A DNA stretch of 64,000 nucleotides. Source: Candidatus Krumholzibacteriota bacterium (GTDB taxonomy: Bacteria; Krumholzibacteriota; Krumholzibacteriia; Krumholzibacteriales; Krumholzibacteriaceae). The notes beneath the pieces are model-generated. The model was not told the DNA's origin. It searched no databases and saw only the letters and a list, made by a program, of their open reading frames with translations. The position numbers and the translations under genes were made by a program. Location of the stretch: NCBI GenBank assembly GCA_016932415.1, contig JAFGCX010000020.1, positions 248,001 to 312,000 on the forward strand. Reading direction: 5' to 3'. Below are positions 1 through 64,000 of the stretch, piece after piece; the stretch's first letter is position 1, and each line of letters starts with the position of its first letter.

Positions 1-458
1 GTCAGGGAGACCGGTTTCATTCCCTCGACACCTTCAAAAGAGATAAGGATATCGAGGTAGGAGCCTTTTCCATCGTATCTCAAAACGCGGTTCCTCGAAT
101 AATCAAGGATATAGACGAATGGCCCGTTCAGGGCCAGGTCGATCGGATAGAAAGAGGCGTTGCGGGGCGGATTCTCGAACTCGATATGACTCCCGTCCGG
201 AGAGAACCTGAAGACCTTGCCTGTCATCGCGTCGGCTACGAAAAGAAACCGGTCAGGATCGGCGGCAAGCCCGAGGGGCTCCATCAGAACATCCTCTCCG
301 AGACGTTCAATTTTTTGGTGGAGTATTATTGCCGGGGCTGATCCCTTCTCTTTCAGGGGATCTTCGGAAAATGCCGATTCCGGTGACAAAAAGAGAATGA
401 TCAGAAAAAGAACGAGGGTGCCGATATTTTCCGCTTTAAGAATACTGCCGCGAGACAT
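1..458 (-). CDS. NHL/6-bladed beta-propeller-type secreted protein, partial (3' end outside window)
   Basis: I read this gene on the minus strand from an ATG at 456-458; it runs off the left edge, so only about 152 residues are visible. The start is preceded by a strong AGGGGAG ribosome site that overlaps the stop region of the upstream gene. Residues 12-30 form a hydrophobic signal or anchor segment. After it come repeats of the type G-L-A-x-D-P-x-x-F-L-F-V-A-D and D-x-x-L-N-G-P-F-V-Y-I-L-D-Y-S-x-N-R-V, which are typical blades of NHL-like propellers. It is the last visible gene of the minus-strand run that includes PorU and PorV, only 12 nt after its neighbour, so it is probably co-transcribed. 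The propeller may bind a ligand or protein in the periplasm or at the cell surface; no enzymatic role is visible. Confidence 0.75.
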   Translation of the reverse strand, partial: MSRGSILKAENIGTLVLFLIILFLSPESAFSEDPLKEKGSAPAIILHQKIERLGEDVLMEPLGLAADPDRFLFVADAMTGKVFRFSPDGSHIEFENPPRNASFYPIDLALNGPFVYILDYSRNRVLRYDGKGSYLDILISFEGVEGMKPVSL

Positions 459-470
459 TCCGCTCCCCTG

Positions 471-1334
471 CTAGAAGGACCGGGTCATCGTCATCCTGAA
501 TCCATCCGGCGCCGGATCGATATCTATCGATATCTGCCGCGACTGCTCCTGTGAGGAATAGTCGCCACCACCGGCGATCTTGAAAGCATCGACCATACTG
601 ACGACCCGTACGCCGAGCGCGAAGAAAAGTGTGTAGACGATTCTTTTCTTCGAGACATCATACCCCGAATAAAGGGAACTATACCTTCTGTAGACTCCTT
701 CATTCTCCCATCGCCAGCTCATATCTCCGGTCAATATATTATCCTGATAGTAGTCCTCGATAGCGGCCATATCAGGATAGTACATGTCCCTGGCTTCCCT
801 GAGAATATATTCGTTATACCCGCCGGGACCATCGTTGCTCATATAATTGGCGATAATCTTGTAATACGATTCTGAATGTCCCGTGCCCGACACGCCGGCG
901 TACGCGACGGCGTAATCTTCAAACGCGTCCCTTCGGGCCACCGATTGCCAGTAAAAAGCCCCGGCGCTTATCCAGGCTATCCCTTCGAGGCTGAAATATA
1001 TCTTTGATCTCACGGTACGCCCCATCCTGTGCTGCCCGAGTCCGGGGAGCAGGAAACTAAGCAATGCTTCTTTTTTTGCAGACCTTGCGGCAAGATCAGC
1101 CCCCGTGTATTCAACACCGGAAAAAGGCAAAGAGACAAGCCCGGTGCTATTTCCCTCGCCTCGTCGACTGGTCTCTTCGGGAAGGTTGAACCGCGGAGCG
1201 CCAGACCGGTCGAATAAACTCTCTTCCCGGTCCATCAGGATCATCGGGGAATCGGCACCTGTTCCAGCACAATCGGCCGGCATCGGCGAATATATGACGA
1301 TTGCCATGATAAAAACAAACAAGAGATTTCTCAC
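471..1334 (-). CDS. DUF5683-like membrane protein (copy A)
   Basis: A 287-residue protein with an N-terminal signal peptide (about residues 1-23). The middle shows the LLPGLGQH..G motif that in DUF5683-type proteins precedes paired hydrophobic segments, here around residues 105-130. A second hydrophobic stretch (TLFFALGVRVVSMVDAFKIA) lies near residue 235-255. Between the two is a Tyr- and Asp-rich soluble loop. The C-terminus ends in R-S-F after a beta strand, as in outer-membrane associated proteins. It lies 12 nt downstream of a related gene (1347-2363) with the same LLPGLG and VSMIDA-type segments, so the two look like diverged tandem paralogues. The function of the family is unknown; the position behind PorU, PorV and an exported protease suggests a role in the envelope. 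Confidence 0.7.
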   Translation of the reverse strand: MRNLLFVFIMAIVIYSPMPADCAGTGADSPMILMDREESLFDRSGAPRFNLPEETSRRGEGNSTGLVSLPFSGVEYTGADLAARSAKKEALLSFLLPGLGQHRMGRTVRSKIYFSLEGIAWISAGAFYWQSVARRDAFEDYAVAYAGVSGTGHSESYYKIIANYMSNDGPGGYNEYILREARDMYYPDMAAIEDYYQDNILTGDMSWRWENEGVYRRYSSLYSGYDVSKKRIVYTLFFALGVRVVSMVDAFKIAGGGDYSSQEQSRQISIDIDPAPDGFRMTMTRSF

Positions 1335-1346
1335 CGCGTTGCCCTC

Positions 1347-2363
1347 CTAGAAACGATAACTGATTCCCACGGTAGGGGTGACTGCATCCGGCGAAAGATC
1401 TATTGACCATCCACCGTCGTCCAGACTGTCATTATTCATTCGATGAGCCAGCCAGAGAGCGTCTATCATCGATACGACCCTGTTCACGATAAGCATCATC
1501 AAGTGCCTGTCAGCGCTTACGAGGAACTCGTCACTCACCGCGCGCATATCCCAGTAAGCCAACCTGTTGGGTGTCCACGGCTGGAAATTCTCGTATGTCC
1601 CGTCCCATGAATCTCCATCCCAGTCATCCCAGCCGAAAGCGAAAGCGTCATATTTCCCGCAATTCTCGTAATACTCTTCCCTGTCGAGATTCTTCGGTAT
1701 ATAGATAAAATAGAAATCCGCCATCTCGTCGGCATTGTCATTATAGACATGCCAGTCGCTGCATCCCCCGATCCCCTCGCAGTAGGGGTGCTGCAGAAGG
1801 AACCTCGCCTCGCTCCAGTGAGTGTCGCAGAACTCCTCGTATTCTTTTTTACTGTCCTTTCCCTTGTCATAATTATCCTTGTATCCATACCAGAGATAGG
1901 CGTCGATCCCGATAAAAGCAGGTACTCTGGCAAGGGTCGACCAGTCTGACCAATCGCCCCGGTCGACATAAAGATACAATTCTCCAAGCCCGGGCAGAAG
2001 GGCTGAGGCAAGTACCGATATAGCCATCTTCTTCTTCCCGCCCTGCCGGACCGTTGAAGGATAGCTGCCGCTCCTCATCAATCTCATATCCCTCGCTGAT
2101 ACAGAGGGAGATCCTATCCTGTCTCCCGATAATTTCAGGGTCTCGCTGACCTTGTACGATTTGAGATCGTAATCTCCCTCTTCTCTCGCGAAGACCGAGT
2201 TAGCCTTCCCCGCTTCAGATCCTGGATCTATTGTCCTGGAGAGCGAGATCGATTCTTTATCATCTGCCGCCCCGGCAGAGGCGGAAGAAGTAATCGCTGG
2301 CCCGGCTGTAAGACCGGCTATCAGGACCGTTAAAAGCGCGGTGTCCCTGGAAATCCGAAGCAT
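1347..2363 (-). CDS. DUF5683-like membrane protein (copy B)
   Basis: A 338-residue protein with a signal peptide (residues 1-30, ending A-S-A-G-A). Residues about 115-150 contain SALLPGLGELYLY, the same motif as in the next gene downstream, and near the C-terminus is NRVVSMIDALWLAHRM, matching that neighbour. The central loop is rich in Asp, Tyr, Trp and Cys (for example YCEGIGGCSDWH), suggesting a disulfide-stabilised periplasmic domain. The final residues (TVGISYRF) form an aromatic-ended beta strand. It starts 16 nt after the M6 protease gene stops and is followed after 12 nt by its paralogue, so all are likely one operon. No catalytic motif is visible and the function is unknown. Confidence 0.7.
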   Translation of the reverse strand: MLRISRDTALLTVLIAGLTAGPAITSSASAGAADDKESISLSRTIDPGSEAGKANSVFAREEGDYDLKSYKVSETLKLSGDRIGSPSVSARDMRLMRSGSYPSTVRQGGKKKMAISVLASALLPGLGELYLYVDRGDWSDWSTLARVPAFIGIDAYLWYGYKDNYDKGKDSKKEYEEFCDTHWSEARFLLQHPYCEGIGGCSDWHVYNDNADEMADFYFIYIPKNLDREEYYENCGKYDAFAFGWDDWDGDSWDGTYENFQPWTPNRLAYWDMRAVSDEFLVSADRHLMMLIVNRVVSMIDALWLAHRMNNDSLDDGGWSIDLSPDAVTPTVGISYRF

Positions 2364-2379
2364 CCTTTATCCTCCACGG

Positions 2380-5300
2380 TCAGTTTACAATAGCGAATTT
2401 CCTGTTGGCCTGGTATTTCCTTCCGCTGGAAACGATAACAAGCCTGCATAGATATATTCCCGAAGCCTTCCCCGACAGGGAGACTTCAAACTCGTCTTCT
2501 CCTCCTGAAAGATCCTTCTTCTCTTCGTAAACAAGCTCTCCGGCAAGGGTCATTATCTTCAGGAAAGCCTCCCCGGTCAAAGGCGCGTTAAAATGGAATC
2601 CGACCCGCTCGCCAGTGGAAGGATTAGGATAGATCACAAGATTATCGTCGATAGCCTTCCACTCGTCATCGGTCTCCGAGAATCCTCCCGTATTAGCCGC
2701 AAAAGCCGTTCTTCCAGGACCACCCCAGAGACTGGTCCAGGAATCATCCAGGCCGCCCGGATCAAACGGCGCGCTGCGCCATCTGATCTTTCCGATCCCG
2801 GGACGGAATTCAAAATAGGGATTGTACCCGATATTCCTGATAATGTCTGAATAGGAGAACAAAGCCTCATCACCCGATTTTACGATATCTACAGCATCCT
2901 TGAATGAAGATGCCATCTTTTTCGGATAACCGGGGACCAGTTTTCCGCGGTAGTCAAAGAGGAAGAAAAGACCCTTGGAAGTACCAGCCGCGATCCATCT
3001 TCCTGACCCGTTCTGCGCCGTTGTCAAAGGGCTTGATATCTTTACCGGGGCGGGAAGATCGAAGACCGCGTTTATATCTCTCGGCCAGCCGGATACGTTC
3101 GCTCCCGAAGAACTGATTACGAATATTTTCGATCCGTCGCTGCAGCAGATATCAATAAACCCGTCGCCGTTGATATCCTGGAGGGCGGGGACGGCTGTCA
3201 GGGATGCTCCCGTCTTCCTTTCGGAGATTACCCCGCTGCCCGTGCAGTAGAGGATCCTTCCCGACTGGAGCATCGAAAGATAGACTTCGCTTCCATCGCG
3301 CTCCGGATCGATATCTCCGCTGAGAAGAGCCGTTTCACCTGCCGCTTCCCCGGCTGATAGTGATATATCATATTGCCATAGCGCGTCAGACTGGAGGTCT
3401 CTCTCTCCGGTAAAGACCCAGTGGAGTATACGGGCTGTCTGCGCGCCGTCGACAGTCACCAGAGCAAAGATTCCCGAGGCGTATCCCTGCTGATCGGCTT
3501 CGATCGATATATTGCCTTTAAACCGCGTACCGGAGGGTGATGATAAGGCAGAGGCGACGGAGCCGTCAGAAGCGAGCAGCCTGAGACCACCGTCCGAATC
3601 GATCACAGCTATCAACGTCTCATCGGTTCTTCTCACTTCGACAGGATGGGTGACCAGCGCGCTGCCTGCGTCGAAAGGCCAGCCGCCATATTCGGTCCAT
3701 TGACCGCCGCCCGTTCTGAAGGCGTGGACCTGTCCTCCGTAATCAGCGACGATCACGGCGTCTGAATGCGCCATGTGATCGAACAGCGAGGAATAGACGA
3801 CCGGCGTCACTGCCGGACGTCCGAGCGAAAAGACCTTCTCATCCTCACCGGCAATAAGCCCGTTGCCGTATAGATCTATAACGAGATTCCTGAATCCTCC
3901 TGAAAGGGGCAAAAGTCCCCCATCGGCGATATCCGAGGGGAAGAAAAACCTGTCAGCCGCCCTGATATCCCTGTTCCCCGCGCCGAATGTCATCACCGTG
4001 TCGCGCCGCGTGATACCCTCTATCCTCACTCCGGTCGGCACGCCCCAGTTGCTCCAGGAAGAAGGAATAGTCGAATCGGAAAATTCCGACCTGTTCCCTT
4101 CGAAAAACGCGTCGTCAAACCACCCCATACGGAACCCTGAATAAGGGTTCCCCAGATCGGTCACTCCCGAACCCTCTACGACCCAAACGCCATAGGGCCA
4201 GCGGGAATTCACCTCATTGCTGTACCACCTGTCCTCTATGAAAGATTCGTCTACATGCCATATTAGAATACCCGGACCGGCATCGGTCTCGGGAATATCA
4301 GATTCGGTAGGCAGCAGGATGTCATAACCGTTTGTCAGTTCCCATTCGATCTCGTCGGGTATACCGCCCCCGCAGTTCATGCAGTTACCCGTCCCGATCA
4401 CTACTCCCGTAAGCGGATCAGCGACAAATCCTGTCAATATCCCGTCGATCTCGACGGCGCGGTTTTCTATAAGAAAATATTCGTCGTTCGATATCTCCAC
4501 CCGGACCAGTCTCGACGGGCATTTTTCCACGGCGGGAAGGTCTATCTGGTTATCAAAAGTATTTATGGTATCCGTTTCGGCCCACCCGAGAGCGTATCTC
4601 GACCAGGCGCCGAGCCCCGATGGAAGCATCCCCGTCACATAGACTATCTCGCCCCTGTCTTCGACATAAGCACCCAGAAGGGGCCCTGAATCCATCTGAT
4701 CCCAGACTCCAACGATCGGCGACCCGTAATATACGTCATAAAGATCGGGCAATCCAAGGACATGACCGAACTCATGGCCGAGGACAGAAGCCATGCTCCC
4801 GTAACTGCCGTCCTGCGTCGCTGTCTCGGGGACTACTGATATCTCCCTGATTATCGTCGTCCCTCCCTCGATGGGGATCTCGTCACCATCGCCGAGTATG
4901 GCGAAAAATGATGGTATATCGTTCGGGGAATCACCCCTGTAATCACTCTGGATATCGGCGCCGGCATGTACAAGGATTATAGCATCGTAATCTGAAAGCC
5001 TCCTGGGATACCCCGCGCCGGAGAGTTCCTGATCAGCCAGGACGACCGCATCATAAAGGAAATCGGCCAGCTGATCGTTCGTCCATCCGACCGTGTATGA
5101 CCCGGGACCATAATCGGCGACATCACTGAGCTTGTAGCTTCCATTTTCTTCAAGGGGAAGGATCTCCCAGTTCACTTCGAGTTTTCCGCATGATTGAAAC
5201 CGCATATAATTCGCCAGGCCCTGCATATGGGCGTTGAAATATGTCCTGTTGTGGGGCGTTGGATCGACGATGGATGAATCGTATGGAGAGAGATCGAAAT

Positions 5301-5649
5301 CGCCACCGGTCTTTATCGATGAAAGACCGCTCCTGCTGTTATCCTGGAAAGCGATCCTTATCATGACAACGTTAAGCTCGCCGTCGACCATTCCGGCACT
5401 TCCCGGGCTGGACAAAAATCCCTGCTCGAATTTTCCCGGCGGTGGCACTTTATATAAGAATGTCTTACGGTTGCCGGCGAGGTCGTCCGGAACAGCTCGC
5501 CGCTCCCCGGTACGTACCAGATCGCCAGATTCAGTCCGCCTGAAGACGGGGGCTTTATTCTCTCCCGCCAGAATAACTTGCGGCTTGCCCGTAAAAAGCA
5601 ACAGCAATAGCGATACAAGGGTAATCTTGAAAGAACTTACCGAAGACAA
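2380..5649 (-). CDS. M6-family metalloprotease with beta-propeller/FG-GAP-like region and T9SS-type C-terminal domain
   Basis: A 1089-residue secreted zinc protease. The start is TTG at 5647-5649, behind an AGAGGTG site. A signal peptide covers residues 1-28. The peptidase domain carries HEFGHVLGLPD with zinc ligands H292 and H296, catalytic E293 and D302, the extended HExxHxxGxxD form seen in immune inhibitor A/M6 proteases, followed by the WDQM(D) Met-turn region. Residues about 560-960 contain repeated D-x-D/N-G-D-G-type segments such as DINGDGFIDICC, as in FG-GAP/VCBS propellers. The last 87 residues (from NLVIYPNPSTG, about 1003) form a type A sorting domain. It is therefore probably exported by the PorU/PorV system encoded just upstream. 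A surface protein-degrading role is inferred. Confidence 0.88.
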   Translation of the reverse strand: MSSVSSFKITLVSLLLLLFTGKPQVILAGENKAPVFRRTESGDLVRTGERRAVPDDLAGNRKTFLYKVPPPGKFEQGFLSSPGSAGMVDGELNVVMIRIAFQDNSRSGLSSIKTGGDFDLSPYDSSIVDPTPHNRTYFNAHMQGLANYMRFQSCGKLEVNWEILPLEENGSYKLSDVADYGPGSYTVGWTNDQLADFLYDAVVLADQELSGAGYPRRLSDYDAIILVHAGADIQSDYRGDSPNDIPSFFAILGDGDEIPIEGGTTIIREISVVPETATQDGSYGSMASVLGHEFGHVLGLPDLYDVYYGSPIVGVWDQMDSGPLLGAYVEDRGEIVYVTGMLPSGLGAWSRYALGWAETDTINTFDNQIDLPAVEKCPSRLVRVEISNDEYFLIENRAVEIDGILTGFVADPLTGVVIGTGNCMNCGGGIPDEIEWELTNGYDILLPTESDIPETDAGPGILIWHVDESFIEDRWYSNEVNSRWPYGVWVVEGSGVTDLGNPYSGFRMGWFDDAFFEGNRSEFSDSTIPSSWSNWGVPTGVRIEGITRRDTVMTFGAGNRDIRAADRFFFPSDIADGGLLPLSGGFRNLVIDLYGNGLIAGEDEKVFSLGRPAVTPVVYSSLFDHMAHSDAVIVADYGGQVHAFRTGGGQWTEYGGWPFDAGSALVTHPVEVRRTDETLIAVIDSDGGLRLLASDGSVASALSSPSGTRFKGNISIEADQQGYASGIFALVTVDGAQTARILHWVFTGERDLQSDALWQYDISLSAGEAAGETALLSGDIDPERDGSEVYLSMLQSGRILYCTGSGVISERKTGASLTAVPALQDINGDGFIDICCSDGSKIFVISSSGANVSGWPRDINAVFDLPAPVKISSPLTTAQNGSGRWIAAGTSKGLFFLFDYRGKLVPGYPKKMASSFKDAVDIVKSGDEALFSYSDIIRNIGYNPYFEFRPGIGKIRWRSAPFDPGGLDDSWTSLWGGPGRTAFAANTGGFSETDDEWKAIDDNLVIYPNPSTGERVGFHFNAPLTGEAFLKIMTLAGELVYEEKKDLSGGEDEFEVSLSGKASGIYLCRLVIVSSGRKYQANRKFAIVN

Positions 5650-5679
5650 ACCAGGTTCACCTCTCTCAGGGGCAGATGC

Positions 5680-6693
5680 CTAGAAAGTCATGCCAAAGGA
5701 CCAGCGGTGGACCCTTCCGAGATCTGACGCCTGAGGGACACTGGCATAATCGATCCTGAATTTATTGAAAAGGAATCCTATCCCGTACGTCATATCTTTG
5801 ATATCTCCGTCATTGTCGTATACATAACCTCCACGGATCACAAGCAGGTTGGCATATATGCCCTCCGCTCCCATGTGGTAGGTGTTGGAACGGTTATAGT
5901 CATTGTCACTGAAATACTCAACGAGCGATTTATTGATGTCGGCGACAACGGTAAGGCCTGCCGATTCGCTCATTACCGGTGTATACGCGAACCCGACTCT
6001 AAGGTTCCTCGGCAGAGGAGCAGCCTGCTCTCCCGGGTTAATGTATGTCAGTGCCGGTCCAAGATTCGACAGGGCAAGGCCAAGATTCAGACGGGAGATT
6101 TCATAACCCAGGACACTGAAGGTCGGGATCCTCCACAATCCTCCGAAATCGACCGCCACCGATGACCCCTGTCCCGCCTGTCCGTCCTGGGTCGCCCATT
6201 TCGGAGCGAGGTTCACATATACGAACTTCAGGTTCATCCCCACTGAAATATCATTTGTGATCTTTATCGCTCCACCTACCGTCGGGACCACTTCATATGA
6301 AGAGGCGGTACCAAGGAATTCCCCGACCTGTCCCGTCGCGTCCCAGTCACCGTAACTGAGGTACTGTATCGCCGCGCCTATGACGGCGAAACCTTTGATA
6401 GCATATACCCAGCCGGCATATTCATAGAACACGTCGGAGGCAAGATCAGGTACCAGCTGCGTATGCATCAGGTCGAAAGCCATTCTATCTATAAAGGCCA
6501 TACCTGCCGGGTTCCACCAGAGACAGGTGGCATCATCGGCGATCGCGACGAAACTCTGCCCCATCGCGTTGGCCCTGGCACCCGGCGGTATTATCAAGCT
6601 GCTCGCGCCTGCTTCTCCCTGGGCCGACAGCGACCCTGAAAAAGCCAGGACAAGGACCAGAGAAACGGAAATCAGCCTAAGAGATCTAATCAT
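5680..6693 (-). CDS. porV: PorV/PorQ-family outer-membrane beta-barrel protein
   Basis: A 337-residue protein with a signal peptide (residues 1-24). It has the family hallmark near the mature N-terminus: PPGARANAMGQSFVAIADDATCLWWNPAGMAF, which I describe as a GARA.GMG..(A)..DD....WNPAG pattern, followed by alternating beta strands to a C-terminal phenylalanine (SFGMTF). In type IX secretion, PorV is the outer-membrane shuttle that binds folded C-terminal-domain clients and brings them to the PorU sortase. Here it sits directly between the PorU gene and a sorting-domain protease, which supports that role. PorQ and other FadL-like paralogues look similar, so the exact orthology is an inference. 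A sigma-70-like promoter is visible upstream at 6733-6761. Confidence 0.82.
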   Translation of the reverse strand: MIRSLRLISVSLVLVLAFSGSLSAQGEAGASSLIIPPGARANAMGQSFVAIADDATCLWWNPAGMAFIDRMAFDLMHTQLVPDLASDVFYEYAGWVYAIKGFAVIGAAIQYLSYGDWDATGQVGEFLGTASSYEVVPTVGGAIKITNDISVGMNLKFVYVNLAPKWATQDGQAGQGSSVAVDFGGLWRIPTFSVLGYEISRLNLGLALSNLGPALTYINPGEQAAPLPRNLRVGFAYTPVMSESAGLTVVADINKSLVEYFSDNDYNRSNTYHMGAEGIYANLLVIRGGYVYDNDGDIKDMTYGIGFLFNKFRIDYASVPQASDLGRVHRWSFGMTF

Positions 6694-6732
6694 ATTTTGA
6701 TACTCCTTCTTATCTAAACAACTGCCATATTA

Positions 6733-6761
6733 AAATTATGCTGCGCGACACTCCGGGTCAA
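6733..6761 (-). promoter_or_regulatory. candidate sigma-70 promoter for the PorV-M6 protease gene run
   Basis: On the minus strand a TTGACC -35 box (6756-6761) is followed by 17 nt and a TAATTT -10 box (6733-6738). It lies in the 128-bp gap between the PorU and PorV genes, about 40 bp before the PorV start. The -35 box is good and the -10 box is weak (three of six bases). It would allow PorV and the client genes to be expressed apart from PorU. Confidence 0.4.
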
Positions 6762-6781
6762 GCATTTTGACGATCCGGACA

Positions 6782-6799
6782 GGGAAGCTCAGACTTCCC
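6782..6799. repeat. inverted repeat GGGAAG/CTTCCC behind PorU
   Basis: A perfect 6-bp inverted repeat with a 6-nt loop lies 20-40 nt after the PorU stop. It could act as an mRNA 3' stem on the minus strand, but it lacks a T tract in that direction, so I do not call it a terminator. A T6 run lies on its other side (6811-6816, plus strand). Confidence 0.35.
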
Positions 6800-6821
6800 G
6801 AATCGCTGGTTTTTTAATGCC

Positions 6822-9800
6822 TTATCGAAGCAGGACCACCTTCCCGGTTACAGTTTCGCTACGGTTGTAAGAATTTCTGAATGAAACATCGATCATGTAT
6901 ATATAGGTGCCGTTGGCGGGGATATCCCCGGCACGGTCCCTACCGTCCCAGTAGATACTGTTATATCCCTCTCTTCCGTATATTTTGCTGCTCCATATCT
7001 CCCGGCCTGAGACATTGTAGAGACGCAGTATTACATCGGCGACACTGCTCAGCTGGAATATGAAATTAGTCGACACCCTTACAGGATTCGGCATATTGAA
7101 TACATCGCTAATCGTGTAGAGACCGTCCTCTATCATCTCGAACTGAAGAGTGTCGTTCGCCTGGGCTCCAAGGTTGTCGAACGCCCTGACCACAACCGAA
7201 TGGTCTCCCGGAGTGAACCCGGATGGGATCGGATATTCGACCTTACCCTTCGTGCTCGATCCGTGGTCATATTTGAAATAATCGGTGACAGCGCGGAAAT
7301 ACCCGCTTCTGTCGAATTCCAGGTAGATCGAACTCTGCGGATCCTTGCCAAGTATCGATATCCCGTCCGTATCGGAAATCTCGACATTGAGGATCGCGCC
7401 CTTTTTCACCTTGTCCGCCTGGCCTGCGAAATATATGTCGATATCGGGAGGGGATTGGTTATCCGGCGGATCGGGGTTGTTCATGATCAGCAGGTGGTCA
7501 TCCGCTCCCACTCCATCGGCGTTGAGTGAACTTATATAGCTTCGTACCCGCGCTTTTGACCCTGTCCTGCATCTCAGCGGAACAACAAAGTCAGCGGTGA
7601 ACCGCCCGCCGGTCACATCGACGCTCCCCCTGAAAAGGCTCTTGCCTGGAAGGTCGTATTTAATCGTCGCGAGAGGGATACAGGGATGCGGTTCGTTTAC
7701 TTCCCTGCTCGACTCCTGGATTATGATATCGGCCTTTCCATTGAAGGACTCATAGACGGCTCCCCCCGACCGGACCGTTCCGTGGAAAGTGTATCTCTTC
7801 CCTGTAAGCATCGAATCGATCTCCGACCTTTCATGTTCGACCTGGTACGAAGGAAGCGCGATCTTTGTCGCGGGATCGCCTAGAATAAGGAACTGCGCGA
7901 GACTGAGCTGGTTTGAAGGAATGCTGCTGTACGGTTTGGCAAAGATCATAGCGTTGCCGAGGGTCTCTGTTCCCGTACTGTCTTCAGAGGTGAAAAGAGC
8001 CATCATGAACCTGTAATTTATAGTCTTGTTGGGATCGGCATATGTGCCGCCCGTTCCACCGATCACCGCTATCGCTCCGCCATCTCCGCTGAGAACAAGG
8101 TCCTGCCCGATACTTGTTTGGAAAGGGGATTCTATATTCGCCACCGAGCAGGAAAAAGCGAGAAAAAGCGGCCTTTTGTTTCCGTTTGTCAGCGCGGGGA
8201 TATCGGCCTTCTCCATAACGACCTCATCAGCCATTACATTCGGAGCCCCATGGCCGATATAGTTGATTATCAAAGCGCCGTCGTTCCAGGCATCCCGCAG
8301 AGCCTGCCTCGCGCCAGGCTTGAAGTTTCCATCGAACGGATATTCATGGAGATAGATTTTGTTAAAATCGATAAAATCGGGGAAATAGGTATAATCGAGC
8401 GTCATATCCTCGGATGTATCGAGAAATCCGAAATCGCAATCGGTATGGGTCGAAAATTCATCATCAGCTACCAGGATCACTTCATCTCTCCATTCGCCCA
8501 TATCGTCGCCGGATTCATATTCGATGATATCCCGCACCCACCTCTGCGCCTGTGCCGCAGTGAATACAGGCATCCTTCCAATCGCCACATCGATGAACCA
8601 GTCGTCTGAGTCGTCGAGCCTTACGAAATGGTCATCGTCCTCTACGACTTCGCGGCCGTAATCTTTCATGAAGAGTGGCAGATAATCGTTTCCCGTCCCG
8701 AGAATGTCCCGTGGATCGTTCGTACCGTTTCCCATAAGAACGAGATATCGTATTATGGGACCTTCCGCGTCGGAGAAGTTATCGTAGAGGAATTTCACGT
8801 AATTTCTTATCGCGATCGGGTCTTTCATCCCGTTGGAAAAATTGTCATATATATCATCGATATCGACAGCCCTGACTACGGGATCCACTGTTCCAGGAAG
8901 ATTGGTCTCCCTGTAACCGGCCAGCATCGACGCGGCATCTTCGAATCGCCCGTTATGGACGATCAGCATATGGGGAGATACCGGATCGTCCCTGAGCGAG
9001 ACGGGCGCTTCTCCCCGCGCCGATATCGCCTCGATGCCAGGCGTCAGAAGGACGTTCGAGGCCGCGGCAAGATAATGTCTTCTCGCCCCCCCGATCACAT
9101 CCTCGAATTCGATTATCCCGCCGGTTATATCTTCCGTGGTAAGAAAGGCGGGAGATCCAAAGGATGTCACATCCAGGAGATATATCCCGCCTGACGGGAA
9201 CCCGCTTATGGCGAATCCCGCCCTGCCGTCGAAACGCGGAGTGAAAAAGTCGATGGCCCCGTCAAGGGCGATAAGGTCTCTTTTATAGAAAATGTCATAC
9301 CACATCATATACATGAAATCGCCGGTCTGGATGGAAACCTTGAACTGATTCGATGAATCCAGGAGATTATCAAGATCGACCATCAGAGTCTCGGGAACGA
9401 ATTTTTCGTGCACCGACCGCCAGTCGAGCGATCCGACTTTCGTTCCGTTGATGAAAAAATCGGATATCACAAGTTCGAACGAATCGTAGGGAGAATAGGC
9501 GATCGACCGGAGCATTCCGCTTCCGTCAGTCACGTCTGACAGGGTGAAATTGTTCGTAAACAGGTTGTTGCCATATCCCAGAAGCCTCCAGTACCATCCA
9601 TCGTCGGTATATTGAGGATCATACGCGTAATCCTGTTCATTATGAAGCCTGTGCTGATATGAATCGATGACGGTGTCGGGATCGGCGGGAAGATTTGAGA
9701 CGTCCCGTTCGGCCATCCTTCTCGGTCCTGAAGGGAAAGACCCGCCCCACGTCAGCCAGTATATATTCTCTTTAGCGTAAGGGTGTTCATAAAATTCGAG

Positions 9801-10799
9801 GTCGAGATTATCCGGATCAATATGATCTTTCCACCCCCTGGTTCCCAGCCCGTGGAAAAGGATAGACTCACCCGGAGAGAAAGCGCCCAGGTCTGCGCCA
9901 ATATAATGGATCGCGTGTTCCGTCATATGGTAATCTTCCTCGAAACTTCCTCCATCATCGAGCTCTTCGGGCTGCCGAAGTGGTCCCGAGGAAAAGATCC
10001 TCATAGTGGCCGGATCGATCAAAAGCGGATTTATACCCGCCGAATAGAGGTCGTTATAAGTGACCTGGTAGATACCTGAAGAACCGACTGTCAATCTGAC
10101 CCAGTTATCCGACAGGGCAAACTCGAAGGGAGTCCTTGCCAGAGGTCTGAGGATTTCCGGACTACTTCTCCAGGCACTTGCCTGTGAGGCATTGACAATG
10201 AACCTGTCTCCCGGCATCTCGACTGTCGCGTGATCCTCTGGCCAGCTTTTCACTCTACTTTCCGGGTCGAAGGAAAGGCGGATCGTTATGCTGCTCGAGT
10301 ATACGAGTCTGGAACTCTCCGCGTCGAAAAGCACGGGATAAAGATCGATCAGGACTAGATGCCTTTTCCTGTAGACCCCCGTGGCGGCGATCACCGCATG
10401 TTCCCCTGCCGTAAGGATCGATCTGTCCGACAGGATCCTGATCGCCTCTTCAGGGCTGCCGGTTCCGTCGAACCAGACTTCAGGCAGGACTCCCTCGATA
10501 AAAGAGGGTTCCTTTTCCACGACCTGAAGTCTGATCCCACGGTCTGCTGGCACTTCGAAGAAAAATCTCTGGACCGGAAGAACCGGTCTTCCATCTATCT
10601 TTTCACTTATATATCCCGGGATCGCGATCCTGGACAGGGGTTGAGCGTCTCCCTGTCCCAGGGGAGTAACGACCGGCCTGCCCGGAGTGAACCTTACCGT
10701 CACGCTCGCGCGGTCACTTCCGATTATCTCGTAATCGGCTGCGGAAACGGCCGAAGGAATGATCATCGATATGGCCAGTAAGAAAAGAGCGCTCTTCAT
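6822..10799 (-). CDS. porU: PorU-type T9SS sortase, peptidase family C25 (gingipain-like)
   Basis: A 1325-residue protein with a signal peptide (residues 1-20). The large N-terminal beta-rich region matches PorU in size. The C25 caspase-like domain is clear: Y-I-G-H-G-A-P with catalytic His at 850 and F-S-C-S-V-A-N-I-E with catalytic Cys at 884, followed by D-G-G-A-I-A-V-I-G-G-T-G. The last 92 residues (from FNMPNPVRV, about 1234) make a FlgD/T9SS-like domain with YWDGRDRAGD..ANGTYIYMI and a basic end (KVVLLR). PorU cleaves client sorting domains and attaches the proteins to surface lipid in Bacteroidota; that activity here is inferred from the family. The ATG overlaps the stop of the upstream membrane protein gene (ATGA), so it is translationally coupled. 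A secreted gingipain-like protease is the alternative, but the neighbouring PorV gene argues for PorU. Confidence 0.85.
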   Translation of the reverse strand: MKSALFLLAISMIIPSAVSAADYEIIGSDRASVTVRFTPGRPVVTPLGQGDAQPLSRIAIPGYISEKIDGRPVLPVQRFFFEVPADRGIRLQVVEKEPSFIEGVLPEVWFDGTGSPEEAIRILSDRSILTAGEHAVIAATGVYRKRHLVLIDLYPVLFDAESSRLVYSSSITIRLSFDPESRVKSWPEDHATVEMPGDRFIVNASQASAWRSSPEILRPLARTPFEFALSDNWVRLTVGSSGIYQVTYNDLYSAGINPLLIDPATMRIFSSGPLRQPEELDDGGSFEEDYHMTEHAIHYIGADLGAFSPGESILFHGLGTRGWKDHIDPDNLDLEFYEHPYAKENIYWLTWGGSFPSGPRRMAERDVSNLPADPDTVIDSYQHRLHNEQDYAYDPQYTDDGWYWRLLGYGNNLFTNNFTLSDVTDGSGMLRSIAYSPYDSFELVISDFFINGTKVGSLDWRSVHEKFVPETLMVDLDNLLDSSNQFKVSIQTGDFMYMMWYDIFYKRDLIALDGAIDFFTPRFDGRAGFAISGFPSGGIYLLDVTSFGSPAFLTTEDITGGIIEFEDVIGGARRHYLAAASNVLLTPGIEAISARGEAPVSLRDDPVSPHMLIVHNGRFEDAASMLAGYRETNLPGTVDPVVRAVDIDDIYDNFSNGMKDPIAIRNYVKFLYDNFSDAEGPIIRYLVLMGNGTNDPRDILGTGNDYLPLFMKDYGREVVEDDDHFVRLDDSDDWFIDVAIGRMPVFTAAQAQRWVRDIIEYESGDDMGEWRDEVILVADDEFSTHTDCDFGFLDTSEDMTLDYTYFPDFIDFNKIYLHEYPFDGNFKPGARQALRDAWNDGALIINYIGHGAPNVMADEVVMEKADIPALTNGNKRPLFLAFSCSVANIESPFQTSIGQDLVLSGDGGAIAVIGGTGGTYADPNKTINYRFMMALFTSEDSTGTETLGNAMIFAKPYSSIPSNQLSLAQFLILGDPATKIALPSYQVEHERSEIDSMLTGKRYTFHGTVRSGGAVYESFNGKADIIIQESSREVNEPHPCIPLATIKYDLPGKSLFRGSVDVTGGRFTADFVVPLRCRTGSKARVRSYISSLNADGVGADDHLLIMNNPDPPDNQSPPDIDIYFAGQADKVKKGAILNVEISDTDGISILGKDPQSSIYLEFDRSGYFRAVTDYFKYDHGSSTKGKVEYPIPSGFTPGDHSVVVRAFDNLGAQANDTLQFEMIEDGLYTISDVFNMPNPVRVSTNFIFQLSSVADVILRLYNVSGREIWSSKIYGREGYNSIYWDGRDRAGDIPANGTYIYMIDVSFRNSYNRSETVTGKVVLLR

Positions 10800-11203
10800 G
10801 CAGCCCTCCAGATCAAAAACCCAATCACAACCACGGAGAAAAAGACCTGGAGTGACAGGTTTACCGTCCCCGCCCTTCCACCGTGGGGAAGCATCCCCGA
10901 ATGCGTGGGGAATATCTTTCGTCCACTCGTTATCTTTCCGGTCTTTACGAGAAGGTTCTCCATGTCGGGAAGCGCCGCGATCACGCCCCCCGCGATAATG
11001 GGAAGGGAATAGACTCCACCGGCAAGAAGGATAGCCAGCGCGACCAGTCCCAGTACTATCTCAAGGATCATATTCTCAAAATCGAAGTGAGGGATCATAT
11101 CGAGAATTGCGTGGCTGCCAAGAGCCAGTACGGGCATAAGAGCAATATGAGGAGCATAAGCGCTTACCACCGCGCCGGCGGCAAAATGGGTGAACACGCA
11201 CAT
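10796..11203 (-). CDS. small multi-pass membrane protein, resembling YdjM-type membrane-bound hydrolases
   Basis: A 135-residue protein with about four hydrophobic segments. It has T-H-F-A-A-G at residues 5-10, S-H-A-I-L-D-M-I-P-H-F-D around residues 30-41, A-L-P-D-M-E-N around 76-82 and P-T-H-S-G-M-L-P-H around 99-107. His and Asp spaced in and next to membrane segments recall the DUF457/YdjM class of membrane-bound metal-dependent hydrolases, but the match is partial and I cannot confirm activity. The stop overlaps the PorU start by four bases, and the Trm112-like gene ends 18 nt upstream, so the three genes are probably one transcript. Confidence 0.65.
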   Translation of the reverse strand: MCVFTHFAAGAVVSAYAPHIALMPVLALGSHAILDMIPHFDFENMILEIVLGLVALAILLAGGVYSLPIIAGGVIAALPDMENLLVKTGKITSGRKIFPTHSGMLPHGGRAGTVNLSLQVFFSVVVIGFLIWRAA

Positions 11204-11221
11204 CTCTTCCAGCCTCCAGGC

Positions 11222-11392
11222 TTACGACTCGATATTCTCCGAACGCTCGACGAGCATTATCGGGATATCATCCTCTACAGGATATCTTACAGAGCATTCA
11301 TTACAGACAAGCCATTTCTCATCATCACTCAGGATGACCTTTTCATGGCACCTGGGGCAGGCCAGAATGTCCAGAAGGTCTTTTCTGATCAT
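11222..11392 (-). CDS. Trm112-family protein (UPF0434/YcaR-like)
   Basis: A 56-residue protein that starts at ATG 11390-11392 behind AGGGAGG. It has the family pattern: MIRKDLLDILACPRCHEKV at the start, two CxxC-like zinc pairs (C12-x2-C15 and C30-x2-C33), then a basic R-Y-P-V-E-D-D-I-P-I-M-L end. Trm112-like proteins are small zinc-ribbon partners that activate methyltransferases in eukaryotes and archaea; the bacterial YcaR-like members are poorly characterised. It is encoded upstream of the small membrane protein and PorU. The gene begins only 18 nt after a strong hairpin, so its transcript either starts very close to the gene or results from read-through. Confidence 0.85.
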   Translation of the reverse strand: MIRKDLLDILACPRCHEKVILSDDEKWLVCNECSVRYPVEDDIPIMLVERSENIES

Positions 11393-11410
11393 ATCCCTGT
11401 TCCTCCCTAA

Positions 11411-11456
11411 ATAAAAATCCCTGACCGCATGGAAAATCGTCGTTCCATATCAGGGA
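11411..11456 (-). terminator. intrinsic terminator downstream of accA
   Basis: Read on the minus strand, TCCCTGA (11450-11456) pairs with TCAGGGA (11418-11424), extended by ATGGAA/TTCCAT inside, and is followed by TTTTTATTT. The stem is long and the T tract is good. It lies about 130 nt after the accA stop and just ahead of the Trm112-like gene. Confidence 0.75.
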
Positions 11457-11583
11457 CCTGCAACGTTGTTGTATTTTACCTTTTCAAATCCTTTAAGCTG
11501 GCCCTTAGATTATAGACTATCCTTTCAGGTCGGGTCAAGGATAAAAGTCCCGCTGCCTTTCCTGATAGATCGGGGAAGTTCCC

Positions 11584-12564
11584 CTACGCTCCTTTCGGGG
11601 AATCCTTATCCCCATCTTCAAACTTGCCCATCGCGAAGAATTTCTCTTCTCTTTTTTTCAAAAGAAGGTCAAGCGGCTCCTCGCTCAGTCTCTGAAATTC
11701 ACCGATGACTCTCTCGGCGAGATTTTTCGCGTTTCCCTGCGGATCCCTGTGGGCCGCTCCGTGGACTTCCTCGATAATCGCGTCTATAACTCCGAACTTA
11801 AGGCAATCTCTGGATGTAAGCTTTAGAGAAGCAGCAGCTTCCGGAGCTTTTTCCCTGCTGTTCCAGAGTATCGCCGCGCATCCTTCAGGCGAGATCACGG
11901 AATAGACGGCATGCTCCATCATCAGTATCGCATCGCCGACGGCGAGCGCGAGCGCTCCGCCGCTGCCCCCTTCTCCGATGATCACGACAACTATCGGAGT
12001 CCTGATCCCGAAGATCTCCTTGAGATTATCGGCTATCGCTCTCGGCTGGCCTCTCTGTTCCGCTTCTATGCCGGGATAGGCACCCGGCGTGTCAATAATC
12101 GACAGGACCGGCATGCTGAATTTTTCCGCCATCCGGAAAAGTCTCAGGCTTTTCCTGAACCCCTCCGGCCTGGCCATACCGAAATTCCTCGCGATCCTTT
12201 CGCGCGTGTTCCTCCCCTTTTCATGTCCGACGATCATAAGTTTCATTCCGGAGAGATCGCCTATTCCTCCGACAACAGCGGTATCGTCACCGTAATACCT
12301 GTCGCCGTGCAATTCCTCGAAATGATCGGTGATAAGACGGATGTAATCGAGAGTCGTCGGCCTTTTTGGATGTCTGGCCAGAAGTACATTCTCCCACGGA
12401 GAAAGGGATCTGTATATCTTTGATTCGAGTTCAGCCAGCCTGTCCATGAGTTTCGATATTTCACCGGTATTGACTTTGCCGCTATGCTTGAGATCTTCTA
12501 TCTTTTTTTGAAGTTCGAAAACCGGTTTTTCAAACTCGAGGATCCCCGATTCCTGTTTTTCCAT
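11584..12564 (-). CDS. accA: acetyl-CoA carboxylase carboxyltransferase subunit alpha
   Basis: A 326-residue protein, close to the 319 of E. coli AccA. It has the N-terminal coiled region (FEKPVFELQKKIEDLKHSG), RPTTLDYI, the G-D-R-x-x-x-D-D segment, and the carboxyltransferase loop G-E-G-G-S-G-G-A-L-A-L-A-V-G-D, followed by S-V-I-S-P-E-G-C-A-A-I-L. With AccD it transfers carboxyl from biotin-carboxyl carrier to acetyl-CoA, giving malonyl-CoA for fatty acid synthesis in the cytoplasm. AccD is not in this window. The gene follows dnaE and a YjbH-like gene on the same strand, recalling the dnaE-accA order of enterobacteria. A terminator closes the unit at 11411-11456. Confidence 0.95.
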   Translation of the reverse strand: MEKQESGILEFEKPVFELQKKIEDLKHSGKVNTGEISKLMDRLAELESKIYRSLSPWENVLLARHPKRPTTLDYIRLITDHFEELHGDRYYGDDTAVVGGIGDLSGMKLMIVGHEKGRNTRERIARNFGMARPEGFRKSLRLFRMAEKFSMPVLSIIDTPGAYPGIEAEQRGQPRAIADNLKEIFGIRTPIVVVIIGEGGSGGALALAVGDAILMMEHAVYSVISPEGCAAILWNSREKAPEAAASLKLTSRDCLKFGVIDAIIEEVHGAAHRDPQGNAKNLAERVIGEFQRLSEEPLDLLLKKREEKFFAMGKFEDGDKDSPKGA

Positions 12565-12575
12565 GATCTTCGCCT

Positions 12576-13346
12576 TTAGAAATAATCGATGAATAAAATC
12601 TCGATCGCCCTCGCCACGCCCGGTTCACGATTATAGTTATCAAGCAGGTCCCTGAACAGTATCCTGATCCGCAGATTTTCCTTATAATCGAACCTGATAC
12701 CGGTATCCAGATATCCCCTGCCTTCTGTTCTGCAGGAAGCGAGATCTGCGTCGTCGTCGTTCATCGCAGGACTGTACTCAAAGAGAAGGGACATCCCCGA
12801 CAGCGCTTCCAGTGAAAATCCGGCAAAGAAATCCATTCCCTTTTCATCGGCGTCTTCCATCGAGTAATTGATGCCTCCATGGAACGATATATTCCTTAAG
12901 AAATAGTAGTTCTTGCTGAGAACGGCGTAAAAACCCTTCGATTTTCTTTCGTACCTTTCGTCAGCCTCGCTGTAAGCTTCTTCACCCTGCGTATCTATCC
13001 CTATTGCGAGGGCGGGCCCGGCGATCGATTCATCAAGTATCCTAAGCCTCGCCTGGAATCCCGGCATATCATTGATATCTATATCTCCGCGTCCTATGAA
13101 CTCCTGTATCCCGAACGAGGCTCCCATCATCAACCGGTCATGAAACCCTACTTTGACACCAAAGAGGAGCCCGCTTCTCGGACCGATCGAGCCTTCGAAC
13201 ATGTAACTCCCGTGAGGTATTATTCCAGCAGTCGGGCTGTCTATCAGACTGATATCCTCGAAGACCTGAGCTGCCGATGGAAGGGAAAACAGACAGATTA
13301 CTACAGTGAACGCGCAAATCAAGCATCTATGAAGAGACTTCGACAT
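12576..13346 (-). CDS. YjbH-like outer-membrane beta-barrel protein
   Basis: A 256-residue protein with a signal peptide (residues 1-26, ending PSAAQ). The mature part starts with SLIDSPTAGIIPHGSY and continues through alternating strands such as GVKVGFHDRLMMGASFGIQ, KGFYAVLSKNYYFL and LSLLFEYSPAMNDD-like segments, ending in phenylalanine (IDYF). This pattern is common in YjbH/DUF940-like barrels of FCB bacteria, whose role is not settled. The gene overlaps the end of dnaE by 20 bp and is followed by accA after 11 bp, so it is locked inside a housekeeping operon. Transport of a lipid or glycan across the outer membrane is possible but not shown by the sequence. Confidence 0.65.
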   Translation of the reverse strand: MSKSLHRCLICAFTVVICLFSLPSAAQVFEDISLIDSPTAGIIPHGSYMFEGSIGPRSGLLFGVKVGFHDRLMMGASFGIQEFIGRGDIDINDMPGFQARLRILDESIAGPALAIGIDTQGEEAYSEADERYERKSKGFYAVLSKNYYFLRNISFHGGINYSMEDADEKGMDFFAGFSLEALSGMSLLFEYSPAMNDDDADLASCRTEGRGYLDTGIRFDYKENLRIRILFRDLLDNYNREPGVARAIEILFIDYF

Positions 13347-16300
13347 TTTCCACCCCCGTCAGATTCCTGAGTTCCCTCAACATGTCGAGATCGGGTGATA
13401 CTCCCGAATCTCTGGAACGTATAGTATACATTTCACCACCATTGTTCTTCCAGTGAAAGATGAGATCTTTCCCTCCGGAATTCCGGTGAACGATTTCCGA
13501 TATAACCTTCAGATCCTTTTCTCCGAACTCCCCCGGGCTGAGCGTCAGATGGACCTTTCTTGAAAGGAAACGGACCGCCTCATCGATCGAATATACTTTA
13601 TCAGCAATGAGCTTCGTATCTCCCCTGTCCTTGACAGATATCTTGCCGACGATTACGACGAGATTATCCTTCTCCAATTTGATTCTACCTGATTCATAGA
13701 GGCTTGAAAAGATTATCGCCTCACAAGTGCCGTGAAAATCCTCGATCGTCACGAAAGACATCTGTTTTCCCTTGCGGTCAAGGATCACCCGCGATTCAGT
13801 CACAAGCCCGGCAAGTACTACCTGTGTCCTGTTGGGTTTGTCGGTCAGCGATGAACTGTCAACCGTTATGATCCTGCCAAGCATCCCCATGTACCTGTCC
13901 ATCGGATGGCCTGAAAAATAGAAACCAAGAGATTCCTTCTCGCGATGGAGTGTTTCGCTGTCATCCCAGTCCTGCGCGTCTTCGAGCCTGTCCGAGTCAG
14001 CGACGGAAGGATCTTCCACGAATCCGAGGAAAGTCTGTCCACGGTCTCTCTCTGATTGTCTTTTCTGCGCCCGCGACATCACTCGTTCGAGTGAGGCCAT
14101 CTTCTGGGCTCTCGTGCCGGGAAGAGTATCCATAGCGCCGCTCTGGATAAGGTTTTCAAGCACTCTCTTGTTCATTACCCTGAGATCGACCCTGTCGCAG
14201 AAATCATATATATCGGTGAAAGGACCATCTTTTCTCGCCTCGATCGCGCTCATCACCGCTTTCTCCCCGATGTTCTTGATCGCCGCGAGGCCGTATGTTA
14301 TCTCTCCACCGGAGAGTCCAAAAGCGACTCCGCTGCTGTTTATATCAGGGGGTCTTACCTTGAGCCCAAGATTCCTGCATTCTTCAAGAAGGATGATCAG
14401 CCGGTTCGTGTCACCCATATCGCTCGTCATCGCCGCGGCCATGAACGCGTCCGGGTAATGAGCCTTGAGCCAGGCAGTCCTCATCGATATCATGGCGTAG
14501 GCGGCCGAATGAGACTTGTTGAATCCATAACCTGAGAAAAACGCCATGAGGTCGAATATCTTTCCCGCCTTCTTTTCAGGTATCCCCCTTTCGATAGCGC
14601 CCCTGATAAATGCTTCGCCCTGCCTGGCCATTTCTTTCTCGTTCTTCTTGCCCATGGCTCGACGCAATATATCGGCCTGTCCGAGAGAGAATCCTCCGAG
14701 ATCGCTCGCGATTCTCATGACCTGCTCCTGGTAGAGGATCACTCCATAAGTCTCTTTCAGGATCGGTTCGAGGCTGGGATGGACATACTTGATCTTCTTG
14801 CGTCCGTGTTTGCATTCTATAAAATCGGTGACCATATCGCTGCCGAGCGGTCCCGGCCTGTAGAGGGCGTTTACCGCCGTGATATCCCCGAAGGTGGTCG
14901 GTTCGATCTTTCTGAGCAATTCACGCATCCCACTGCTTTCAAGCTGAAATACGCTTATTGTCTGACCCTTGCTGAGCAGGGAGAAAGTCTTCTCGTCATC
15001 GAGCGGGATCGATTCGATATCCAGGTCGACATCGTATTCGCTCCTAATCAGCTCGATCGTATTATCCATGTGCGAAAGGGTCTTGAGCCCGAGTATATCT
15101 ATTTTCAGGAGACCTATGCTTTCGAGTATCTTCATCTCGTACTGCGTTGTCGTCTCGCCTTTGTTCGATCGATATAAAGGCACATGATCGACAAGCCTGG
15201 TCGGTGTGATCACAAGTCCCGCCGCATGAGTCGACGCGTGCCTGGCCAGTCCCTCCAGCTTGATCGAAAGATCGACGAGGCGCTTTATCTGCGGATCATT
15301 GTCGTACCGTTCCCTGAACTCCGGCACATTCTTGAGCGCTTTCGCCAGTGTCGTGCCTGGAACGGCCGGTATCAGTTTGGCGAGCGAATCGACCTCGCCG
15401 TACGGGACCTTCAGTACCCTGCCGACATCCCTGACGACAGCTCTCGCGGCCATGCGGCCGAAAGTGATTATCTGGCAGACATTCTCGTTGCCGTATTTGT
15501 TGACAACATGGTCGATCACCTTCTGCCTCTTTTCATCGCAGAAATCGATGTCGATGTCAGGCATCGAGACCCTTTCAGGGTTGAGAAACCGCTCAAAAAG
15601 AAGGCCGTTCTTAATCGGATCTATCGTCGTGATCCCCAGGACGAAACAGATGATGCTGCCCGCCGCCGAACCCCTGCCCGGCCCGACCGGTATCCCCATC
15701 TCCCCGGCGGTGTTGACTATGTCCCAGACAATCAGGAAATATCCCGAATAATTCATCTTCCTGATTACGTCGAGTTCATACCTTACTCTCTCCTCGATCT
15801 CCTCCGTCATCTCAATGAACGCTCCGGGAAGCCTTTCCCTTACAAGATGCTCAAGGTAATCGCCAGCCGTGCTGAACGGTTCCGGGATAGGGAATACGGG
15901 AAGATGAAGGCCCGTATCGGCAAGATCGAAATCGCACTTTCCCGCGATCTCGAGAGTGGTCTCGAGTGATTCGGGATATTCGGCAAAGAGGCGGGCCATA
16001 GTCTCGGGATCCTTGAACCATGTCTCGCTGTGAGATCTAAGGACCCGGTTGGGATCGTCAAGGTCTTTTCCCGTCTGCAGGCACAAAAGGACATCGTGCG
16101 CGTCATGATCATCCTTTTCGCAGAAATGACAATCATTGGTCGCTACCGTCCTGATCCCCAGTTCGCCGGCGAGTTTTACGAGCTTCGGGAGCAATTCCAC
16201 TTCTTCAGGGATCCCGTGATTCTGAAGTTCGATATAGAAATCTCCCGGTTCGAATATCGACATCATTCTTCGGGCGAGGCTTCTTGCTTCTTCCCATTTT

Positions 16301-16758
16301 CCTTCGCGGATCAGTTTGGGGATGCTCCCCTGCAGACAGGCGCTCAGTCCGATCAACCCTTCGGAATATTTTTCCAGAAGCTCCAGGTCGATCCTCGGTT
16401 TATAGTAGAACCCCTCGAGATATGCTATCGATGATAGCTTTAAAAGGTTCCTGTATCCCGTGTCGTTTTTTACCAGCAGAACGAGATGGTCGTTTCTCGT
16501 CCTTCCCCTGACCGATACTTTTTCGAGGTGTCCGCCGGGAGCAAGGTACGTCTCCATCCCGAGGATCGGCTTGATCCCCGCTTTTTTTGCCGCCCTGTAG
16601 AACGGGACGGCACCGAACATGTTGCCGTGGTCTGTAAGCGCGACGGCGCTCATCCCCATCTTTTTCGCCGATGAGACCATATCGCTGATCCTGAAAGCGC
16701 CGTCCAGAAGACTGTATTCCGAATGATTGTGAAGGTGTACGAAGTTCGCGCCAGCCAT
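13327..16758 (-). CDS. dnaE: DNA polymerase III subunit alpha
   Basis: A 1143-residue replicative polymerase (E. coli 1160). The PHP domain keeps its metal-binding histidines (FVHLHNHSEYSLLDG, H8, H10, H12; T-D-H-G-N; N-D-C-H-F; D-D-H-D-A-H), so a PHP exonuclease activity is possible, unlike in E. coli where it is degenerate. The palm has PDIDIDFCDEKR with D401 and D403, the same numbering as the E. coli catalytic pair. GPGRGSAAGS, the finger region (Y-Q-E-Q-V-M-R-I-A), helix-hairpin-helix and OB-fold regions follow in the usual order. It starts 22 nt after an M23 peptidase gene and overlaps the YjbH-like gene by 20 bp. Confidence 0.97.
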   Translation of the reverse strand: MAGANFVHLHNHSEYSLLDGAFRISDMVSSAKKMGMSAVALTDHGNMFGAVPFYRAAKKAGIKPILGMETYLAPGGHLEKVSVRGRTRNDHLVLLVKNDTGYRNLLKLSSIAYLEGFYYKPRIDLELLEKYSEGLIGLSACLQGSIPKLIREGKWEEARSLARRMMSIFEPGDFYIELQNHGIPEEVELLPKLVKLAGELGIRTVATNDCHFCEKDDHDAHDVLLCLQTGKDLDDPNRVLRSHSETWFKDPETMARLFAEYPESLETTLEIAGKCDFDLADTGLHLPVFPIPEPFSTAGDYLEHLVRERLPGAFIEMTEEIEERVRYELDVIRKMNYSGYFLIVWDIVNTAGEMGIPVGPGRGSAAGSIICFVLGITTIDPIKNGLLFERFLNPERVSMPDIDIDFCDEKRQKVIDHVVNKYGNENVCQIITFGRMAARAVVRDVGRVLKVPYGEVDSLAKLIPAVPGTTLAKALKNVPEFRERYDNDPQIKRLVDLSIKLEGLARHASTHAAGLVITPTRLVDHVPLYRSNKGETTTQYEMKILESIGLLKIDILGLKTLSHMDNTIELIRSEYDVDLDIESIPLDDEKTFSLLSKGQTISVFQLESSGMRELLRKIEPTTFGDITAVNALYRPGPLGSDMVTDFIECKHGRKKIKYVHPSLEPILKETYGVILYQEQVMRIASDLGGFSLGQADILRRAMGKKNEKEMARQGEAFIRGAIERGIPEKKAGKIFDLMAFFSGYGFNKSHSAAYAMISMRTAWLKAHYPDAFMAAAMTSDMGDTNRLIILLEECRNLGLKVRPPDINSSGVAFGLSGGEITYGLAAIKNIGEKAVMSAIEARKDGPFTDIYDFCDRVDLRVMNKRVLENLIQSGAMDTLPGTRAQKMASLERVMSRAQKRQSERDRGQTFLGFVEDPSVADSDRLEDAQDWDDSETLHREKESLGFYFSGHPMDRYMGMLGRIITVDSSSLTDKPNRTQVVLAGLVTESRVILDRKGKQMSFVTIEDFHGTCEAIIFSSLYESGRIKLEKDNLVVIVGKISVKDRGDTKLIADKVYSIDEAVRFLSRKVHLTLSPGEFGEKDLKVISEIVHRNSGGKDLIFHWKNNGGEMYTIRSRDSGVSPDLDMLRELRNLTGVENVEVSS

Positions 16759-16780
16759 CGGTCATTTTCCTTTCGGTCGC

Positions 16781-19009
16781 CTATTTTAGCATAAAACCGA
16801 ATTCTTCAACAGTCCTGTTTCCTGAACGATCGCTGATCTCAGCCCTGAGCTTTACATACTCCGGGGGCAAAAAAGCCGGCACCGGCATATAAAGTCTTTT
16901 ACGGAATTCATCCCATTCGCATACTACCCTTTCTCCGTCAAGATAAGTCTCGGCAGACCAGGGATCTATTCCGCTTCCCGTCTCGTCGACAGGCAGATAG
17001 CATATATAGGGTTTGAAGAAACCGCTTCCCGCGTATCTTTCCTCGAGAGCCGCGTGCCTGATGACCGGAGGCAACCCGTCATACAAAAAGATATATATTC
17101 CGGATTCGGGAATATCGACCGATCCGCCTTCCATCGCCGGCACACCGACGCAGGACCAGCCCTCGTCCTCTTCCCATAAAAAGAGAGCAGTTTTTCTCCC
17201 CGTATCACAGACGAGTTTCATCGGCCTCCTGAAACTCTCCTCGCAAAAATCGATGGAAAAAGCCGATGTCACCGGTTTGAGGCCTTCGGGAATACTTCCG
17301 GGAAAACGAGCCGCGTTGACGACCACCGCCGCCTCAGCCGAAACCGCCTGTCCCCTAAGACTCGCTTCGAGGGTGTCTGAGATCACTATATTCGCTTCGC
17401 TCTGTGAGCGCAGAAGATATATCCTGAATGCTTCGGTGCGGATCAGTGGAAATCCCCTGTGATCGAAACCCTCGATTCTGAATATGTTCAACCCGTTTTT
17501 GAGTTCCTTGTTACGGGCAATAGCTGAAAATGTCAATGGACCGGTCCTGATGACTTCGATTTTCCTTAAAGATCCCTCAGCCGGCCTTGTCACTGAAAGA
17601 TCCGATTTCGCGATCCTGTCGGTCGTTATATCTATGACGACACCGTCTTCAACCGCTCTGATATCCGCCTCACAAAATGTGCTGTCCCTCTCCCCCCTCG
17701 TTACCGGCGTCCCGAAGAATTCTACGGCGCGAGCTCCTTCATCGTCGATCGCTTCATACCTGTATATGGCGTCGACAGTTCCCGAAAGGTCACCCTTCAG
17801 GAAGATCCCGAACGGAGTCAACGGTACGGCAGAGTATTCATTTCCCCCGTCGATAGATTCGAAAAGGCGTCCGGTGACTTCTCCTCCATCGGGGTCGACA
17901 GCCGACACTATCGCCTCTGGAGCGGCTTCCAGGACTCTCGCTTCCGTAATGACTGGATGATCATGGATCGAGAAGAAAAATATCCCTTCCGACCTGTTCC
18001 CCGAAGCGTCGATTATCGATATCTCGCCACGGTGAATACCTCTTTCCAGAATGATCACCCCGTTTTTTCCGTTCGCCGACGAATCGATGATACCCTGGCC
18101 CGTCCTGTCAGGCCTGCTGACTCCTTCTTTCCTGTACAGGAGGGTATAGCGTTGCGAAGAACCTTTTCCGACAATATCGTATTCGAGGTCTACTTCTCCG
18201 GATTGGGCATATGAGAAAATCGAATTTCTTATGTGATAAAGGGGAGCGCCGTCTATCAGGATCTCGATATCATACGGTGCCATGTGATACCTGCTGAATC
18301 CCTGTTCATCCCATGTGGATACGGCAAAACTGAAACTGCCATCGAGATGGAGGGTGTCGGCTAATTCATAGTTCTCCCGTCCCGAGGCTCTGAAGAGATA
18401 AAACCGTGGAAATCTGCTTCCGTCGACAATGCTTCCCTCCCCCCGGGGTATGACTTCGAGACCTGATATCATCGGAGCCGTCTCGTCGGGAAGGTGATAG
18501 AATCCTTCCAGGGGATTCAGGGGGCGTTGCGAGGAGTCGCGAAGTTCGAAATGCAGATGGGGAGCAGTGGTACCGGTCTCTCCGGACCAGCATAGCGTGT
18601 CTCCAACGTCAAAACAGAATCTGCCGCCATCAAGCGTCAGATCGCACCAGGAAACCCCTTTTCCTTTCCTGTAATACCAGAGGAAAGAATCGAGTGACGC
18701 GCTGAAACCATCAAGGTGCGCGTAGACAGCGGTGTTACCGTCGGACAGGCGCATATATAGAGCTTTTCCGTACCCGGAATGAGATATCCTGACCCTGCTG
18801 GCGCATCCGTCAGAGATGGCAAGACAGGGAAGTCCTATCGCGCCGAAAGATCTCAGGTCGATACCGGCATGGAAGTGCCCACTGCGAAATTCGCTGAAAC
18901 TGGAACTGAGTCTCCTGCTGCCATGAAACGGCCAAAGGTAGACTTCCGCCGCGGCGGTGGAAGCGAAAAGAAGGATGATAGCGCATACTATTGCTTTTCT
19001 TCGTTTCAT
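16781..19009 (-). CDS. M23-family metallopeptidase with long Ig-like C-terminal region
   Basis: A 742-residue secreted protein with a signal peptide (residues 1-21, ATAAA-type end). The LytM/M23 domain is at the very N-terminus: H-A-G-I-D with H47 and D51, Y-A-H-L-D with H98, and A-P-H-L-H-F-E with H151 and H153, so all zinc and catalytic residues are present. The remaining 570 residues are beta-sandwich-like with repeated D-x-x-G-N-R segments (SIIDASGNRSEG, EISDRSGNRTVEEFG). M23 enzymes cut peptidoglycan cross-bridges or act as scaffold for amidases. It precedes dnaE by 22 nt. Upstream, on the minus strand, a perfect TTGACA with a poor TAACTT 17 nt on would give an almost leaderless mRNA; I regard it as uncertain. 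Confidence 0.82.
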   Translation of the reverse strand: MKRRKAIVCAIILLFASTAAAEVYLWPFHGSRRLSSSFSEFRSGHFHAGIDLRSFGAIGLPCLAISDGCASRVRISHSGYGKALYMRLSDGNTAVYAHLDGFSASLDSFLWYYRKGKGVSWCDLTLDGGRFCFDVGDTLCWSGETGTTAPHLHFELRDSSQRPLNPLEGFYHLPDETAPMISGLEVIPRGEGSIVDGSRFPRFYLFRASGRENYELADTLHLDGSFSFAVSTWDEQGFSRYHMAPYDIEILIDGAPLYHIRNSIFSYAQSGEVDLEYDIVGKGSSQRYTLLYRKEGVSRPDRTGQGIIDSSANGKNGVIILERGIHRGEISIIDASGNRSEGIFFFSIHDHPVITEARVLEAAPEAIVSAVDPDGGEVTGRLFESIDGGNEYSAVPLTPFGIFLKGDLSGTVDAIYRYEAIDDEGARAVEFFGTPVTRGERDSTFCEADIRAVEDGVVIDITTDRIAKSDLSVTRPAEGSLRKIEVIRTGPLTFSAIARNKELKNGLNIFRIEGFDHRGFPLIRTEAFRIYLLRSQSEANIVISDTLEASLRGQAVSAEAAVVVNAARFPGSIPEGLKPVTSAFSIDFCEESFRRPMKLVCDTGRKTALFLWEEDEGWSCVGVPAMEGGSVDIPESGIYIFLYDGLPPVIRHAALEERYAGSGFFKPYICYLPVDETGSGIDPWSAETYLDGERVVCEWDEFRKRLYMPVPAFLPPEYVKLRAEISDRSGNRTVEEFGFMLK

Positions 19010-19083
19010 ACCCTGTGGAAGTTACCATCCACAAGTGCTCTTGTCAATCATTGAGGAAAAGGAGGAAGATAATAGCACCACGG

Positions 19084-20190
19084 TTATCTGACCAGGAGCA
19101 TCTTCCCGGTCCTGAGGTAGTTTTCCGATCTGACGGCGTAGAAATAGATCCCGCTTCCGACCTTGTCACCACTGTCCGAGGTCCCGTCCCATGCGAGGTC
19201 TATCTCCGGTTCGGCGACGTCGCCGCCATAGAGGTCCCTGACGAGTTCTCCTTTGACATTGTATATCTTGACTTCGACCGGCACAGATCCTCCCTGAAGG
19301 TCGAAACTCGCTCTTATCATGGTAGAGGGATTGAACGGATTCGGGTAATTAGAAGCTGATACGATCCTGCTTCCCGGCAAGCTTTCATCAGAAAAAGCTA
19401 CAGCCGTGGAGATCAGCGATTTAAAGAACCTTTCCAGTCCAGCCACTTCGACCGGTAATGGAAGGCTGCCGTTCTCTATTCCCCCCGAAACCTTCGATAA
19501 CTCAGATCCGAAAAGATATCTGAAATCCTCGGCGAATATTTCCTTCGGCCTGTTCATATGATCTGAATCGTCTGAATATTCCGGATCTCCCAGGATGCCG
19601 CGCAGATAGAGGTACCGGTCCCAGCCATTGACATCAGAATCCGGCATGAAACGGCTCTGCATGCAGTGACCGATCTCGTGAGTGACGGTAAAAGCGGTGA
19701 ACTCGTCGGAAAGTTCAAAGACTCCGGGAGATAGGAATATCATATTGCCGCACGCTGAAGAGGTCGTTATATACCTTCTCGGCATGGGAAGAAGATAGAT
19801 GTCGATCTCTATTGAGACCGCCGCGCCTTCGAAATCGATACTTTCCACAGCCGACAGGACCGCTTTCTCCCTCATCGGGTGGAAAGCTCCATCTCCCTTG
19901 TTCCTGACTGAGGGATCTGTTATATCCTCTACAAGCGAATACCCCGCGTGTCCGGAAGGATGAAAGACGAGCCTGCCGTAATCGTCGCGCCATACCATAG
20001 TCGCAAGTATAAGTTCTGAAGAATACAGATTTACCGTGATCCCGTTATCCATCTCCTGCCGGACCGGGTAAATCTGCGCAGATAACAGAACCGGAAAGAG
20101 AGCCACTGCCGTGACGATCATGGCGCAAAATACGGCTAACTTATTGTCTTTCTGAAGGTTCAATCCTTCATCCTTCCAATATCCCTGCAT
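19084..20190 (-). CDS. secreted HExxH metalloprotease-like protein with T9SS-type C-terminal domain
   Basis: A 368-residue protein. The hydrophobic signal segment is at residues 18-38. H171-E-I-G-H175 gives the zinc site, and I-F-A-E-D-F-R-Y-L-F-G later supplies a likely third glutamate ligand, as in gluzincins of the lethal-factor type. From residue 281 a sorting domain follows: NYPNPFNPST, IYNVKGELVRDL, LAWDGTSDSGD..GSGIYFY, ending KMLLVR. The ATG at 20188-20190 has no ribosome site and lies in a possible -10 box; a TTG at 20161-20163 behind GGAAGGATGAAGGA may be the true start, which still keeps the signal peptide. It is probably a T9SS client; the substrate is unknown. Confidence 0.75.
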   Translation of the reverse strand: MQGYWKDEGLNLQKDNKLAVFCAMIVTAVALFPVLLSAQIYPVRQEMDNGITVNLYSSELILATMVWRDDYGRLVFHPSGHAGYSLVEDITDPSVRNKGDGAFHPMREKAVLSAVESIDFEGAAVSIEIDIYLLPMPRRYITTSSACGNMIFLSPGVFELSDEFTAFTVTHEIGHCMQSRFMPDSDVNGWDRYLYLRGILGDPEYSDDSDHMNRPKEIFAEDFRYLFGSELSKVSGGIENGSLPLPVEVAGLERFFKSLISTAVAFSDESLPGSRIVSASNYPNPFNPSTMIRASFDLQGGSVPVEVKIYNVKGELVRDLYGGDVAEPEIDLAWDGTSDSGDKVGSGIYFYAVRSENYLRTGKMLLVR

Positions 20191-20216
20191 AAAGTATCAT
20201 TTCACAAGTATGTCAA
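20188..20216 (-). promoter_or_regulatory. possible promoter for the HExxH protease gene
   Basis: On the minus strand a perfect TTGACA (20211-20216) lies 17 nt before TTTATG (20188-20193), a poor -10. The -10 covers the annotated ATG, which would fit the later TTG start at 20161-20163. Confidence 0.3.
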
Positions 20217-20592
20217 GCTGCAACCGCTGTTCCCCGACCGGGGTGATGAGGCGCGGCGAAAACCGAAAAGGCTTATAATATGGAATGAGATCATTTCAGG
20301 TTCGATCTATAATTTTAGTTATCAATTTTATTCATAACGAGATACGTTTTTTTTATCTCACCATTCAGGAGAAGGTCTTTCCATCAGAATGAATCAATAT
20401 AAATGATTTATTATCAAGAAGATCTAGGGACCGGAAAACCCCTTTTGGGGAATATTCCTCACCCACACTATGCCATGCCTCGGCGTGATATCTGCTAATC
20501 GATTTTTTGACAGACTATTACGCGATTATTGATAGCTGCGTAAAGATCCCCACACAGGTTCCTGTGACCTTTCAGAGGTGAAGGCCAGGGCT
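20191..20592. other. 402-bp intergenic region between Omp85 and the HExxH protease gene
   Basis: An AT-rich gap with no convincing coding frame. It holds the likely transcription end of the sigma-Omp85 operon (hairpin at 20433-20458) and the promoter region of the HExxH protease gene at its left end. A GAGAT/ATCTC stem around a T8 run (about 20338-20358) is visible but has no clear role. Confidence 0.6.
20433..20458 (-). terminator. candidate terminator of the sigma-Omp85 operon
   Basis: On the minus strand CCCC-AAAA-GGGG is followed by TTTT, with an outer GGAA/TTCC pairing that brackets it. The stem is short, about 135 nt after the Omp85 stop. Plausible but weak. Confidence 0.4.
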
Positions 20593-22092
20593 CTAGAATT
20601 GCGTATTTGTAGTAAGGTAAAAGGCAGGTCTTTCATCCTCGCAGAAAGCGCATTCTATTCTTATCATGTCCTGGACAGGAGAGAGTATCTCGAATCCGAA
20701 CCCTCCCGAAGTCATGAACCTTGAACCGCTCAGCTCGGTGAACGAACTCATCAGAGTACCGTTATCGACAAAGGCGACACCGTTGAGTTGAAGATCGAAC
20801 CTTCCGATAAGGGGGACGCTGAACACGACCGGGCCGAATATCGGTTTTCTCCACTGCAGAGATCCGATTATCCTCGACCTTCCCCCCTCTTTCCCCATAT
20901 ATCCTCTCAATTCGGTCCTGCCACCGAGCCTCATGCTGTAGAAGGAAGGGAGGTCTCCATCGCGGTTCTCCAGGTCGGCAGCTATTATCAGGGTCCCGAA
21001 ACTCCTCACCGGCAGGTAAAGATTGCTGATATATCTGTAGAAGGCGAATTGCTGTATATACCCATCGATCGTGACAAACCGGTTGACGCCGATGGCGGTG
21101 AAATAACCGTCGAGAGGAGCGATAATATTATCCCTGCTGTCGTACGAAAGGTGCACTCCGTATGATAAAAAAAGCTGATCGATCCATTCCCCCGCCGGAA
21201 CTTCCACCTCCTTGTCGATCGTCAACTTCGACAATCTTCCTTCTATGCCGAACGACGGCGAGAGCCAGAGCTGCCTCATCCTGTCATCGGTCAGAGGAAA
21301 ACCGATCATGATCCTTCCGCCGTTACGCTCCCTGATATAATCATTATTTTCAGGCGCTTCAAGCCTTGTGAAATTATACAGGCTTGTCGATAACCTTATC
21401 CTCTGATCGCCCAACCACGGGGCGAACCAGCTGATCCCCCCCCCCCGCTCCTTTCCGGAACGTTCCTCGTACTGCATCAGTATATCTTCTCCGAGTCCCC
21501 GGAAATTCTTTATTCTCCACCTTATCCCGTAACTCAATCCCTTGTCGAAATCGTAATTGGCCACCGGCATCGGATATTTCATGAAGAGCTTCGGCCTCTC
21601 CTCGACATGTACGATCAGCCTGCACCGCTCCGCCCCCGTCTGCTCTACTGAGATATTCACCATTGAAAAGAACCCGAGGCCTCTGAGGTAGGAATCATCC
21701 CTGAAGATGACATCATTATCAAGTCTGGACCCCGTTCGGCTCGCCATCACCCTTGTTATCGTACTGGCCCTGGTATATCTGTTCCCGGTCACTATGATCG
21801 TGTCTATGACGCTTCCGAGGCATGGCGAGATCTTGCTATCAAACCTCTCCCGGTTGAAAGCCGGCTCCATGCCGTGGTCCCCGGAACCGTCGAATCCCAG
21901 TTTTCTCGCGAGATTGTCAAACATGCCGGGCGATTTGGCAGCCAGTTCCTCTTCAGGATCGCCTGCCGCCCTGTTCGCCGGTTCTCCGGGATCACCATGC
22001 GCGGTTATGCCGCTATAAGGAATAAAGATAGACAGGAGAATAAAAATGATGAGGAATATCTTCAATGTCAAAAGCTCAGGCTCCAGATCCAT
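20593..22092 (-). CDS. Omp85/BamA-TamA-family outer-membrane protein with one POTRA domain
   Basis: A 499-residue protein. The N-terminal hydrophobic segment (about residues 11-30) is a signal peptide; TTG at codon 9 behind GGAG may be the true start. Residues about 93-172 form one POTRA domain (IDTIIVTGNRYTR...ITRVMASRTGS ... LRGLGFFSMVNISVE). The rest is a 16-strand type barrel with GRTELRGYMGKEGG, the L6-loop-like (V/L)RG(Y/F) motif, and a C-terminal aromatic strand ending TTNTQF. Omp85 proteins insert or export outer-membrane proteins or lipids. One POTRA only fits short TamA/BamA-like or patatin-less types. An 11-G tract (21436-21446) lies inside the coding region at E-R-G-G-G-I-S-W. It is 60 nt after the bactofilin-like gene and likely last in the sigma factor operon. 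Confidence 0.82.
   Translation of the reverse strand: MDLEPELLTLKIFLIIFILLSIFIPYSGITAHGDPGEPANRAAGDPEEELAAKSPGMFDNLARKLGFDGSGDHGMEPAFNRERFDSKISPCLGSVIDTIIVTGNRYTRASTITRVMASRTGSRLDNDVIFRDDSYLRGLGFFSMVNISVEQTGAERCRLIVHVEERPKLFMKYPMPVANYDFDKGLSYGIRWRIKNFRGLGEDILMQYEERSGKERGGGISWFAPWLGDQRIRLSTSLYNFTRLEAPENNDYIRERNGGRIMIGFPLTDDRMRQLWLSPSFGIEGRLSKLTIDKEVEVPAGEWIDQLFLSYGVHLSYDSRDNIIAPLDGYFTAIGVNRFVTIDGYIQQFAFYRYISNLYLPVRSFGTLIIAADLENRDGDLPSFYSMRLGGRTELRGYMGKEGGRSRIIGSLQWRKPIFGPVVFSVPLIGRFDLQLNGVAFVDNGTLMSSFTELSGSRFMTSGGFGFEILSPVQDMIRIECAFCEDERPAFYLTTNTQF
21436..21446. repeat. homopolymer tract of 11 C (11 G on the coding strand)
   Basis: Eleven identical bases lie inside the Omp85 gene, in frame as given, coding for Gly-Gly-Gly with parts of the flanking codons. 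A tract this long is prone to slipped-strand changes in length, which would shift the frame in the early barrel region. Confidence 0.9.
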
Positions 22093-22152
22093 ATTTCCAA
22101 AGGTTCTTTACTCACCTGAAGATAATAGGGAAAAGCGCCCCTGTAAAGCGTT

Positions 22153-23490
22153 TCATTCCTGATCAGGTTCCGGAAGAGGCAACCGCGCTCCATGCGTCAG
22201 CTGACCGGCCTTCGAAAGAATGAAGGCGCCGACTCCGGTAAAGAGAGCGATGAAGTTCAGGAACGCGCTCATGCTTTTGAGTATGATCCTTGCCGGAAGG
22301 AAGTATGGAGCAAACCACAGCATTCCGGAAAGAATTCCCAGAAGCATCAGTCCAAACAGGCCTATGATGCCCTGTATGAAGATCGAATCACTTTCGAGAT
22401 TGAATTTACTCACGATAAAACGTCCGAGCGCAAGGGCGCTGACGAAATATCCGACGATAACAAGCGCTCCGAATGAGAGCACCAGCAGTATCGCCACGGG
22501 AATCCCTATAATGGTGATACTGAGGATCACCCCGATCAATCCTACGACCGCGCCACCAATGAATAACACGAGGAGTCCTACTCCGAGCGCTTTGAAGAAC
22601 GATCCGAAAATGAATTCGGATGAACGGCGCATCCTGTCTGGCAGGAAATAAAGTATGATCAGGAGAAGAAGAGCCCCAACGAGGAATGAGACGAATTTCG
22701 CTATCACACGGAAGATTCCTCCTCCGAAGGCGAAGAACGGGACTGAAATAGGATTATGGTGGCTCCATACCTCTATCGTCTCTCCCCTGACGTGAGCGCG
22801 CGGGTCCTCATCGAGTCTCCCCAGCACCGATACGACTTCCCCGTTGACTATCGCCGTAGGTCCGATCTTCACGTCGCCGAGCACGGAGACGACATCACCG
22901 GTGACCTTCCCGTCGATCTCTATATCTCCGAAAAGGACTACCACGTCTCCACGGACGAGCTCGTTCCTGCCGATATGGACATCATCACCGAACCTGACCA
23001 GTTCCTTCGTCCTTACGACCTTGAAATCCCTTTCCTCGATATTAAGAAAATCGAAATCGATATATTCCGAAGGATCATCGAGATCATCGAGGTTTATCTT
23101 TATCCCATCGATATCATCGAATACCTTCTCGAGTCCCTCTGATATCCTGGCTTTGTCGATATCAAGTATGACCTCTTCTCCGTCGCTTGAACCTATCTTG
23201 ACGCCCTTGTCCGATATCGAGATCTTGAGGTTGCTCTTTTTGTCTGTCTCTGATCTCTTCTTGTCTGATTTGTATTTTTTTATCTCTACCGGCTTATCCT
23301 TTTCCTCTTCAGCCGTTTTCTCCTTGCGCGACAGCGTGTCTTTCTCCGCCTCCTGCTGTACCGATACCTGTGCCGCCGGAGAGACCAGTGCCTTGATGAC
23401 AGTTTTTGTGACACCACCGAAACTCAAAAGAGTCACCATAATAAATATCTGAATCGATTTTGCCGCGACAGTGCTAAAAAATACCAACAT
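22153..23490 (-). CDS. bactofilin-like beta-solenoid domain fused to a multi-pass membrane region
   Basis: Taken from the ATG at 23488-23490, which has AAGGAG six nt upstream; an upstream ATG at 23514 in the same frame lacks a ribosome site. The product has about 445 residues: an N-terminal hydrophobic segment, a charged Lys/Glu linker (residues 45-90), then a repeat region with V-x-G-D-V-V-x-(L/V)-x-G-D-(I/V) periodicity (about residues 155-230) typical of polymer-forming cytoskeletal/bactofilin solenoids, and finally four or more transmembrane helices (from about residue 258). The role is probably envelope organisation or stress response. It overlaps the anti-sigma-like gene by 17 bp and is followed by the Omp85 gene. 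Confidence 0.72.
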   Translation of the reverse strand: MLVFFSTVAAKSIQIFIMVTLLSFGGVTKTVIKALVSPAAQVSVQQEAEKDTLSRKEKTAEEEKDKPVEIKKYKSDKKRSETDKKSNLKISISDKGVKIGSSDGEEVILDIDKARISEGLEKVFDDIDGIKINLDDLDDPSEYIDFDFLNIEERDFKVVRTKELVRFGDDVHIGRNELVRGDVVVLFGDIEIDGKVTGDVVSVLGDVKIGPTAIVNGEVVSVLGRLDEDPRAHVRGETIEVWSHHNPISVPFFAFGGGIFRVIAKFVSFLVGALLLLIILYFLPDRMRRSSEFIFGSFFKALGVGLLVLFIGGAVVGLIGVILSITIIGIPVAILLVLSFGALVIVGYFVSALALGRFIVSKFNLESDSIFIQGIIGLFGLMLLGILSGMLWFAPYFLPARIILKSMSAFLNFIALFTGVGAFILSKAGQLTHGARLPLPEPDQE

Positions 23491-24121
23491 GCGTCTCTCC
23501 TTTTCTCCAGGCAATCCTCGTCATCCTGATTATAAGATAGAGGCTCAGGATAGATGCTATTATCCCTATACTCAGATATACGGCCGAAATATCCCCTGCC
23601 TGCCTCTGGAATGTCTTGATGAGGAGTCTTCCGGCCACACGGTATTTCTCAAGAGAATTGATAAATTGCATTAGGATCGCGGGGTCCTCGATAGTCCGCC
23701 TGAGCATATATATGCCGGATGCCCCGATACCGAGCATTCTCTGGGTCAATACTACGAAAGAGGTGAGTATCGGCGTGTAGACAGCCACGAAAAGCCCGAA
23801 AACAGCTGAAGTCATCACGCCCGCGCGCAGAGGCGCCGGCAGAAGATCCCACCTGCCCCTGACCGAGATCCACGCTTTCTTAAGAGGGCTGACCCTGTAA
23901 CGCGCGACATTGACGTGAGCCATGATCTTCATATTGAATTCAGGTGATGGTTCAAATATCTCCATCGCGCCGAGTGCGTTGAACACCTTTGAATATTCCC
24001 TGTCTATCGCGTGGCACGCCCGGCACTCACTGGTATGATTCTCATACTCCGCCATCCCGGCCAGGTCGAGTTCGCCATCGTAATATTTCTGAACGAGCAT
24101 TTTAAAAAGATGGCAGTTCAT
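23474..24121 (-). CDS. zinc-finger (zf-HC2) anti-sigma factor-like membrane protein
   Basis: A 215-residue protein. The N-terminal ZAS-type motif is H29-x3-C33-x2-C36 in ENHTSECRACHA, preceded by C3, as in anti-sigma factors that hold ECF sigma factors. Hydrophobic segments at about residues 100-125 and 178-200 indicate membrane insertion. The gene is in the same run as an ECF sigma factor gene, with only the DUF4097 gene between them, so it probably sequesters that sigma factor at the membrane. Pairing is inferred from order and the zinc motif. It starts 6 nt after the DUF4097 gene and overlaps the bactofilin-like gene. Confidence 0.75.
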   Translation of the reverse strand: MNCHLFKMLVQKYYDGELDLAGMAEYENHTSECRACHAIDREYSKVFNALGAMEIFEPSPEFNMKIMAHVNVARYRVSPLKKAWISVRGRWDLLPAPLRAGVMTSAVFGLFVAVYTPILTSFVVLTQRMLGIGASGIYMLRRTIEDPAILMQFINSLEKYRVAGRLLIKTFQRQAGDISAVYLSIGIIASILSLYLIIRMTRIAWRKGETHVGIF

Positions 24122-24127
24122 CTGATC

Positions 24128-25234
24128 TTACTCCCCTGGTTCCTCTATCGTAATATCTCCACTCGCTGATTCAAGAAAAACCTTTCCCTTTCCTCCACGC
24201 ACAATACCATAGATACTGTTTCTGGCTACTTTTTTCAGGTCGATAGGAAGATCGACATTTATCGTCCCCGATGTAGTCCCTACCTTCAGGACATACCCAC
24301 CTTCCATCGCTTCAAGGAATCTCAATGTTATCTGGCCGCTCGACGCAGTTATCTTGTAATTATTATCACCTTCGGGCAGAGCCCTTATAAGGATATTACC
24401 GCTGGCGGTCGAGGCATCCACAGCCCCTCTCACGTCTATAAAATCAGCTTCCGCGTTCACTCCCCTGTACTCCACCGCGCCGACGCCTTCGACAATGACC
24501 TCGCCATATCCGATGCTCACTCCGAGGTCTCCTCCTGTCTGAAGAAGCTCCAACTTGCCTGTAGTGACATCGCATTTTACATTTCCGCCGATGTTCTTCC
24601 CCGCTATTTTTCCGCTTGTCACTTTAAGGACAGCATCTCCCGCGACCTTGACAGCCTTGATCTGTCCGCTGGTCACGTTGACCTCGGCATCTCCCCCGAT
24701 CTCCCTTATATTCGCCTCGCCGCTCGATACCGATACTTCCACGCTTGAGCGTATATCCACTATCGTTATAGCGCCGCTCGCGGTAGTCGCGGCGACCTCA
24801 AAATCTTCCGGTACGAGGATGGTCAGTTCCATCATCATGTTCGGATGCTTGTCGACTACCATCGACAGGAGGCTTCGCTTGACTTTATATTTCTTCGGAT
24901 AAAGCGTCTCTATCTTTATTATATCTCCGGGTCTGGATACCTCGATCTCCATCAGGGAAGCGATCTTCTTCGCCTCCTCGAGATCATCGGAGTGGACCCT
25001 CTTTATGACCTTGAGAAAGATGCTTTCGCGCCCTTTCTCCCCCGTCACGGAAATACTGCCGTTTACTCCTTCTATGACGATCGTCCGGGCCTCTCCCGGC
25101 TTGATCTCTTTCTCTACAGTCTCGGAATGGGTCACTTCGGCCGATGCCGGAACGGTCTGGATAAAGATGCAGCCCAACGCCAGGATCGAACAGGCTGCCT
25201 GGATCCTGCTGATACGACTCTTTGCTCTTCTCAT
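24128..25234 (-). CDS. DUF4097-family exported beta-solenoid protein
   Basis: A 368-residue protein with a signal peptide (residues 1-32, V-P-A-S-A-E). Residues about 45-365 consist of short repeats such as ASGAITIVDIRSSVEVSVSSGEANIREIGGDAEVNVTSG, described as (V/T)xSGxxxIxxIxGDxxVxV, the hallmark of DUF4097/DUF4098 proteins, which fold as a beta-solenoid. Such proteins are often encoded next to ECF sigma and anti-sigma genes. Its ATG overlaps the sigma factor stop (ATGA), so production is coupled to the sigma factor. It is exported, and could be a sensor or structural component; no catalytic residues are seen. Confidence 0.82.
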   Translation of the reverse strand: MRRAKSRISRIQAACSILALGCIFIQTVPASAEVTHSETVEKEIKPGEARTIVIEGVNGSISVTGEKGRESIFLKVIKRVHSDDLEEAKKIASLMEIEVSRPGDIIKIETLYPKKYKVKRSLLSMVVDKHPNMMMELTILVPEDFEVAATTASGAITIVDIRSSVEVSVSSGEANIREIGGDAEVNVTSGQIKAVKVAGDAVLKVTSGKIAGKNIGGNVKCDVTTGKLELLQTGGDLGVSIGYGEVIVEGVGAVEYRGVNAEADFIDVRGAVDASTASGNILIRALPEGDNNYKITASSGQITLRFLEAMEGGYVLKVGTTSGTINVDLPIDLKKVARNSIYGIVRGGKGKVFLESASGDITIEEPGE

Positions 25235-25836
25235 GACAGACCTCCTTCCGTCGAACCCGCGTCATCGACAAGTCCCTTTTTGATAAAAACGCTTTTTATC
25301 AGGTTCCTTGCCCTGTGTATCCTCGCCTTTACCGTTCCGAGCGGTATACCGAGGTTGTCTGATATCTCTTCATATGAAAGCTGCTCCTGATGACGCAGGA
25401 TGACGATGATCCTGTAGTGATCGGGAAGCTCCGCTATCGCCTGATTCAACACTTCCATCATCTCCCTGTTCTCAAGTTCCCGGTCTGGATTGACTGTCTC
25501 GGCCGGCAGCTGACGCGACATCTCGCCATCTGAACCGGAAACAGGCTCGTCAAGAGAATATACGCCGCTTTTCCTCCGGCGTATGAAATCGATACAAAGA
25601 TTCGACGTAATCCTGTATAACCAGCTTGAAAACGGATATGAAGGATTATATCTGTCAAGAACGTTGAATGTCCTGATAAAGACATCCTGCGCCAGGTCCT
25701 CGGCGTCCGAATGATTCTTGACCATCCGGAAGCAGATGCTGTAGACGGGATTCCTGTATTTCGTGAGAAGTTCTTCAAAAGCCTTCTCATCCCCTTTCAG
25801 ACAACGTTCGACCAGAATTGCATCTTCACGTTTCAA
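25231..25836 (-). CDS. ECF-type RNA polymerase sigma factor
   Basis: A 201-residue sigma-70 family protein. Region 2 shows NPVYSICFRMVKNHSDAEDLAQDVF and W-L-Y-R-I-T-x-N-L-C-I-D-F-I-R-R-R; region 4 shows LPDHYRIIVILRHQEQLSYEEI and the helix-turn-helix G-I-P-L-G-T-V-K-A-R-I-H-R-A-R. There is no region 1.1 or 3, so it is an ECF (RpoE-like) factor. It heads an operon with DUF4097, zf-HC2, bactofilin-like and Omp85 genes, which suggests control of envelope homeostasis. Upstream on the minus strand TTGCTG and TATAAA stand 16 nt apart, a possible housekeeping promoter; I see no clear self-promoter of the AAC/CGT type. Confidence 0.92.
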   Translation of the reverse strand: MKREDAILVERCLKGDEKAFEELLTKYRNPVYSICFRMVKNHSDAEDLAQDVFIRTFNVLDRYNPSYPFSSWLYRITSNLCIDFIRRRKSGVYSLDEPVSGSDGEMSRQLPAETVNPDRELENREMMEVLNQAIAELPDHYRIIVILRHQEQLSYEEISDNLGIPLGTVKARIHRARNLIKSVFIKKGLVDDAGSTEGGLS

Positions 25837-26113
25837 ACGTACACACCTTGATTACGTGACAGTATTAAGAATGTTTCGTCCTAATAAATCTTTTTTATAC
25901 ATTATCTTCCGCAAGCAGCAAAAAAGATAGCAGGATAATTTAGATGTGGGAAGCCGAATCTTATAACCTGTTGCAGATAATCTGATTCTACCTGTCGGTG
26001 GCAAGTCAGAGGATCATTGATAAGATACCGTCGCACTCTACATCAATGCACGATCATTCGACCTGAATACCTGTTTTGTTTAAAACAAGGACCAGTTCCA
26101 AACAAAACCCAAA

Positions 26114-29100
26114 TCATTTTAACAGTACCATTTTTCTCGTTCTGGAATATTCTTTGGTTTCAAGTTTATAAAGATATACTCCGCTCGATACTTCCCGATC
26201 CCTGTCATTGGTTCCATCCCATCTGATATTCCTGTAATACCCTTCCGGTAAGACTTCATCTACAAGTGTTTTTATCAACTGCCCCGCGATATTATAAATT
26301 TTCAACTTTACGTGCATCTTTTTAGAGATAGAGAACTCTATGGCTGTTACCGGATTAAACGGGTTAGGATAATTCTGGAATAGATGTGTTCCCACAGATA
26401 TCATCTCTTCATCACCTGTCGGCTCACTTATCGAACCATTGAACCAATCCAGTATTTTTTGCAGGTGTTTGACTCGTGCTGGCGGTTCTTGAAGATTGTC
26501 GTCTCTTATCGAATGAAAACTGAATCCATCAAGAACGACCCTGGCAGTGTATCCCGCTCCGTTCTCAGCGGTTTCCTGCGCGACTCCAGCAAAGCCACTC
26601 TCGCCGTTATAGTCCGGATATTGCATTACATTAGTCGATGTTTCCCATCCGGAACTCTCAACCACATCGAATGATTTGATTTCAGGGCAACCACCGTTAA
26701 TGTAGAAACTGGTGCCTTCAAATAATCCGATGCCGGTTAACAGCGGGTTCATGATCCCACCGCTGTAAATCCCCCCTGTAAAAAAATAGTAACTGGAAAA
26801 ATCCGTTCGGTACTGAATGAATACAGAAAGAGGATATCTGTACAGGTCATATATTTCGGTTGCCAGACCGTCTCCCGTCAGATAGAGACCGACATCCTGC
26901 GTGGAACGATCGAGAAATTCATATAACAATCGGGCATCATCGGCAGTCGTCGGTTTTGCCTTGTATCCGATCGTGCTTTCCGCCAGATCCCCCGAACTCC
27001 ATATTATGATCCTGTACGTTCCCAATAACTGATCTATTGTCGCCCTCGATGCCAGCGTATTTCCCGCAATCGCCGTGGGATCCAGCACATCGAAACGATC
27101 AGGTGTCACGTCTAAAAATTCAAACGCTGTCTCGAAGTATATCTGTCCGCCCCTGTTGTCGAATCTGTTTACGTAAAGGATATCCGAATTTCCAGTCGGA
27201 AATATTGTCGCTTCACACGGCATTTCTCTCACCAGGGATTCCTCGCTGGTAACTCCAATGTCCTGACTCCAGTAAGTAGTTATCCCGTTCGCGTCCCTGG
27301 CGGAGAAATAATATGAAACGGTGTCTCCGGGTATATAGAGGTCGTCGTTGAGATCAATGCAAAATTGGCCCTGTTTTGGGACTCCTGAAACATATACCGA
27401 ATCGAAGCGCAGGATAGTCCATCCTTCCTCCTGTCGAATAAATGGCCATCTCAGAGGGTCGCCGGATATCGATGCTCCCGACCGTTCCCCTATATCCCTG
27501 ACATGAGCATAGACAGCAGGACCTCCCGAGTCATCGTGATCGAGACCTACATTGCATTCTCCGACGAATACTACTGCCGAATCCCCTGGTACATTGGCAG
27601 GCCTGGCAATATCCTCGATATCCATCGCAATATCTATCCGTGCTGTTCCTGTTATTGTGCCATCAGCAGGAAAATTATCCTGAAAGAGACAGATCTCGTT
27701 CACGAACCATGCGGGACCCTGCGCGTCATACCTTTTTATCGATACATTATCAAACCATGGAGAAGGTTCGTGTCGGGATCCACTGCCCAATATATCTCTG
27801 AGCTGATAATATTTATCCACAACGCCGATGGCGACCTGGATAGAATCGGCCCCGGGTTCGATAAGATGTCCTATAGGCTGATTGATAGTCACATATCTGT
27901 TACCGTTACCGTTGCTGTTGATGTAGTAATATAATTTATCGGAATTTTTCCATTCCCCTTCAACCCCATTCTTGATCGATCTGACCAGCCAGTAGTGAAA
28001 TACAAGATTGTCGAGAGGCAGGTCCTCATATGCATCGTACTGAAGCAATACGGTCGACGCGGAAGCTGGAACGGATCCTCCTGGATTCATCGCCATGACT
28101 GGAGATACGAGAGTATTATCAAACGCGTACCCACTGCTTTCATCTGCGAAAGGTATCTCAAACAGGGCAGGATATCTTGGTGATGGATAAGTGGATCCGG
28201 TGAAAAAATTCACCACAGTCCCATAGTTGTCATGGCATGGATCGAGGTCTATCATGTTACTTGAAAGTCCCTCGAAAGAACCCAAAGGCGACGCCCCGTC
28301 CAAATACCATCCGCTCCAGTCCATTGTTTCGAAATCAAAGTAGCCGAGGAGCCAGTTCGATTTTCCAAGCAACCAGAGATCGGGATCCGGACAATCCGTT
28401 TCTCTTGTGAATGAAGTGATCCCCGCGTCCATAGGCTTCAGTACGGGACCGGTGACAAACCCCACACCAAGCTGTCTCGCCTCATCAAAAATGGTTGAAC
28501 TCATTGCGAAATAGGAGCCGTCATACTTGACATCAAAAATATCGGGAAGTTCAAAAGAGAATCCATCGAGACTGTCTCCCGGCAATACCGGGTCCGTGTC
28601 AGTGGTCCAGAGAATGCCGTTCCATTCGGGAACACCGGTATCTATGTCATCGTCATCTGCGGGATTCAAATAAGGCGGCATTGTTGCCAGGCCTGGTGTC
28701 GAAGCGGGTATCCAGGGCTGCGGCGTCCAGCCTGCTGGACTCTGTATGTTTAGGTCCTCATAGTCGAAAGGAACATCGATTGAGATCCCGACAGCTCCCA
28801 CCTGTTCAGGAGGAATACCTGGAAGCGTATTATTCTTGACCTTATAAAAATATCCCATTTTGGGAGGGTCCTCTACGACCCTTTCTGTTTCTCCAATCGT
28901 AACCAGGCCACAATTGTCCTTATCGAAAGGGCAGATCGTGGTAAAACGCTCCATTTCGATATAATCGCATCCGTCTGGCGGTATCCCCGTTTCCGGATAG
29001 TCTGTTATGCGAAGCCTGTCGTTGTTCAGCGCAGGGTTTTTTATTGTGCATATACCGTAATTGTCAGTATGTACGAGGTTGATATTATCCTGAGGCTGAC

Positions 29101-29755
29101 CAGTGCTGTTATGCCATCCGTTTGTTGTGACCGCCTTTGTAGGAGGGTTATCGGTATCCCAACCGGCGGCTGTCTGGCAATGAGCCCAGAAATGCCTTTT
29201 GTCACCAGTTCCGACCTGGAACCAATGCCCATCGGCTGAATCGGGGTGGTGCGCTTTGAACCCGGGAAGCACATTCTGACAACGGGAAAGTTCCTGTATA
29301 TATAAACTGTAAGTGGCTTTCTCCTCAAAAAGATCATTGAAATACTCATTTACACCAAGACCATTCTTATGCCTGTATACATGATGTTTTCCCCTTGATT
29401 TGATAAATTCGGCTATCCCCCTGTTACCACCCAGACCCTTGTCCCCTCCATCGTCTTTTGACCTGATATAACTGAAAAGGGTGTTTATGACTGTTTGACT
29501 GTCGTCCTGCCATTTACCAGGATCTCCCTCTGTGTGCGGAAAGAGTCCGGAAAATCCGTTATGATCCCAATACCAGAGACAATTGGCAACGGCAACCTCG
29601 GTACAGTTTCCTATGCCGGGCTTTTGCCAGAAATCAGGGACTCCTCCAGGAGATGTCGAATTCTTGTACTGTATATCGGCATATGCATAACCGCCTGACA
29701 CAATAACAATGCATGCGACACAGGCAAGCGAAAGCTTTCTCATCATTACCCCCAT
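26114..29755 (-). CDS. large secreted protein with C39-like cysteine peptidase domain and T9SS-type C-terminal domain
   Basis: A 1213-residue protein with a signal peptide (residues 1-26). Near the mature N-terminus is VPDFWQKPGIGNCTEVAVANCLWYW, described as Q44 seven residues before C51, the layout of papain-fold C39-like peptidases (oxyanion Gln then catalytic Cys). A-D-G-H-W-F-Q-V-G-T-G further on may supply the His. Long Ig-like and gingipain-like beta regions follow, with a section (about 890-1100) that includes a Rossmann-like PDYNGESGFAG stretch. From residue 1128 a sorting domain follows (NYPNPFNPVTAI, RWDGTNDRDR..SSGVYLYKL, ending KMVLLK). It is transcribed alone from the promoter at 29816-29844. 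The target is unknown, and the peptidase activity is inferred. Confidence 0.72.
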   Translation of the reverse strand: MGVMMRKLSLACVACIVIVSGGYAYADIQYKNSTSPGGVPDFWQKPGIGNCTEVAVANCLWYWDHNGFSGLFPHTEGDPGKWQDDSQTVINTLFSYIRSKDDGGDKGLGGNRGIAEFIKSRGKHHVYRHKNGLGVNEYFNDLFEEKATYSLYIQELSRCQNVLPGFKAHHPDSADGHWFQVGTGDKRHFWAHCQTAAGWDTDNPPTKAVTTNGWHNSTGQPQDNINLVHTDNYGICTIKNPALNNDRLRITDYPETGIPPDGCDYIEMERFTTICPFDKDNCGLVTIGETERVVEDPPKMGYFYKVKNNTLPGIPPEQVGAVGISIDVPFDYEDLNIQSPAGWTPQPWIPASTPGLATMPPYLNPADDDDIDTGVPEWNGILWTTDTDPVLPGDSLDGFSFELPDIFDVKYDGSYFAMSSTIFDEARQLGVGFVTGPVLKPMDAGITSFTRETDCPDPDLWLLGKSNWLLGYFDFETMDWSGWYLDGASPLGSFEGLSSNMIDLDPCHDNYGTVVNFFTGSTYPSPRYPALFEIPFADESSGYAFDNTLVSPVMAMNPGGSVPASASTVLLQYDAYEDLPLDNLVFHYWLVRSIKNGVEGEWKNSDKLYYYINSNGNGNRYVTINQPIGHLIEPGADSIQVAIGVVDKYYQLRDILGSGSRHEPSPWFDNVSIKRYDAQGPAWFVNEICLFQDNFPADGTITGTARIDIAMDIEDIARPANVPGDSAVVFVGECNVGLDHDDSGGPAVYAHVRDIGERSGASISGDPLRWPFIRQEEGWTILRFDSVYVSGVPKQGQFCIDLNDDLYIPGDTVSYYFSARDANGITTYWSQDIGVTSEESLVREMPCEATIFPTGNSDILYVNRFDNRGGQIYFETAFEFLDVTPDRFDVLDPTAIAGNTLASRATIDQLLGTYRIIIWSSGDLAESTIGYKAKPTTADDARLLYEFLDRSTQDVGLYLTGDGLATEIYDLYRYPLSVFIQYRTDFSSYYFFTGGIYSGGIMNPLLTGIGLFEGTSFYINGGCPEIKSFDVVESSGWETSTNVMQYPDYNGESGFAGVAQETAENGAGYTARVVLDGFSFHSIRDDNLQEPPARVKHLQKILDWFNGSISEPTGDEEMISVGTHLFQNYPNPFNPVTAIEFSISKKMHVKLKIYNIAGQLIKTLVDEVLPEGYYRNIRWDGTNDRDREVSSGVYLYKLETKEYSRTRKMVLLK

Positions 29756-29815
29756 CAGCAGCCTGAATTATCATATATAATATAATTGCTTAAAAATACC
29801 CCCTATAAGAACCTC

Positions 29816-29844
29816 ATTATATTTCCATTTTGACTGGAATTCAA
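29816..29844 (-). promoter_or_regulatory. sigma-70-like promoter of the C39-like protein gene
   Basis: On the minus strand TTGAAT (29839-29844) is followed by 17 nt and a perfect TATAAT (29816-29821), about 55 nt before the ATG. Confidence 0.6.
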
Positions 29845-29910
29845 GGAAATTTCATTTGATATCCATGTTCATCTCCTGGAGACAGAGGAATTTTCATACA
29901 GTAATTCTTC

Positions 29911-31293
<1,383 letters not shown>

Positions 31294-31319
31294 AGATCGA
31301 CTGATCAACTGGAGGAATC

Positions 31320-31721
31320 ATGAAATCTCTCTGGGGACAGAACAATCAGTATCTCAGGGTCAAACGGAACAACCTGGAAATCAGCCCGAAATTCACGAAG
31401 ATGGTACTGGCGAGCATATTCATACTTATCGCCGCGATCTTTCTGGCCAGCGACGTCGGCCTCTGGAACCTATGGCAGGCCCAGAAAGAGATGGATGAGC
31501 TGGAAAGCGAGATCGAGATACTGAGGGCGCAGACACAGTACCTCAGAACGACAATCGAGGAATTGAAGACCAATCCTTTCATGATCGAGAAAGTCGCCAG
31601 AGAACGTTACGGTTATCTCAGGCCGGGTGACAGGGTCTACCGGATAATCCCCCTCCCTGCCGATCAAGAAAACTATCCAATATCAACAACTTCTCTTGAC
31701 ATCAAGGGGGCAAGTCAATAA
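31320..31721 (+). CDS. ftsB: FtsB/DivIC-type septum formation initiator
   Basis: A 133-residue bitopic protein with one transmembrane helix (about residues 27-46), a coiled coil (about 50-82, QKEMDELESEIEILRAQ-type heptads) and the family end ERYGYLRPGDRVYRI. FtsB/DivIC proteins join the divisome complex with FtsL and FtsQ. It starts behind GGAGGAATC, 26 nt after eno, and is probably co-transcribed. The N-terminal 25 residues, rich in Asn and basic residues, are longer than in E. coli FtsB. The stop codon TAA (31719-31721) is part of the tRNA promoter -10 box. Confidence 0.85.
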   Translation: MKSLWGQNNQYLRVKRNNLEISPKFTKMVLASIFILIAAIFLASDVGLWNLWQAQKEMDELESEIEILRAQTQYLRTTIEELKTNPFMIEKVARERYGYLRPGDRVYRIIPLPADQENYPISTTSLDIKGASQ

Positions 31722-31724
31722 TAT
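31696..31724 (+). promoter_or_regulatory. promoter of tRNA-fMet, embedded in the end of ftsB
   Basis: A perfect TTGACA (31696-31701), 17-nt spacer and TAATAT (31719-31724), whose first three bases are the ftsB stop codon. The tRNA starts 15 nt after the -10 box. Confidence 0.6.
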
Positions 31725-31739
31725 TGGATGAGAAAATGA

Positions 31740-31816
<77 letters not shown>

Positions 31817-31830
31817 ATATAGAAAGATGA

Positions 31831-31872
31831 ATTCCCGGCTTCCCTGATCGATGGAGCCGGGAATCGTCTTTT
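31831..31872 (+). terminator. intrinsic terminator after tRNA-fMet
   Basis: Perfect 10-bp stem ATTCCCGGCT (31831-31840) with AGCCGGGAAT (31855-31864), 14-nt loop, then CGTCTTTT. It also lies after the convergent gene ending at 31958 and may stop transcription from both sides. Confidence 0.8.
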
Positions 31873-31957
31873 ACAGGGCCTGAAACTCAGACTCTTGAAA
31901 AAACCCCTCGGCCTGCCGGTCCTTGATCACTGTACAAAAGCGCCTGCCTGACGTCAT

Positions 31958-33973
31958 CTATCTGACTACCACGATCTTCTCCGATTTTCCGGCGCCGCCT
32001 GCAACTGCCCTGCAGAAATAGATCCCGCTGGCGACATCGATACCCCGATCGTCCTTTCCATCCCAGAACCTGTCAAATGAAGCGGAGTCGAGTCTACCCC
32101 TGTAAAGCCTCCTTACAACTCTGCCAGCGGCGTCGTATATCGTCAGGTCGATCATTTCAACCTCTTTATCCCCTGCCTGTCGAACGCGAAAAGGCGATCC
32201 TATTTCTATCCCCTTTGTGGCGAACCGGATCATCGTTCCCGAACTCATCGGATTCGGCATGAACAAGATCTCTATGGATGGAACGGGGATCGGTTGAGCG
32301 GCTGGATCATCAGCGTCGCACGGAACACCTAGAAGGCCTTGGTAATATTCCCTTCCGCCGATCAGCGCCTCCGCCGCCGTGACAGAATCTGCCTTCGATG
32401 GCCAGTCTCTTCTCCGGACGATATCGAGAAGATCATCGATCCATCGCACGAAATATTCCGCCGATTCCCTTTTGAGGACGGGTTTTCCTCCTATGGTGAT
32501 GTAGACGGGACTGGTATGAGCGAAAAGATAACCGCCGACTGGCAGCCAGCCGTTGTTCTCTCCAAAGACCCGTGATGCTATCCAGGCGCTCTCCCGCATA
32601 TCGATATTCACAATAGTATCGATCACGCACGGATCGAATGAGGGATAGAGAGTCCTTACCACTTCGCCGTTGGCGACTATCTGCGCGGCGAGAAGAGGCC
32701 ATACCGACTTTACCCTTATCGAAACTGGAATATTGAAGTGTCCGCTGAATACATCGAGCGAATCGCCCGCTTCCCTGTCGAACACGTTGAACCTGGCAAA
32801 GAGAGGACCGTTAGTGACAAAGGTCCTTCCCTTTACCACTCCATCGAGCCATTCGTAGTACCCAAACTGGTCGCCTGGGATCCTGACATAAGTCCTGTTC
32901 CCCCCTATCGGGTTGGAATCGAGATAATTGGGAAGGGCATCCGTACCCCCGCAGGCGGGAAGTTTGAATCCGCAATTGAGAAGATTGTACCAGAGAGCCG
33001 TCTCGATCCCATTGGCTCCGCAATTACTGTAGCTCATTATCTCGAAGGCGTCGATCTTCCCCCTGGCGATATCGATGGGAAGCTCTCGCGCTATTCCCGA
33101 ACCGGGCCAGGCTGTGATCTGGTCGAAATCGTACGAAGAGACAGGATGGGCCGCCACGACGATCGCTCCGGGCTGAGAGTGCGTAGAATCGGCATAATCG
33201 AGAAGAAGCGGACCCCAGTCAGAACCGTAGGGTTCGATAAGTCTCTGTAGCCCCAGCAGCCCATAGTGTCCCCATACGCCGCTTCTCACCTCTTCGGAGA
33301 TATAGATAATACAGTATGGACAACTTGAAGGATCGGGCGCGCCGGTAAAACCGGAGTATGAATCGAGACAGTTGAGAACGGCGAGATCCTCGGCAAGGCC
33401 GAAAAAATGCCCATGCTCCGGTTTGAGAAAATAGACCCCGGATCCATGTTTCAGGTGAAAATGAATGTCGCCTGAATACCAGAGTTGACCCCGCAGATCC
33501 GCGATCCTCGAGAGGTTCAGTGTCACGGTAGTGTCGGACCGGAGATCTACCGTGGTGATCATCGGCCTGTATTCAAAACCGTGGCCTGCTTTGACCGTCA
33601 TCCGCCCTTCTGGCAGTACAAGTGAAAAAGATCCATCAGAATAGAAATATCCCCCCATCGCGGTATGGTAGAAACTCATGACCGAGGGATATCGAACTAC
33701 GGAAAGACAGTCGATCACGGCGCATCTCGCGCAAAGAGTATCTCCCGTCGCGTCGTCGAGAATGACCACTGTAAGGCAGCGATAAGCCGCAGGCTGGCCC
33801 TCATAAGATGATCCTGCCAACCCTGCCGCAACATCGGGACGCTTATCCAGAGCGGCGTGACCGGAAAAAGATGCTCCGGTGCCGGATGCCACAACGACCA
33901 GCATGAGCGCAAACGAAAAGGCCATGCGGGCTGAAAGCCATTGCGGTACTCTCACCGGGTGTCTGCTGTTCAT
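31958..33973 (-). CDS. CehA/McbA-family metallohydrolase with T9SS-type C-terminal domain
   Basis: From the ATG at 33971-33973 the product has 671 residues, with a signal peptide (to about residue 36). The frame continues to a GTG at 34036 overlapping the upstream gene, but that would put 41 residues before the signal peptide. The middle part has YSGDIHFHLKHG (H171, H173), then A-A-H-P-V-S-S-Y, EIMSYSNCGANG and CGGTDA, the pattern of CehA/McbA PHP-like phosphoesterases, which use a metal centre. The last about 100 residues form a sorting domain (FMPNPMSSGT, DAAGRVVRRLYRG, FWDGKDDRG..ASGIYFC, ending KIVVVR). It is likely exported by the T9SS; the substrate is unknown. Confidence 0.75.
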   Translation of the reverse strand: MNSRHPVRVPQWLSARMAFSFALMLVVVASGTGASFSGHAALDKRPDVAAGLAGSSYEGQPAAYRCLTVVILDDATGDTLCARCAVIDCLSVVRYPSVMSFYHTAMGGYFYSDGSFSLVLPEGRMTVKAGHGFEYRPMITTVDLRSDTTVTLNLSRIADLRGQLWYSGDIHFHLKHGSGVYFLKPEHGHFFGLAEDLAVLNCLDSYSGFTGAPDPSSCPYCIIYISEEVRSGVWGHYGLLGLQRLIEPYGSDWGPLLLDYADSTHSQPGAIVVAAHPVSSYDFDQITAWPGSGIARELPIDIARGKIDAFEIMSYSNCGANGIETALWYNLLNCGFKLPACGGTDALPNYLDSNPIGGNRTYVRIPGDQFGYYEWLDGVVKGRTFVTNGPLFARFNVFDREAGDSLDVFSGHFNIPVSIRVKSVWPLLAAQIVANGEVVRTLYPSFDPCVIDTIVNIDMRESAWIASRVFGENNGWLPVGGYLFAHTSPVYITIGGKPVLKRESAEYFVRWIDDLLDIVRRRDWPSKADSVTAAEALIGGREYYQGLLGVPCDADDPAAQPIPVPSIEILFMPNPMSSGTMIRFATKGIEIGSPFRVRQAGDKEVEMIDLTIYDAAGRVVRRLYRGRLDSASFDRFWDGKDDRGIDVASGIYFCRAVAGGAGKSEKIVVVR

Positions 33974-34014
33974 TGATGTCAATTCCCGGTCCTCTGCTTT
34001 TTCTCTGTCGATTG

Positions 34015-36246
34015 CTATTCGGTGAGTATCCCCCACTCATTGAATATCACGGCGGCAATACTGTCAGCCGCTTCATGGTCGAAGAACCAGAGAGGCAGGC
34101 CGAAATGGAAACTATTTGCCGCTACGGCCCGTCCCGATTCCACTACCGGAGTGATATTCGAATATTTAGTCAATATTATAGCACAAACCGCGTCATTTAT
34201 GGCGGAATTAGAGCTCCTTGCCTTCATCCTGTACAGAGGATGGAAGCAGCCGAGCGGAGTGATCCCCCTTGTATCCATCCAGTACTGCGGATTGTACAGT
34301 TCGACGTAGGTGAATCCCCTGATCAGCGGGTTGAAGAAACATGTAGGACAGTCTGTTATGCCTTCCCACAACTGGAGTTCTTCCGGGAACGCGGAGAATT
34401 CCTGAGCGATCGAATCGGAGGTCTCTTTGTAGATGTACCTCAGCGCGTCCCTGTCGATATCTCTGCGAGGCATCTCGATCCCGGTCTTGAACGTTCCCAC
34501 TACCTTGTCGATCACCGAAACGCAGTAATCCTTGTACGCCAGGCTTCGGACCCCTGAAGTATCCTCGGGGTCGGGAGTGATCTCGTTTTTTACAACCGCG
34601 GGGAATTCAGGAGGGACAGGGAAGATCCTGGAGATCCCTCCGGACGCCCTGTCAGAGCGGCCGAGAGTCCAGATGTGCCCTCCCTTCTTCAGAAATATCG
34701 CGATGTAATTTATAGCGATCTCGCCTGTCTGTCCGACCATGCTCTCGGGGATGAAGACGATGACCTGGCCGAGAGTCGATGAGGTCGAAGAACTGTACGT
34801 CCATACGATATTCTTGTATTTGCCGACTACGTTTATCGTCGGAGCGGTAAAATTGGTGCTCCTGCAATCGAACTGATCCCGCAGAGGCTCAAAATCAGGG
34901 ACCCTGGCGAGAATATCATTCCAAAACTGGTCGTGTTCCGACTCCATCGGATCAGTCCTGTACGGATTGTACTCAAAGGTCGATGGATAATCATCGACCC
35001 AGAGGACCGATCTCTCCATTGAAAACGGGATTATATTTATAAGGATCCTTCCGAGAGTCACCTTGTCGGTATTGTCTTTGACCTGCACGTAGAGAGTGTG
35101 GCTCCCCGAATAGAGTATTCTTTCATCGGCCGCTTTGAGGAAGGGGCTGAAATTCGCCTCCCAGTCGCTTGGATTGTTCAGGTCCTGAACATCCCATCCA
35201 TACCTGTATCCGGTTATCTCCCCGCCGTAATCGCTGGCATCAGCAATCCAGGTGAAATTCAATGGAACTCCCGGTGGCAGGTCTTTCTGCACTGGGATCT
35301 GCAGCGACCCTAGAAATCTGAACGATCCAAGATAAGGTTCGGATACGGTGAGCAGAGGACCGGCTTTCCAGGAAACGAGGAATTGCCTGACATTCTGATC
35401 TTCCCGGAACAGCGCCGTGACAGCCCCCGCTTCATCCTTTGCCTGCACGGCGAAAATATGTTCCCTGTTCAGTTCGAGGATCTCGTCCTCTCCGATCACA
35501 GTCGAGCGGCCCGAATCCCCCTCCGCCGTGTAAGATATCCATTTCGACCATCGGTCTTCATACCAGGCCGGGTTCTCGTTCAGATCGTCGATGATCGGAA
35601 AATCATTGTCGTACCTGTTCTCGTGGTTCAATACCTGCGTTATAAGATACCTGATCGAATCGGGATTCTGTGTATTCGAAGGGCTGTCTATCGGATCTTT
35701 TCCCGTCCACTCGAAGGTCACTTTCGTGCTGTATGTCCTGCCACGCCCTACAGGCTTTTCTATCTGGACATACGGCGCGAGGGTCCAGGCGGTAAATGAG
35801 ATATTCGCCGGCTCGGAGCGTTTCCCTCCCAGATCGACAGCCCTTATAAAGAAGGTGTGAGTACGGTCATATCTTGTGTAAAGGGGATTATCCTCATACG
35901 GCCTGGGGAAACTGTCCGCCTCGACCTTGAAGACGCTGTCGAACGAGTTCGTCCTCGTCCATTTATCAATACCCATCGTATCCGCAACAGACATACCGAA
36001 CGGCTTGCCGTCGACGAAGACGAATTCGAAGAAATTTATCTCACCATCCGGATCCCAGCCACTCCAGTAAAAATGGACACTGTAACTCGTCGTATCGTTA
36101 TTGACCGGACCGCTGGAAAGCCATATCTCGGGAGGCTGATTATCACTTTCAGATCCCGTATAGATGCCATCCGCGCAACCGGTTATAAGTGCCAGAAGGA
36201 TCGCGAAAAGGATCACGAGGATCCCGGGAATATGCCTTGCCTTCAT
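34015..36246 (-). CDS. lipoprotein with Ig/FnIII-like repeats
   Basis: A 743-residue protein. L-I-T-G-C24 is a good lipobox behind a hydrophobic segment, so it is probably a lipoprotein. Regions such as HFYWSGWDPDGEINFFEFVFVDG and VTFEWTGKDPID are the W-x-G-x-D-x-D-G strands of FnIII/Ig-like modules (about residues 50-430). The C-terminal part (about 430-743), with WVDDYPSTFEYNP and IWTLGRSDRASGG, resembles a Rossmann-like glutamine-amidotransferase-fold domain, without clear catalytic residues. A strong AGAGGAGAG site precedes the ATG. It lies 84 bp after the C1 peptidase gene end and overlaps the possible GTG start of the CehA-like gene. Function unknown. Confidence 0.65.
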   Translation of the reverse strand: MKARHIPGILVILFAILLALITGCADGIYTGSESDNQPPEIWLSSGPVNNDTTSYSVHFYWSGWDPDGEINFFEFVFVDGKPFGMSVADTMGIDKWTRTNSFDSVFKVEADSFPRPYEDNPLYTRYDRTHTFFIRAVDLGGKRSEPANISFTAWTLAPYVQIEKPVGRGRTYSTKVTFEWTGKDPIDSPSNTQNPDSIRYLITQVLNHENRYDNDFPIIDDLNENPAWYEDRWSKWISYTAEGDSGRSTVIGEDEILELNREHIFAVQAKDEAGAVTALFREDQNVRQFLVSWKAGPLLTVSEPYLGSFRFLGSLQIPVQKDLPPGVPLNFTWIADASDYGGEITGYRYGWDVQDLNNPSDWEANFSPFLKAADERILYSGSHTLYVQVKDNTDKVTLGRILINIIPFSMERSVLWVDDYPSTFEYNPYRTDPMESEHDQFWNDILARVPDFEPLRDQFDCRSTNFTAPTINVVGKYKNIVWTYSSSTSSTLGQVIVFIPESMVGQTGEIAINYIAIFLKKGGHIWTLGRSDRASGGISRIFPVPPEFPAVVKNEITPDPEDTSGVRSLAYKDYCVSVIDKVVGTFKTGIEMPRRDIDRDALRYIYKETSDSIAQEFSAFPEELQLWEGITDCPTCFFNPLIRGFTYVELYNPQYWMDTRGITPLGCFHPLYRMKARSSNSAINDAVCAIILTKYSNITPVVESGRAVAANSFHFGLPLWFFDHEAADSIAAVIFNEWGILTE

Positions 36247-36330
36247 CGATACTCTCCTCTGGTGGGTCTGAACCAGTCCATCCCTGCCACTATTAAATAT
36301 ATATGATGAAGACTCCGCATCAATAATTTT

Positions 36331-37632
36331 TTATTTCGCTCTTTTTTCTATCTCCATCAGAATATCTCTCGCGGCATCACGATGAACAGTATATGAGAGC
36401 ATCTTCAGCCTGATGTAATCTTCCCTGTAGAAAATATACCCTTCAAACTTCCCGTGCCTCGAAGCCCTGGCCGAATCCTTGATCAGATACCAGTCTTTTC
36501 CGCCCTTTTTCGCGTACCCGATAAGGTGTACTCCGTGATCGTCGTCGGTCGTCTTCTTGTATATCCTCAGTTCCCGCGAATCCTGGTCGATATATTCGTA
36601 CGGTATATCGAAAGTCGGGATCACGCAGGCATCTTCCATCCCGTAGTACCCCGGTTCTGAGACATCTCCGCCAATACAGACCGTATAGCCGTTCCTGATC
36701 GATTTTTTTATCGTATCGTAAAAACTGTCGAGAGGAATATTGTAATAGGTGCCGGTCGGCCTCCAGTTGTCGTGCACGTCGAATTCCGCCATCTCGTAAA
36801 AAGGAGAGGAGAGCGTGGAGATGAACTGGACGTAATCGGAGGAGTCGACCTTGAGGATATCTTTCAGAAATCCCCTCGGGGTCATCTTCTTTCCATCGAA
36901 ATCGAATTCGGCCGGCGGAGGACCGAGATACCTGTCAAGGATCTCTCTTATGTGTTTTATATTGGATTCTTCATTCCAGTATCCCTTTTCCGCGACCATG
37001 TCGAGATAGGCTTTCATCTCGTCGAGCATCGGCCCGTGATTGTGCTTGTCGTACATTTTCAGGCCCGGATACGCCTCGGCCGGGACTATCCCGTATTTAT
37101 CCCATATTATGAATACGCCGTCTGATTCCGCTCCCTCTACAAAAGGCTGGTGGCCTCTTTTTTGTACGTATCCTCTGGCCTTTTCGACATATTCCCAGTA
37201 AACAGTGTATATCTCAGAGAGCTTTACCTGACGGCCCGTGATCCTCGCTATCTCCGATTCCATGAATGAAGTCGTGCAGAAGCACCAGCATGTTCCGGTG
37301 AGATACTGCGGGACGGGGGGAAAGTGAAAGGGAGGATTGAATTTCGACGGAGACTCCGGTTTACTGATGCCGGAGAAATCGAACCGGATGACCTTCCTGT
37401 TCTCCTTTTCCTCCTTTTCCTCCTTGCTGTACTTCGCGTCGATCTCTCCCGTGACACTGTCGGCAAGTGCCTTCAGGCTGTCGTTTTCCGCGATCATCTG
37501 CTTCAGGACCGGATCGCGATACCTCTTTTTATACGTGACCCTGTCTTTCCCTCCAGCCTGAGCGCCGGCGCAGACCAGACCCGCCTGAGCCACCATTAAA
37601 AAAGCGATGATCAAAAGCGCTGAACGTTTCAT
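36331..37632 (-). CDS. secreted C1-family (papain/PepC-like) cysteine peptidase
   Basis: A 433-residue protein with a signal peptide (residues 1-22, cleaved near C-A-G-A). It has PVPQYLTGTCWCF with Q109 and catalytic C115, and D-D-H-G-V-H-L-I-G-Y with catalytic H369. The usual Asn of the papain triad (K-N-S-W) is replaced by Asp in W-Y-L-I-K-D-S-A-R (D386). The size and C-W-C-F arrangement are closest to the bleomycin-hydrolase/PepC branch, but these are normally cytosolic. The signal peptide indicates a periplasmic or secreted enzyme. AAGGGAG precedes the ATG. It lies between the lipoprotein and tricorn genes on the same strand. Confidence 0.82.
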   Translation of the reverse strand: MKRSALLIIAFLMVAQAGLVCAGAQAGGKDRVTYKKRYRDPVLKQMIAENDSLKALADSVTGEIDAKYSKEEKEEKENRKVIRFDFSGISKPESPSKFNPPFHFPPVPQYLTGTCWCFCTTSFMESEIARITGRQVKLSEIYTVYWEYVEKARGYVQKRGHQPFVEGAESDGVFIIWDKYGIVPAEAYPGLKMYDKHNHGPMLDEMKAYLDMVAEKGYWNEESNIKHIREILDRYLGPPPAEFDFDGKKMTPRGFLKDILKVDSSDYVQFISTLSSPFYEMAEFDVHDNWRPTGTYYNIPLDSFYDTIKKSIRNGYTVCIGGDVSEPGYYGMEDACVIPTFDIPYEYIDQDSRELRIYKKTTDDDHGVHLIGYAKKGGKDWYLIKDSARASRHGKFEGYIFYREDYIRLKMLSYTVHRDAARDILMEIEKRAK

Positions 37633-37719
37633 CTCGATCTCCCTTTTCCACCTTCAATTCGTTGAAGCATCGCGGCCGGTGGCAGGGGATGCCCCGCCGC
37701 CGGCCGCGAGACCGTCTGC

Positions 37720-40700
37720 CTAATTGCTTCTGTCCGGATACGGAGGTTGTTTTACCTTCTTTACCGGGTTCTTCTTCAACTCCTCAAGAAGATACTCCAC
37801 CGCTTTCTCGATCATCGGCTCTTTTCCAGCCTGGATGAGCGTCGGATCGTCCCAGACATAGATATCGGGATCGACGCCGACAGCTTCAACGTCCCACTCT
37901 CCTTCAGGATTTATGAAGGAGAATCCTGGAACGGCGAACCTTCCGCCATCGATGAAACCCGGTGAGAAACCGTACCCGATAAGCCCCCCCCATGTCGTCT
38001 CGCCGATCAGCGGACCCAACCCCGCTTTTCGGAAGTAGAATGGGAACGCGTCGCCCCCGGAAGACGAAAGACCGTTGATCAGCATCGCTTTCGGACCCTC
38101 ATTGACGGGGAACGGCGTCGAGTTCATCTCGGCATGCCTTACCGCCCAGTAACTGTAAACGGTGTTGCTCATCATCTGCACCATCTCGAACGGCGAGTGC
38201 CCCCCTCCGTTATACCTTTCGTCTATAATGAGAGCTTCCTTGTTCATCAAGGGCTGCCATGCTTTCAGAAATTCCCTGTACCCATCATACCATGTATTGG
38301 GAACATGCATATATCCCACGCGTCCACCTGAAAGCTTGTCGACGAGCCTTCTGTTCTCCTCCACCCAGTCTATATAGAAGAGGCTCAGTTCGCTGGCGAT
38401 CGGTCTTACCGTTATCTCCCTCGCCTCTTTCATCGAAGGCTTGTCGTTTATCTTCAGCACCACGGGGACGCCTACCCTGTTCTCGAGATACTTATACGGG
38501 CTCTCCGATGTCGTCACCGCGTTTCCGTCTATCTCGAGAAGGTAGCTTCCCTCGTTGACGTTCATTCCCGGTTCGGTAAGGGGAGAACGTTCATCATCGT
38601 GCCAGTTGGCGCCCTGGTAGATCTTCGAGATCCTGTAATATTTTCCGTCTGCTTCAAACCGGCAGCCGAGCAGCCCGACAGGGACTCTCTCAGCATGAGG
38701 CATATCCCCTTCGTTTACATAGCAATGCCCGGCATTGAGCTCTCCGATCAGTTCTCCCAGGAGATAATCGAGATCGCCCCGGTGAGCGACATGTGGAAGT
38801 AACACGGCATACCTGTCATGCATCTTCTTCCAGTCGACCCCGTGCATGCCTGGATCGTAGAACCAGTCGCGCATTATCCTCCACGCGTCATGGTATATCT
38901 CTTTCCATTCGGTCGTGGGATCGATCCTCATCTCCAGGCCGCCTAGATCGAGCGTGCCGTCGCTCGTCTTCTTGCCAGGCGCGAAATCGGTTATGCCGTA
39001 TCCGCCTCCGCGTGCGGGAGAGTAGATGAATTTTTTCCCTCCTGCCGCTATCTGATACGCCCTTATCCCGCTTATGATCTCCTTTGTCTCCCTCGATTCA
39101 AGATCGAACTTTTTCAGAGTCATATCGCGATTCTCATCCATCTCGATAAAGGCGACACCTCCCTCCACAGCAGTGAGGCCGAAATACGTGCCGGCTGGAA
39201 CCGGGATCGCGAGGACCCTTGACTCGAACCGGTCGATATCTATGTTCACCCTGAGGACATCATCCTCATCTATTTTCTTCGCCTCCCCCTTATCTTCCTT
39301 CTCCTCCTCGATCTTTTCCTCGTCGTTCAGAGGGGCAAGGGGATTTTCCTCGCTCGAATTCAGAGTGGCGATATATATCCTGTCTTCCCATTCTTTATCG
39401 GGGTATGTGAAATCCCTGCTTGAAACGAAATAGAGATATTTACCATCCTTTGAGAAGACAGCACTTCTCTCGTTCGCGAGATCACTCGTCAGCCTCGACG
39501 CTTTTTTACTTTCAATCGAATATACCCAGACTGAACTCATCCTGTTATCGCCATCCCTGGTATAGACGACCCACCTGCTGTCCGGTGAGAATGAATAATC
39601 GGCGATCCCGCTGATCCCGGATATATCAGCCTGCTCTTTACTCGAACTTTCCACGTCGACGACCCAGAGCCTGTTCTTCTTGTCGCTATAAGCGATCTTT
39701 TTGCTGTCGGGAGACCAGACCGGTCCCATTATCCACGAATCTGTCCCGCTGGTGATCTGTTTCGGCTCTCCCTTGCCATCCTGCGGAGCTATCCACAGTT
39801 CATACTCGCCGCTTTTTTCCGAAAGATAAGCTATCGATCTTCCGTCAGGCGACCACTCCACCGAGCGCTCCCTGACAGCGTCGCTCCTGGTGATGTTGCG
39901 CGTCACGCCGTGCTCGGCTGGAACGGTGAAGATCTCGCCTCTCGCGGCGAATACCGCCCTCTTGCCCGACGGAGAGATCGAGAACTCTCCTATCTGGTCC
40001 TTCACATTCTTGAAGACTGGCCTGATGAACGGCTTGTCGCTTCCGAGTGAGACCTCGATCTTGACCGGGCTTGCGCTTCCCGCCTTGAGCCAGTAGAGAT
40101 AACCGCCGTTCTCGAAGATCATCCTGTCTCCGCCGCGGCTCGGCCATAGAACATCGTATTCGTTGAAGTCGGTGACTTTGCTTACCTCTTTCGTGAGGCT
40201 ATCATAGCGGTAAATATTGAGTTTTCTCTTCGAGTCGCGGTCCGAAGTGAAATAGATCGATTCATCGACCCACATGGGAAAATTGTCGGTGCCCTTGAAC
40301 GCGGCTATACGCTCGACCTCGTTTCTGGCAAGGTCATAGATGAAGACATCCTGCGCCCTTCCCGCGTTATACCTCTTCCAGGTCCTGAACTCCCGGGATT
40401 TGATATTATACGCGAGCTTTTTGCCGTCGGGAGAAAAAGAAGCGGGACCTCCCTCCGAGATCTGGATCTCTTCCTCTATTCCCGGCTTGTCCGGATCAAT
40501 CAGGAAATACCTTCCGACCCTCCGCCCGAAAGGAGTCCTGTTACTCCTGACAAGTATCTTTTTTCCGTCAGGCGTCCAGTCGAGGATCATATAGTCGTAT
40601 CCACCCCTGGGCGGCATCTGGCCGACGTCGGGATAGTATGTAAGCCTTTTAGGAACGCCCCCGTCGTAAGGCACGACATATACCTGCCGAGTCCCGGAAT

Positions 40701-40965
40701 ATTCCCCTGAAAAGGCGATCCATTTACCGTCGGGAGATATCCTTGGAAATACCTCGAGTCCTTCAGGAAACGAAGTGATCCTTCGCGCCCGTCCGCCACT
40801 CACCGGAACCGTCCAGATATCCCCGGCATAGACAAAGGCTGCCTTGTCACCCATTATATGGGGGTAACGAAGCAGCCTCGCTTCTTCACTCTTCGACTCG
40901 CCGGCCACTCCCGCCAGTAATACGGCGAGAAGCGATGCGGTGAGTACTTTTGATAGCAGATTCAT
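37720..40965 (-). CDS. tricorn-type S41 protease with N-terminal WD40-like propellers
   Basis: A 1081-residue protein with a signal peptide (residues 1-25). Residues about 30-560 contain repeated R-x-(S/T)-x-x-x-x-x-x-x-x-x-S-P-D-G-K-x-(I/L)-A-(Y/F) blades of a WD40-like/TolB propeller. A C1 domain, PDZ-like domain (about 790-880) and S41 domain follow, with E-L-N-A-G-H-C-Y-V (catalytic His region) and G-L-S-S-S-G-G-D-A-F (nucleophile near S969). This is the tricorn protease architecture, which degrades peptides in a processive core complex in archaea. The signal peptide places it in the periplasm. AAGGAGGG precedes the ATG. Confidence 0.9.
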   Translation of the reverse strand: MNLLSKVLTASLLAVLLAGVAGESKSEEARLLRYPHIMGDKAAFVYAGDIWTVPVSGGRARRITSFPEGLEVFPRISPDGKWIAFSGEYSGTRQVYVVPYDGGVPKRLTYYPDVGQMPPRGGYDYMILDWTPDGKKILVRSNRTPFGRRVGRYFLIDPDKPGIEEEIQISEGGPASFSPDGKKLAYNIKSREFRTWKRYNAGRAQDVFIYDLARNEVERIAAFKGTDNFPMWVDESIYFTSDRDSKRKLNIYRYDSLTKEVSKVTDFNEYDVLWPSRGGDRMIFENGGYLYWLKAGSASPVKIEVSLGSDKPFIRPVFKNVKDQIGEFSISPSGKRAVFAARGEIFTVPAEHGVTRNITRSDAVRERSVEWSPDGRSIAYLSEKSGEYELWIAPQDGKGEPKQITSGTDSWIMGPVWSPDSKKIAYSDKKNRLWVVDVESSSKEQADISGISGIADYSFSPDSRWVVYTRDGDNRMSSVWVYSIESKKASRLTSDLANERSAVFSKDGKYLYFVSSRDFTYPDKEWEDRIYIATLNSSEENPLAPLNDEEKIEEEKEDKGEAKKIDEDDVLRVNIDIDRFESRVLAIPVPAGTYFGLTAVEGGVAFIEMDENRDMTLKKFDLESRETKEIISGIRAYQIAAGGKKFIYSPARGGGYGITDFAPGKKTSDGTLDLGGLEMRIDPTTEWKEIYHDAWRIMRDWFYDPGMHGVDWKKMHDRYAVLLPHVAHRGDLDYLLGELIGELNAGHCYVNEGDMPHAERVPVGLLGCRFEADGKYYRISKIYQGANWHDDERSPLTEPGMNVNEGSYLLEIDGNAVTTSESPYKYLENRVGVPVVLKINDKPSMKEAREITVRPIASELSLFYIDWVEENRRLVDKLSGGRVGYMHVPNTWYDGYREFLKAWQPLMNKEALIIDERYNGGGHSPFEMVQMMSNTVYSYWAVRHAEMNSTPFPVNEGPKAMLINGLSSSGGDAFPFYFRKAGLGPLIGETTWGGLIGYGFSPGFIDGGRFAVPGFSFINPEGEWDVEAVGVDPDIYVWDDPTLIQAGKEPMIEKAVEYLLEELKKNPVKKVKQPPYPDRSN

Positions 40966-41290
40966 CCGCCCTCCTTTTGAATAAATTGATCTCTACTGAA
41001 ACAAAACAGTGTTTATGATATCAAAAATACGGATTAAGAGTCGAGAAGTTCCATAAAATACCTGCAATCACCGACAGCGCCGCGGGAAAGAGGTGTTTTG
41101 CCTGTTTTTAGCGGGCTCCGGGCGGATCTACCCGTAATCAAGTGATATTACCCATTAACTTTTTCACCCGCGCTGCCGAAGTATCTGTATCGGGCGGAGA
41201 CTTGCCCGGGTAGCCATGACAGACAAAGATCGCGAGCCGTCATTTCGGGCAAGATCGCGGAGAAGATAAACTGAATATTCAAGAACAGCC
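40966..41290. other. 325-bp divergent intergenic region (tricorn protease / lipoprotein)
   Basis: No coding frame is convincing. It contains the likely tricorn promoter (41015-41044) and the unassigned leader of the plus-strand lipoprotein gene. I saw no strong plus-strand promoter and no known riboswitch fold in it. Confidence 0.5.
41015..41044 (-). promoter_or_regulatory. candidate promoter of the tricorn protease gene
   Basis: On the minus strand TCGACT (41039-41044) is followed by 18 nt and TATCAT (41015-41020), four and five of six consensus bases. Confidence 0.35.
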
Positions 41291-43270
41291 ATGATGAAAA
41301 AAATAACAACATCGCGCGCGGCAATATCTCCGGTCATCCTGGCTCTTGCCACTTTTCTTTCTTGCGGCATCGAAACTCCGCAGGCCCCCTCATGGGATAT
41401 AGATATCAATATTCCCGTCGTATCGCACAGATACGATATGCTCGAGATAATTGACAGGATGGCCGAGGATATCATCTCGTACGATTCGACTGGCCTTATC
41501 TCCCTCAATGTCGAGGAAGAACTCGACACGGTGATCATAGACGCGGGACTGTCGGTCGCTGGCCTTACCACGACATTTTCCGAGACTCTCGGTATCATCG
41601 ACGTAGCAACTCCTGAGCCACTGACCGAAACGGTCCCTCTGGGCGATCATATATTCACCGGCGGGGATGTCCCCCCCGATACGATCGAGGTAGAAAAGGT
41701 CTTCACTGAGATCCCGGAGATAGAATCAGCGACGATATCGACCGGGGAGATGGTTGTCACCGTGACCAACGAATTCGGGATCCCCCTGGCTTCGGTTATT
41801 CTCTCGATAATCGATATTGACCGTTCGGAGATGATCGGGACTGTCGATTTCTCCGGCGGCCTTGATCCTGGAGAATCGGGAGTGCTCGCCATCGATCTGT
41901 CGGGAAAGACGATCTCAAACGCCTTATCATTCAGCGCAGTCGCCACGACTCCGGGGGGGTATATCGAAAACATCGACGGAAAGTACATGACTGTGGAAGC
42001 TGCTTTTCCAGACGGACTCGCAGTTTCCGAAGCCAGGGCGGTGATCGAGCCACAGACCCGCCACTACGAGCGGACGATATCTCTTTCAGATTCAGGCGAC
42101 AATACTATAACGGCGGCGACTGTCAAGAGCGGAAGCCTCGAGATCACTCTTACAAATGAGACCTGTCTCGGCGCGGTTATGGAAATCGAGATCCCCGGGA
42201 TAATCGAAGGTGGAATCGCCGAGCTCCTTTCAATAGACCTGCCGCCGGGAGGAACAGGGAGAATCACCAGCGATCTTGCCGGCAAGACAGTCACGCCAGT
42301 GCCTGGGACGACCGAACCATCCATATTCATATCAGTCACGGCAGAGCTTTCCGGAAGCGGCGCTGAAGCAGTAGACGTAAGTTCCAGCGACAGGTTCGAC
42401 GTTGACATAGAAGTATCCGAACTTTTCTTCTCCGATATGTCAGGCACGATCGAACCGGTCCGATTCGAGATCGATCCTTTCATTGCCGACATCGACGTGC
42501 CGGATGGATTCGAGACCTTCGACCTCACCGCCGCCACGCTTACTCTCGAGATCCTTTCCGCCGCCGGCCTCCCGGTGGAAATAGATCTGGCGCTGGCCAC
42601 AGAGAGAGGCGATTCGATGCGAATAACCGGATCGGTCTCTCCTGGAAGCTTCGATGATCCAGTACTGACAATTATCGAGACGAGCGATCTCGACAGGCTT
42701 CTATGTCCGATACCATCGTCTATCTCGGTATCCGGGTCGGTGACGGCGGGAGACGGTATCACGCGTGAAACAGTCACGGAAAACGCTTATATCTGTGGAA
42801 AGGTCATCATCAGCTCACCGATGGAAGTAGTCATCGGCGAAACAGAGTTTGAGGCCGATATCAACGAAGCGGAGCTTGACGCTGAGGAGTTCAGCGACAA
42901 CATCGATCGGATGAACAGGGCGACTCTCTACAGCCGGATAATAAACCACATGCCGATAGAATTATCTATGACACTCTATGTAGGGACCGATTCGCTTTCA
43001 CTCTACAGCGCTCCTCATCTGCTCCTCGGTCCATTCTTCGTACGCGCCGGCACGGTCGTTCCGGACGGACTCGTATCGATCGCGGCGGAATCGAACGTCA
43101 CGATGGAACTCTCGCATGATGATCTCGAAATATTCAAGAACGAAAGGCTTTACTTCGGACAGATAATATCTTTCCCCGGGACGGAAGGAGTTCCTGTCCG
43201 GATGATATCGACTGATTTTATTGATATCGAATCGTATATAACAGTGAACGTCAGGGTGGGAGATATCTAG
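41291..43270 (+). CDS. lipoprotein with a duplicated beta-sandwich domain
   Basis: A 659-residue protein. T-F-L-S-C25 is a plausible lipobox. Two internal segments align by eye: residues about 147-220 and 276-350 share the order A-T-x-x-(S/T)-G-x-x-x-(V/I)-T-(V/L)-T-N-E, then G-x-(L/I)-(D/P)-P-G-x-(S/T)-G, then D-L-(S/A)-G-K-T-(I/V), so a domain has been duplicated. The remainder is also beta-rich and acidic. The gene is followed by a DUF5723-like barrel gene after 58 bp, and the pair may form an outer-membrane complex of lipoprotein and barrel. No family name recognised. Confidence 0.65.
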   Translation: MMKKITTSRAAISPVILALATFLSCGIETPQAPSWDIDINIPVVSHRYDMLEIIDRMAEDIISYDSTGLISLNVEEELDTVIIDAGLSVAGLTTTFSETLGIIDVATPEPLTETVPLGDHIFTGGDVPPDTIEVEKVFTEIPEIESATISTGEMVVTVTNEFGIPLASVILSIIDIDRSEMIGTVDFSGGLDPGESGVLAIDLSGKTISNALSFSAVATTPGGYIENIDGKYMTVEAAFPDGLAVSEARAVIEPQTRHYERTISLSDSGDNTITAATVKSGSLEITLTNETCLGAVMEIEIPGIIEGGIAELLSIDLPPGGTGRITSDLAGKTVTPVPGTTEPSIFISVTAELSGSGAEAVDVSSSDRFDVDIEVSELFFSDMSGTIEPVRFEIDPFIADIDVPDGFETFDLTAATLTLEILSAAGLPVEIDLALATERGDSMRITGSVSPGSFDDPVLTIIETSDLDRLLCPIPSSISVSGSVTAGDGITRETVTENAYICGKVIISSPMEVVIGETEFEADINEAELDAEEFSDNIDRMNRATLYSRIINHMPIELSMTLYVGTDSLSLYSAPHLLLGPFFVRAGTVVPDGLVSIAAESNVTMELSHDDLEIFKNERLYFGQIISFPGTEGVPVRMISTDFIDIESYITVNVRVGDI

Positions 43271-43328
43271 AAAGCATCGACGCGCGGTGACCGTGCGTCG
43301 ACAGCAAAAAGCGGCGTGAAAGGGCAGC

Positions 43329-44666
43329 ATGAATCGGCATTTGGGAATAAACCCGATCGTATTATCGATCGCTCTGGTCATCAGCCTGTTTCCCGCCGGG
43401 GCGGCGAAGTCAGCGGTATCATCGGACGCTGCGAGCAGGGCTATGGCGGAAAGCTATACGGCTGTTGCCGGAGGATATTCTGCCATCCGTTTCAACCCGG
43501 CCAATCTCGGTTTCCCTGACGACTCGTTCCTGCAGCTGCAGATCTTTGACGCATCATCGATCCTCAGCAACAACTCCTTCTCTCTCTCCGACTATAACAG
43601 GTATAACGGAGAGTACCTTTCCGAAAGAGACAGGTACGACATACTCTCGCTTATCCCCCGCGATGGACTTCAATTCAGGGGGAACGCGTCCCTTTCCACA
43701 CTATCGCTCTCAGCCGGCCCGTTCGTCTTTTCAACGGTCGCTCACGCGGCAGGCGGCGGAAGCGTCTCAAAGGATCTTGTCGACCTGGCCTTCTTCGGGA
43801 ACGCCATTGGAAAGACAGTATCGATCGACGACGCCGATGCCGAGGCTCTGGCGCATGTAGATCTGAACTTCGCTTACGGGATGAAGGTCGCTCAATTCAG
43901 CGACTGGCTTATCACCGCTGGAGCGAATTTGAAATATATCCACGGGATAGCCTGGTACGATATAAGCAAGGCTGAAGGATCGGCTCTGACCGGTACCGAC
44001 GGTATCGACGCCGATGGATCGGTATTCATAAGGAGCGCCGCCGGAGGAAAGGGCGCGGGGCTGGATCTCGGTATCGCTTCGAAGTACCGTGATGACTGGA
44101 TTTTCTCGGCGGGATTTCTTAATCTCCTCTCTTTCATCGACTGGAACAGGGAAACGAGCGTCACCGAATACCGCTTCGATGTCACTTCCCTTTCGCTCGA
44201 TAATTCAGATGAGGATTCGACCGTAGTCTCCGAAGAGATCGAGAGAGAGATAGGCTCATTCAGATCGGCTCTCGCTCCACAGATCAACCTCGGCGCGGCG
44301 CATGAGAAGGGAGATTTTCTTTTCGCCGCCGACGCGCAATTCACCCTCGCCGAAGTTGCGGGCTTCTCGACGACTCCGCGCCTGTCGATCGGCACCGAAT
44401 TCCGGCATTTTTCATTTCTGCCGCTGAGAGCCGGATTCTCGCTCGGCGGAACAGACCGCAGGTCTTTCGCCATCGGCGCCGGGTTCAGGATAGGGCCGTT
44501 CTACTTTGACCTCGCGTGGGCATCTTCCGGTTCCGTCCTTCCGACTATCCATAACGGATTTTCCCTGGCTCTCTCCTCCGGCCTCGATTTTCGCGTGAAG
44601 GAAGATATGCCGGCAAGAACACTCCCCGATCTGGAAAGGATCGAAAAAGGACCTGACATCTTCTGA
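43329..44666 (+). CDS. DUF5723-like outer-membrane beta-barrel protein
   Basis: A 445-residue protein with a signal peptide (residues 1-31). The mature part starts A-M-A-E-S-Y-T-A-V-A-G-G-Y-S-A-I-R-F-N-P-A-N-L-G-F, the N-terminal hatch-like motif of PorV/FadL-related DUF5723 barrels. Alternating strands follow, with GANLKYIHGIAWYDI and LGIASKYRDDWIFSAGFLNL as examples. The role in DUF5723 proteins is not established; many accompany secreted proteins or lipoproteins. AAAGGG precedes the ATG. It is co-oriented with the lipoprotein gene upstream. Confidence 0.72.
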   Translation: MNRHLGINPIVLSIALVISLFPAGAAKSAVSSDAASRAMAESYTAVAGGYSAIRFNPANLGFPDDSFLQLQIFDASSILSNNSFSLSDYNRYNGEYLSERDRYDILSLIPRDGLQFRGNASLSTLSLSAGPFVFSTVAHAAGGGSVSKDLVDLAFFGNAIGKTVSIDDADAEALAHVDLNFAYGMKVAQFSDWLITAGANLKYIHGIAWYDISKAEGSALTGTDGIDADGSVFIRSAAGGKGAGLDLGIASKYRDDWIFSAGFLNLLSFIDWNRETSVTEYRFDVTSLSLDNSDEDSTVVSEEIEREIGSFRSALAPQINLGAAHEKGDFLFAADAQFTLAEVAGFSTTPRLSIGTEFRHFSFLPLRAGFSLGGTDRRSFAIGAGFRIGPFYFDLAWASSGSVLPTIHNGFSLALSSGLDFRVKEDMPARTLPDLERIEKGPDIF

Positions 44667-44693
44667 AATGGCGATACTAAACTGTTCCGACTG

Positions 44694-44723
44694 TTGACAC
44701 AAAAATGCTTTTCAATGTATTTT
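44694..44723 (+). promoter_or_regulatory. sigma-70-like promoter ahead of the lipid kinase-like gene
   Basis: Perfect TTGACA (44694-44699), 18-nt spacer, TATTTT (44718-44723). A leader of about 100 nt would follow before the ATG at 44833. Confidence 0.5.
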
Positions 44724-44832
44724 TCGTGTAAAGAGGAAAACCGGCATTTAAAATGACGGTAACAGATTCACGGCACCCTGCTTTCATAGTAGAAGATGGC
44801 GAGGTTATTTTTTGTCTATCAGGTAATTATCA

Positions 44833-45432
44833 ATGGGACAACGAATCGATCATAAACGTCCATTGAACTTTTTTCGCATCCTATGGCATTTTTGTGTCGG
44901 GATAATAGTATTTATCCTGGTCTACTTCTCAAAGAATGGATTCAGGCCGGATATCTGGTTTCTCTCACTATCGTCGGCTGTGATTTTCCTTATCGAGATA
45001 TTGAGATTCAAGACCGAAAAGGGAAAGAGGTTTTTCTGGAAGTATTTCGGGTTTTTGGCCTCGGACAAGGAAGCAAATGGGGTTAACACTTCTTTATATT
45101 ACACTATTTCATTACTGATCTGTTCACTTATTTATCTAAGGGAGGCCGTGCTCGGGGCAATTGTATGCCTCGCGCTGGGCGATCCGGTCGCCATCATCAT
45201 CGGAACAAAATTCGGCAGGATAAGGATAAAGAAAAAATCGGTCGAAGGCGCCCTCGCGAATTTTGTAATCTGCCTGATCGTACTTACAATCGTACTCCCC
45301 TCAGTAAAGATGGCGTTCGCGGGAGCACTTGCAGGCGCGTTTATTGAGATCATGCCTTTGCCGGCAGATGACAACATCACAATACCATTATTTTCCGGAG
45401 GCGCGATCTCGATCGCGGCGGCTTTTTTTTAG
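44833..45432 (+). CDS. CTP-dependent lipid kinase-like membrane protein (dolichol/phytol/diacylglycerol kinase family)
   Basis: A 199-residue polytopic protein with about six hydrophobic segments. The core motif A-L-G-D-P-V-A-I-I-I-G-T-K-F-G-R then K-K-S-V-E-G-A-L-A-N-F matches the CTP-dependent kinase family (SEC59, DGK1, VTE5) and cytidylyltransferase-like proteins, where G-D-x-x-A..(G)-K-x-x-G and K-(T/S)-x-E-G-(S/A) bind the nucleotide. It probably phosphorylates a polyprenol, phytol or diacylglycerol in the membrane; which lipid is unclear. It stands alone on the plus strand, just before the DUF4230-like gene. Confidence 0.78.
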   Translation: MGQRIDHKRPLNFFRILWHFCVGIIVFILVYFSKNGFRPDIWFLSLSSAVIFLIEILRFKTEKGKRFFWKYFGFLASDKEANGVNTSLYYTISLLICSLIYLREAVLGAIVCLALGDPVAIIIGTKFGRIRIKKKSVEGALANFVICLIVLTIVLPSVKMAFAGALAGAFIEIMPLPADDNITIPLFSGGAISIAAAFF

Positions 45433-45583
45433 AACAAGGTGCCACTTTCAGTCTATTCCCTCCGATTTCCAGCATTTTCGTCTTCCCCACCGAATTACCA
45501 GTTGGCCATTCGACCTTCAATGGTGTTACAATGAGTATCACTGAGGATCGCTGAAAGATCCTCGCAAAAAAGGAAAGATAACT

Positions 45584-46285
45584 ATGACGACTGTACTGGT
45601 ATCGGGTGTTTTCGGTTTTTCCCTCGCCGTTGCGATCTGGATCGCCTTCCGGATCCTGAAAAAAAGACTGGGGCACTCAGGCCCATCGGTCAAGGTTTTT
45701 GCCTCTATCGACCATCTTCGCTCCGTCGGTGAGCTTGTCGTCTTCAAGATCATCACAAAGGAGATCGTCACTACGGCGGAACACTGGTTCGGTGAAGCAG
45801 GCAAGAAATATTTCCAGTGGCTGATCTCCGCCAAGAAAATGGCGATGGTCTTCGAGTTCGAGATCGATTTCAGATACGACCTGCGAGACCCTGAATTTGT
45901 AATCGAGGAAAAGAAGACCGGACATTATCTACTCAAGATGCCTAAATGCCTCTACGAAGTACATATCAGGGACATCAGTTTCTACGACGAGCAGAGCGCC
46001 AAACTCCTTCCATGGCTTCTCCCAGGCCTGCTGACTAAAGCTTTCGGTACGGGTTCCACGGAGGAAGACAAAAACCGCCTCAAAGAAGAAGCAAAACTGC
46101 AGGCCGCGCAGATGGCCGGACTCCTCGTCCAGAAGATGAGGTCCGAGGTCCAGAACTCGACCCGAAAGACCCTTGAAGCTCTCGCGAGGAATTTCGGCGC
46201 GGAAGAAGTGACCTTCGATTTCACGCACGCCGACCTGATCCGTTCCAAAGTGGAAGCGGCCCTGCTTAACTCGGGCGAGGGGTAG
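45584..46285 (+). CDS. DUF4230-like membrane-anchored protein
   Basis: A 233-residue protein with one N-terminal transmembrane helix (residues 4-24) and a soluble part. L-R-S-V-G-E-L-V-V-F-K and the later F-E-F-E-I-D-F-R-Y-D-L then M-P-K-C-L-Y-E-V-H segments fit DUF4230 proteins, and there is a C-terminal amphipathic region rich in Glu/Lys (about 150-220). The function of the family is unknown. AAGGAAAG precedes the ATG. A weak TTGGCC/TACAAT pair (-10 at 45529-45534) lies upstream. This is the last gene before the AT-rich glycan island. Confidence 0.65.
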   Translation: MTTVLVSGVFGFSLAVAIWIAFRILKKRLGHSGPSVKVFASIDHLRSVGELVVFKIITKEIVTTAEHWFGEAGKKYFQWLISAKKMAMVFEFEIDFRYDLRDPEFVIEEKKTGHYLLKMPKCLYEVHIRDISFYDEQSAKLLPWLLPGLLTKAFGTGSTEEDKNRLKEEAKLQAAQMAGLLVQKMRSEVQNSTRKTLEALARNFGAEEVTFDFTHADLIRSKVEAALLNSGEG

Positions 46286-46729
46286 AACGCTCCCTCTCTG
46301 CTCCCCGGCGAACTGAAGCATTTCCCACTTGCGCATCGGCGATACCGGTCGCGGATACCAGCGACGACGTACACGCTCTGACGTGACAGGCATCTGAAGG
46401 TGTCACATTGCCAATCTATATAAGAAATAATATTACAAGTGGACAAAATACTGCTTTCATGATGGCCTCCTTATCCAGTCGGATAAGTCACAGAAAAATA
46501 AAAAAACACGCGCAATAAGAATATGCGCAATTAATTCCATATCAGTTATTTCCAGCGCGCGTAAAATATACTAGTCTCCAATAATGTGATCGGATCGCGT
46601 TTTAACAGCCATCTTTCCTCACCAATATGGCGCATTTTACAATATCTGTCGTTATAAACCAATATTGGAAATGTTTTTTTGAACCATGTGTATCGATTTG
46701 AATTGCACATTTGAGTTAACACGCTAAAA
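46286..46729. other. 444-bp intergenic region at the boundary to the AT-rich island
   Basis: Two plus- and minus-oriented genes converge here. I see no coding frame of credible quality. It holds an intrinsic terminator for the minus operon (46493-46528) and a GTGACA/TGTCAC inverted repeat (46383-46388 and 46401-46406). Base composition turns clearly AT-rich from about 46.4 kb on. Confidence 0.6.
46493..46528 (-). terminator. intrinsic terminator of the pyruvyl transferase operon
   Basis: On the minus strand GCGCA (46524-46528) pairs with TGCGC (46510-46514) and is followed by GTGTTTTTTTATTTTT. The stem is short but the T tract is excellent. It is about 200 nt after the last stop. Confidence 0.55.
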
Positions 46730-47869
46730 TCAATATATCTCAGCAAATAGTTTAGCAATAATTTCGGTGAATTGTTCCCTGGCACAACTGGCATATCTAT
46801 TGGCATTGCGCTGTTGGGGAGAATGAAGTAATTCGAATGCTCTGGCCGGTGAAAGTCGCGGAACGCGTGGACCCCCAATAACAAGTGACTGAGCGCCTGC
46901 TGTTGCGCACATATCCAAGACCTTGCTCCGAATACTAATTATGGGATCGTAATACATGTCCAGACTGACGAACGGAACTTCATTTGAAATCGCTGCTACG
47001 AGTGGATGGAATAGTGAACCGATATACCCTGCGGCATTTTGTATCCACGCATACCAGCCAAGTGGCGATATCGGCAGATGGATCCTGTAATCGACGCACA
47101 AATTTGTTTCAAATGTCGGCCAAGGCAGGCTGAACACCTTGAGACCATGACTATGTGCTATGCTTTTAAAATCCAGAACCCAATCATTTGTCAAAAAACC
47201 TTTATTGGGCATCAAAAGAAGATATTGTTTTTTATTATTCGCTGGCTCATTCATATATTCATCCGGGATCGTGAAACAATCGTTTAACATGAACAGGGGA
47301 TCCGGACATCGTGCTGGCCGGATTTTCCCTATAGTGACCGATGAAACCATCAACTGACTCCAACGATCACGGACACTGACAAAATTCATTTCAACGAGGG
47401 CCGCCCGAATACCTTTAAGAGTGTTGACTGGTAATCTATAGTAGTTTGCGCCGTGAGCAGAAGCTGCAAGACTTGCTTTCGCGCAGGAAAGACCGTTACT
47501 CTTTTTTACCCATGTAAGCCAGAATGGATTGGGGAAATGCCCCTCCGGCTCGCCTGAAGGCAGAAGCCGGAATACTGCGTCACTCCCGGTGATTATCAGG
47601 TCGGGATCCAGTTTCTGGCAACATTCGATCAATTCTTCCGATGAATGGCAGCGAACTGACAAAGGAATAAATTTCCTGCAGAATTCTTCGTGCTGGTTCA
47701 GGAACTCGGGATTGACTGTAGCAAGATACCTGGCCTGGATTTTCAGGCACCTGTAGTCAAGGATGATCACGTCATGACCAAGCTTGTGAAGATAACTATA
47801 CGTGGATAACACTTGCAGTTGAGCCCCAAAGTTACATACGGCGTGATGTGTAATAATAGCAATTTTCAT
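46730..47869 (-). CDS. polysaccharide pyruvyl transferase-family protein
   Basis: A 379-residue protein. N-terminal M-K-I-A-I-I-T-H-H-A-V-C-N-F-G-A-Q-L-Q-V, then D-P-D-L-I-I-T-G-S-D-A-V-F-R and later W-I-Q-N-A-A-G-Y-I-G-S-L-F-H and I-R-S-K-V-L-D match the family, in which enzymes add pyruvate as a ketal to a sugar of an exopolysaccharide (or, in related members, act in teichoic-acid-type polymer synthesis). It lies 5 nt after the flippase gene and is the last gene of the minus operon. Confidence 0.85.
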   Translation of the reverse strand: MKIAIITHHAVCNFGAQLQVLSTYSYLHKLGHDVIILDYRCLKIQARYLATVNPEFLNQHEEFCRKFIPLSVRCHSSEELIECCQKLDPDLIITGSDAVFRLLPSGEPEGHFPNPFWLTWVKKSNGLSCAKASLAASAHGANYYRLPVNTLKGIRAALVEMNFVSVRDRWSQLMVSSVTIGKIRPARCPDPLFMLNDCFTIPDEYMNEPANNKKQYLLLMPNKGFLTNDWVLDFKSIAHSHGLKVFSLPWPTFETNLCVDYRIHLPISPLGWYAWIQNAAGYIGSLFHPLVAAISNEVPFVSLDMYYDPIISIRSKVLDMCATAGAQSLVIGGPRVPRLSPARAFELLHSPQQRNANRYASCAREQFTEIIAKLFAEIY

Positions 47870-47874
47870 GATTT

Positions 47875-49452
47875 CTATCTGTCGAACATCGTTGCCTCAT
47901 CGCTGTCCGAATGAACAATCAATCGATTGGATAATCTGAATACTGCCCTTATCCTATCCCGATCTATCTGTTCCAATCCCACCTTCCAGGATAATATCGC
48001 CCACGCAAGCGATACCACGACGATATGAACAACCAGCATAAAAAGTGATATGTTATTTTCCAGCATGCGTAACGCGATCGCGATACAACCGGTAATAATT
48101 AATACAATTACAGGTTGAAGATAAGCACCCTTCAGAAATAATTGTACTTTAATGCCGCATATTCTGGAACTGTAGTAGATAATGAGTGGCCGGCGCATAA
48201 CTGAAAGGACAACCGTCGGAACCACTACACCGAGAATACCAAACCGGGTGAAACCCACCAGGATCACGGAAGCAATAAAATTTACCGCGGCAAAGATGCC
48301 ATCTATTTGAACAAGTCCTTTTATGCGATTCATCCCGAGAAGCACGCCCCATATCGCTCCGCCCGAGTAATTCGCGAGATCTATTATTGCCATGCAGCTT
48401 AACACCGACGCGGTGATAACGTATTTTTCTTTCAGACTCTGTTCCAGCCAGATTCCGATTAAAGGTTTGGCAAAAACACCAAGTATTACCGTCACAATGA
48501 TCTGCAGTAGGAAGGTAACGCGCGTTCCCCGTACAAGAATTGAAAGAAGTTGTTCTTTTTCCCCGGTTACGTGGCGCATCGTCGCGATGGGAGTCAATTG
48601 CGTCGAGATCGTGGTTACAAAGGGACGAAAGGCTCCGGTCAACACAATGGCAGGATTGTATAAAGCAATGGCCCCCGGTCCCATAAATATACTCAATATT
48701 ATCGGATCGGCCTTTACGCTGAATATGTTGATCAACTGCAGGGTAAAAAGGCTTTTTCCTAGGCTTAGCAGCTTTGACATGGCTCTGCGGTTGAAGAGCA
48801 GCATGTTAAGACGCAACGTGTGCTGAATACGGTATGCCAGTCTACGCATAACCAGCAAGGTTGCCAGTTGAGCCAACAACATCGCGACGGACCATCCTAT
48901 AAATCCCGTATCCGTCAATTTAAGCGCAGCGACAATTCCTGCGGCGCGAAAAACAGACGCGCCTGACACCACATAGTTGACTATGTCAAACCTGTTGTGG
49001 CTGGTTATGGCAGCAACATATACCGGAAGCAGGCATGACAGGATTATCGAACCGCAAGCGTAATAGCGTATGAGAAAGATCGCCTGATCCATATAATTTT
49101 GTGAAACATTGAACACCCGGGCGATCAATGGAGCAAATATTATGCATCCCGATCCCAGCACCACGCCTATAAATAACCATATCACTTTTGCCGTGGCTGC
49201 CAGTTCATTAAAACTCTGAGTATCATGAGAGGCGATTTTTTCAGCCAGATGACGCTCCAGAGCACCGCGCAACCCCATGTCCAGGATCATGGTCAATCCA
49301 ACGATAACACCGGCCAGCGTTAACAGTCCATAACCATCCTGCCCGAAATCATTCAACAGTAAGGCCATTAAAAACACACCAATCGCGCCCTGAATAATCG
49401 TCGCGACCCAGGTTGTGCCGGCATTAATCGTGATCCGTGTTGAATCCTTCAA
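47875..49452 (-). CDS. Wzx-like polysaccharide flippase (MATE/MOP superfamily)
   Basis: A 525-residue membrane protein with about 13-14 hydrophobic segments, starting T-R-I-T-I-N-A-G-T-T-W-V-A-T-I-I-Q-G and with G-Q-D-G-Y-G-L-L-T-L-A-G in the first loop, characteristic of polysaccharide exporters. It probably flips lipid-linked sugar units across the inner membrane. It is between the FrhB-like gene (26 nt) and the pyruvyl transferase gene (5 nt). Confidence 0.85.
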   Translation of the reverse strand: MKDSTRITINAGTTWVATIIQGAIGVFLMALLLNDFGQDGYGLLTLAGVIVGLTMILDMGLRGALERHLAEKIASHDTQSFNELAATAKVIWLFIGVVLGSGCIIFAPLIARVFNVSQNYMDQAIFLIRYYACGSIILSCLLPVYVAAITSHNRFDIVNYVVSGASVFRAAGIVAALKLTDTGFIGWSVAMLLAQLATLLVMRRLAYRIQHTLRLNMLLFNRRAMSKLLSLGKSLFTLQLINIFSVKADPIILSIFMGPGAIALYNPAIVLTGAFRPFVTTISTQLTPIATMRHVTGEKEQLLSILVRGTRVTFLLQIIVTVILGVFAKPLIGIWLEQSLKEKYVITASVLSCMAIIDLANYSGGAIWGVLLGMNRIKGLVQIDGIFAAVNFIASVILVGFTRFGILGVVVPTVVLSVMRRPLIIYYSSRICGIKVQLFLKGAYLQPVIVLIITGCIAIALRMLENNISLFMLVVHIVVVSLAWAILSWKVGLEQIDRDRIRAVFRLSNRLIVHSDSDEATMFDR

Positions 49453-49478
49453 GAATCCTCGCCTTTACAAAAACGAAA

Positions 49479-50933
49479 TCAGACAGATTTTTCACGTCCC
49501 CTTGTCCTAAAAAAGATCCTTAATAATTTCGACATTATCAACAAGCATCGATCCATGAACTGGACTCCGATCATGCGATAGTAAAATACCTTGAGGCCCG
49601 GTTGTGATTGTATCTGCTCAACCATTGCCTGTTTGCTTCTGTTCATTATATATATTGAGAAAAGAATATTGAACTTTTTAACAATCGTTATTCGTCGGGA
49701 AGGGATTACACGTTTGATCGGTATCTCCCAGCCCTTGTTATCCGCGAAAGTCAACCTCGCTGCCAGTTCCTTTCCCTTGTTGGACAACCCTCCAGATTGG
49801 CTGCTTATCACCTTGCTCACCGGGATATTATCCAGATTCACCTCGCCGTTTTCGATACCGTTACGCAATATTTCATTGATTGCATCGTTACGGACTAACA
49901 CGATGTTGGTTCCGGCCTCTTCGCAGGTATATTCAGGTAACCAGGCATCCATGAATACTACATCAGCTACTTCAGCGAATAGATCATCACAATAATTGCA
50001 GGCATTGATCTTGAAATATCCCATATCCCAGGCATAGTGATAATCACGAAAATGGTGTAATAATATCTTCCCTTTTCTGCTGGAACGTGATTTACATGAA
50101 AATGTAAAATGGAACATGCCATCCGGCTTTATTATCTTCTCCCGGAACGAAACGTCACATGCCTGGTTTTCATCAATTCCCGATGCCCTGACCAGGTAGT
50201 CCGTAAACAGGCGGCTTTTAAGCTGTCCACAGGTTAATCCGGCAAGGAATACCACGCGTTCGGACAATTCCGGAACTTTAAGCATCGTCAGCCGGAGAGA
50301 TTTCAGCACACACGGAAGAGCGATAATCGCATAGCGAACCTGATCCTCATCATATAATATATTTCGAAGCAACTCAGAAAATTCAACCTGTTGATAACAC
50401 GAGGTTGACGCATTCCACAAATCCTCCGGATCTTCAATCACGCGGAATCGAAATCTTCTCGTGGGATCGTCATCCTGAACAACGCATACCACCCGGTCCA
50501 CCCGTCTCGTTTTAAGTAATCCGGATAGTACCCAACTCGCGATCCCGCCTGAAGAGCGAGACCATCTCCTTGATTCAGATGTCACAGCTCCAACATAGCA
50601 TTTAAGATAATAACCCGTTTCTTCAGTATGATTTATATCAGGTATTTTTTTAAATTCCCGCGCGGATATCGTATCCTCATTTTCCTTATTATTATAAAAA
50701 GGGCAAACATCGAGACATAGCCCGCACTCGACACAATCCCCGAGGCAAACCGGAACGTATTCCTTCAATGAATTGAACCGCATTTCCAGGCATTCATTCG
50801 GGCAAAGACCCGCGCATGTCCCACAGCCAACACACAGGTTTCTCTCAACGACCAGATTATTTACATTGTTATACTTAGTGAGCTTATGGGAGCTTGACAA
50901 ACAAAATGCCTTTTCATCCCGTTGCTTTTTCAT
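49479..50933 (-). CDS. FrhB-like (F420 hydrogenase/dehydrogenase beta subunit) iron-sulfur protein
   Basis: A 484-residue protein. Two [4Fe-4S] ferredoxin motifs lie at C34-C37-C40-C44 and C67-C70-C73-C77 (with C63). The region about 110-390 has SRRWSRSSGGIASWVL and CNYCDDLFAEVADVVFMDAW, typical of FrhB/FdhB domains, which bind F420 or flavin. FrhB-like proteins often accompany polysaccharide pyruvyl transferases and may act in a redox step or pyruvate/sugar modification. It is the first gene of the minus operon, behind a strong promoter (51010-51038). Confidence 0.82.
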   Translation of the reverse strand: MKKQRDEKAFCLSSSHKLTKYNNVNNLVVERNLCVGCGTCAGLCPNECLEMRFNSLKEYVPVCLGDCVECGLCLDVCPFYNNKENEDTISAREFKKIPDINHTEETGYYLKCYVGAVTSESRRWSRSSGGIASWVLSGLLKTRRVDRVVCVVQDDDPTRRFRFRVIEDPEDLWNASTSCYQQVEFSELLRNILYDEDQVRYAIIALPCVLKSLRLTMLKVPELSERVVFLAGLTCGQLKSRLFTDYLVRASGIDENQACDVSFREKIIKPDGMFHFTFSCKSRSSRKGKILLHHFRDYHYAWDMGYFKINACNYCDDLFAEVADVVFMDAWLPEYTCEEAGTNIVLVRNDAINEILRNGIENGEVNLDNIPVSKVISSQSGGLSNKGKELAARLTFADNKGWEIPIKRVIPSRRITIVKKFNILFSIYIMNRSKQAMVEQIQSQPGLKVFYYRMIGVQFMDRCLLIMSKLLRIFFRTRGREKSV

Positions 50934-51009
50934 TCTTCACGTGCGGCAAAAAGGGGAATTGATTCCATAGACCGGTTGATTCTACATTAAATTTTTATTT
51001 CCATAACCT

Positions 51010-51038
51010 ATTGTAACTCTCTAAAATAGCAAGGTCAA
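51010..51038 (-). promoter_or_regulatory. sigma-70-like promoter of the FrhB-flippase-pyruvyl transferase operon
   Basis: On the minus strand TTGACC (51033-51038), 17-nt spacer, TACAAT (51010-51015); five of six -35 and -10 bases match. Confidence 0.65.
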
Positions 51039-51101
51039 ATGGTTTATTCTGCCCGGAAATGAAGTGACTACCCACAGCCATGAATAACGCGGGAGAGGAA
51101 A

Positions 51102-51130
51102 TTGACAGTCTCTCGTTTATATGTTACCAT
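51102..51130 (+). promoter_or_regulatory. sigma-70-like promoter of the epimerase-radical SAM operon
   Basis: Perfect TTGACA (51102-51107), 17-nt spacer, TACCAT (51125-51130). The leader to the GTG start is about 130 nt. Confidence 0.65.
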
Positions 51131-51269
51131 TTTTATTAGTGTTACCTGAGATGGGGTTCGAACAGGATGTATTCGTGCTGCTTTTGGAACTCATACCCGA
51201 TTGATACGGGATACGGGGTAAAACGGTCGCGCGAATAATAATAGCCGGATATACTTGGATAAGTAGAAA

Positions 51270-52256
51270 GTGAAAATTAAATTGCTGGTTGGGGTAACAG
51301 GTGCGAATGGATTTATTGGGAGTTCCATCGTAACCGGCCTTAAAAAAGCCGGTTACGAGGTTATTTGCCTGGTCAGGAACCGATCCGGAACAGATCTTCT
51401 TCCCGAAGGGTCATGCCAGGTCCGTTATACAGATTACAGCGAACCAGGTAAGATTTGCGTTGCCCTTGAAGGCGTGGATGTAGTCTGCCATTGTTGCGGC
51501 CAGTTAGGTGGATGGGGAATAAACACGGATCTGCTTTATCAAGCAAATGTTGAACTGACGCGGAAGGTTATGCAAGCATCCGTTTTCTGTGGAGTAAAGC
51601 GTGTGCTTCATTTAAGCAGTGCTGGTGTCTACGGCCCCACGGGGGGAAATGTTTTCACCGAGGAAGACCGGTTATCTCCATCCAATCATTATGAAGAAAG
51701 CAAAGTCGCCGCCGAGGAGGTTGTGTCAGAGATTGCCGGATCGTTTATTCGAACGGTCATCATCAGGCCGGAGTTTGTCTATGGACCCAGAGATATGCAC
51801 CTTCTTGGATTTTTTCGAAGAGTGGCGTCAGGTGTTTTCCCCGTGATGAATAATGGAAAATTCCGGCTCCATCCAACTTATATTCAGGATGTCGTACAGG
51901 CAACCGTGAAAATCCTGAACGATCCGGCAATCTCCGGTACATATCTCATTTGTGGACAAAGACATCTGGAATGGAAGGAATTTCTGCGAATTATCGCGGA
52001 AATAATGGATATCAAACTGAGAACTCCAGGCATTCCCCTGCTTCTGGCACGGTCTTCAAGTTTTCTTTTTGAAATTTCGGGCAAACTATCCGGTAAAGAA
52101 CCGTTGCTTACGAATTCACAGGTCAGATTCCTGTCCACAAACAGGTCTTTTTCTTCATCCAAAGCGACCAAAAGATTTGGGTACTCCCCCATTGGTTTGC
52201 GAGATGGGATATCAGAGACGGTGGCATGGTATCGGCGAGAGGGGTTGCTGGCATAA
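51270..52256 (+). CDS. NAD-dependent epimerase/dehydratase (extended SDR), first copy
   Basis: A 328-residue protein starting with GTG. Nucleotide-binding G-x-x-G-x-x-G is G11-A-N-G-F-I-G17, the catalytic pair is Y141-x3-K145 with S-S-A-G-V-Y-G before it. Such enzymes act on NDP-sugars (4-epimerisation or dehydration) or on steroid/quinone-like substrates. Its C-terminal part lacks the typical sugar-nucleotide insertion visible to the eye, so the substrate is open. The stop overlaps the next gene start (TAATG). Confidence 0.87.
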   Translation: MKIKLLVGVTGANGFIGSSIVTGLKKAGYEVICLVRNRSGTDLLPEGSCQVRYTDYSEPGKICVALEGVDVVCHCCGQLGGWGINTDLLYQANVELTRKVMQASVFCGVKRVLHLSSAGVYGPTGGNVFTEEDRLSPSNHYEESKVAAEEVVSEIAGSFIRTVIIRPEFVYGPRDMHLLGFFRRVASGVFPVMNNGKFRLHPTYIQDVVQATVKILNDPAISGTYLICGQRHLEWKEFLRIIAEIMDIKLRTPGIPLLLARSSSFLFEISGKLSGKEPLLTNSQVRFLSTNRSFSSSKATKRFGYSPIGLRDGISETVAWYRREGLLA

Positions 52257-53044
52257 TGTGGCGGGGACCGATGTTTCAAGATTATCTTCAGGCGGCGCTT
52301 TTCGAGGGAGAGGGGTTTGGAAGCGCTTATGAATACCTTGTCGTAGAACGTTTTCGCCGGGCATTTTCAGGGCACATCCTTCGTCCCAGGCATATAGTTG
52401 TCGATGGATTGCCGGAAAGGTACGGAATCGCGGCTGATATTCTCTTATTGGCAGATTGGTGCGACGCCTCAGTGACAATCCTGGATTGGGATACATCCAG
52501 AATAAAAACATTCAAGGAAGTGTATGCGAAGATGTGCGATCATGGAGTCTTTTCAACTGCCCACAAAACGGTCGATGTCCACAATCTTCATTGGTCACGG
52601 TTAGATTCCATGCTGTCAGAATCGACAAACGATGTGGATTTAATTTATTCGAAAGAGGTATTTCAAACAATCCCTGCAGAAGAACGCGCTGGATACCTGG
52701 AATCCATGGTCCGGACTGAAAAACAAGTATTACTGACGGTACCGAATGGAGACAATCCAGATCACCCGACGACAAGCGGATTGCTCGGTGTTGACAGAAA
52801 TGATTTGTCAAGGACCGTTAAAGCGGTCGCAGCGTCACGAAAATACAGTATGAGATGGATAGACTGCCCGCCCGCGTCATCCGGAAATCGATCGAGATAT
52901 CGGCCGTTAAAACCAGGGAGTAAAGTATCAATCGCAGAGCGCGCAATCTCTTCGGCGCTTCAACTCTGGGCAACACTGGAGGAACTCGTTCCAGATGCAT
53001 TAAAACGCCGGAAGGCTCATATAATCGCGCTTACCATTTATTGA
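52256..53044 (+). CDS. putative SAM-dependent methyltransferase-like protein
   Basis: Taken from the ATG at 52256-52258, which overlaps the previous stop as TAATG; 262 residues. The sequence HIVVDGLPERYGIAADILLLADW then V-T-I-L-D-W-D gives a Rossmann-like beta-alpha-beta with an acidic residue at the end of beta 2, and V-D-L-I-Y-S-K-E-V-F-Q-T-I-P looks like motif III-IV of class I methyltransferases. The glycine-rich loop is degenerate, so SAM binding is unsure. It is in a row with an epimerase and a radical SAM gene, as expected for sugar or lipid methylation. Confidence 0.5.
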   Translation: MWRGPMFQDYLQAALFEGEGFGSAYEYLVVERFRRAFSGHILRPRHIVVDGLPERYGIAADILLLADWCDASVTILDWDTSRIKTFKEVYAKMCDHGVFSTAHKTVDVHNLHWSRLDSMLSESTNDVDLIYSKEVFQTIPAEERAGYLESMVRTEKQVLLTVPNGDNPDHPTTSGLLGVDRNDLSRTVKAVAASRKYSMRWIDCPPASSGNRSRYRPLKPGSKVSIAERAISSALQLWATLEELVPDALKRRKAHIIALTIY

Positions 53045-53057
53045 AAGTCCTGATGAA

Positions 53058-54845
53058 ATGAAAATTACAGAAACTGATAAACCCTCATGCGATCCATTAA
53101 TCATCCTGGTTCATCCTCCCATCTCAAATTCCAGCATCATGTCGATGCCCCCCCTGGGAATAATATCCCTGGGAACATACCTGACTTCCATGGGAGTGCG
53201 GGTTCGAATTGTCGATTTGGCAAACTTCTGTCGCCGCGGAAAAGACTGCATCATTCAACCCGATAACATTCCCACGGAGAGACTGGTACAGTATTATATC
53301 ACCATCCAACCTCCATCAAAGATACGAAAAGAGGTTCAGCGTTTACTGGAACAAATAAATCCCGGCGAGAATGACATTGTCGGCTTCAGCATTCTTACCT
53401 TTTCTCAATATGCCACTGCTGTTGTGCTGGCCCGCGCGTTAAAACTCTTTTACCCGAAGGTTAAAATCGTATTTGGCGGCCAATTCATGACATTAATGGG
53501 ACATTTTTATTTCTATTCCGAGAAAGCCATTGATTACGTTGTAACCGGTTCAGGTGAATTATCGCTGTTGTCATTGTACAGAATGATTCTGAGCGGCAAC
53601 GATACGACCGGAAGCGAGATAACTCTCGAAGCTCTCGAATTTCCCCTGGGTTTGGATGACTTCAGGATATCATCGGCAAAACAGGAAGATCTGGCAAAAA
53701 GAACTCTCGATATACAAAAAACCCTTCTAAGGCACGCTCCATCAAACCTGCTCAAGCGTGATCTGAATTGTATCAAGGCGATACACTCCGGGGAACTACC
53801 AGTCTCCGATCTTCCGACTCCAAGTTTCGATCTCTGTGACCTTGAACAGTACAAGCAGAGAATATCGGGATCGATGGAACTTATTCTACCCTACCAGACT
53901 CAAAGAGGTTGTTCCAATTCATGCGCATTTTGCACACACCCCCTTACACAGAAACATGAGTTAAAATCGATAAACAAAATCGCATCAGATCTGGCTGAGA
54001 TCAAGGCTTTAACAGGCGCCCGGCGTTTTTTCTTTTCCGATTCTTCAATCAACTGCACAAGTGATTATTTATTGAAATTATGCTATAATATCAAAGAGTT
54101 AGGATTACAATGGGGTGCCTTCACGCGTATCAGCGGTCTTGATGACGAGGTTATACGGGAGATGGCCCTGGCCGGTTGTTGCTTCGTTTTCCTTGGAATT
54201 GAGTCAGGCAGCAATCCGGTCCTGAGACGGATGAACAAGCGAATCAAGGCTGAGGACTCGGAACGAGTGCTGAGAACTTGTTCCAGGTATGGCATAGCAA
54301 CTTTTGCTTCTTTTATTGTGGGATTTCCCGGAGAGCGGGATAGCGATTTAAAAGAGACCCTGGATTTTATAGTCAGAAACAGCCGTTACATCCAGGAAGC
54401 AGGAGCTACCGCTTTGATGCTCGATTTGGGATCAGGATTGCACATGAATGCCGAGCGATTTTCGCTCCGTTCCCTTCGTTGCGATCCCACGGCCGTTGTG
54501 CGGAAAAGATCCATATTTTCTTACATTACATCAGAAGGTGATTCCTGGCCCAAAATACAAGACCTTATTGACGCAAGGCTGAAACAACTTCAACGCGTTG
54601 TCTATCAATATGTCACCCGCAGAAATTACCCTGGAACCATCATGAGGTTCTTACCGTTTGCCTTATACCGCTTTCTATTGAAGTATGAATACGACAGAAA
54701 ATCATTCCTTGGACAACAGATCTTTATCATCAAGAAGTTAACGACAAAAAGAGAAGAAAGATATTCCTCATTTGCGAGGATTTTCCAGCTACATGACAGG
54801 TATTTTACAAGCAAAATTTGTGAATCCGGTGAGGAGGTCAAATAA
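53058..54845 (+). CDS. B12-binding-type radical SAM protein (A)
   Basis: A 595-residue protein. The N-terminal part (PPLGIISLGTYLTSMG..V.IVDL, then D-I-V-G-F-S-I-L-T) is the Rossmann-type cobalamin-binding domain without the base-off D-x-H-x-x-G motif. The radical SAM cluster motif is C285-x3-C289-x2-C292 (G-C-S-N-S-C-A-F-C-T-H-P), followed by E-S-G-S-N-P-V-L-R-R-M-N-K, a signature of this class. Enzymes of this layout are methylases, ring-contractases or cyclases. Product and substrate are unknown. It is 13 nt after the methyltransferase-like gene. Confidence 0.88.
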   Translation: MKITETDKPSCDPLIILVHPPISNSSIMSMPPLGIISLGTYLTSMGVRVRIVDLANFCRRGKDCIIQPDNIPTERLVQYYITIQPPSKIRKEVQRLLEQINPGENDIVGFSILTFSQYATAVVLARALKLFYPKVKIVFGGQFMTLMGHFYFYSEKAIDYVVTGSGELSLLSLYRMILSGNDTTGSEITLEALEFPLGLDDFRISSAKQEDLAKRTLDIQKTLLRHAPSNLLKRDLNCIKAIHSGELPVSDLPTPSFDLCDLEQYKQRISGSMELILPYQTQRGCSNSCAFCTHPLTQKHELKSINKIASDLAEIKALTGARRFFFSDSSINCTSDYLLKLCYNIKELGLQWGAFTRISGLDDEVIREMALAGCCFVFLGIESGSNPVLRRMNKRIKAEDSERVLRTCSRYGIATFASFIVGFPGERDSDLKETLDFIVRNSRYIQEAGATALMLDLGSGLHMNAERFSLRSLRCDPTAVVRKRSIFSYITSEGDSWPKIQDLIDARLKQLQRVVYQYVTRRNYPGTIMRFLPFALYRFLLKYEYDRKSFLGQQIFIIKKLTTKREERYSSFARIFQLHDRYFTSKICESGEEVK

Positions 54846-54850
54846 TCAGA

Positions 54851-56215
54851 TTGCAAAAGGCATACCGTCTGCATGGAGCCATGAACAGGCAATACTGGCC
54901 GCGGGAACAGCTGGACAAATTTCGTTTCCGACGATTGAAGATGATGCTGGATCACGCTTACAGCCAGTGTCATTACTATCGTACTGCTTACGATCAGGCG
55001 GGAATACACCCGGATGACATACGCTGCCTCGATGACCTAGTCCATCTTCCCATAGTCGAAAAAATCGATGTTCAGGAAATGACAGAGAGCTTTATCACTT
55101 TCCGGCTGCAAAATTACGTCAGGGAAATAGAGAAAGCTCTGGCGACAGGTGAACATCCTCAAGATATTTACCATCACGGGCTCATTTTTCGCCGGACATC
55201 CGGTTCAACAGGTAAACGGCTTATCATATTGATCGATCCGGGTTCCTGGGATGAATTGGAGGCCATCTATGCGAGAAGTCTGTTCGCTACCGGTCATGGA
55301 ATCAGAGAATTACTCGCGGTAAGCACTCCCTACGCAGTCCCGGCCAAACGGTGGTTTGCCCGAGTCGGCCTTATGAGAAAAACATATGTCCCTCTTTCCC
55401 TTCCGGTGGAGAAACAAGCACATATTCTCGCCGGTTTGCCGCTCTGTGATCTGTATTCATATCCCACAAATCTAATGGCTCTGGTTCGCATCGGATGCGG
55501 CAAATCATCGGGATTCAATTTTCGCAGGATTATTTGTACGGCGGAAATCCTGACCGAAACGGCCAGGCTTGAGATCGAGAAAGCTTTTCAATGCCCGGTG
55601 TTTGATCATTATGGGACAATGGAATTCAATCGAATGGCATGGGAATGTGAACATAAAAGTGGCTTACATGAAGATATAGACAGTGTAATCATGGAAATAG
55701 TCCGAGATGGCCGGCCTGCAGATCCAGGTGAAAAAGGAGAAATTGTGGTCACCGGGCTCGTCAACAAAGGGATGCCCCTGATTCGTTACCGGCTTGGTGA
55801 TATTCTTGTCAAGGGTGAGACGCGGTGTCAATGTGGAAGATCTCTTCCACTGCTGCGGAAAATCGAAGGTCGATCAAATGATTATATCGTGACGAGGGAC
55901 GGGACGCTCGTCAGTCCTACGGCTTTTGATACCGCTCTTTGCAGCGTTCCGGGCGTTAAACAGTTGAAACTGGTACAGAGGGATGTGGACACTTTCGATC
56001 TGCAGTTAATCCCCGGCATTGCCTTCGATATGTCAGCATGTGAAAATAAAGCAAGGAATATCATTTCGAAAATACTGAACAATGCATCATTTGTGATGAA
56101 CATTAATGTGGTCGAAGTGATTCCACGAAGCCCGGGAGGAAAGCTTCAATCCGTGGTGTCCGACTTGTCCAGGGGAATCACGAAAGACAAAGAGATATCT
56201 TCAAGGAATAAATAA
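54851..56215 (+). CDS. PaaK/CapK-like adenylate-forming ligase
   Basis: A 454-residue protein starting with TTG (GGAGG 13 nt before); an internal ATG at 54881 also starts the conserved N-terminus NRQYWPREQL. It contains the ATP-binding loop T116-S-G-S-T-G-K122, D-H-Y-G-T-M-E-F-N, and R-Y-R-L-G-D, as in phenylacetate-CoA ligases and capsule CapK proteins. It activates a carboxylic acid as an adenylate; the acceptor is CoA or, in CapK-like proteins, unknown. Two Cys (C-x-C at about 320) mark a CQCGR zinc-like motif. No acyl-carrier protein is nearby. Stop overlaps the next start (TAATG). Confidence 0.85.
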   Translation: MQKAYRLHGAMNRQYWPREQLDKFRFRRLKMMLDHAYSQCHYYRTAYDQAGIHPDDIRCLDDLVHLPIVEKIDVQEMTESFITFRLQNYVREIEKALATGEHPQDIYHHGLIFRRTSGSTGKRLIILIDPGSWDELEAIYARSLFATGHGIRELLAVSTPYAVPAKRWFARVGLMRKTYVPLSLPVEKQAHILAGLPLCDLYSYPTNLMALVRIGCGKSSGFNFRRIICTAEILTETARLEIEKAFQCPVFDHYGTMEFNRMAWECEHKSGLHEDIDSVIMEIVRDGRPADPGEKGEIVVTGLVNKGMPLIRYRLGDILVKGETRCQCGRSLPLLRKIEGRSNDYIVTRDGTLVSPTAFDTALCSVPGVKQLKLVQRDVDTFDLQLIPGIAFDMSACENKARNIISKILNNASFVMNINVVEVIPRSPGGKLQSVVSDLSRGITKDKEISSRNK

Positions 56216-57291
56216 TGAACCTTAATTTCGCTGCAAATCAATTTCGCAACCATATCATGGAGTCTCTGAGCAGAGTTTTTAATATTCCCGGAACAAGACC
56301 TTCACGTTTGACGATGGTCCTGACGGATCGATGCAATCTAAACTGCACTTTCTGCAATTTATGGAAACGCGATTGGCCCCTTTTGTCGACAGATTCCTGG
56401 ATACGCGTGATCGATCAGCTGCATGAATGGCTCGGACCTCTTCACCTGGTTTTTACCGGCGGTGAACCTATGACGCGAGAGGATTTAACCGAGTTGATTC
56501 GTTTCGCGTCGGATAAAGACTGCTGTTGTGAAATTAATTCAAATGGTATTCTAATCAATGATTCCATGGCTGAAACACTGGCTGATTGCGGCCTTCGTGA
56601 GGCTAATATCTCCCTCATGACCACGGACAGGGACGTTTCAAATCTGTTGCATGGTAAAGGAGACATCCCGGAAAGAGTGATTGAAGCATTGAAATCATTG
56701 CGGAATGCCAGGGGAGGATTGATACAGGTTCGGGTCTTATGCACAATCATGGCTGAGAATCTTGATAATTTACAAGACATCCTTGCTGTCACCGAGGAAC
56801 TTGATCTGGAAGGCGTGTTATTTCAACCGGTATATCAAAATTTCGGAAACAACCGGCTGGGAAACAAGTGGTTTATGGAGAATCCACACTGGCCCTCTGA
56901 TAATCAGAAGGTTTTTGAATGCATGGATAAATTGGCAGAACATAAGAAAGCCGGGCGCAGAATTGTAAATCCTCTTGAACAACTGTATCTCATTAAAGAC
57001 TATTTTTCAGATCCACGGAAATGCAAAAAAGCCTGCGTCGCCTCTGATTCCTCCCTTATTATCGAGTGCGACGGAAATGCCTATTTATGCGTTTTCAAAC
57101 CTGCCGGACCGCTGGGTAATGTCATGGATGCTCACCCCCGTGAAATATGGAATGGAGAGACGAGCACAAGATTGAGAAATGGGATCCGTGGCTGTAAAGC
57201 AGGCTGCGCGTTGATGAATATGAATTATTCTATCCCAATGGTTGATAAAATAAGGAAATACTTTAACATGTACGGACATTTAAACTTTTAA
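56215..57291 (+). CDS. radical SAM/SPASM-type protein (B)
   Basis: A 358-residue protein. Radical SAM motif C40-x3-C44-x2-C47 (L-T-D-R-C-N-L-N-C-T-F-C), then F-T-G-G-E-P-M. The C-terminal part has C-K-K-A-C, C-D-G-N-A-Y-L-C and C-K-A-G-C, a SPASM/twitch-like set of cluster ligands. SPASM enzymes modify peptides or sugar-linked substrates. It is translationally coupled to the ligase upstream. A 22-residue frame follows in the next gap. Confidence 0.87.
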   Translation: MNLNFAANQFRNHIMESLSRVFNIPGTRPSRLTMVLTDRCNLNCTFCNLWKRDWPLLSTDSWIRVIDQLHEWLGPLHLVFTGGEPMTREDLTELIRFASDKDCCCEINSNGILINDSMAETLADCGLREANISLMTTDRDVSNLLHGKGDIPERVIEALKSLRNARGGLIQVRVLCTIMAENLDNLQDILAVTEELDLEGVLFQPVYQNFGNNRLGNKWFMENPHWPSDNQKVFECMDKLAEHKKAGRRIVNPLEQLYLIKDYFSDPRKCKKACVASDSSLIIECDGNAYLCVFKPAGPLGNVMDAHPREIWNGETSTRLRNGIRGCKAGCALMNMNYSIPMVDKIRKYFNMYGHLNF

Positions 57292-57320
57292 CCGTCCTGA
57301 TTGATGGAGCAGAGATAAAT

Positions 57321-57389
57321 ATGTTGAGATTCAATAAACCGGGATATGTCAGATTCAAATGTGATTTTCCAGATGGAGATAATCGATGA
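57321..57389 (+). CDS. possible 22-residue coupled small ORF
   Basis: ATG at 57321 opens a frame of MLRFNKPGYVRFKC then DFPDGDNR and stop. The TGA stop overlaps the ATG of the GT2 gene (ATGA), and GGAG lies 11 nt before the start. It contains one Cys, two Lys and several aromatic residues. It may be a leader that couples translation or a small peptide; I cannot show it is made. It may equally be chance in a 94-nt gap. Confidence 0.3.
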   Translation: MLRFNKPGYVRFKCDFPDGDNR

Positions 57390-58423
57390 GTTCATCAGGT
57401 CATTCTGTTGAATCACCTCGCATGTGCCCTGATTGCGCAAAAATATCCCTGGATGTCGTCATACCCACGCGGAATCGGGCCCGCAGGCTGGGGAACTGCC
57501 TGGAAACGCTCGCGCGCCAGAATTGCGGACCAAACATGGTTTACATAGTCAATAATGGCTCGACTGATGATACTTCAGAAGTCATCCGTTCCTTTTCAGT
57601 AAGATTGCAAATCCGGGAAGTGTTTCTTCCAACTCCCGGTGAAGGCCTGGCGAGACAGACCGGATATGGAAACGCAAAATCAGCGCTGGTCGCTTTCACT
57701 GATGATGATTGTCTCGCGGGCGAAAACTGGTGCCATATGATTCGTAGAACTCATATGGATAAACCGGAAGCGGCAATAGTACAGGGACGATCGATTAATG
57801 ACGATCCCTCCAACAAGTTCGGGATCGCAATGCAGCACCGTTTCGATATAGCTACCTGGGACAGCAGGCCGGGATATCGCAGTCGCTGGAGCATCGAGAA
57901 TATTGACGGTAAATTAGACCGTTCCGTAAATGTTTCGCTTGGACCTGAAGCTGTTGACACGAAAAACATGTCTCTGCGAAGAGCCATTGTCTCTGACATA
58001 GAACCGGTATTTGATATCTCTCTTCCCACCCTGTCCGATCAGAGCCTCGGAACTCGAGTAAAACAAAAAGACCTGGATATCGTATTCGAACCTGATATGT
58101 TCGTAAGGCACCAGTACAGGCGGGGTTGGATGATGTTGTGGCGGACCTACAGCCTTTATGGAAGATGTCTCGCCATGATTCACCATAACCACGGATGTAA
58201 ACATATCACTGTACCTGTTGATTTGAAATCATCGTTACTGTTTTTATTGGAATGGAGCCTTGGTCCTGCAAGGATCTCCATGAGAGCGGGGCCAGGCAGG
58301 TTTCTCTGGCAATGGCCATACCAGATTGCAATGGAATCCGCTTTCAAGTTCGGCATCCTTCATGAAAAGTTCTTTAACAGGACAAAATCAGAGTCGAACA
58401 GCCAGGGAGCATCATTAGAGTGA
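57386..58423 (+). CDS. family 2 glycosyltransferase
   Basis: A 345-residue protein with the GT-A fold. I-S-L-D-V-V-I-P-T-R-N-R-A-R-R-L opens the nucleotide-binding domain, N-N-G-S-T-D-D-T-S follows, and F-T-D-D-D-C (D106-D108) is the metal-binding DxD. It probably adds one sugar to a lipid-linked acceptor. C-P-D-C at residues 14-17 precedes the domain, which is unusual for GT2 proteins. The start overlaps the small ORF stop. Confidence 0.88.
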   Translation: MSSSGHSVESPRMCPDCAKISLDVVIPTRNRARRLGNCLETLARQNCGPNMVYIVNNGSTDDTSEVIRSFSVRLQIREVFLPTPGEGLARQTGYGNAKSALVAFTDDDCLAGENWCHMIRRTHMDKPEAAIVQGRSINDDPSNKFGIAMQHRFDIATWDSRPGYRSRWSIENIDGKLDRSVNVSLGPEAVDTKNMSLRRAIVSDIEPVFDISLPTLSDQSLGTRVKQKDLDIVFEPDMFVRHQYRRGWMMLWRTYSLYGRCLAMIHHNHGCKHITVPVDLKSSLLFLLEWSLGPARISMRAGPGRFLWQWPYQIAMESAFKFGILHEKFFNRTKSESNSQGASLE

Positions 58424-58496
58424 TAATATAATTATTGGCTGAATAACTATAAATTTCGCCGAGCGTACCGTACTTAACTTGCAAAGAAGATCCAAC

Positions 58497-59963
58497 ATGA
58501 ACATACTGCTTATCAATCCTCCATACGCGTACATAGACACAAAGAAACGTGATCAGGGACTGGGCCCCCCCCACGGCCTCGGTTACCTTGCCGCAAACCT
58601 GCAAAAATATGGACATGAAGTCGTCATCCTTGACGGAGCTCTTGCAAACTATAGCTGGAAACGGCTGGAAGCTGAAATGAAAAAACACAATCCCGATATC
58701 GTGGGGATTTCGTTTATCACAAAGAATCGTTTCCCCGCTTTCAAGGTGATTAAAATTGCCCGGAATATGTTTCCCGATTGCATGATAGTGGCGGGAGGCC
58801 CGCACCCTTCACTAGCTGTTCAGGATACACTCGAACATATTGAAGAACTTGATGTAATCGTGATTGGTGAAGGCGAACAGACCATAGTGGAGTTGGCGCA
58901 GGTACGACAGGGTAAAAGAACTCTCAGTGACGTGAGCGGTATCGCATACCTGGAAAAAGGCGAAACCGTGATGACTGACAGAAGAGAAAGATTAAACCTA
59001 GACGATCTGCCTTTCCCCGCTCGTGAACTATATTATCACAATAATTTCATGGAAAGAATTTCCCCCAGGCAAAAGGTACCCTTGGGATTTATAGTCAGTA
59101 GCCGTGGATGTCCGGGTAACTGTTCTTTTTGTTCTTCAGTGCGAGTCTGGGGTAAATGGAAGGCTCGCACCCCGGGAAATGTCATGAAAGAGATCGAATT
59201 ATTGTATAACAGCTATGGAAAGAGAGTGATTTGGTTTGTCGACAATAATTTCACAGCTGATATGGACCGGGTTGAGGAAATTTGCGACAGGTTGATTCAT
59301 GCCCGCATGAATCTGGAATGGATCTGTTACTGCCGTACGGACGGTATAACATTTTCCCTGCTGGAAAAGATGAAGAAATCCGGCTGTCGCGAAGTGATTT
59401 TCGGGTTGGAATCGGGTTCTCAGCGGATCCTCGACGAAGTAATCGCCAAGGGCACGACGCTGGAACAGAACGAAAAAGTGCTGCAATGGTGTGACCAATT
59501 AGAGATTCTTAAAATGATGGATTTTATAATCAGTCATCCTTCCGAAACAGTTGAGGACCTCGAAAAGACAATGCTATTGATTCGCAAATATGGTCGCAAA
59601 AACGCCGTTGTTGCGTGGACAACCATGCACCCGTATCCAGGAACGAAGATTTATAAAATGGCGATCGAGAATGGCCTTCTTCCACCCGATTTTTCATGGG
59701 CCGATGAAAGGTTCCGGGGATACCAGACTCTGAGTGCTGTACATGGCGATGTTCCGATTTTCGTTGATAAGCTGAGCTGGTTCGATTTCTCCAAGGTACT
59801 CGTCGAACTGTCCGCTTACGAGGATTATTCCCTTTGGAGCAAGATGGGGAAAGCAATTAAGGATATACATTCTTTCAGCGATTTAAAGAAATACGGCGTT
59901 CTCGGTTTCGAGTTATTCAAACAAAAAATTTCGGGAAATCTTGATTGGGATAAGGAATATTGA
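58497..59963 (+). CDS. B12-binding-type radical SAM protein (C)
   Basis: Taken from ATG 58497 (a TTG 18 nt upstream is also in frame), giving 488 residues. N-terminal N-I-L-L-I-N-P-P-Y and L-G-Y-L-A-A-N-L-Q-K-Y-G-H-E-V are B12-domain strands; G-E-G-E-Q-T follows. The cluster motif is C205-x3-C209-x2-C212 (R-G-C-P-G-N-C-S-F-C-S), and F-G-L-E-S-G-S-Q-R-I-L-D-E supports the family. It is different enough from protein A to be a separate enzyme. The stop overlaps the next start (TGATG). Confidence 0.88.
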   Translation: MNILLINPPYAYIDTKKRDQGLGPPHGLGYLAANLQKYGHEVVILDGALANYSWKRLEAEMKKHNPDIVGISFITKNRFPAFKVIKIARNMFPDCMIVAGGPHPSLAVQDTLEHIEELDVIVIGEGEQTIVELAQVRQGKRTLSDVSGIAYLEKGETVMTDRRERLNLDDLPFPARELYYHNNFMERISPRQKVPLGFIVSSRGCPGNCSFCSSVRVWGKWKARTPGNVMKEIELLYNSYGKRVIWFVDNNFTADMDRVEEICDRLIHARMNLEWICYCRTDGITFSLLEKMKKSGCREVIFGLESGSQRILDEVIAKGTTLEQNEKVLQWCDQLEILKMMDFIISHPSETVEDLEKTMLLIRKYGRKNAVVAWTTMHPYPGTKIYKMAIENGLLPPDFSWADERFRGYQTLSAVHGDVPIFVDKLSWFDFSKVLVELSAYEDYSLWSKMGKAIKDIHSFSDLKKYGVLGFELFKQKISGNLDWDKEY

Positions 59964-61048
59964 TGGACCATCAGGGCAATGTACGAACAAAACAAAACAG
60001 CCTGCTCTGGTTTTTGGAGCGAATTTCCTATTTTCCCAATTTTACTATTCTGGTATTTGCACATATCCTGAAATACAGGATAATTCCCAAACCATATTTC
60101 CTGGATCTTGAAATCACCAATAAATGCAATTTCAACTGCAAAGACTGTTCCTCCCATTTCATGGAGAAAAAAGGCGAGGAACTATCTACTGAAGAAATCT
60201 TTGCCGTAATTGAAGACGCGTGGAAACTTGGCGCGAGGCATCTGAATTTTTCTGGCGGTGAACCTTTTATGCGTCCCGATCTGTTTGAAATAGCTCGAAG
60301 AGCCCGCGATATTGGCTTCATGCTGACAGTAAATACAAACGGTTCCCTTATTGAAGAAAAGAGTATTAAACTGATTTCCACTTTATTCGACGGAGTGATC
60401 CTGTCGATTGATACACTAGATCCGGAACTGCATTCGCGAATCAGGCCTGGACCATTAAATGTTCAAGGATTTATCAGGAAATGTGAACAATTGCGGAAAG
60501 CCGGAATCCGCGTAAGGATTTCTACCGTGCTCAGGCGGGAAAACATCAATGATCTGGATCATGTTCTGACATATTTTCACTCAATTGGAATACAGGTCGA
60601 TCTTCAGCCATTGAATTACTGTGACGATAGAGGAACATCGGTTGGAAGAGGACCCCTGCCTGGTTTCGATAAAAATCATATTTTCAAAGATTGGGAGACG
60701 ATAAGAAAAAAACACCTTCCGAATACCGAATATTACAGGTATATACCTGAGTTCTTGACAGAACCTGCATCCGCGGCAAAACGTTTCATCTGTTTCTGGG
60801 GAAGCTGGGACCTGTCCGTGCGCTCTAATGGTGATGTGACATGCCCCGCTGGGCGATGTCACGCCGGGAACACGCGAATGACTCCACTTATTGATATATG
60901 GAAGGAAATGCGAGATTTTCGTAATAATATCACCCACTCCGGACGTCCGTGCGTCTGCTGGTTCCAATGCACTTCCTCGCGATATATTCCAATGACTAAT
61001 CTTATGCTTGGCAAGTTTAATAATTTGTTTGTAAAGGCACCATTATGA
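59963..61048 (+). CDS. radical SAM/SPASM-type protein (D)
   Basis: Taken from the ATG at 59963-59965, overlapping the previous stop; 361 residues. C55-x3-C59-x2-C62 (I-T-N-K-C-N-F-N-C-K-D-C) is the cluster motif, F-S-G-G-E-P-F follows. The C-terminus holds F-I-C-F-W-G-S-W, V-T-C-P-A-G-R-C-H-A and P-C-V-C-W-F-Q-C, a SPASM cluster set. An N-terminal hydrophobic stretch (about 25-48) precedes the core and may peripherally attach it to the membrane. Its stop overlaps the epimerase start (ATGA). Confidence 0.88.
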   Translation: MDHQGNVRTKQNSLLWFLERISYFPNFTILVFAHILKYRIIPKPYFLDLEITNKCNFNCKDCSSHFMEKKGEELSTEEIFAVIEDAWKLGARHLNFSGGEPFMRPDLFEIARRARDIGFMLTVNTNGSLIEEKSIKLISTLFDGVILSIDTLDPELHSRIRPGPLNVQGFIRKCEQLRKAGIRVRISTVLRRENINDLDHVLTYFHSIGIQVDLQPLNYCDDRGTSVGRGPLPGFDKNHIFKDWETIRKKHLPNTEYYRYIPEFLTEPASAAKRFICFWGSWDLSVRSNGDVTCPAGRCHAGNTRMTPLIDIWKEMRDFRNNITHSGRPCVCWFQCTSSRYIPMTNLMLGKFNNLFVKAPL

Positions 61049-62004
61049 ACAGATCAAGACATGTACTGGTCACCGGCGGAGCCGGGTCAATCGGATCACG
61101 TCTGGTAAGGAGACTCGTATCTGAAGGTCATCACGTATCAGTTGTCGACGACCTTTCAGGCGGACATATTGAAAATATCGACGAATCATCTCTTATCGAT
61201 TTTTATAAAAATGACATCAATGACGAGGAACTTCTGCGGATGATTTTCCAAAAGAATATCGATTCGGTCTTCCACCTTGCGAGCTGTTTCGCGAATCAAA
61301 TGTCGATAGAATATCCAGAGATCGATCTTAAAACCAGCCTGCTGGGGACAATAAAGCTCCTCAATCACGCAAAGGCGAACAATGTCAGGCGATTTCTGTT
61401 CGCGTCTACCGCAAGCGTGTATAAACCCTCCATGGGATTGTTGAAAGAAAATTCTACTCTTCACTTTGAAACCCCTTATGCCTTGAACAAGTATCTGGCG
61501 GAAGAGTATATCAGGTATTATTCGAACTCTTTCGGTCTGTGTTCCACGGTTCTAAGATATTTCAATTCTTATGGACCTGGTGAGTTTCCCGGCATCTACC
61601 GCAATGTCATACCGAATTTCATTTATCTGGCTCTGAACAAAAAAGCTCTCACTGTATTCGGGACGGGCAATGAAAGTCGAAGCTTCTGCTACGTGGATGA
61701 CATAGTCAACGGAACTCTCGCGGCATGGCGATCTGACGACGCTTTTAACCAGGTTATCAATATTGGCGCCCATAATGAAATGAAGATCATCGATCTTGCC
61801 AGCTCTATCAATAAACTGTGTGATAATGAAGGAAATATCGAATTTTCACCATTGAGGAAATGGGACAAAACCATGAAACGAATTCCAGATTTGACAAAAG
61901 CCATGAAGCTTCTGGACTACAATCCATCAGTCGAATTCATGGATGGATTGAAGAATACGACGCAATGGTTTCGTACCGGAAATATACACAGGAGAATATT
62001 TTAG
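61045..62004 (+). CDS. NAD-dependent epimerase/dehydratase (extended SDR), second copy
   Basis: A 319-residue protein with G11-G-A-G-S-I-G17 and Y145-x3-K149 (P-Y-A-L-N-K) plus S-T-A-S-V-Y. R-Y-F-N-S-Y-G-P-G near residue 170-178 and R-S-F-C-Y-V-D-D-I-V are classical NDP-sugar 4-epimerase/dehydratase motifs, so this copy is more confidently a sugar-nucleotide enzyme (UDP-glucose 4-epimerase-like) than the first. Coupled upstream by ATGA. Confidence 0.9.
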   Translation: MNRSRHVLVTGGAGSIGSRLVRRLVSEGHHVSVVDDLSGGHIENIDESSLIDFYKNDINDEELLRMIFQKNIDSVFHLASCFANQMSIEYPEIDLKTSLLGTIKLLNHAKANNVRRFLFASTASVYKPSMGLLKENSTLHFETPYALNKYLAEEYIRYYSNSFGLCSTVLRYFNSYGPGEFPGIYRNVIPNFIYLALNKKALTVFGTGNESRSFCYVDDIVNGTLAAWRSDDAFNQVINIGAHNEMKIIDLASSINKLCDNEGNIEFSPLRKWDKTMKRIPDLTKAMKLLDYNPSVEFMDGLKNTTQWFRTGNIHRRIF

Positions 62005-62006
62005 AT

Positions 62007-63440
62007 TTGAACAAAGAACGCGCGTTTAGTATTGACAAGGATATTCCTTCACCGGCAATAGAGACCGCTATTTCACAATTACTCGGTAATGAAAACCTTG
62101 ATCCCCCCTGGCCAGGAATCCTTCAGACCGGTATGAGGGGGGCATATTATATTGCCAGTTCTCAAATTGAACATGATTTCAGACGTAAGATCACAAAACA
62201 TGATTTTAATGATACTGAATCAACATTTGATGTTTATGAAGTTCACAAGCGTTTTGTGACCATTTTGTGGCGGGAAATAGATTTGTTCATGTGGTCAGCG
62301 ATTCAGAACTTCGACCGCGGGGGGAACAGTTTATTCGTATTATGGACGCTCATAAGATGCCTGCAGGGAACACTATGGATAACGGCGATCCTCCAGGGAC
62401 GTTTTATATTTCCGGAAGACCCGGACGCATGGATTGCTTCTCTTTCATCGGAATTCAAAGAACCAATCGAGCTCTGGAAGCGTGGTTTCTCCGCTCAGTC
62501 AATCACCACCTACATATATTTTGGATTGAAAGCATGCAGCGTATTGCGAGACCGTATAATGGAATATTATTCGATCGAATTACCGAATAATCTTTCCGGT
62601 GATGCGTTGAAATTGTGGCCGGCAATCAATAGAGTTCCCAACAATCTGAATATTGCGAAACACTGGCGTACTATTATTGATCCTGTTATCAGGGCTTGCC
62701 AGAAACAACGTGACTTCGCAGCTGCTCTCGTGTACGGTTCAGCCGGCCGTGGCTTCGCTGACCGGTTTACAAAAGATATCGATATCGTTTGCATGTTCCA
62801 TGATGATGTTCTTACTGAGGAACAGCAAAATATCTTTATAAATAATCTTGGCGGGGGTCGCCTTTTAAATGACGGTTTCATCAATGTTAAACTCAAGGGA
62901 GTCGACGTTGTAATGCTGCAGAGCGTTGTTGAACTCTCGGAGATATTCTTTGGATCAAAACTTGGAATTGAAACGATATTTATCCCTAACAGGCTTCATT
63001 TTCCTCCCCCGAATGAAACATACGGATGCTCGGTAGCTTCTGATCCGGAAGGAATATTGAGCCGCAGAATCCAGCGTATGAAAGACGCGGAAACCCAGAT
63101 GGAAATGACTACATGGGCAAGAAATGAGCCCCAAATCGATTCCCTGCTCCCGATAGTGGTAATATCCCGGGAAAAAGGCAAACAATTCGAATATTTACTC
63201 CACGTAATCGAACTTGACAGGTATCTCTTGGAATTGCTGTCATCCAGAAACGGTGCTTATCACAGGAGTGACTTTTTGAAATGGAGCGATTATTATATCA
63301 ATAATTACGCACTTAAACCTGAATCATGCCTTGAAACGTTGAAAACGTCACTTTTCAAATTATCAGATACCAGGGAATCTTTCAGCGAGTTTGTAACCCT
63401 TGTTTCTAATATTCACGCCCTCGGTAGACAGGGTAGATAA
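62007..63440 (+). CDS. large nucleotidyltransferase-domain protein
   Basis: The frame is open from 61860, but the most sensible start is TTG 62007-62009, just after the previous stop, with AGGAG 12 nt before (477 residues). The N-terminal about 220 residues have no recognised family. Then Y-G-S-A-G-R-G-F with G244-S245 and K-D-I-D-I-V with D257 and D259 form the MNT/polymerase-beta-type nucleotidyltransferase core. It could transfer AMP or another nucleotidyl group to a sugar, lipid or protein; such a large flanking domain is unusual. It is in the glycan island between epimerase and GT4. Confidence 0.68.
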   Translation: MNKERAFSIDKDIPSPAIETAISQLLGNENLDPPWPGILQTGMRGAYYIASSQIEHDFRRKITKHDFNDTESTFDVYEVHKRFVTILWREIDLFMWSAIQNFDRGGNSLFVLWTLIRCLQGTLWITAILQGRFIFPEDPDAWIASLSSEFKEPIELWKRGFSAQSITTYIYFGLKACSVLRDRIMEYYSIELPNNLSGDALKLWPAINRVPNNLNIAKHWRTIIDPVIRACQKQRDFAAALVYGSAGRGFADRFTKDIDIVCMFHDDVLTEEQQNIFINNLGGGRLLNDGFINVKLKGVDVVMLQSVVELSEIFFGSKLGIETIFIPNRLHFPPPNETYGCSVASDPEGILSRRIQRMKDAETQMEMTTWARNEPQIDSLLPIVVISREKGKQFEYLLHVIELDRYLLELLSSRNGAYHRSDFLKWSDYYINNYALKPESCLETLKTSLFKLSDTRESFSEFVTLVSNIHALGRQGR

Positions 63441-63451
63441 AAGGATCTGTC

Positions 63452-64000
63452 GTGAAAATCGCAATGGTTATACCGGAAACAGAGAAAAGCGGGATAATAG
63501 ATTATTCGAATTTCCTTGCGTCGGCTTTATCCATATCCCACGAAGTAGAGATGATCGGGATCGACCCAAAAAAATGTTCTGAAAGAGGTTTGGATTATTT
63601 AAAAAGCAAAGCGATGAAATGCGGCCATTCTGATATATGCCATGTGCAGCACGCATACCCTGTTTTCGGCAATTTTCTTACTCTTGGTAAAAATGGATTC
63701 GAACAATTCGTCAATACCGCGAAAATTCCGGTGATCCTGACATTGCACGAACGTTACCTTTCTCCACGATGGAACTTGCTTTCTTCTTTCCCGGGAAGGT
63801 TACTCCGCCGCGGAACCTCGCTGATTTGCCTTAAACGGCTGGCAAGGAGCGTGAAAAGGATCATCTCGCATGTTCCATTGAATGAAATAACCAGATCGAG
63901 AGAGATCCTTGATAAAATTGACGTCATCCCCCACCCCATACCACTCAATCGCGACAGCCAAATATCGTCCGAGGAATGCAAGAAACAGTTTGGACTTGAA
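63452..64000 (+). CDS. GT4-type glycosyltransferase, partial (3' end outside window)
   Basis: Begins with GTG at 63452, 183 codons visible and no stop. The N-terminus K-I-A-M-V-I-P-E-T-E-K-S-G-I-I-D-Y-S-N-F-L and the later H-V-Q-H-A-Y-P-V-F-G then I-L-T-L-H-E-R-Y and V-I-P-H-P-I-P-L fit the acceptor domain of GT-B family 4 transferases. It continues the plus operon. Confidence 0.75.
   Translation, partial: MKIAMVIPETEKSGIIDYSNFLASALSISHEVEMIGIDPKKCSERGLDYLKSKAMKCGHSDICHVQHAYPVFGNFLTLGKNGFEQFVNTAKIPVILTLHERYLSPRWNLLSSFPGRLLRRGTSLICLKRLARSVKRIISHVPLNEITRSREILDKIDVIPHPIPLNRDSQISSEECKKQFGLE

Follow-up and report, generated by a model that had tools for sequence, protein, structure and literature searches.

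A low-G+C island with six radical SAM genes, probably for surface-glycan or glycolipid biosynthesis, in a Krumholzibacteriota genome

Introduction

The presence of four radical SAM genes in one compact run of sugar-related genes from a Candidatus Krumholzibacteriota genome raises the question of what these enzymes contribute there. Radical SAM enzymes can change carbon positions that are out of reach for ordinary sugar enzymes. The run occupies positions 51270-61048 of the window, i.e., the 64,000 nt stretch of DNA that was analyzed (G000:C20:248001-312000). A sequence-only reading had described it as part of a glycan operon with two paired B12/SPASM modules and had regarded more than one radical SAM gene in a polysaccharide operon as rare. 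The analysis presented here points to a larger island that encodes six radical SAM tailoring enzymes, probably serves the biosynthesis of a surface glycan or glycolipid, and was probably acquired or exchanged laterally.

Extent, Coupling and Clustering of the Island

The stretch at 51270-61048 is only the middle part of an island of 28 kb (approximately 46.7-74.7 kb), which runs past the window end (Table 1). Two further radical SAM genes, B12c and SPASM3, are located just beyond the window, so that the earlier count of four holds for the stretch itself, while the island carries six. Past 61048, the same-strand run continues with an SDR gene, an orphan nucleotidyltransferase-like gene, three GT4 genes, a methyltransferase gene and B12c, and it is faced by genes for a GT2, SPASM3, a TPR/PMT-like protein and an SDR. 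The genes for the FrhB-type flavoprotein, the Wzx-like flippase and the pyruvyl transferase are situated divergently and upstream, and an MFS transporter gene sits outside the island, beyond its end. The protein encoded at L011:2777-4909 exhibits a FlgD-Ig C-terminal domain, and its C-terminal region is repeated across many proteins of related genomes, like a secretion sorting tail.

Within 46-75 kb the G+C content is 43.6%, compared with 51.3% before and 54.0% after this region, consistent with lateral exchange of a glycan island. In a same-site comparison with sibling genomes, the upstream flank gene showed no homologue and the downstream flank gene belonged to a large paralogous family. The intergenic distances of the 51270-61048 stretch range from -4 to +94 bases, in agreement with the tight coupling noted earlier, and from 51270 to 69652, a run of 15 same-strand genes, the reading frames are intact and neighbors either overlap or are separated by no more than 94 bases. 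The genes are therefore likely to be transcribed as one or a few units. A scan for promoter and terminator consensus sequences returned no more sites than shuffled sequence. Radical SAM matches number 27 genome-wide, six of them inside 18.3 kb of the island (four in 51270-61048), and such a six-gene cluster was reached in 1 of 20,000 random placements of 27 genes, a control that treats genes as independent points, whereas organization into operons raises the odds of such clusters. A chance pile-up or misassembly might be suspected from the fact that the exact order occurs in no other genome searched; set against the uninterrupted junctions and the low G+C throughout the island, this explanation is extremely improbable.

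Table 1. Genes of the island, with positions in the window unless a locus is given.
Feature	Position	Strand	Evidence and remarks
Polysaccharide pyruvyl transferase (PF04230)	46730..47869	-	77.7 bits
Wzx-like flippase (PF01943 Polysacc_synt)	47875..49452	-	32.9 bits, cut-off 28.2
FrhB/FdhB-type Fe-S flavoprotein	49479..50933	-	PF04432, PF04422
SDR sugar epimerase/reductase, HpnA-like	51270..52256	+	147 bits, under HpnA cut-off 367
Orphan protein	52256..53044	+	start overlaps preceding stop (TAATG)
B12a, B12-binding radical SAM enzyme, 595 aa	53058..54845	+	CSNSCAFC at 285-292
PaaK/CapK-like adenylate-forming ligase	54851..56215	+	NF045666 139 bits (cut-off 300); PDB 4r1l E=3e-25
SPASM1, radical SAM/SPASM-like enzyme	56215..57291	+	CNLNCTFC at 40-47; GGE; C-terminal Cys set
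GT2 glycosyltransferase (PF00535)	57386..58423	+	65.5 bits
B12b, B12-binding radical SAM enzyme	58497..59963	+	alternative start TTG 58479
SPASM2, radical SAM/SPASM-like enzyme	59963..61048	+	SPASM under Pfam cut-off; alternative start TTG 59960
SDR nucleotide-sugar epimerase/dehydratase	61045..62004	+	PF01370 180.6 bits
Orphan protein, weak nucleotidyltransferase signal	61965..63440	+	PF01909 E=0.005; longer ORF from 61860 possible, ~500 aa
B12c, fifth radical SAM gene	L010:7156-8652 (window-equivalent 68156-69652)	+	
SPASM3, sixth radical SAM gene	L010:9637-10749	-	

The Radical SAM Enzymes

All four complete CxxxCxxC clusters of the sequence-only reading were recovered: C285/289/292 in B12a, C40/44/47 in SPASM1, C205/209/212 in B12b and C55/59/62 in SPASM2, the numbering being exact with the ATG starts at 58497 and 59963 (from TTG 58479, the B12b cluster becomes C211/215/218). 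The four proteins score 74-99 bits against Pfam Radical_SAM (PF04055; cut-off 29.5). The assignment of two of them as B12-type is borne out by scores of 37.6 and 78 bits in the two genes for Pfam B12-binding (PF02310; cut-off 32.1), and the position of this domain N-terminal to CxxxCxxC places B12a and B12b, as judged by domain order, among cobalamin-binding (class B-like) radical SAM enzymes. The DxHxxG motif is absent from both; it is dispensable for class B enzymes. The assignment of two SPASM-type enzymes holds in full for SPASM1 (33.5 bits against Pfam SPASM, cut-off 21.5), while SPASM2 remains below the cut-off (17.1 bits) and is SPASM-like. Both exhibit CxxxCxxC and GGE with an abbreviated Cys pattern, and the C-terminal Cys set of SPASM1 predicts one auxiliary cluster.

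None of the four falls into a housekeeping family, and none reached a curated NCBIfam cut-off among the families listed. The suggested comparison of the B12 pair with HpnJ and BchE yielded 167.6 of 577.6 and 200.1 of 481.35 for B12b and 96 and 68.6 for B12a, respectively; with scores so far under the curated cut-offs, equivalog identity of either protein was rejected. The best Foldseek matches of an AF2 model of B12a (mean pLDDT 62) are TsrM, AprD4, MgmA and OxsB. AprD4, a radical SAM dehydratase whose substrate is a sugar, is also the nearest solved sequence to the B12 enzymes, at remote similarity (E about 1e-14), and the nearest solved structures to the SPASM enzymes, likewise remote, include cytosylglucuronate decarboxylase.

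The SPASM proteins show family-level matches to several peptide-maturase families, and a fatty or aryl acid is a possible substrate of the PaaK-like ligase. Both observations would suit RiPP or lipid maturation, in which the radical SAM enzymes act on peptides or on a lipid carrier and the glycan genes are bystanders. However, the sole sizeable gap holds no convincing precursor peptide, glycosyltransferase, SDR and radical SAM genes alternate within one coupled run, and the mixing of radical SAM and glycosyltransferase genes recurs in other phyla, which makes this explanation highly unlikely.

Ligase and Orphan Proteins

Near full-length similarity to PaaK structures (4r1l, residues 16-383; 2y27, residues 18-436) assigns the ligase, at the level of sequence, to the PaaK-like adenylate-forming superfamily, as had been proposed. 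Identity as PaaK phenylacetate-CoA ligase was rejected (TIGR02155, 112.7 of 646.3), the best family being NF045666. Many genomes of the phylum encode PaaK-like ligases (59 of 80 at E<=1e-12), and some of these ligase genes adjoin glycosyltransferase genes (L101, L102). With the ligase as the sole query, a GTDB scan returned no relative, and in the loci examined a ligase next to a radical SAM gene was found elsewhere only in L192/L193 (Methanomethylicota), where the genes are divergent and glycosyltransferases are lacking.

The GT2 and SDR/epimerase genes were confirmed by ORFs and Pfam at the places given earlier. The label "methyltransferase-like" for the gene at 52256-53044, given by eye, was not confirmed, as its protein shows no match in Pfam, NCBIfam or PDB sequences; an AF2 model was uninformative (pLDDT 37). 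The orphan protein of 61860-63440 has no relative among about 80 phylum genomes. No acyl-carrier protein was recognised, in line with the earlier reading: none of the scanned genes matched one and no gap in 51270-61048 is big enough to encode it.

Relatives in the Phylum and Beyond

Six island proteins were compared with about 80 genomes of the phylum (58 genomes in one search), and the matches were remote, mostly with 24-40% identity. The island layout was reproduced in none of 20 retrieved phylum regions, and the exact island was found neither in the about 80 phylum genomes nor in the GTDB loci searched. The gene order was thus not recovered elsewhere in these searches, and the island does not represent a fixed system in precisely this arrangement. 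In a genome of the same class, four radical SAM genes of the B12 type lie within 10 kb (G030:C849, L104).

A GTDB scan with a B12b-led alignment identified at least 80 loci, a sample biased toward B12b relatives; a viral scan with B12b alone returned nothing. Radical SAM and glycosyltransferase genes in 80 loci were called with purpose-built HMMs, and the glycosyltransferases of L194, L200, L254 and L260 were checked against Pfam. Among the matches listed, at least three radical SAM genes lie within at most about 21 kb in 22 of 80 loci, at least two radical SAM genes accompany at least two glycosyltransferase genes in 17 (which, in this sample, contradicts the supposed rarity of several radical SAM genes in polysaccharide operons), and at least three do so in 12. 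These loci include Patescibacteria, Elusimicrobia, Nitrospirae, a deltaproteobacterium and archaea, and several island genes have relatives in radical-SAM-rich glycan loci of Portnoybacteria, Nealsonbacteria, other Patescibacteria and Bathyarchaeota. For example, L200 holds five B12 radical SAM genes amid GT4s, methyltransferases and an Asn-synthase, L254 combines four radical SAM genes with SDR, DegT and GT2 genes, and L194 is a further locus comparable to the island. About six SPASM-like genes plus B12 radical SAM genes were seen in an archaeon and an Aminicenantes genome (L261, L217/L288).

In family trees, B12c clusters with two L200 paralogues (support 0.90), the branch of B12b includes genes of L200, L197 and L194 (support 0.84), and SPASM3 groups with L217, L194, L254 and L260 (88/65; node not firm); the branches that join these proteins to outside loci are long and only moderately supported. 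The three best-scoring GTDB relatives of B12b among the matches listed are from Aminicenantes. Two of these relatives, at L188:4229-8182 and L190:10001-14083, are not amid glycan genes; a histone-deacetylase-like gene is found close by, which hints at a role unrelated to glycans in those genomes.

The trees also bear on the proposed two paired B12/SPASM modules. B12a and B12b occupy separate branches, as do SPASM1 and SPASM2; the copies are deeply divergent in both families and are no duplicates, so that an origin of the pairs by module duplication is not supported. Across the loci examined, which include a few near-identical contigs, a B12 gene adjoins a SPASM gene 21 times, three of them in tandem in L222. 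Pairing is therefore a genuine tendency elsewhere, and the two pairs of the window are not copies of one module. In L222:362-7928 (Daviesbacteria), three B12-type and three SPASM-like genes alternate on a 10-kb contig with no glycosyltransferase recognised. SPASM-GT2 neighbors recur as well: a GT2 gene adjoins 7 of the 10 SPASM3 family members seen (the island's own gene, L194, L254/L289, L291, L293, L294 and L260/L295), and SPASM1 has a GT2 directly downstream, yet its branch differs from that of SPASM3. The recurring SPASM-GT2 pair represents a small testable unit.

Proposed Function

The Wzx-like flippase, the pyruvyl transferase, three GT4s and a second GT2 make a surface-glycan or glycolipid locus the best reading, as the sequence-only reading had also suggested, and on the strength of these neighboring genes we consider it probable. 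The gene coupling, the low G+C, the clustering of radical SAM genes and the comparable loci elsewhere agree with it. Several observations count against it: the search of 46.7-74.7 kb revealed neither a Wzy polymerase or Wzz nor an initiating phosphoglycosyl transferase, none of the radical SAM proteins attains a curated NCBIfam cut-off, and the Aminicenantes relatives of B12b (L188, L190) lie outside a glycan context. In such a pathway, nucleotide sugars would be reshaped by the SDRs and assembled into a glycan by the GT2 and GT4 enzymes, a carboxylic acid would be activated by the PaaK-like ligase so that it can be attached, and export of the product would fall to the Wzx-like flippase. By analogy with characterized superfamily relatives (AprD4, GenK, GenD1, TsrM, cytosylglucuronate decarboxylase), the B12-type enzymes would most likely act on unactivated carbons of sugars or lipids by methylation or deoxygenation, and the SPASM-like enzymes would most likely oxidize, epimerize or dehydrate a sugar carbon.

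GenD1, GenK and AprD4 are radical SAM enzymes that act on sugars, and the gentamicin pathway contains two B12 radical SAM methylases (PMC5461906). This precedent, the proximity of AprD4 to the B12 enzymes, the orphan nucleotidyltransferase-like gene with the ligase, and the MFS transporter gene outside the island would fit a small glycosylated metabolite of the aminoglycoside or nucleoside kind, secreted or intracellular, whose tailoring by radical SAM enzymes would parallel that of gentamicin and apramycin. The divergent Wzx-like flippase and polysaccharide pyruvyl transferase and at least five glycosyltransferase genes argue against such a product, no cyclitol synthase, PKS or NRPS was recognised, and this alternative is unlikely.

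The probable surface-glycan island is unusually rich in radical SAM genes, is not a conserved system in its exact order and is one instance of a recurrent, apparently little-described class. A tentative extension, which may well fail, is that radical-SAM-rich glycan loci form a class that is widespread among uncultured bacteria and archaea but has gone undescribed. Mixed B12 and SPASM-like enzymes, often beside a GT2, would there make sugars whose skeletons are carbon-methylated or rearranged, and the island, with six such enzymes and an acid-activating ligase, would be one case. If glycan loci of uncultured lineages routinely hold several radical SAM genes, their surface sugars may include branched or rearranged residues that have been unseen so far. 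Open-access literature on radical SAM enzymes in polysaccharide loci yielded nothing relevant, which is weak evidence of novelty.

Comparison With Known Systems

B12b shares its superfamily with the B12 radical SAM lipid and pigment enzymes of the HpnJ, BchE and ladderane systems; the island differs from these in scores far under the cut-offs, and no hopanoid or chlorophyll genes were recognised nearby. With gentamicin and apramycin tailoring (GenK, GenD1, AprD4) it has in common the use of several B12-type radical SAM enzymes by a single sugar pathway (PMC5461906), whereas the similarity is remote and the remaining genes match no aminoglycoside cluster. Wzx-type O-antigen, capsule and exopolysaccharide loci resemble the island in their flippase, several GT2/GT4 genes, SDRs, pyruvyl transferase, low G+C and lineage-specific content, but the island is set apart by its six radical SAM genes and the lack of a recognised Wzy or Wzz. 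For the radical-SAM-rich glycan loci of Patescibacteria and other lineages (L200, L194, L197, L254), no established name was found. They differ from the island in the absence of a PaaK-like ligase and in gene order and partners, but share with it the mixture of radical SAM and glycosyltransferase genes.
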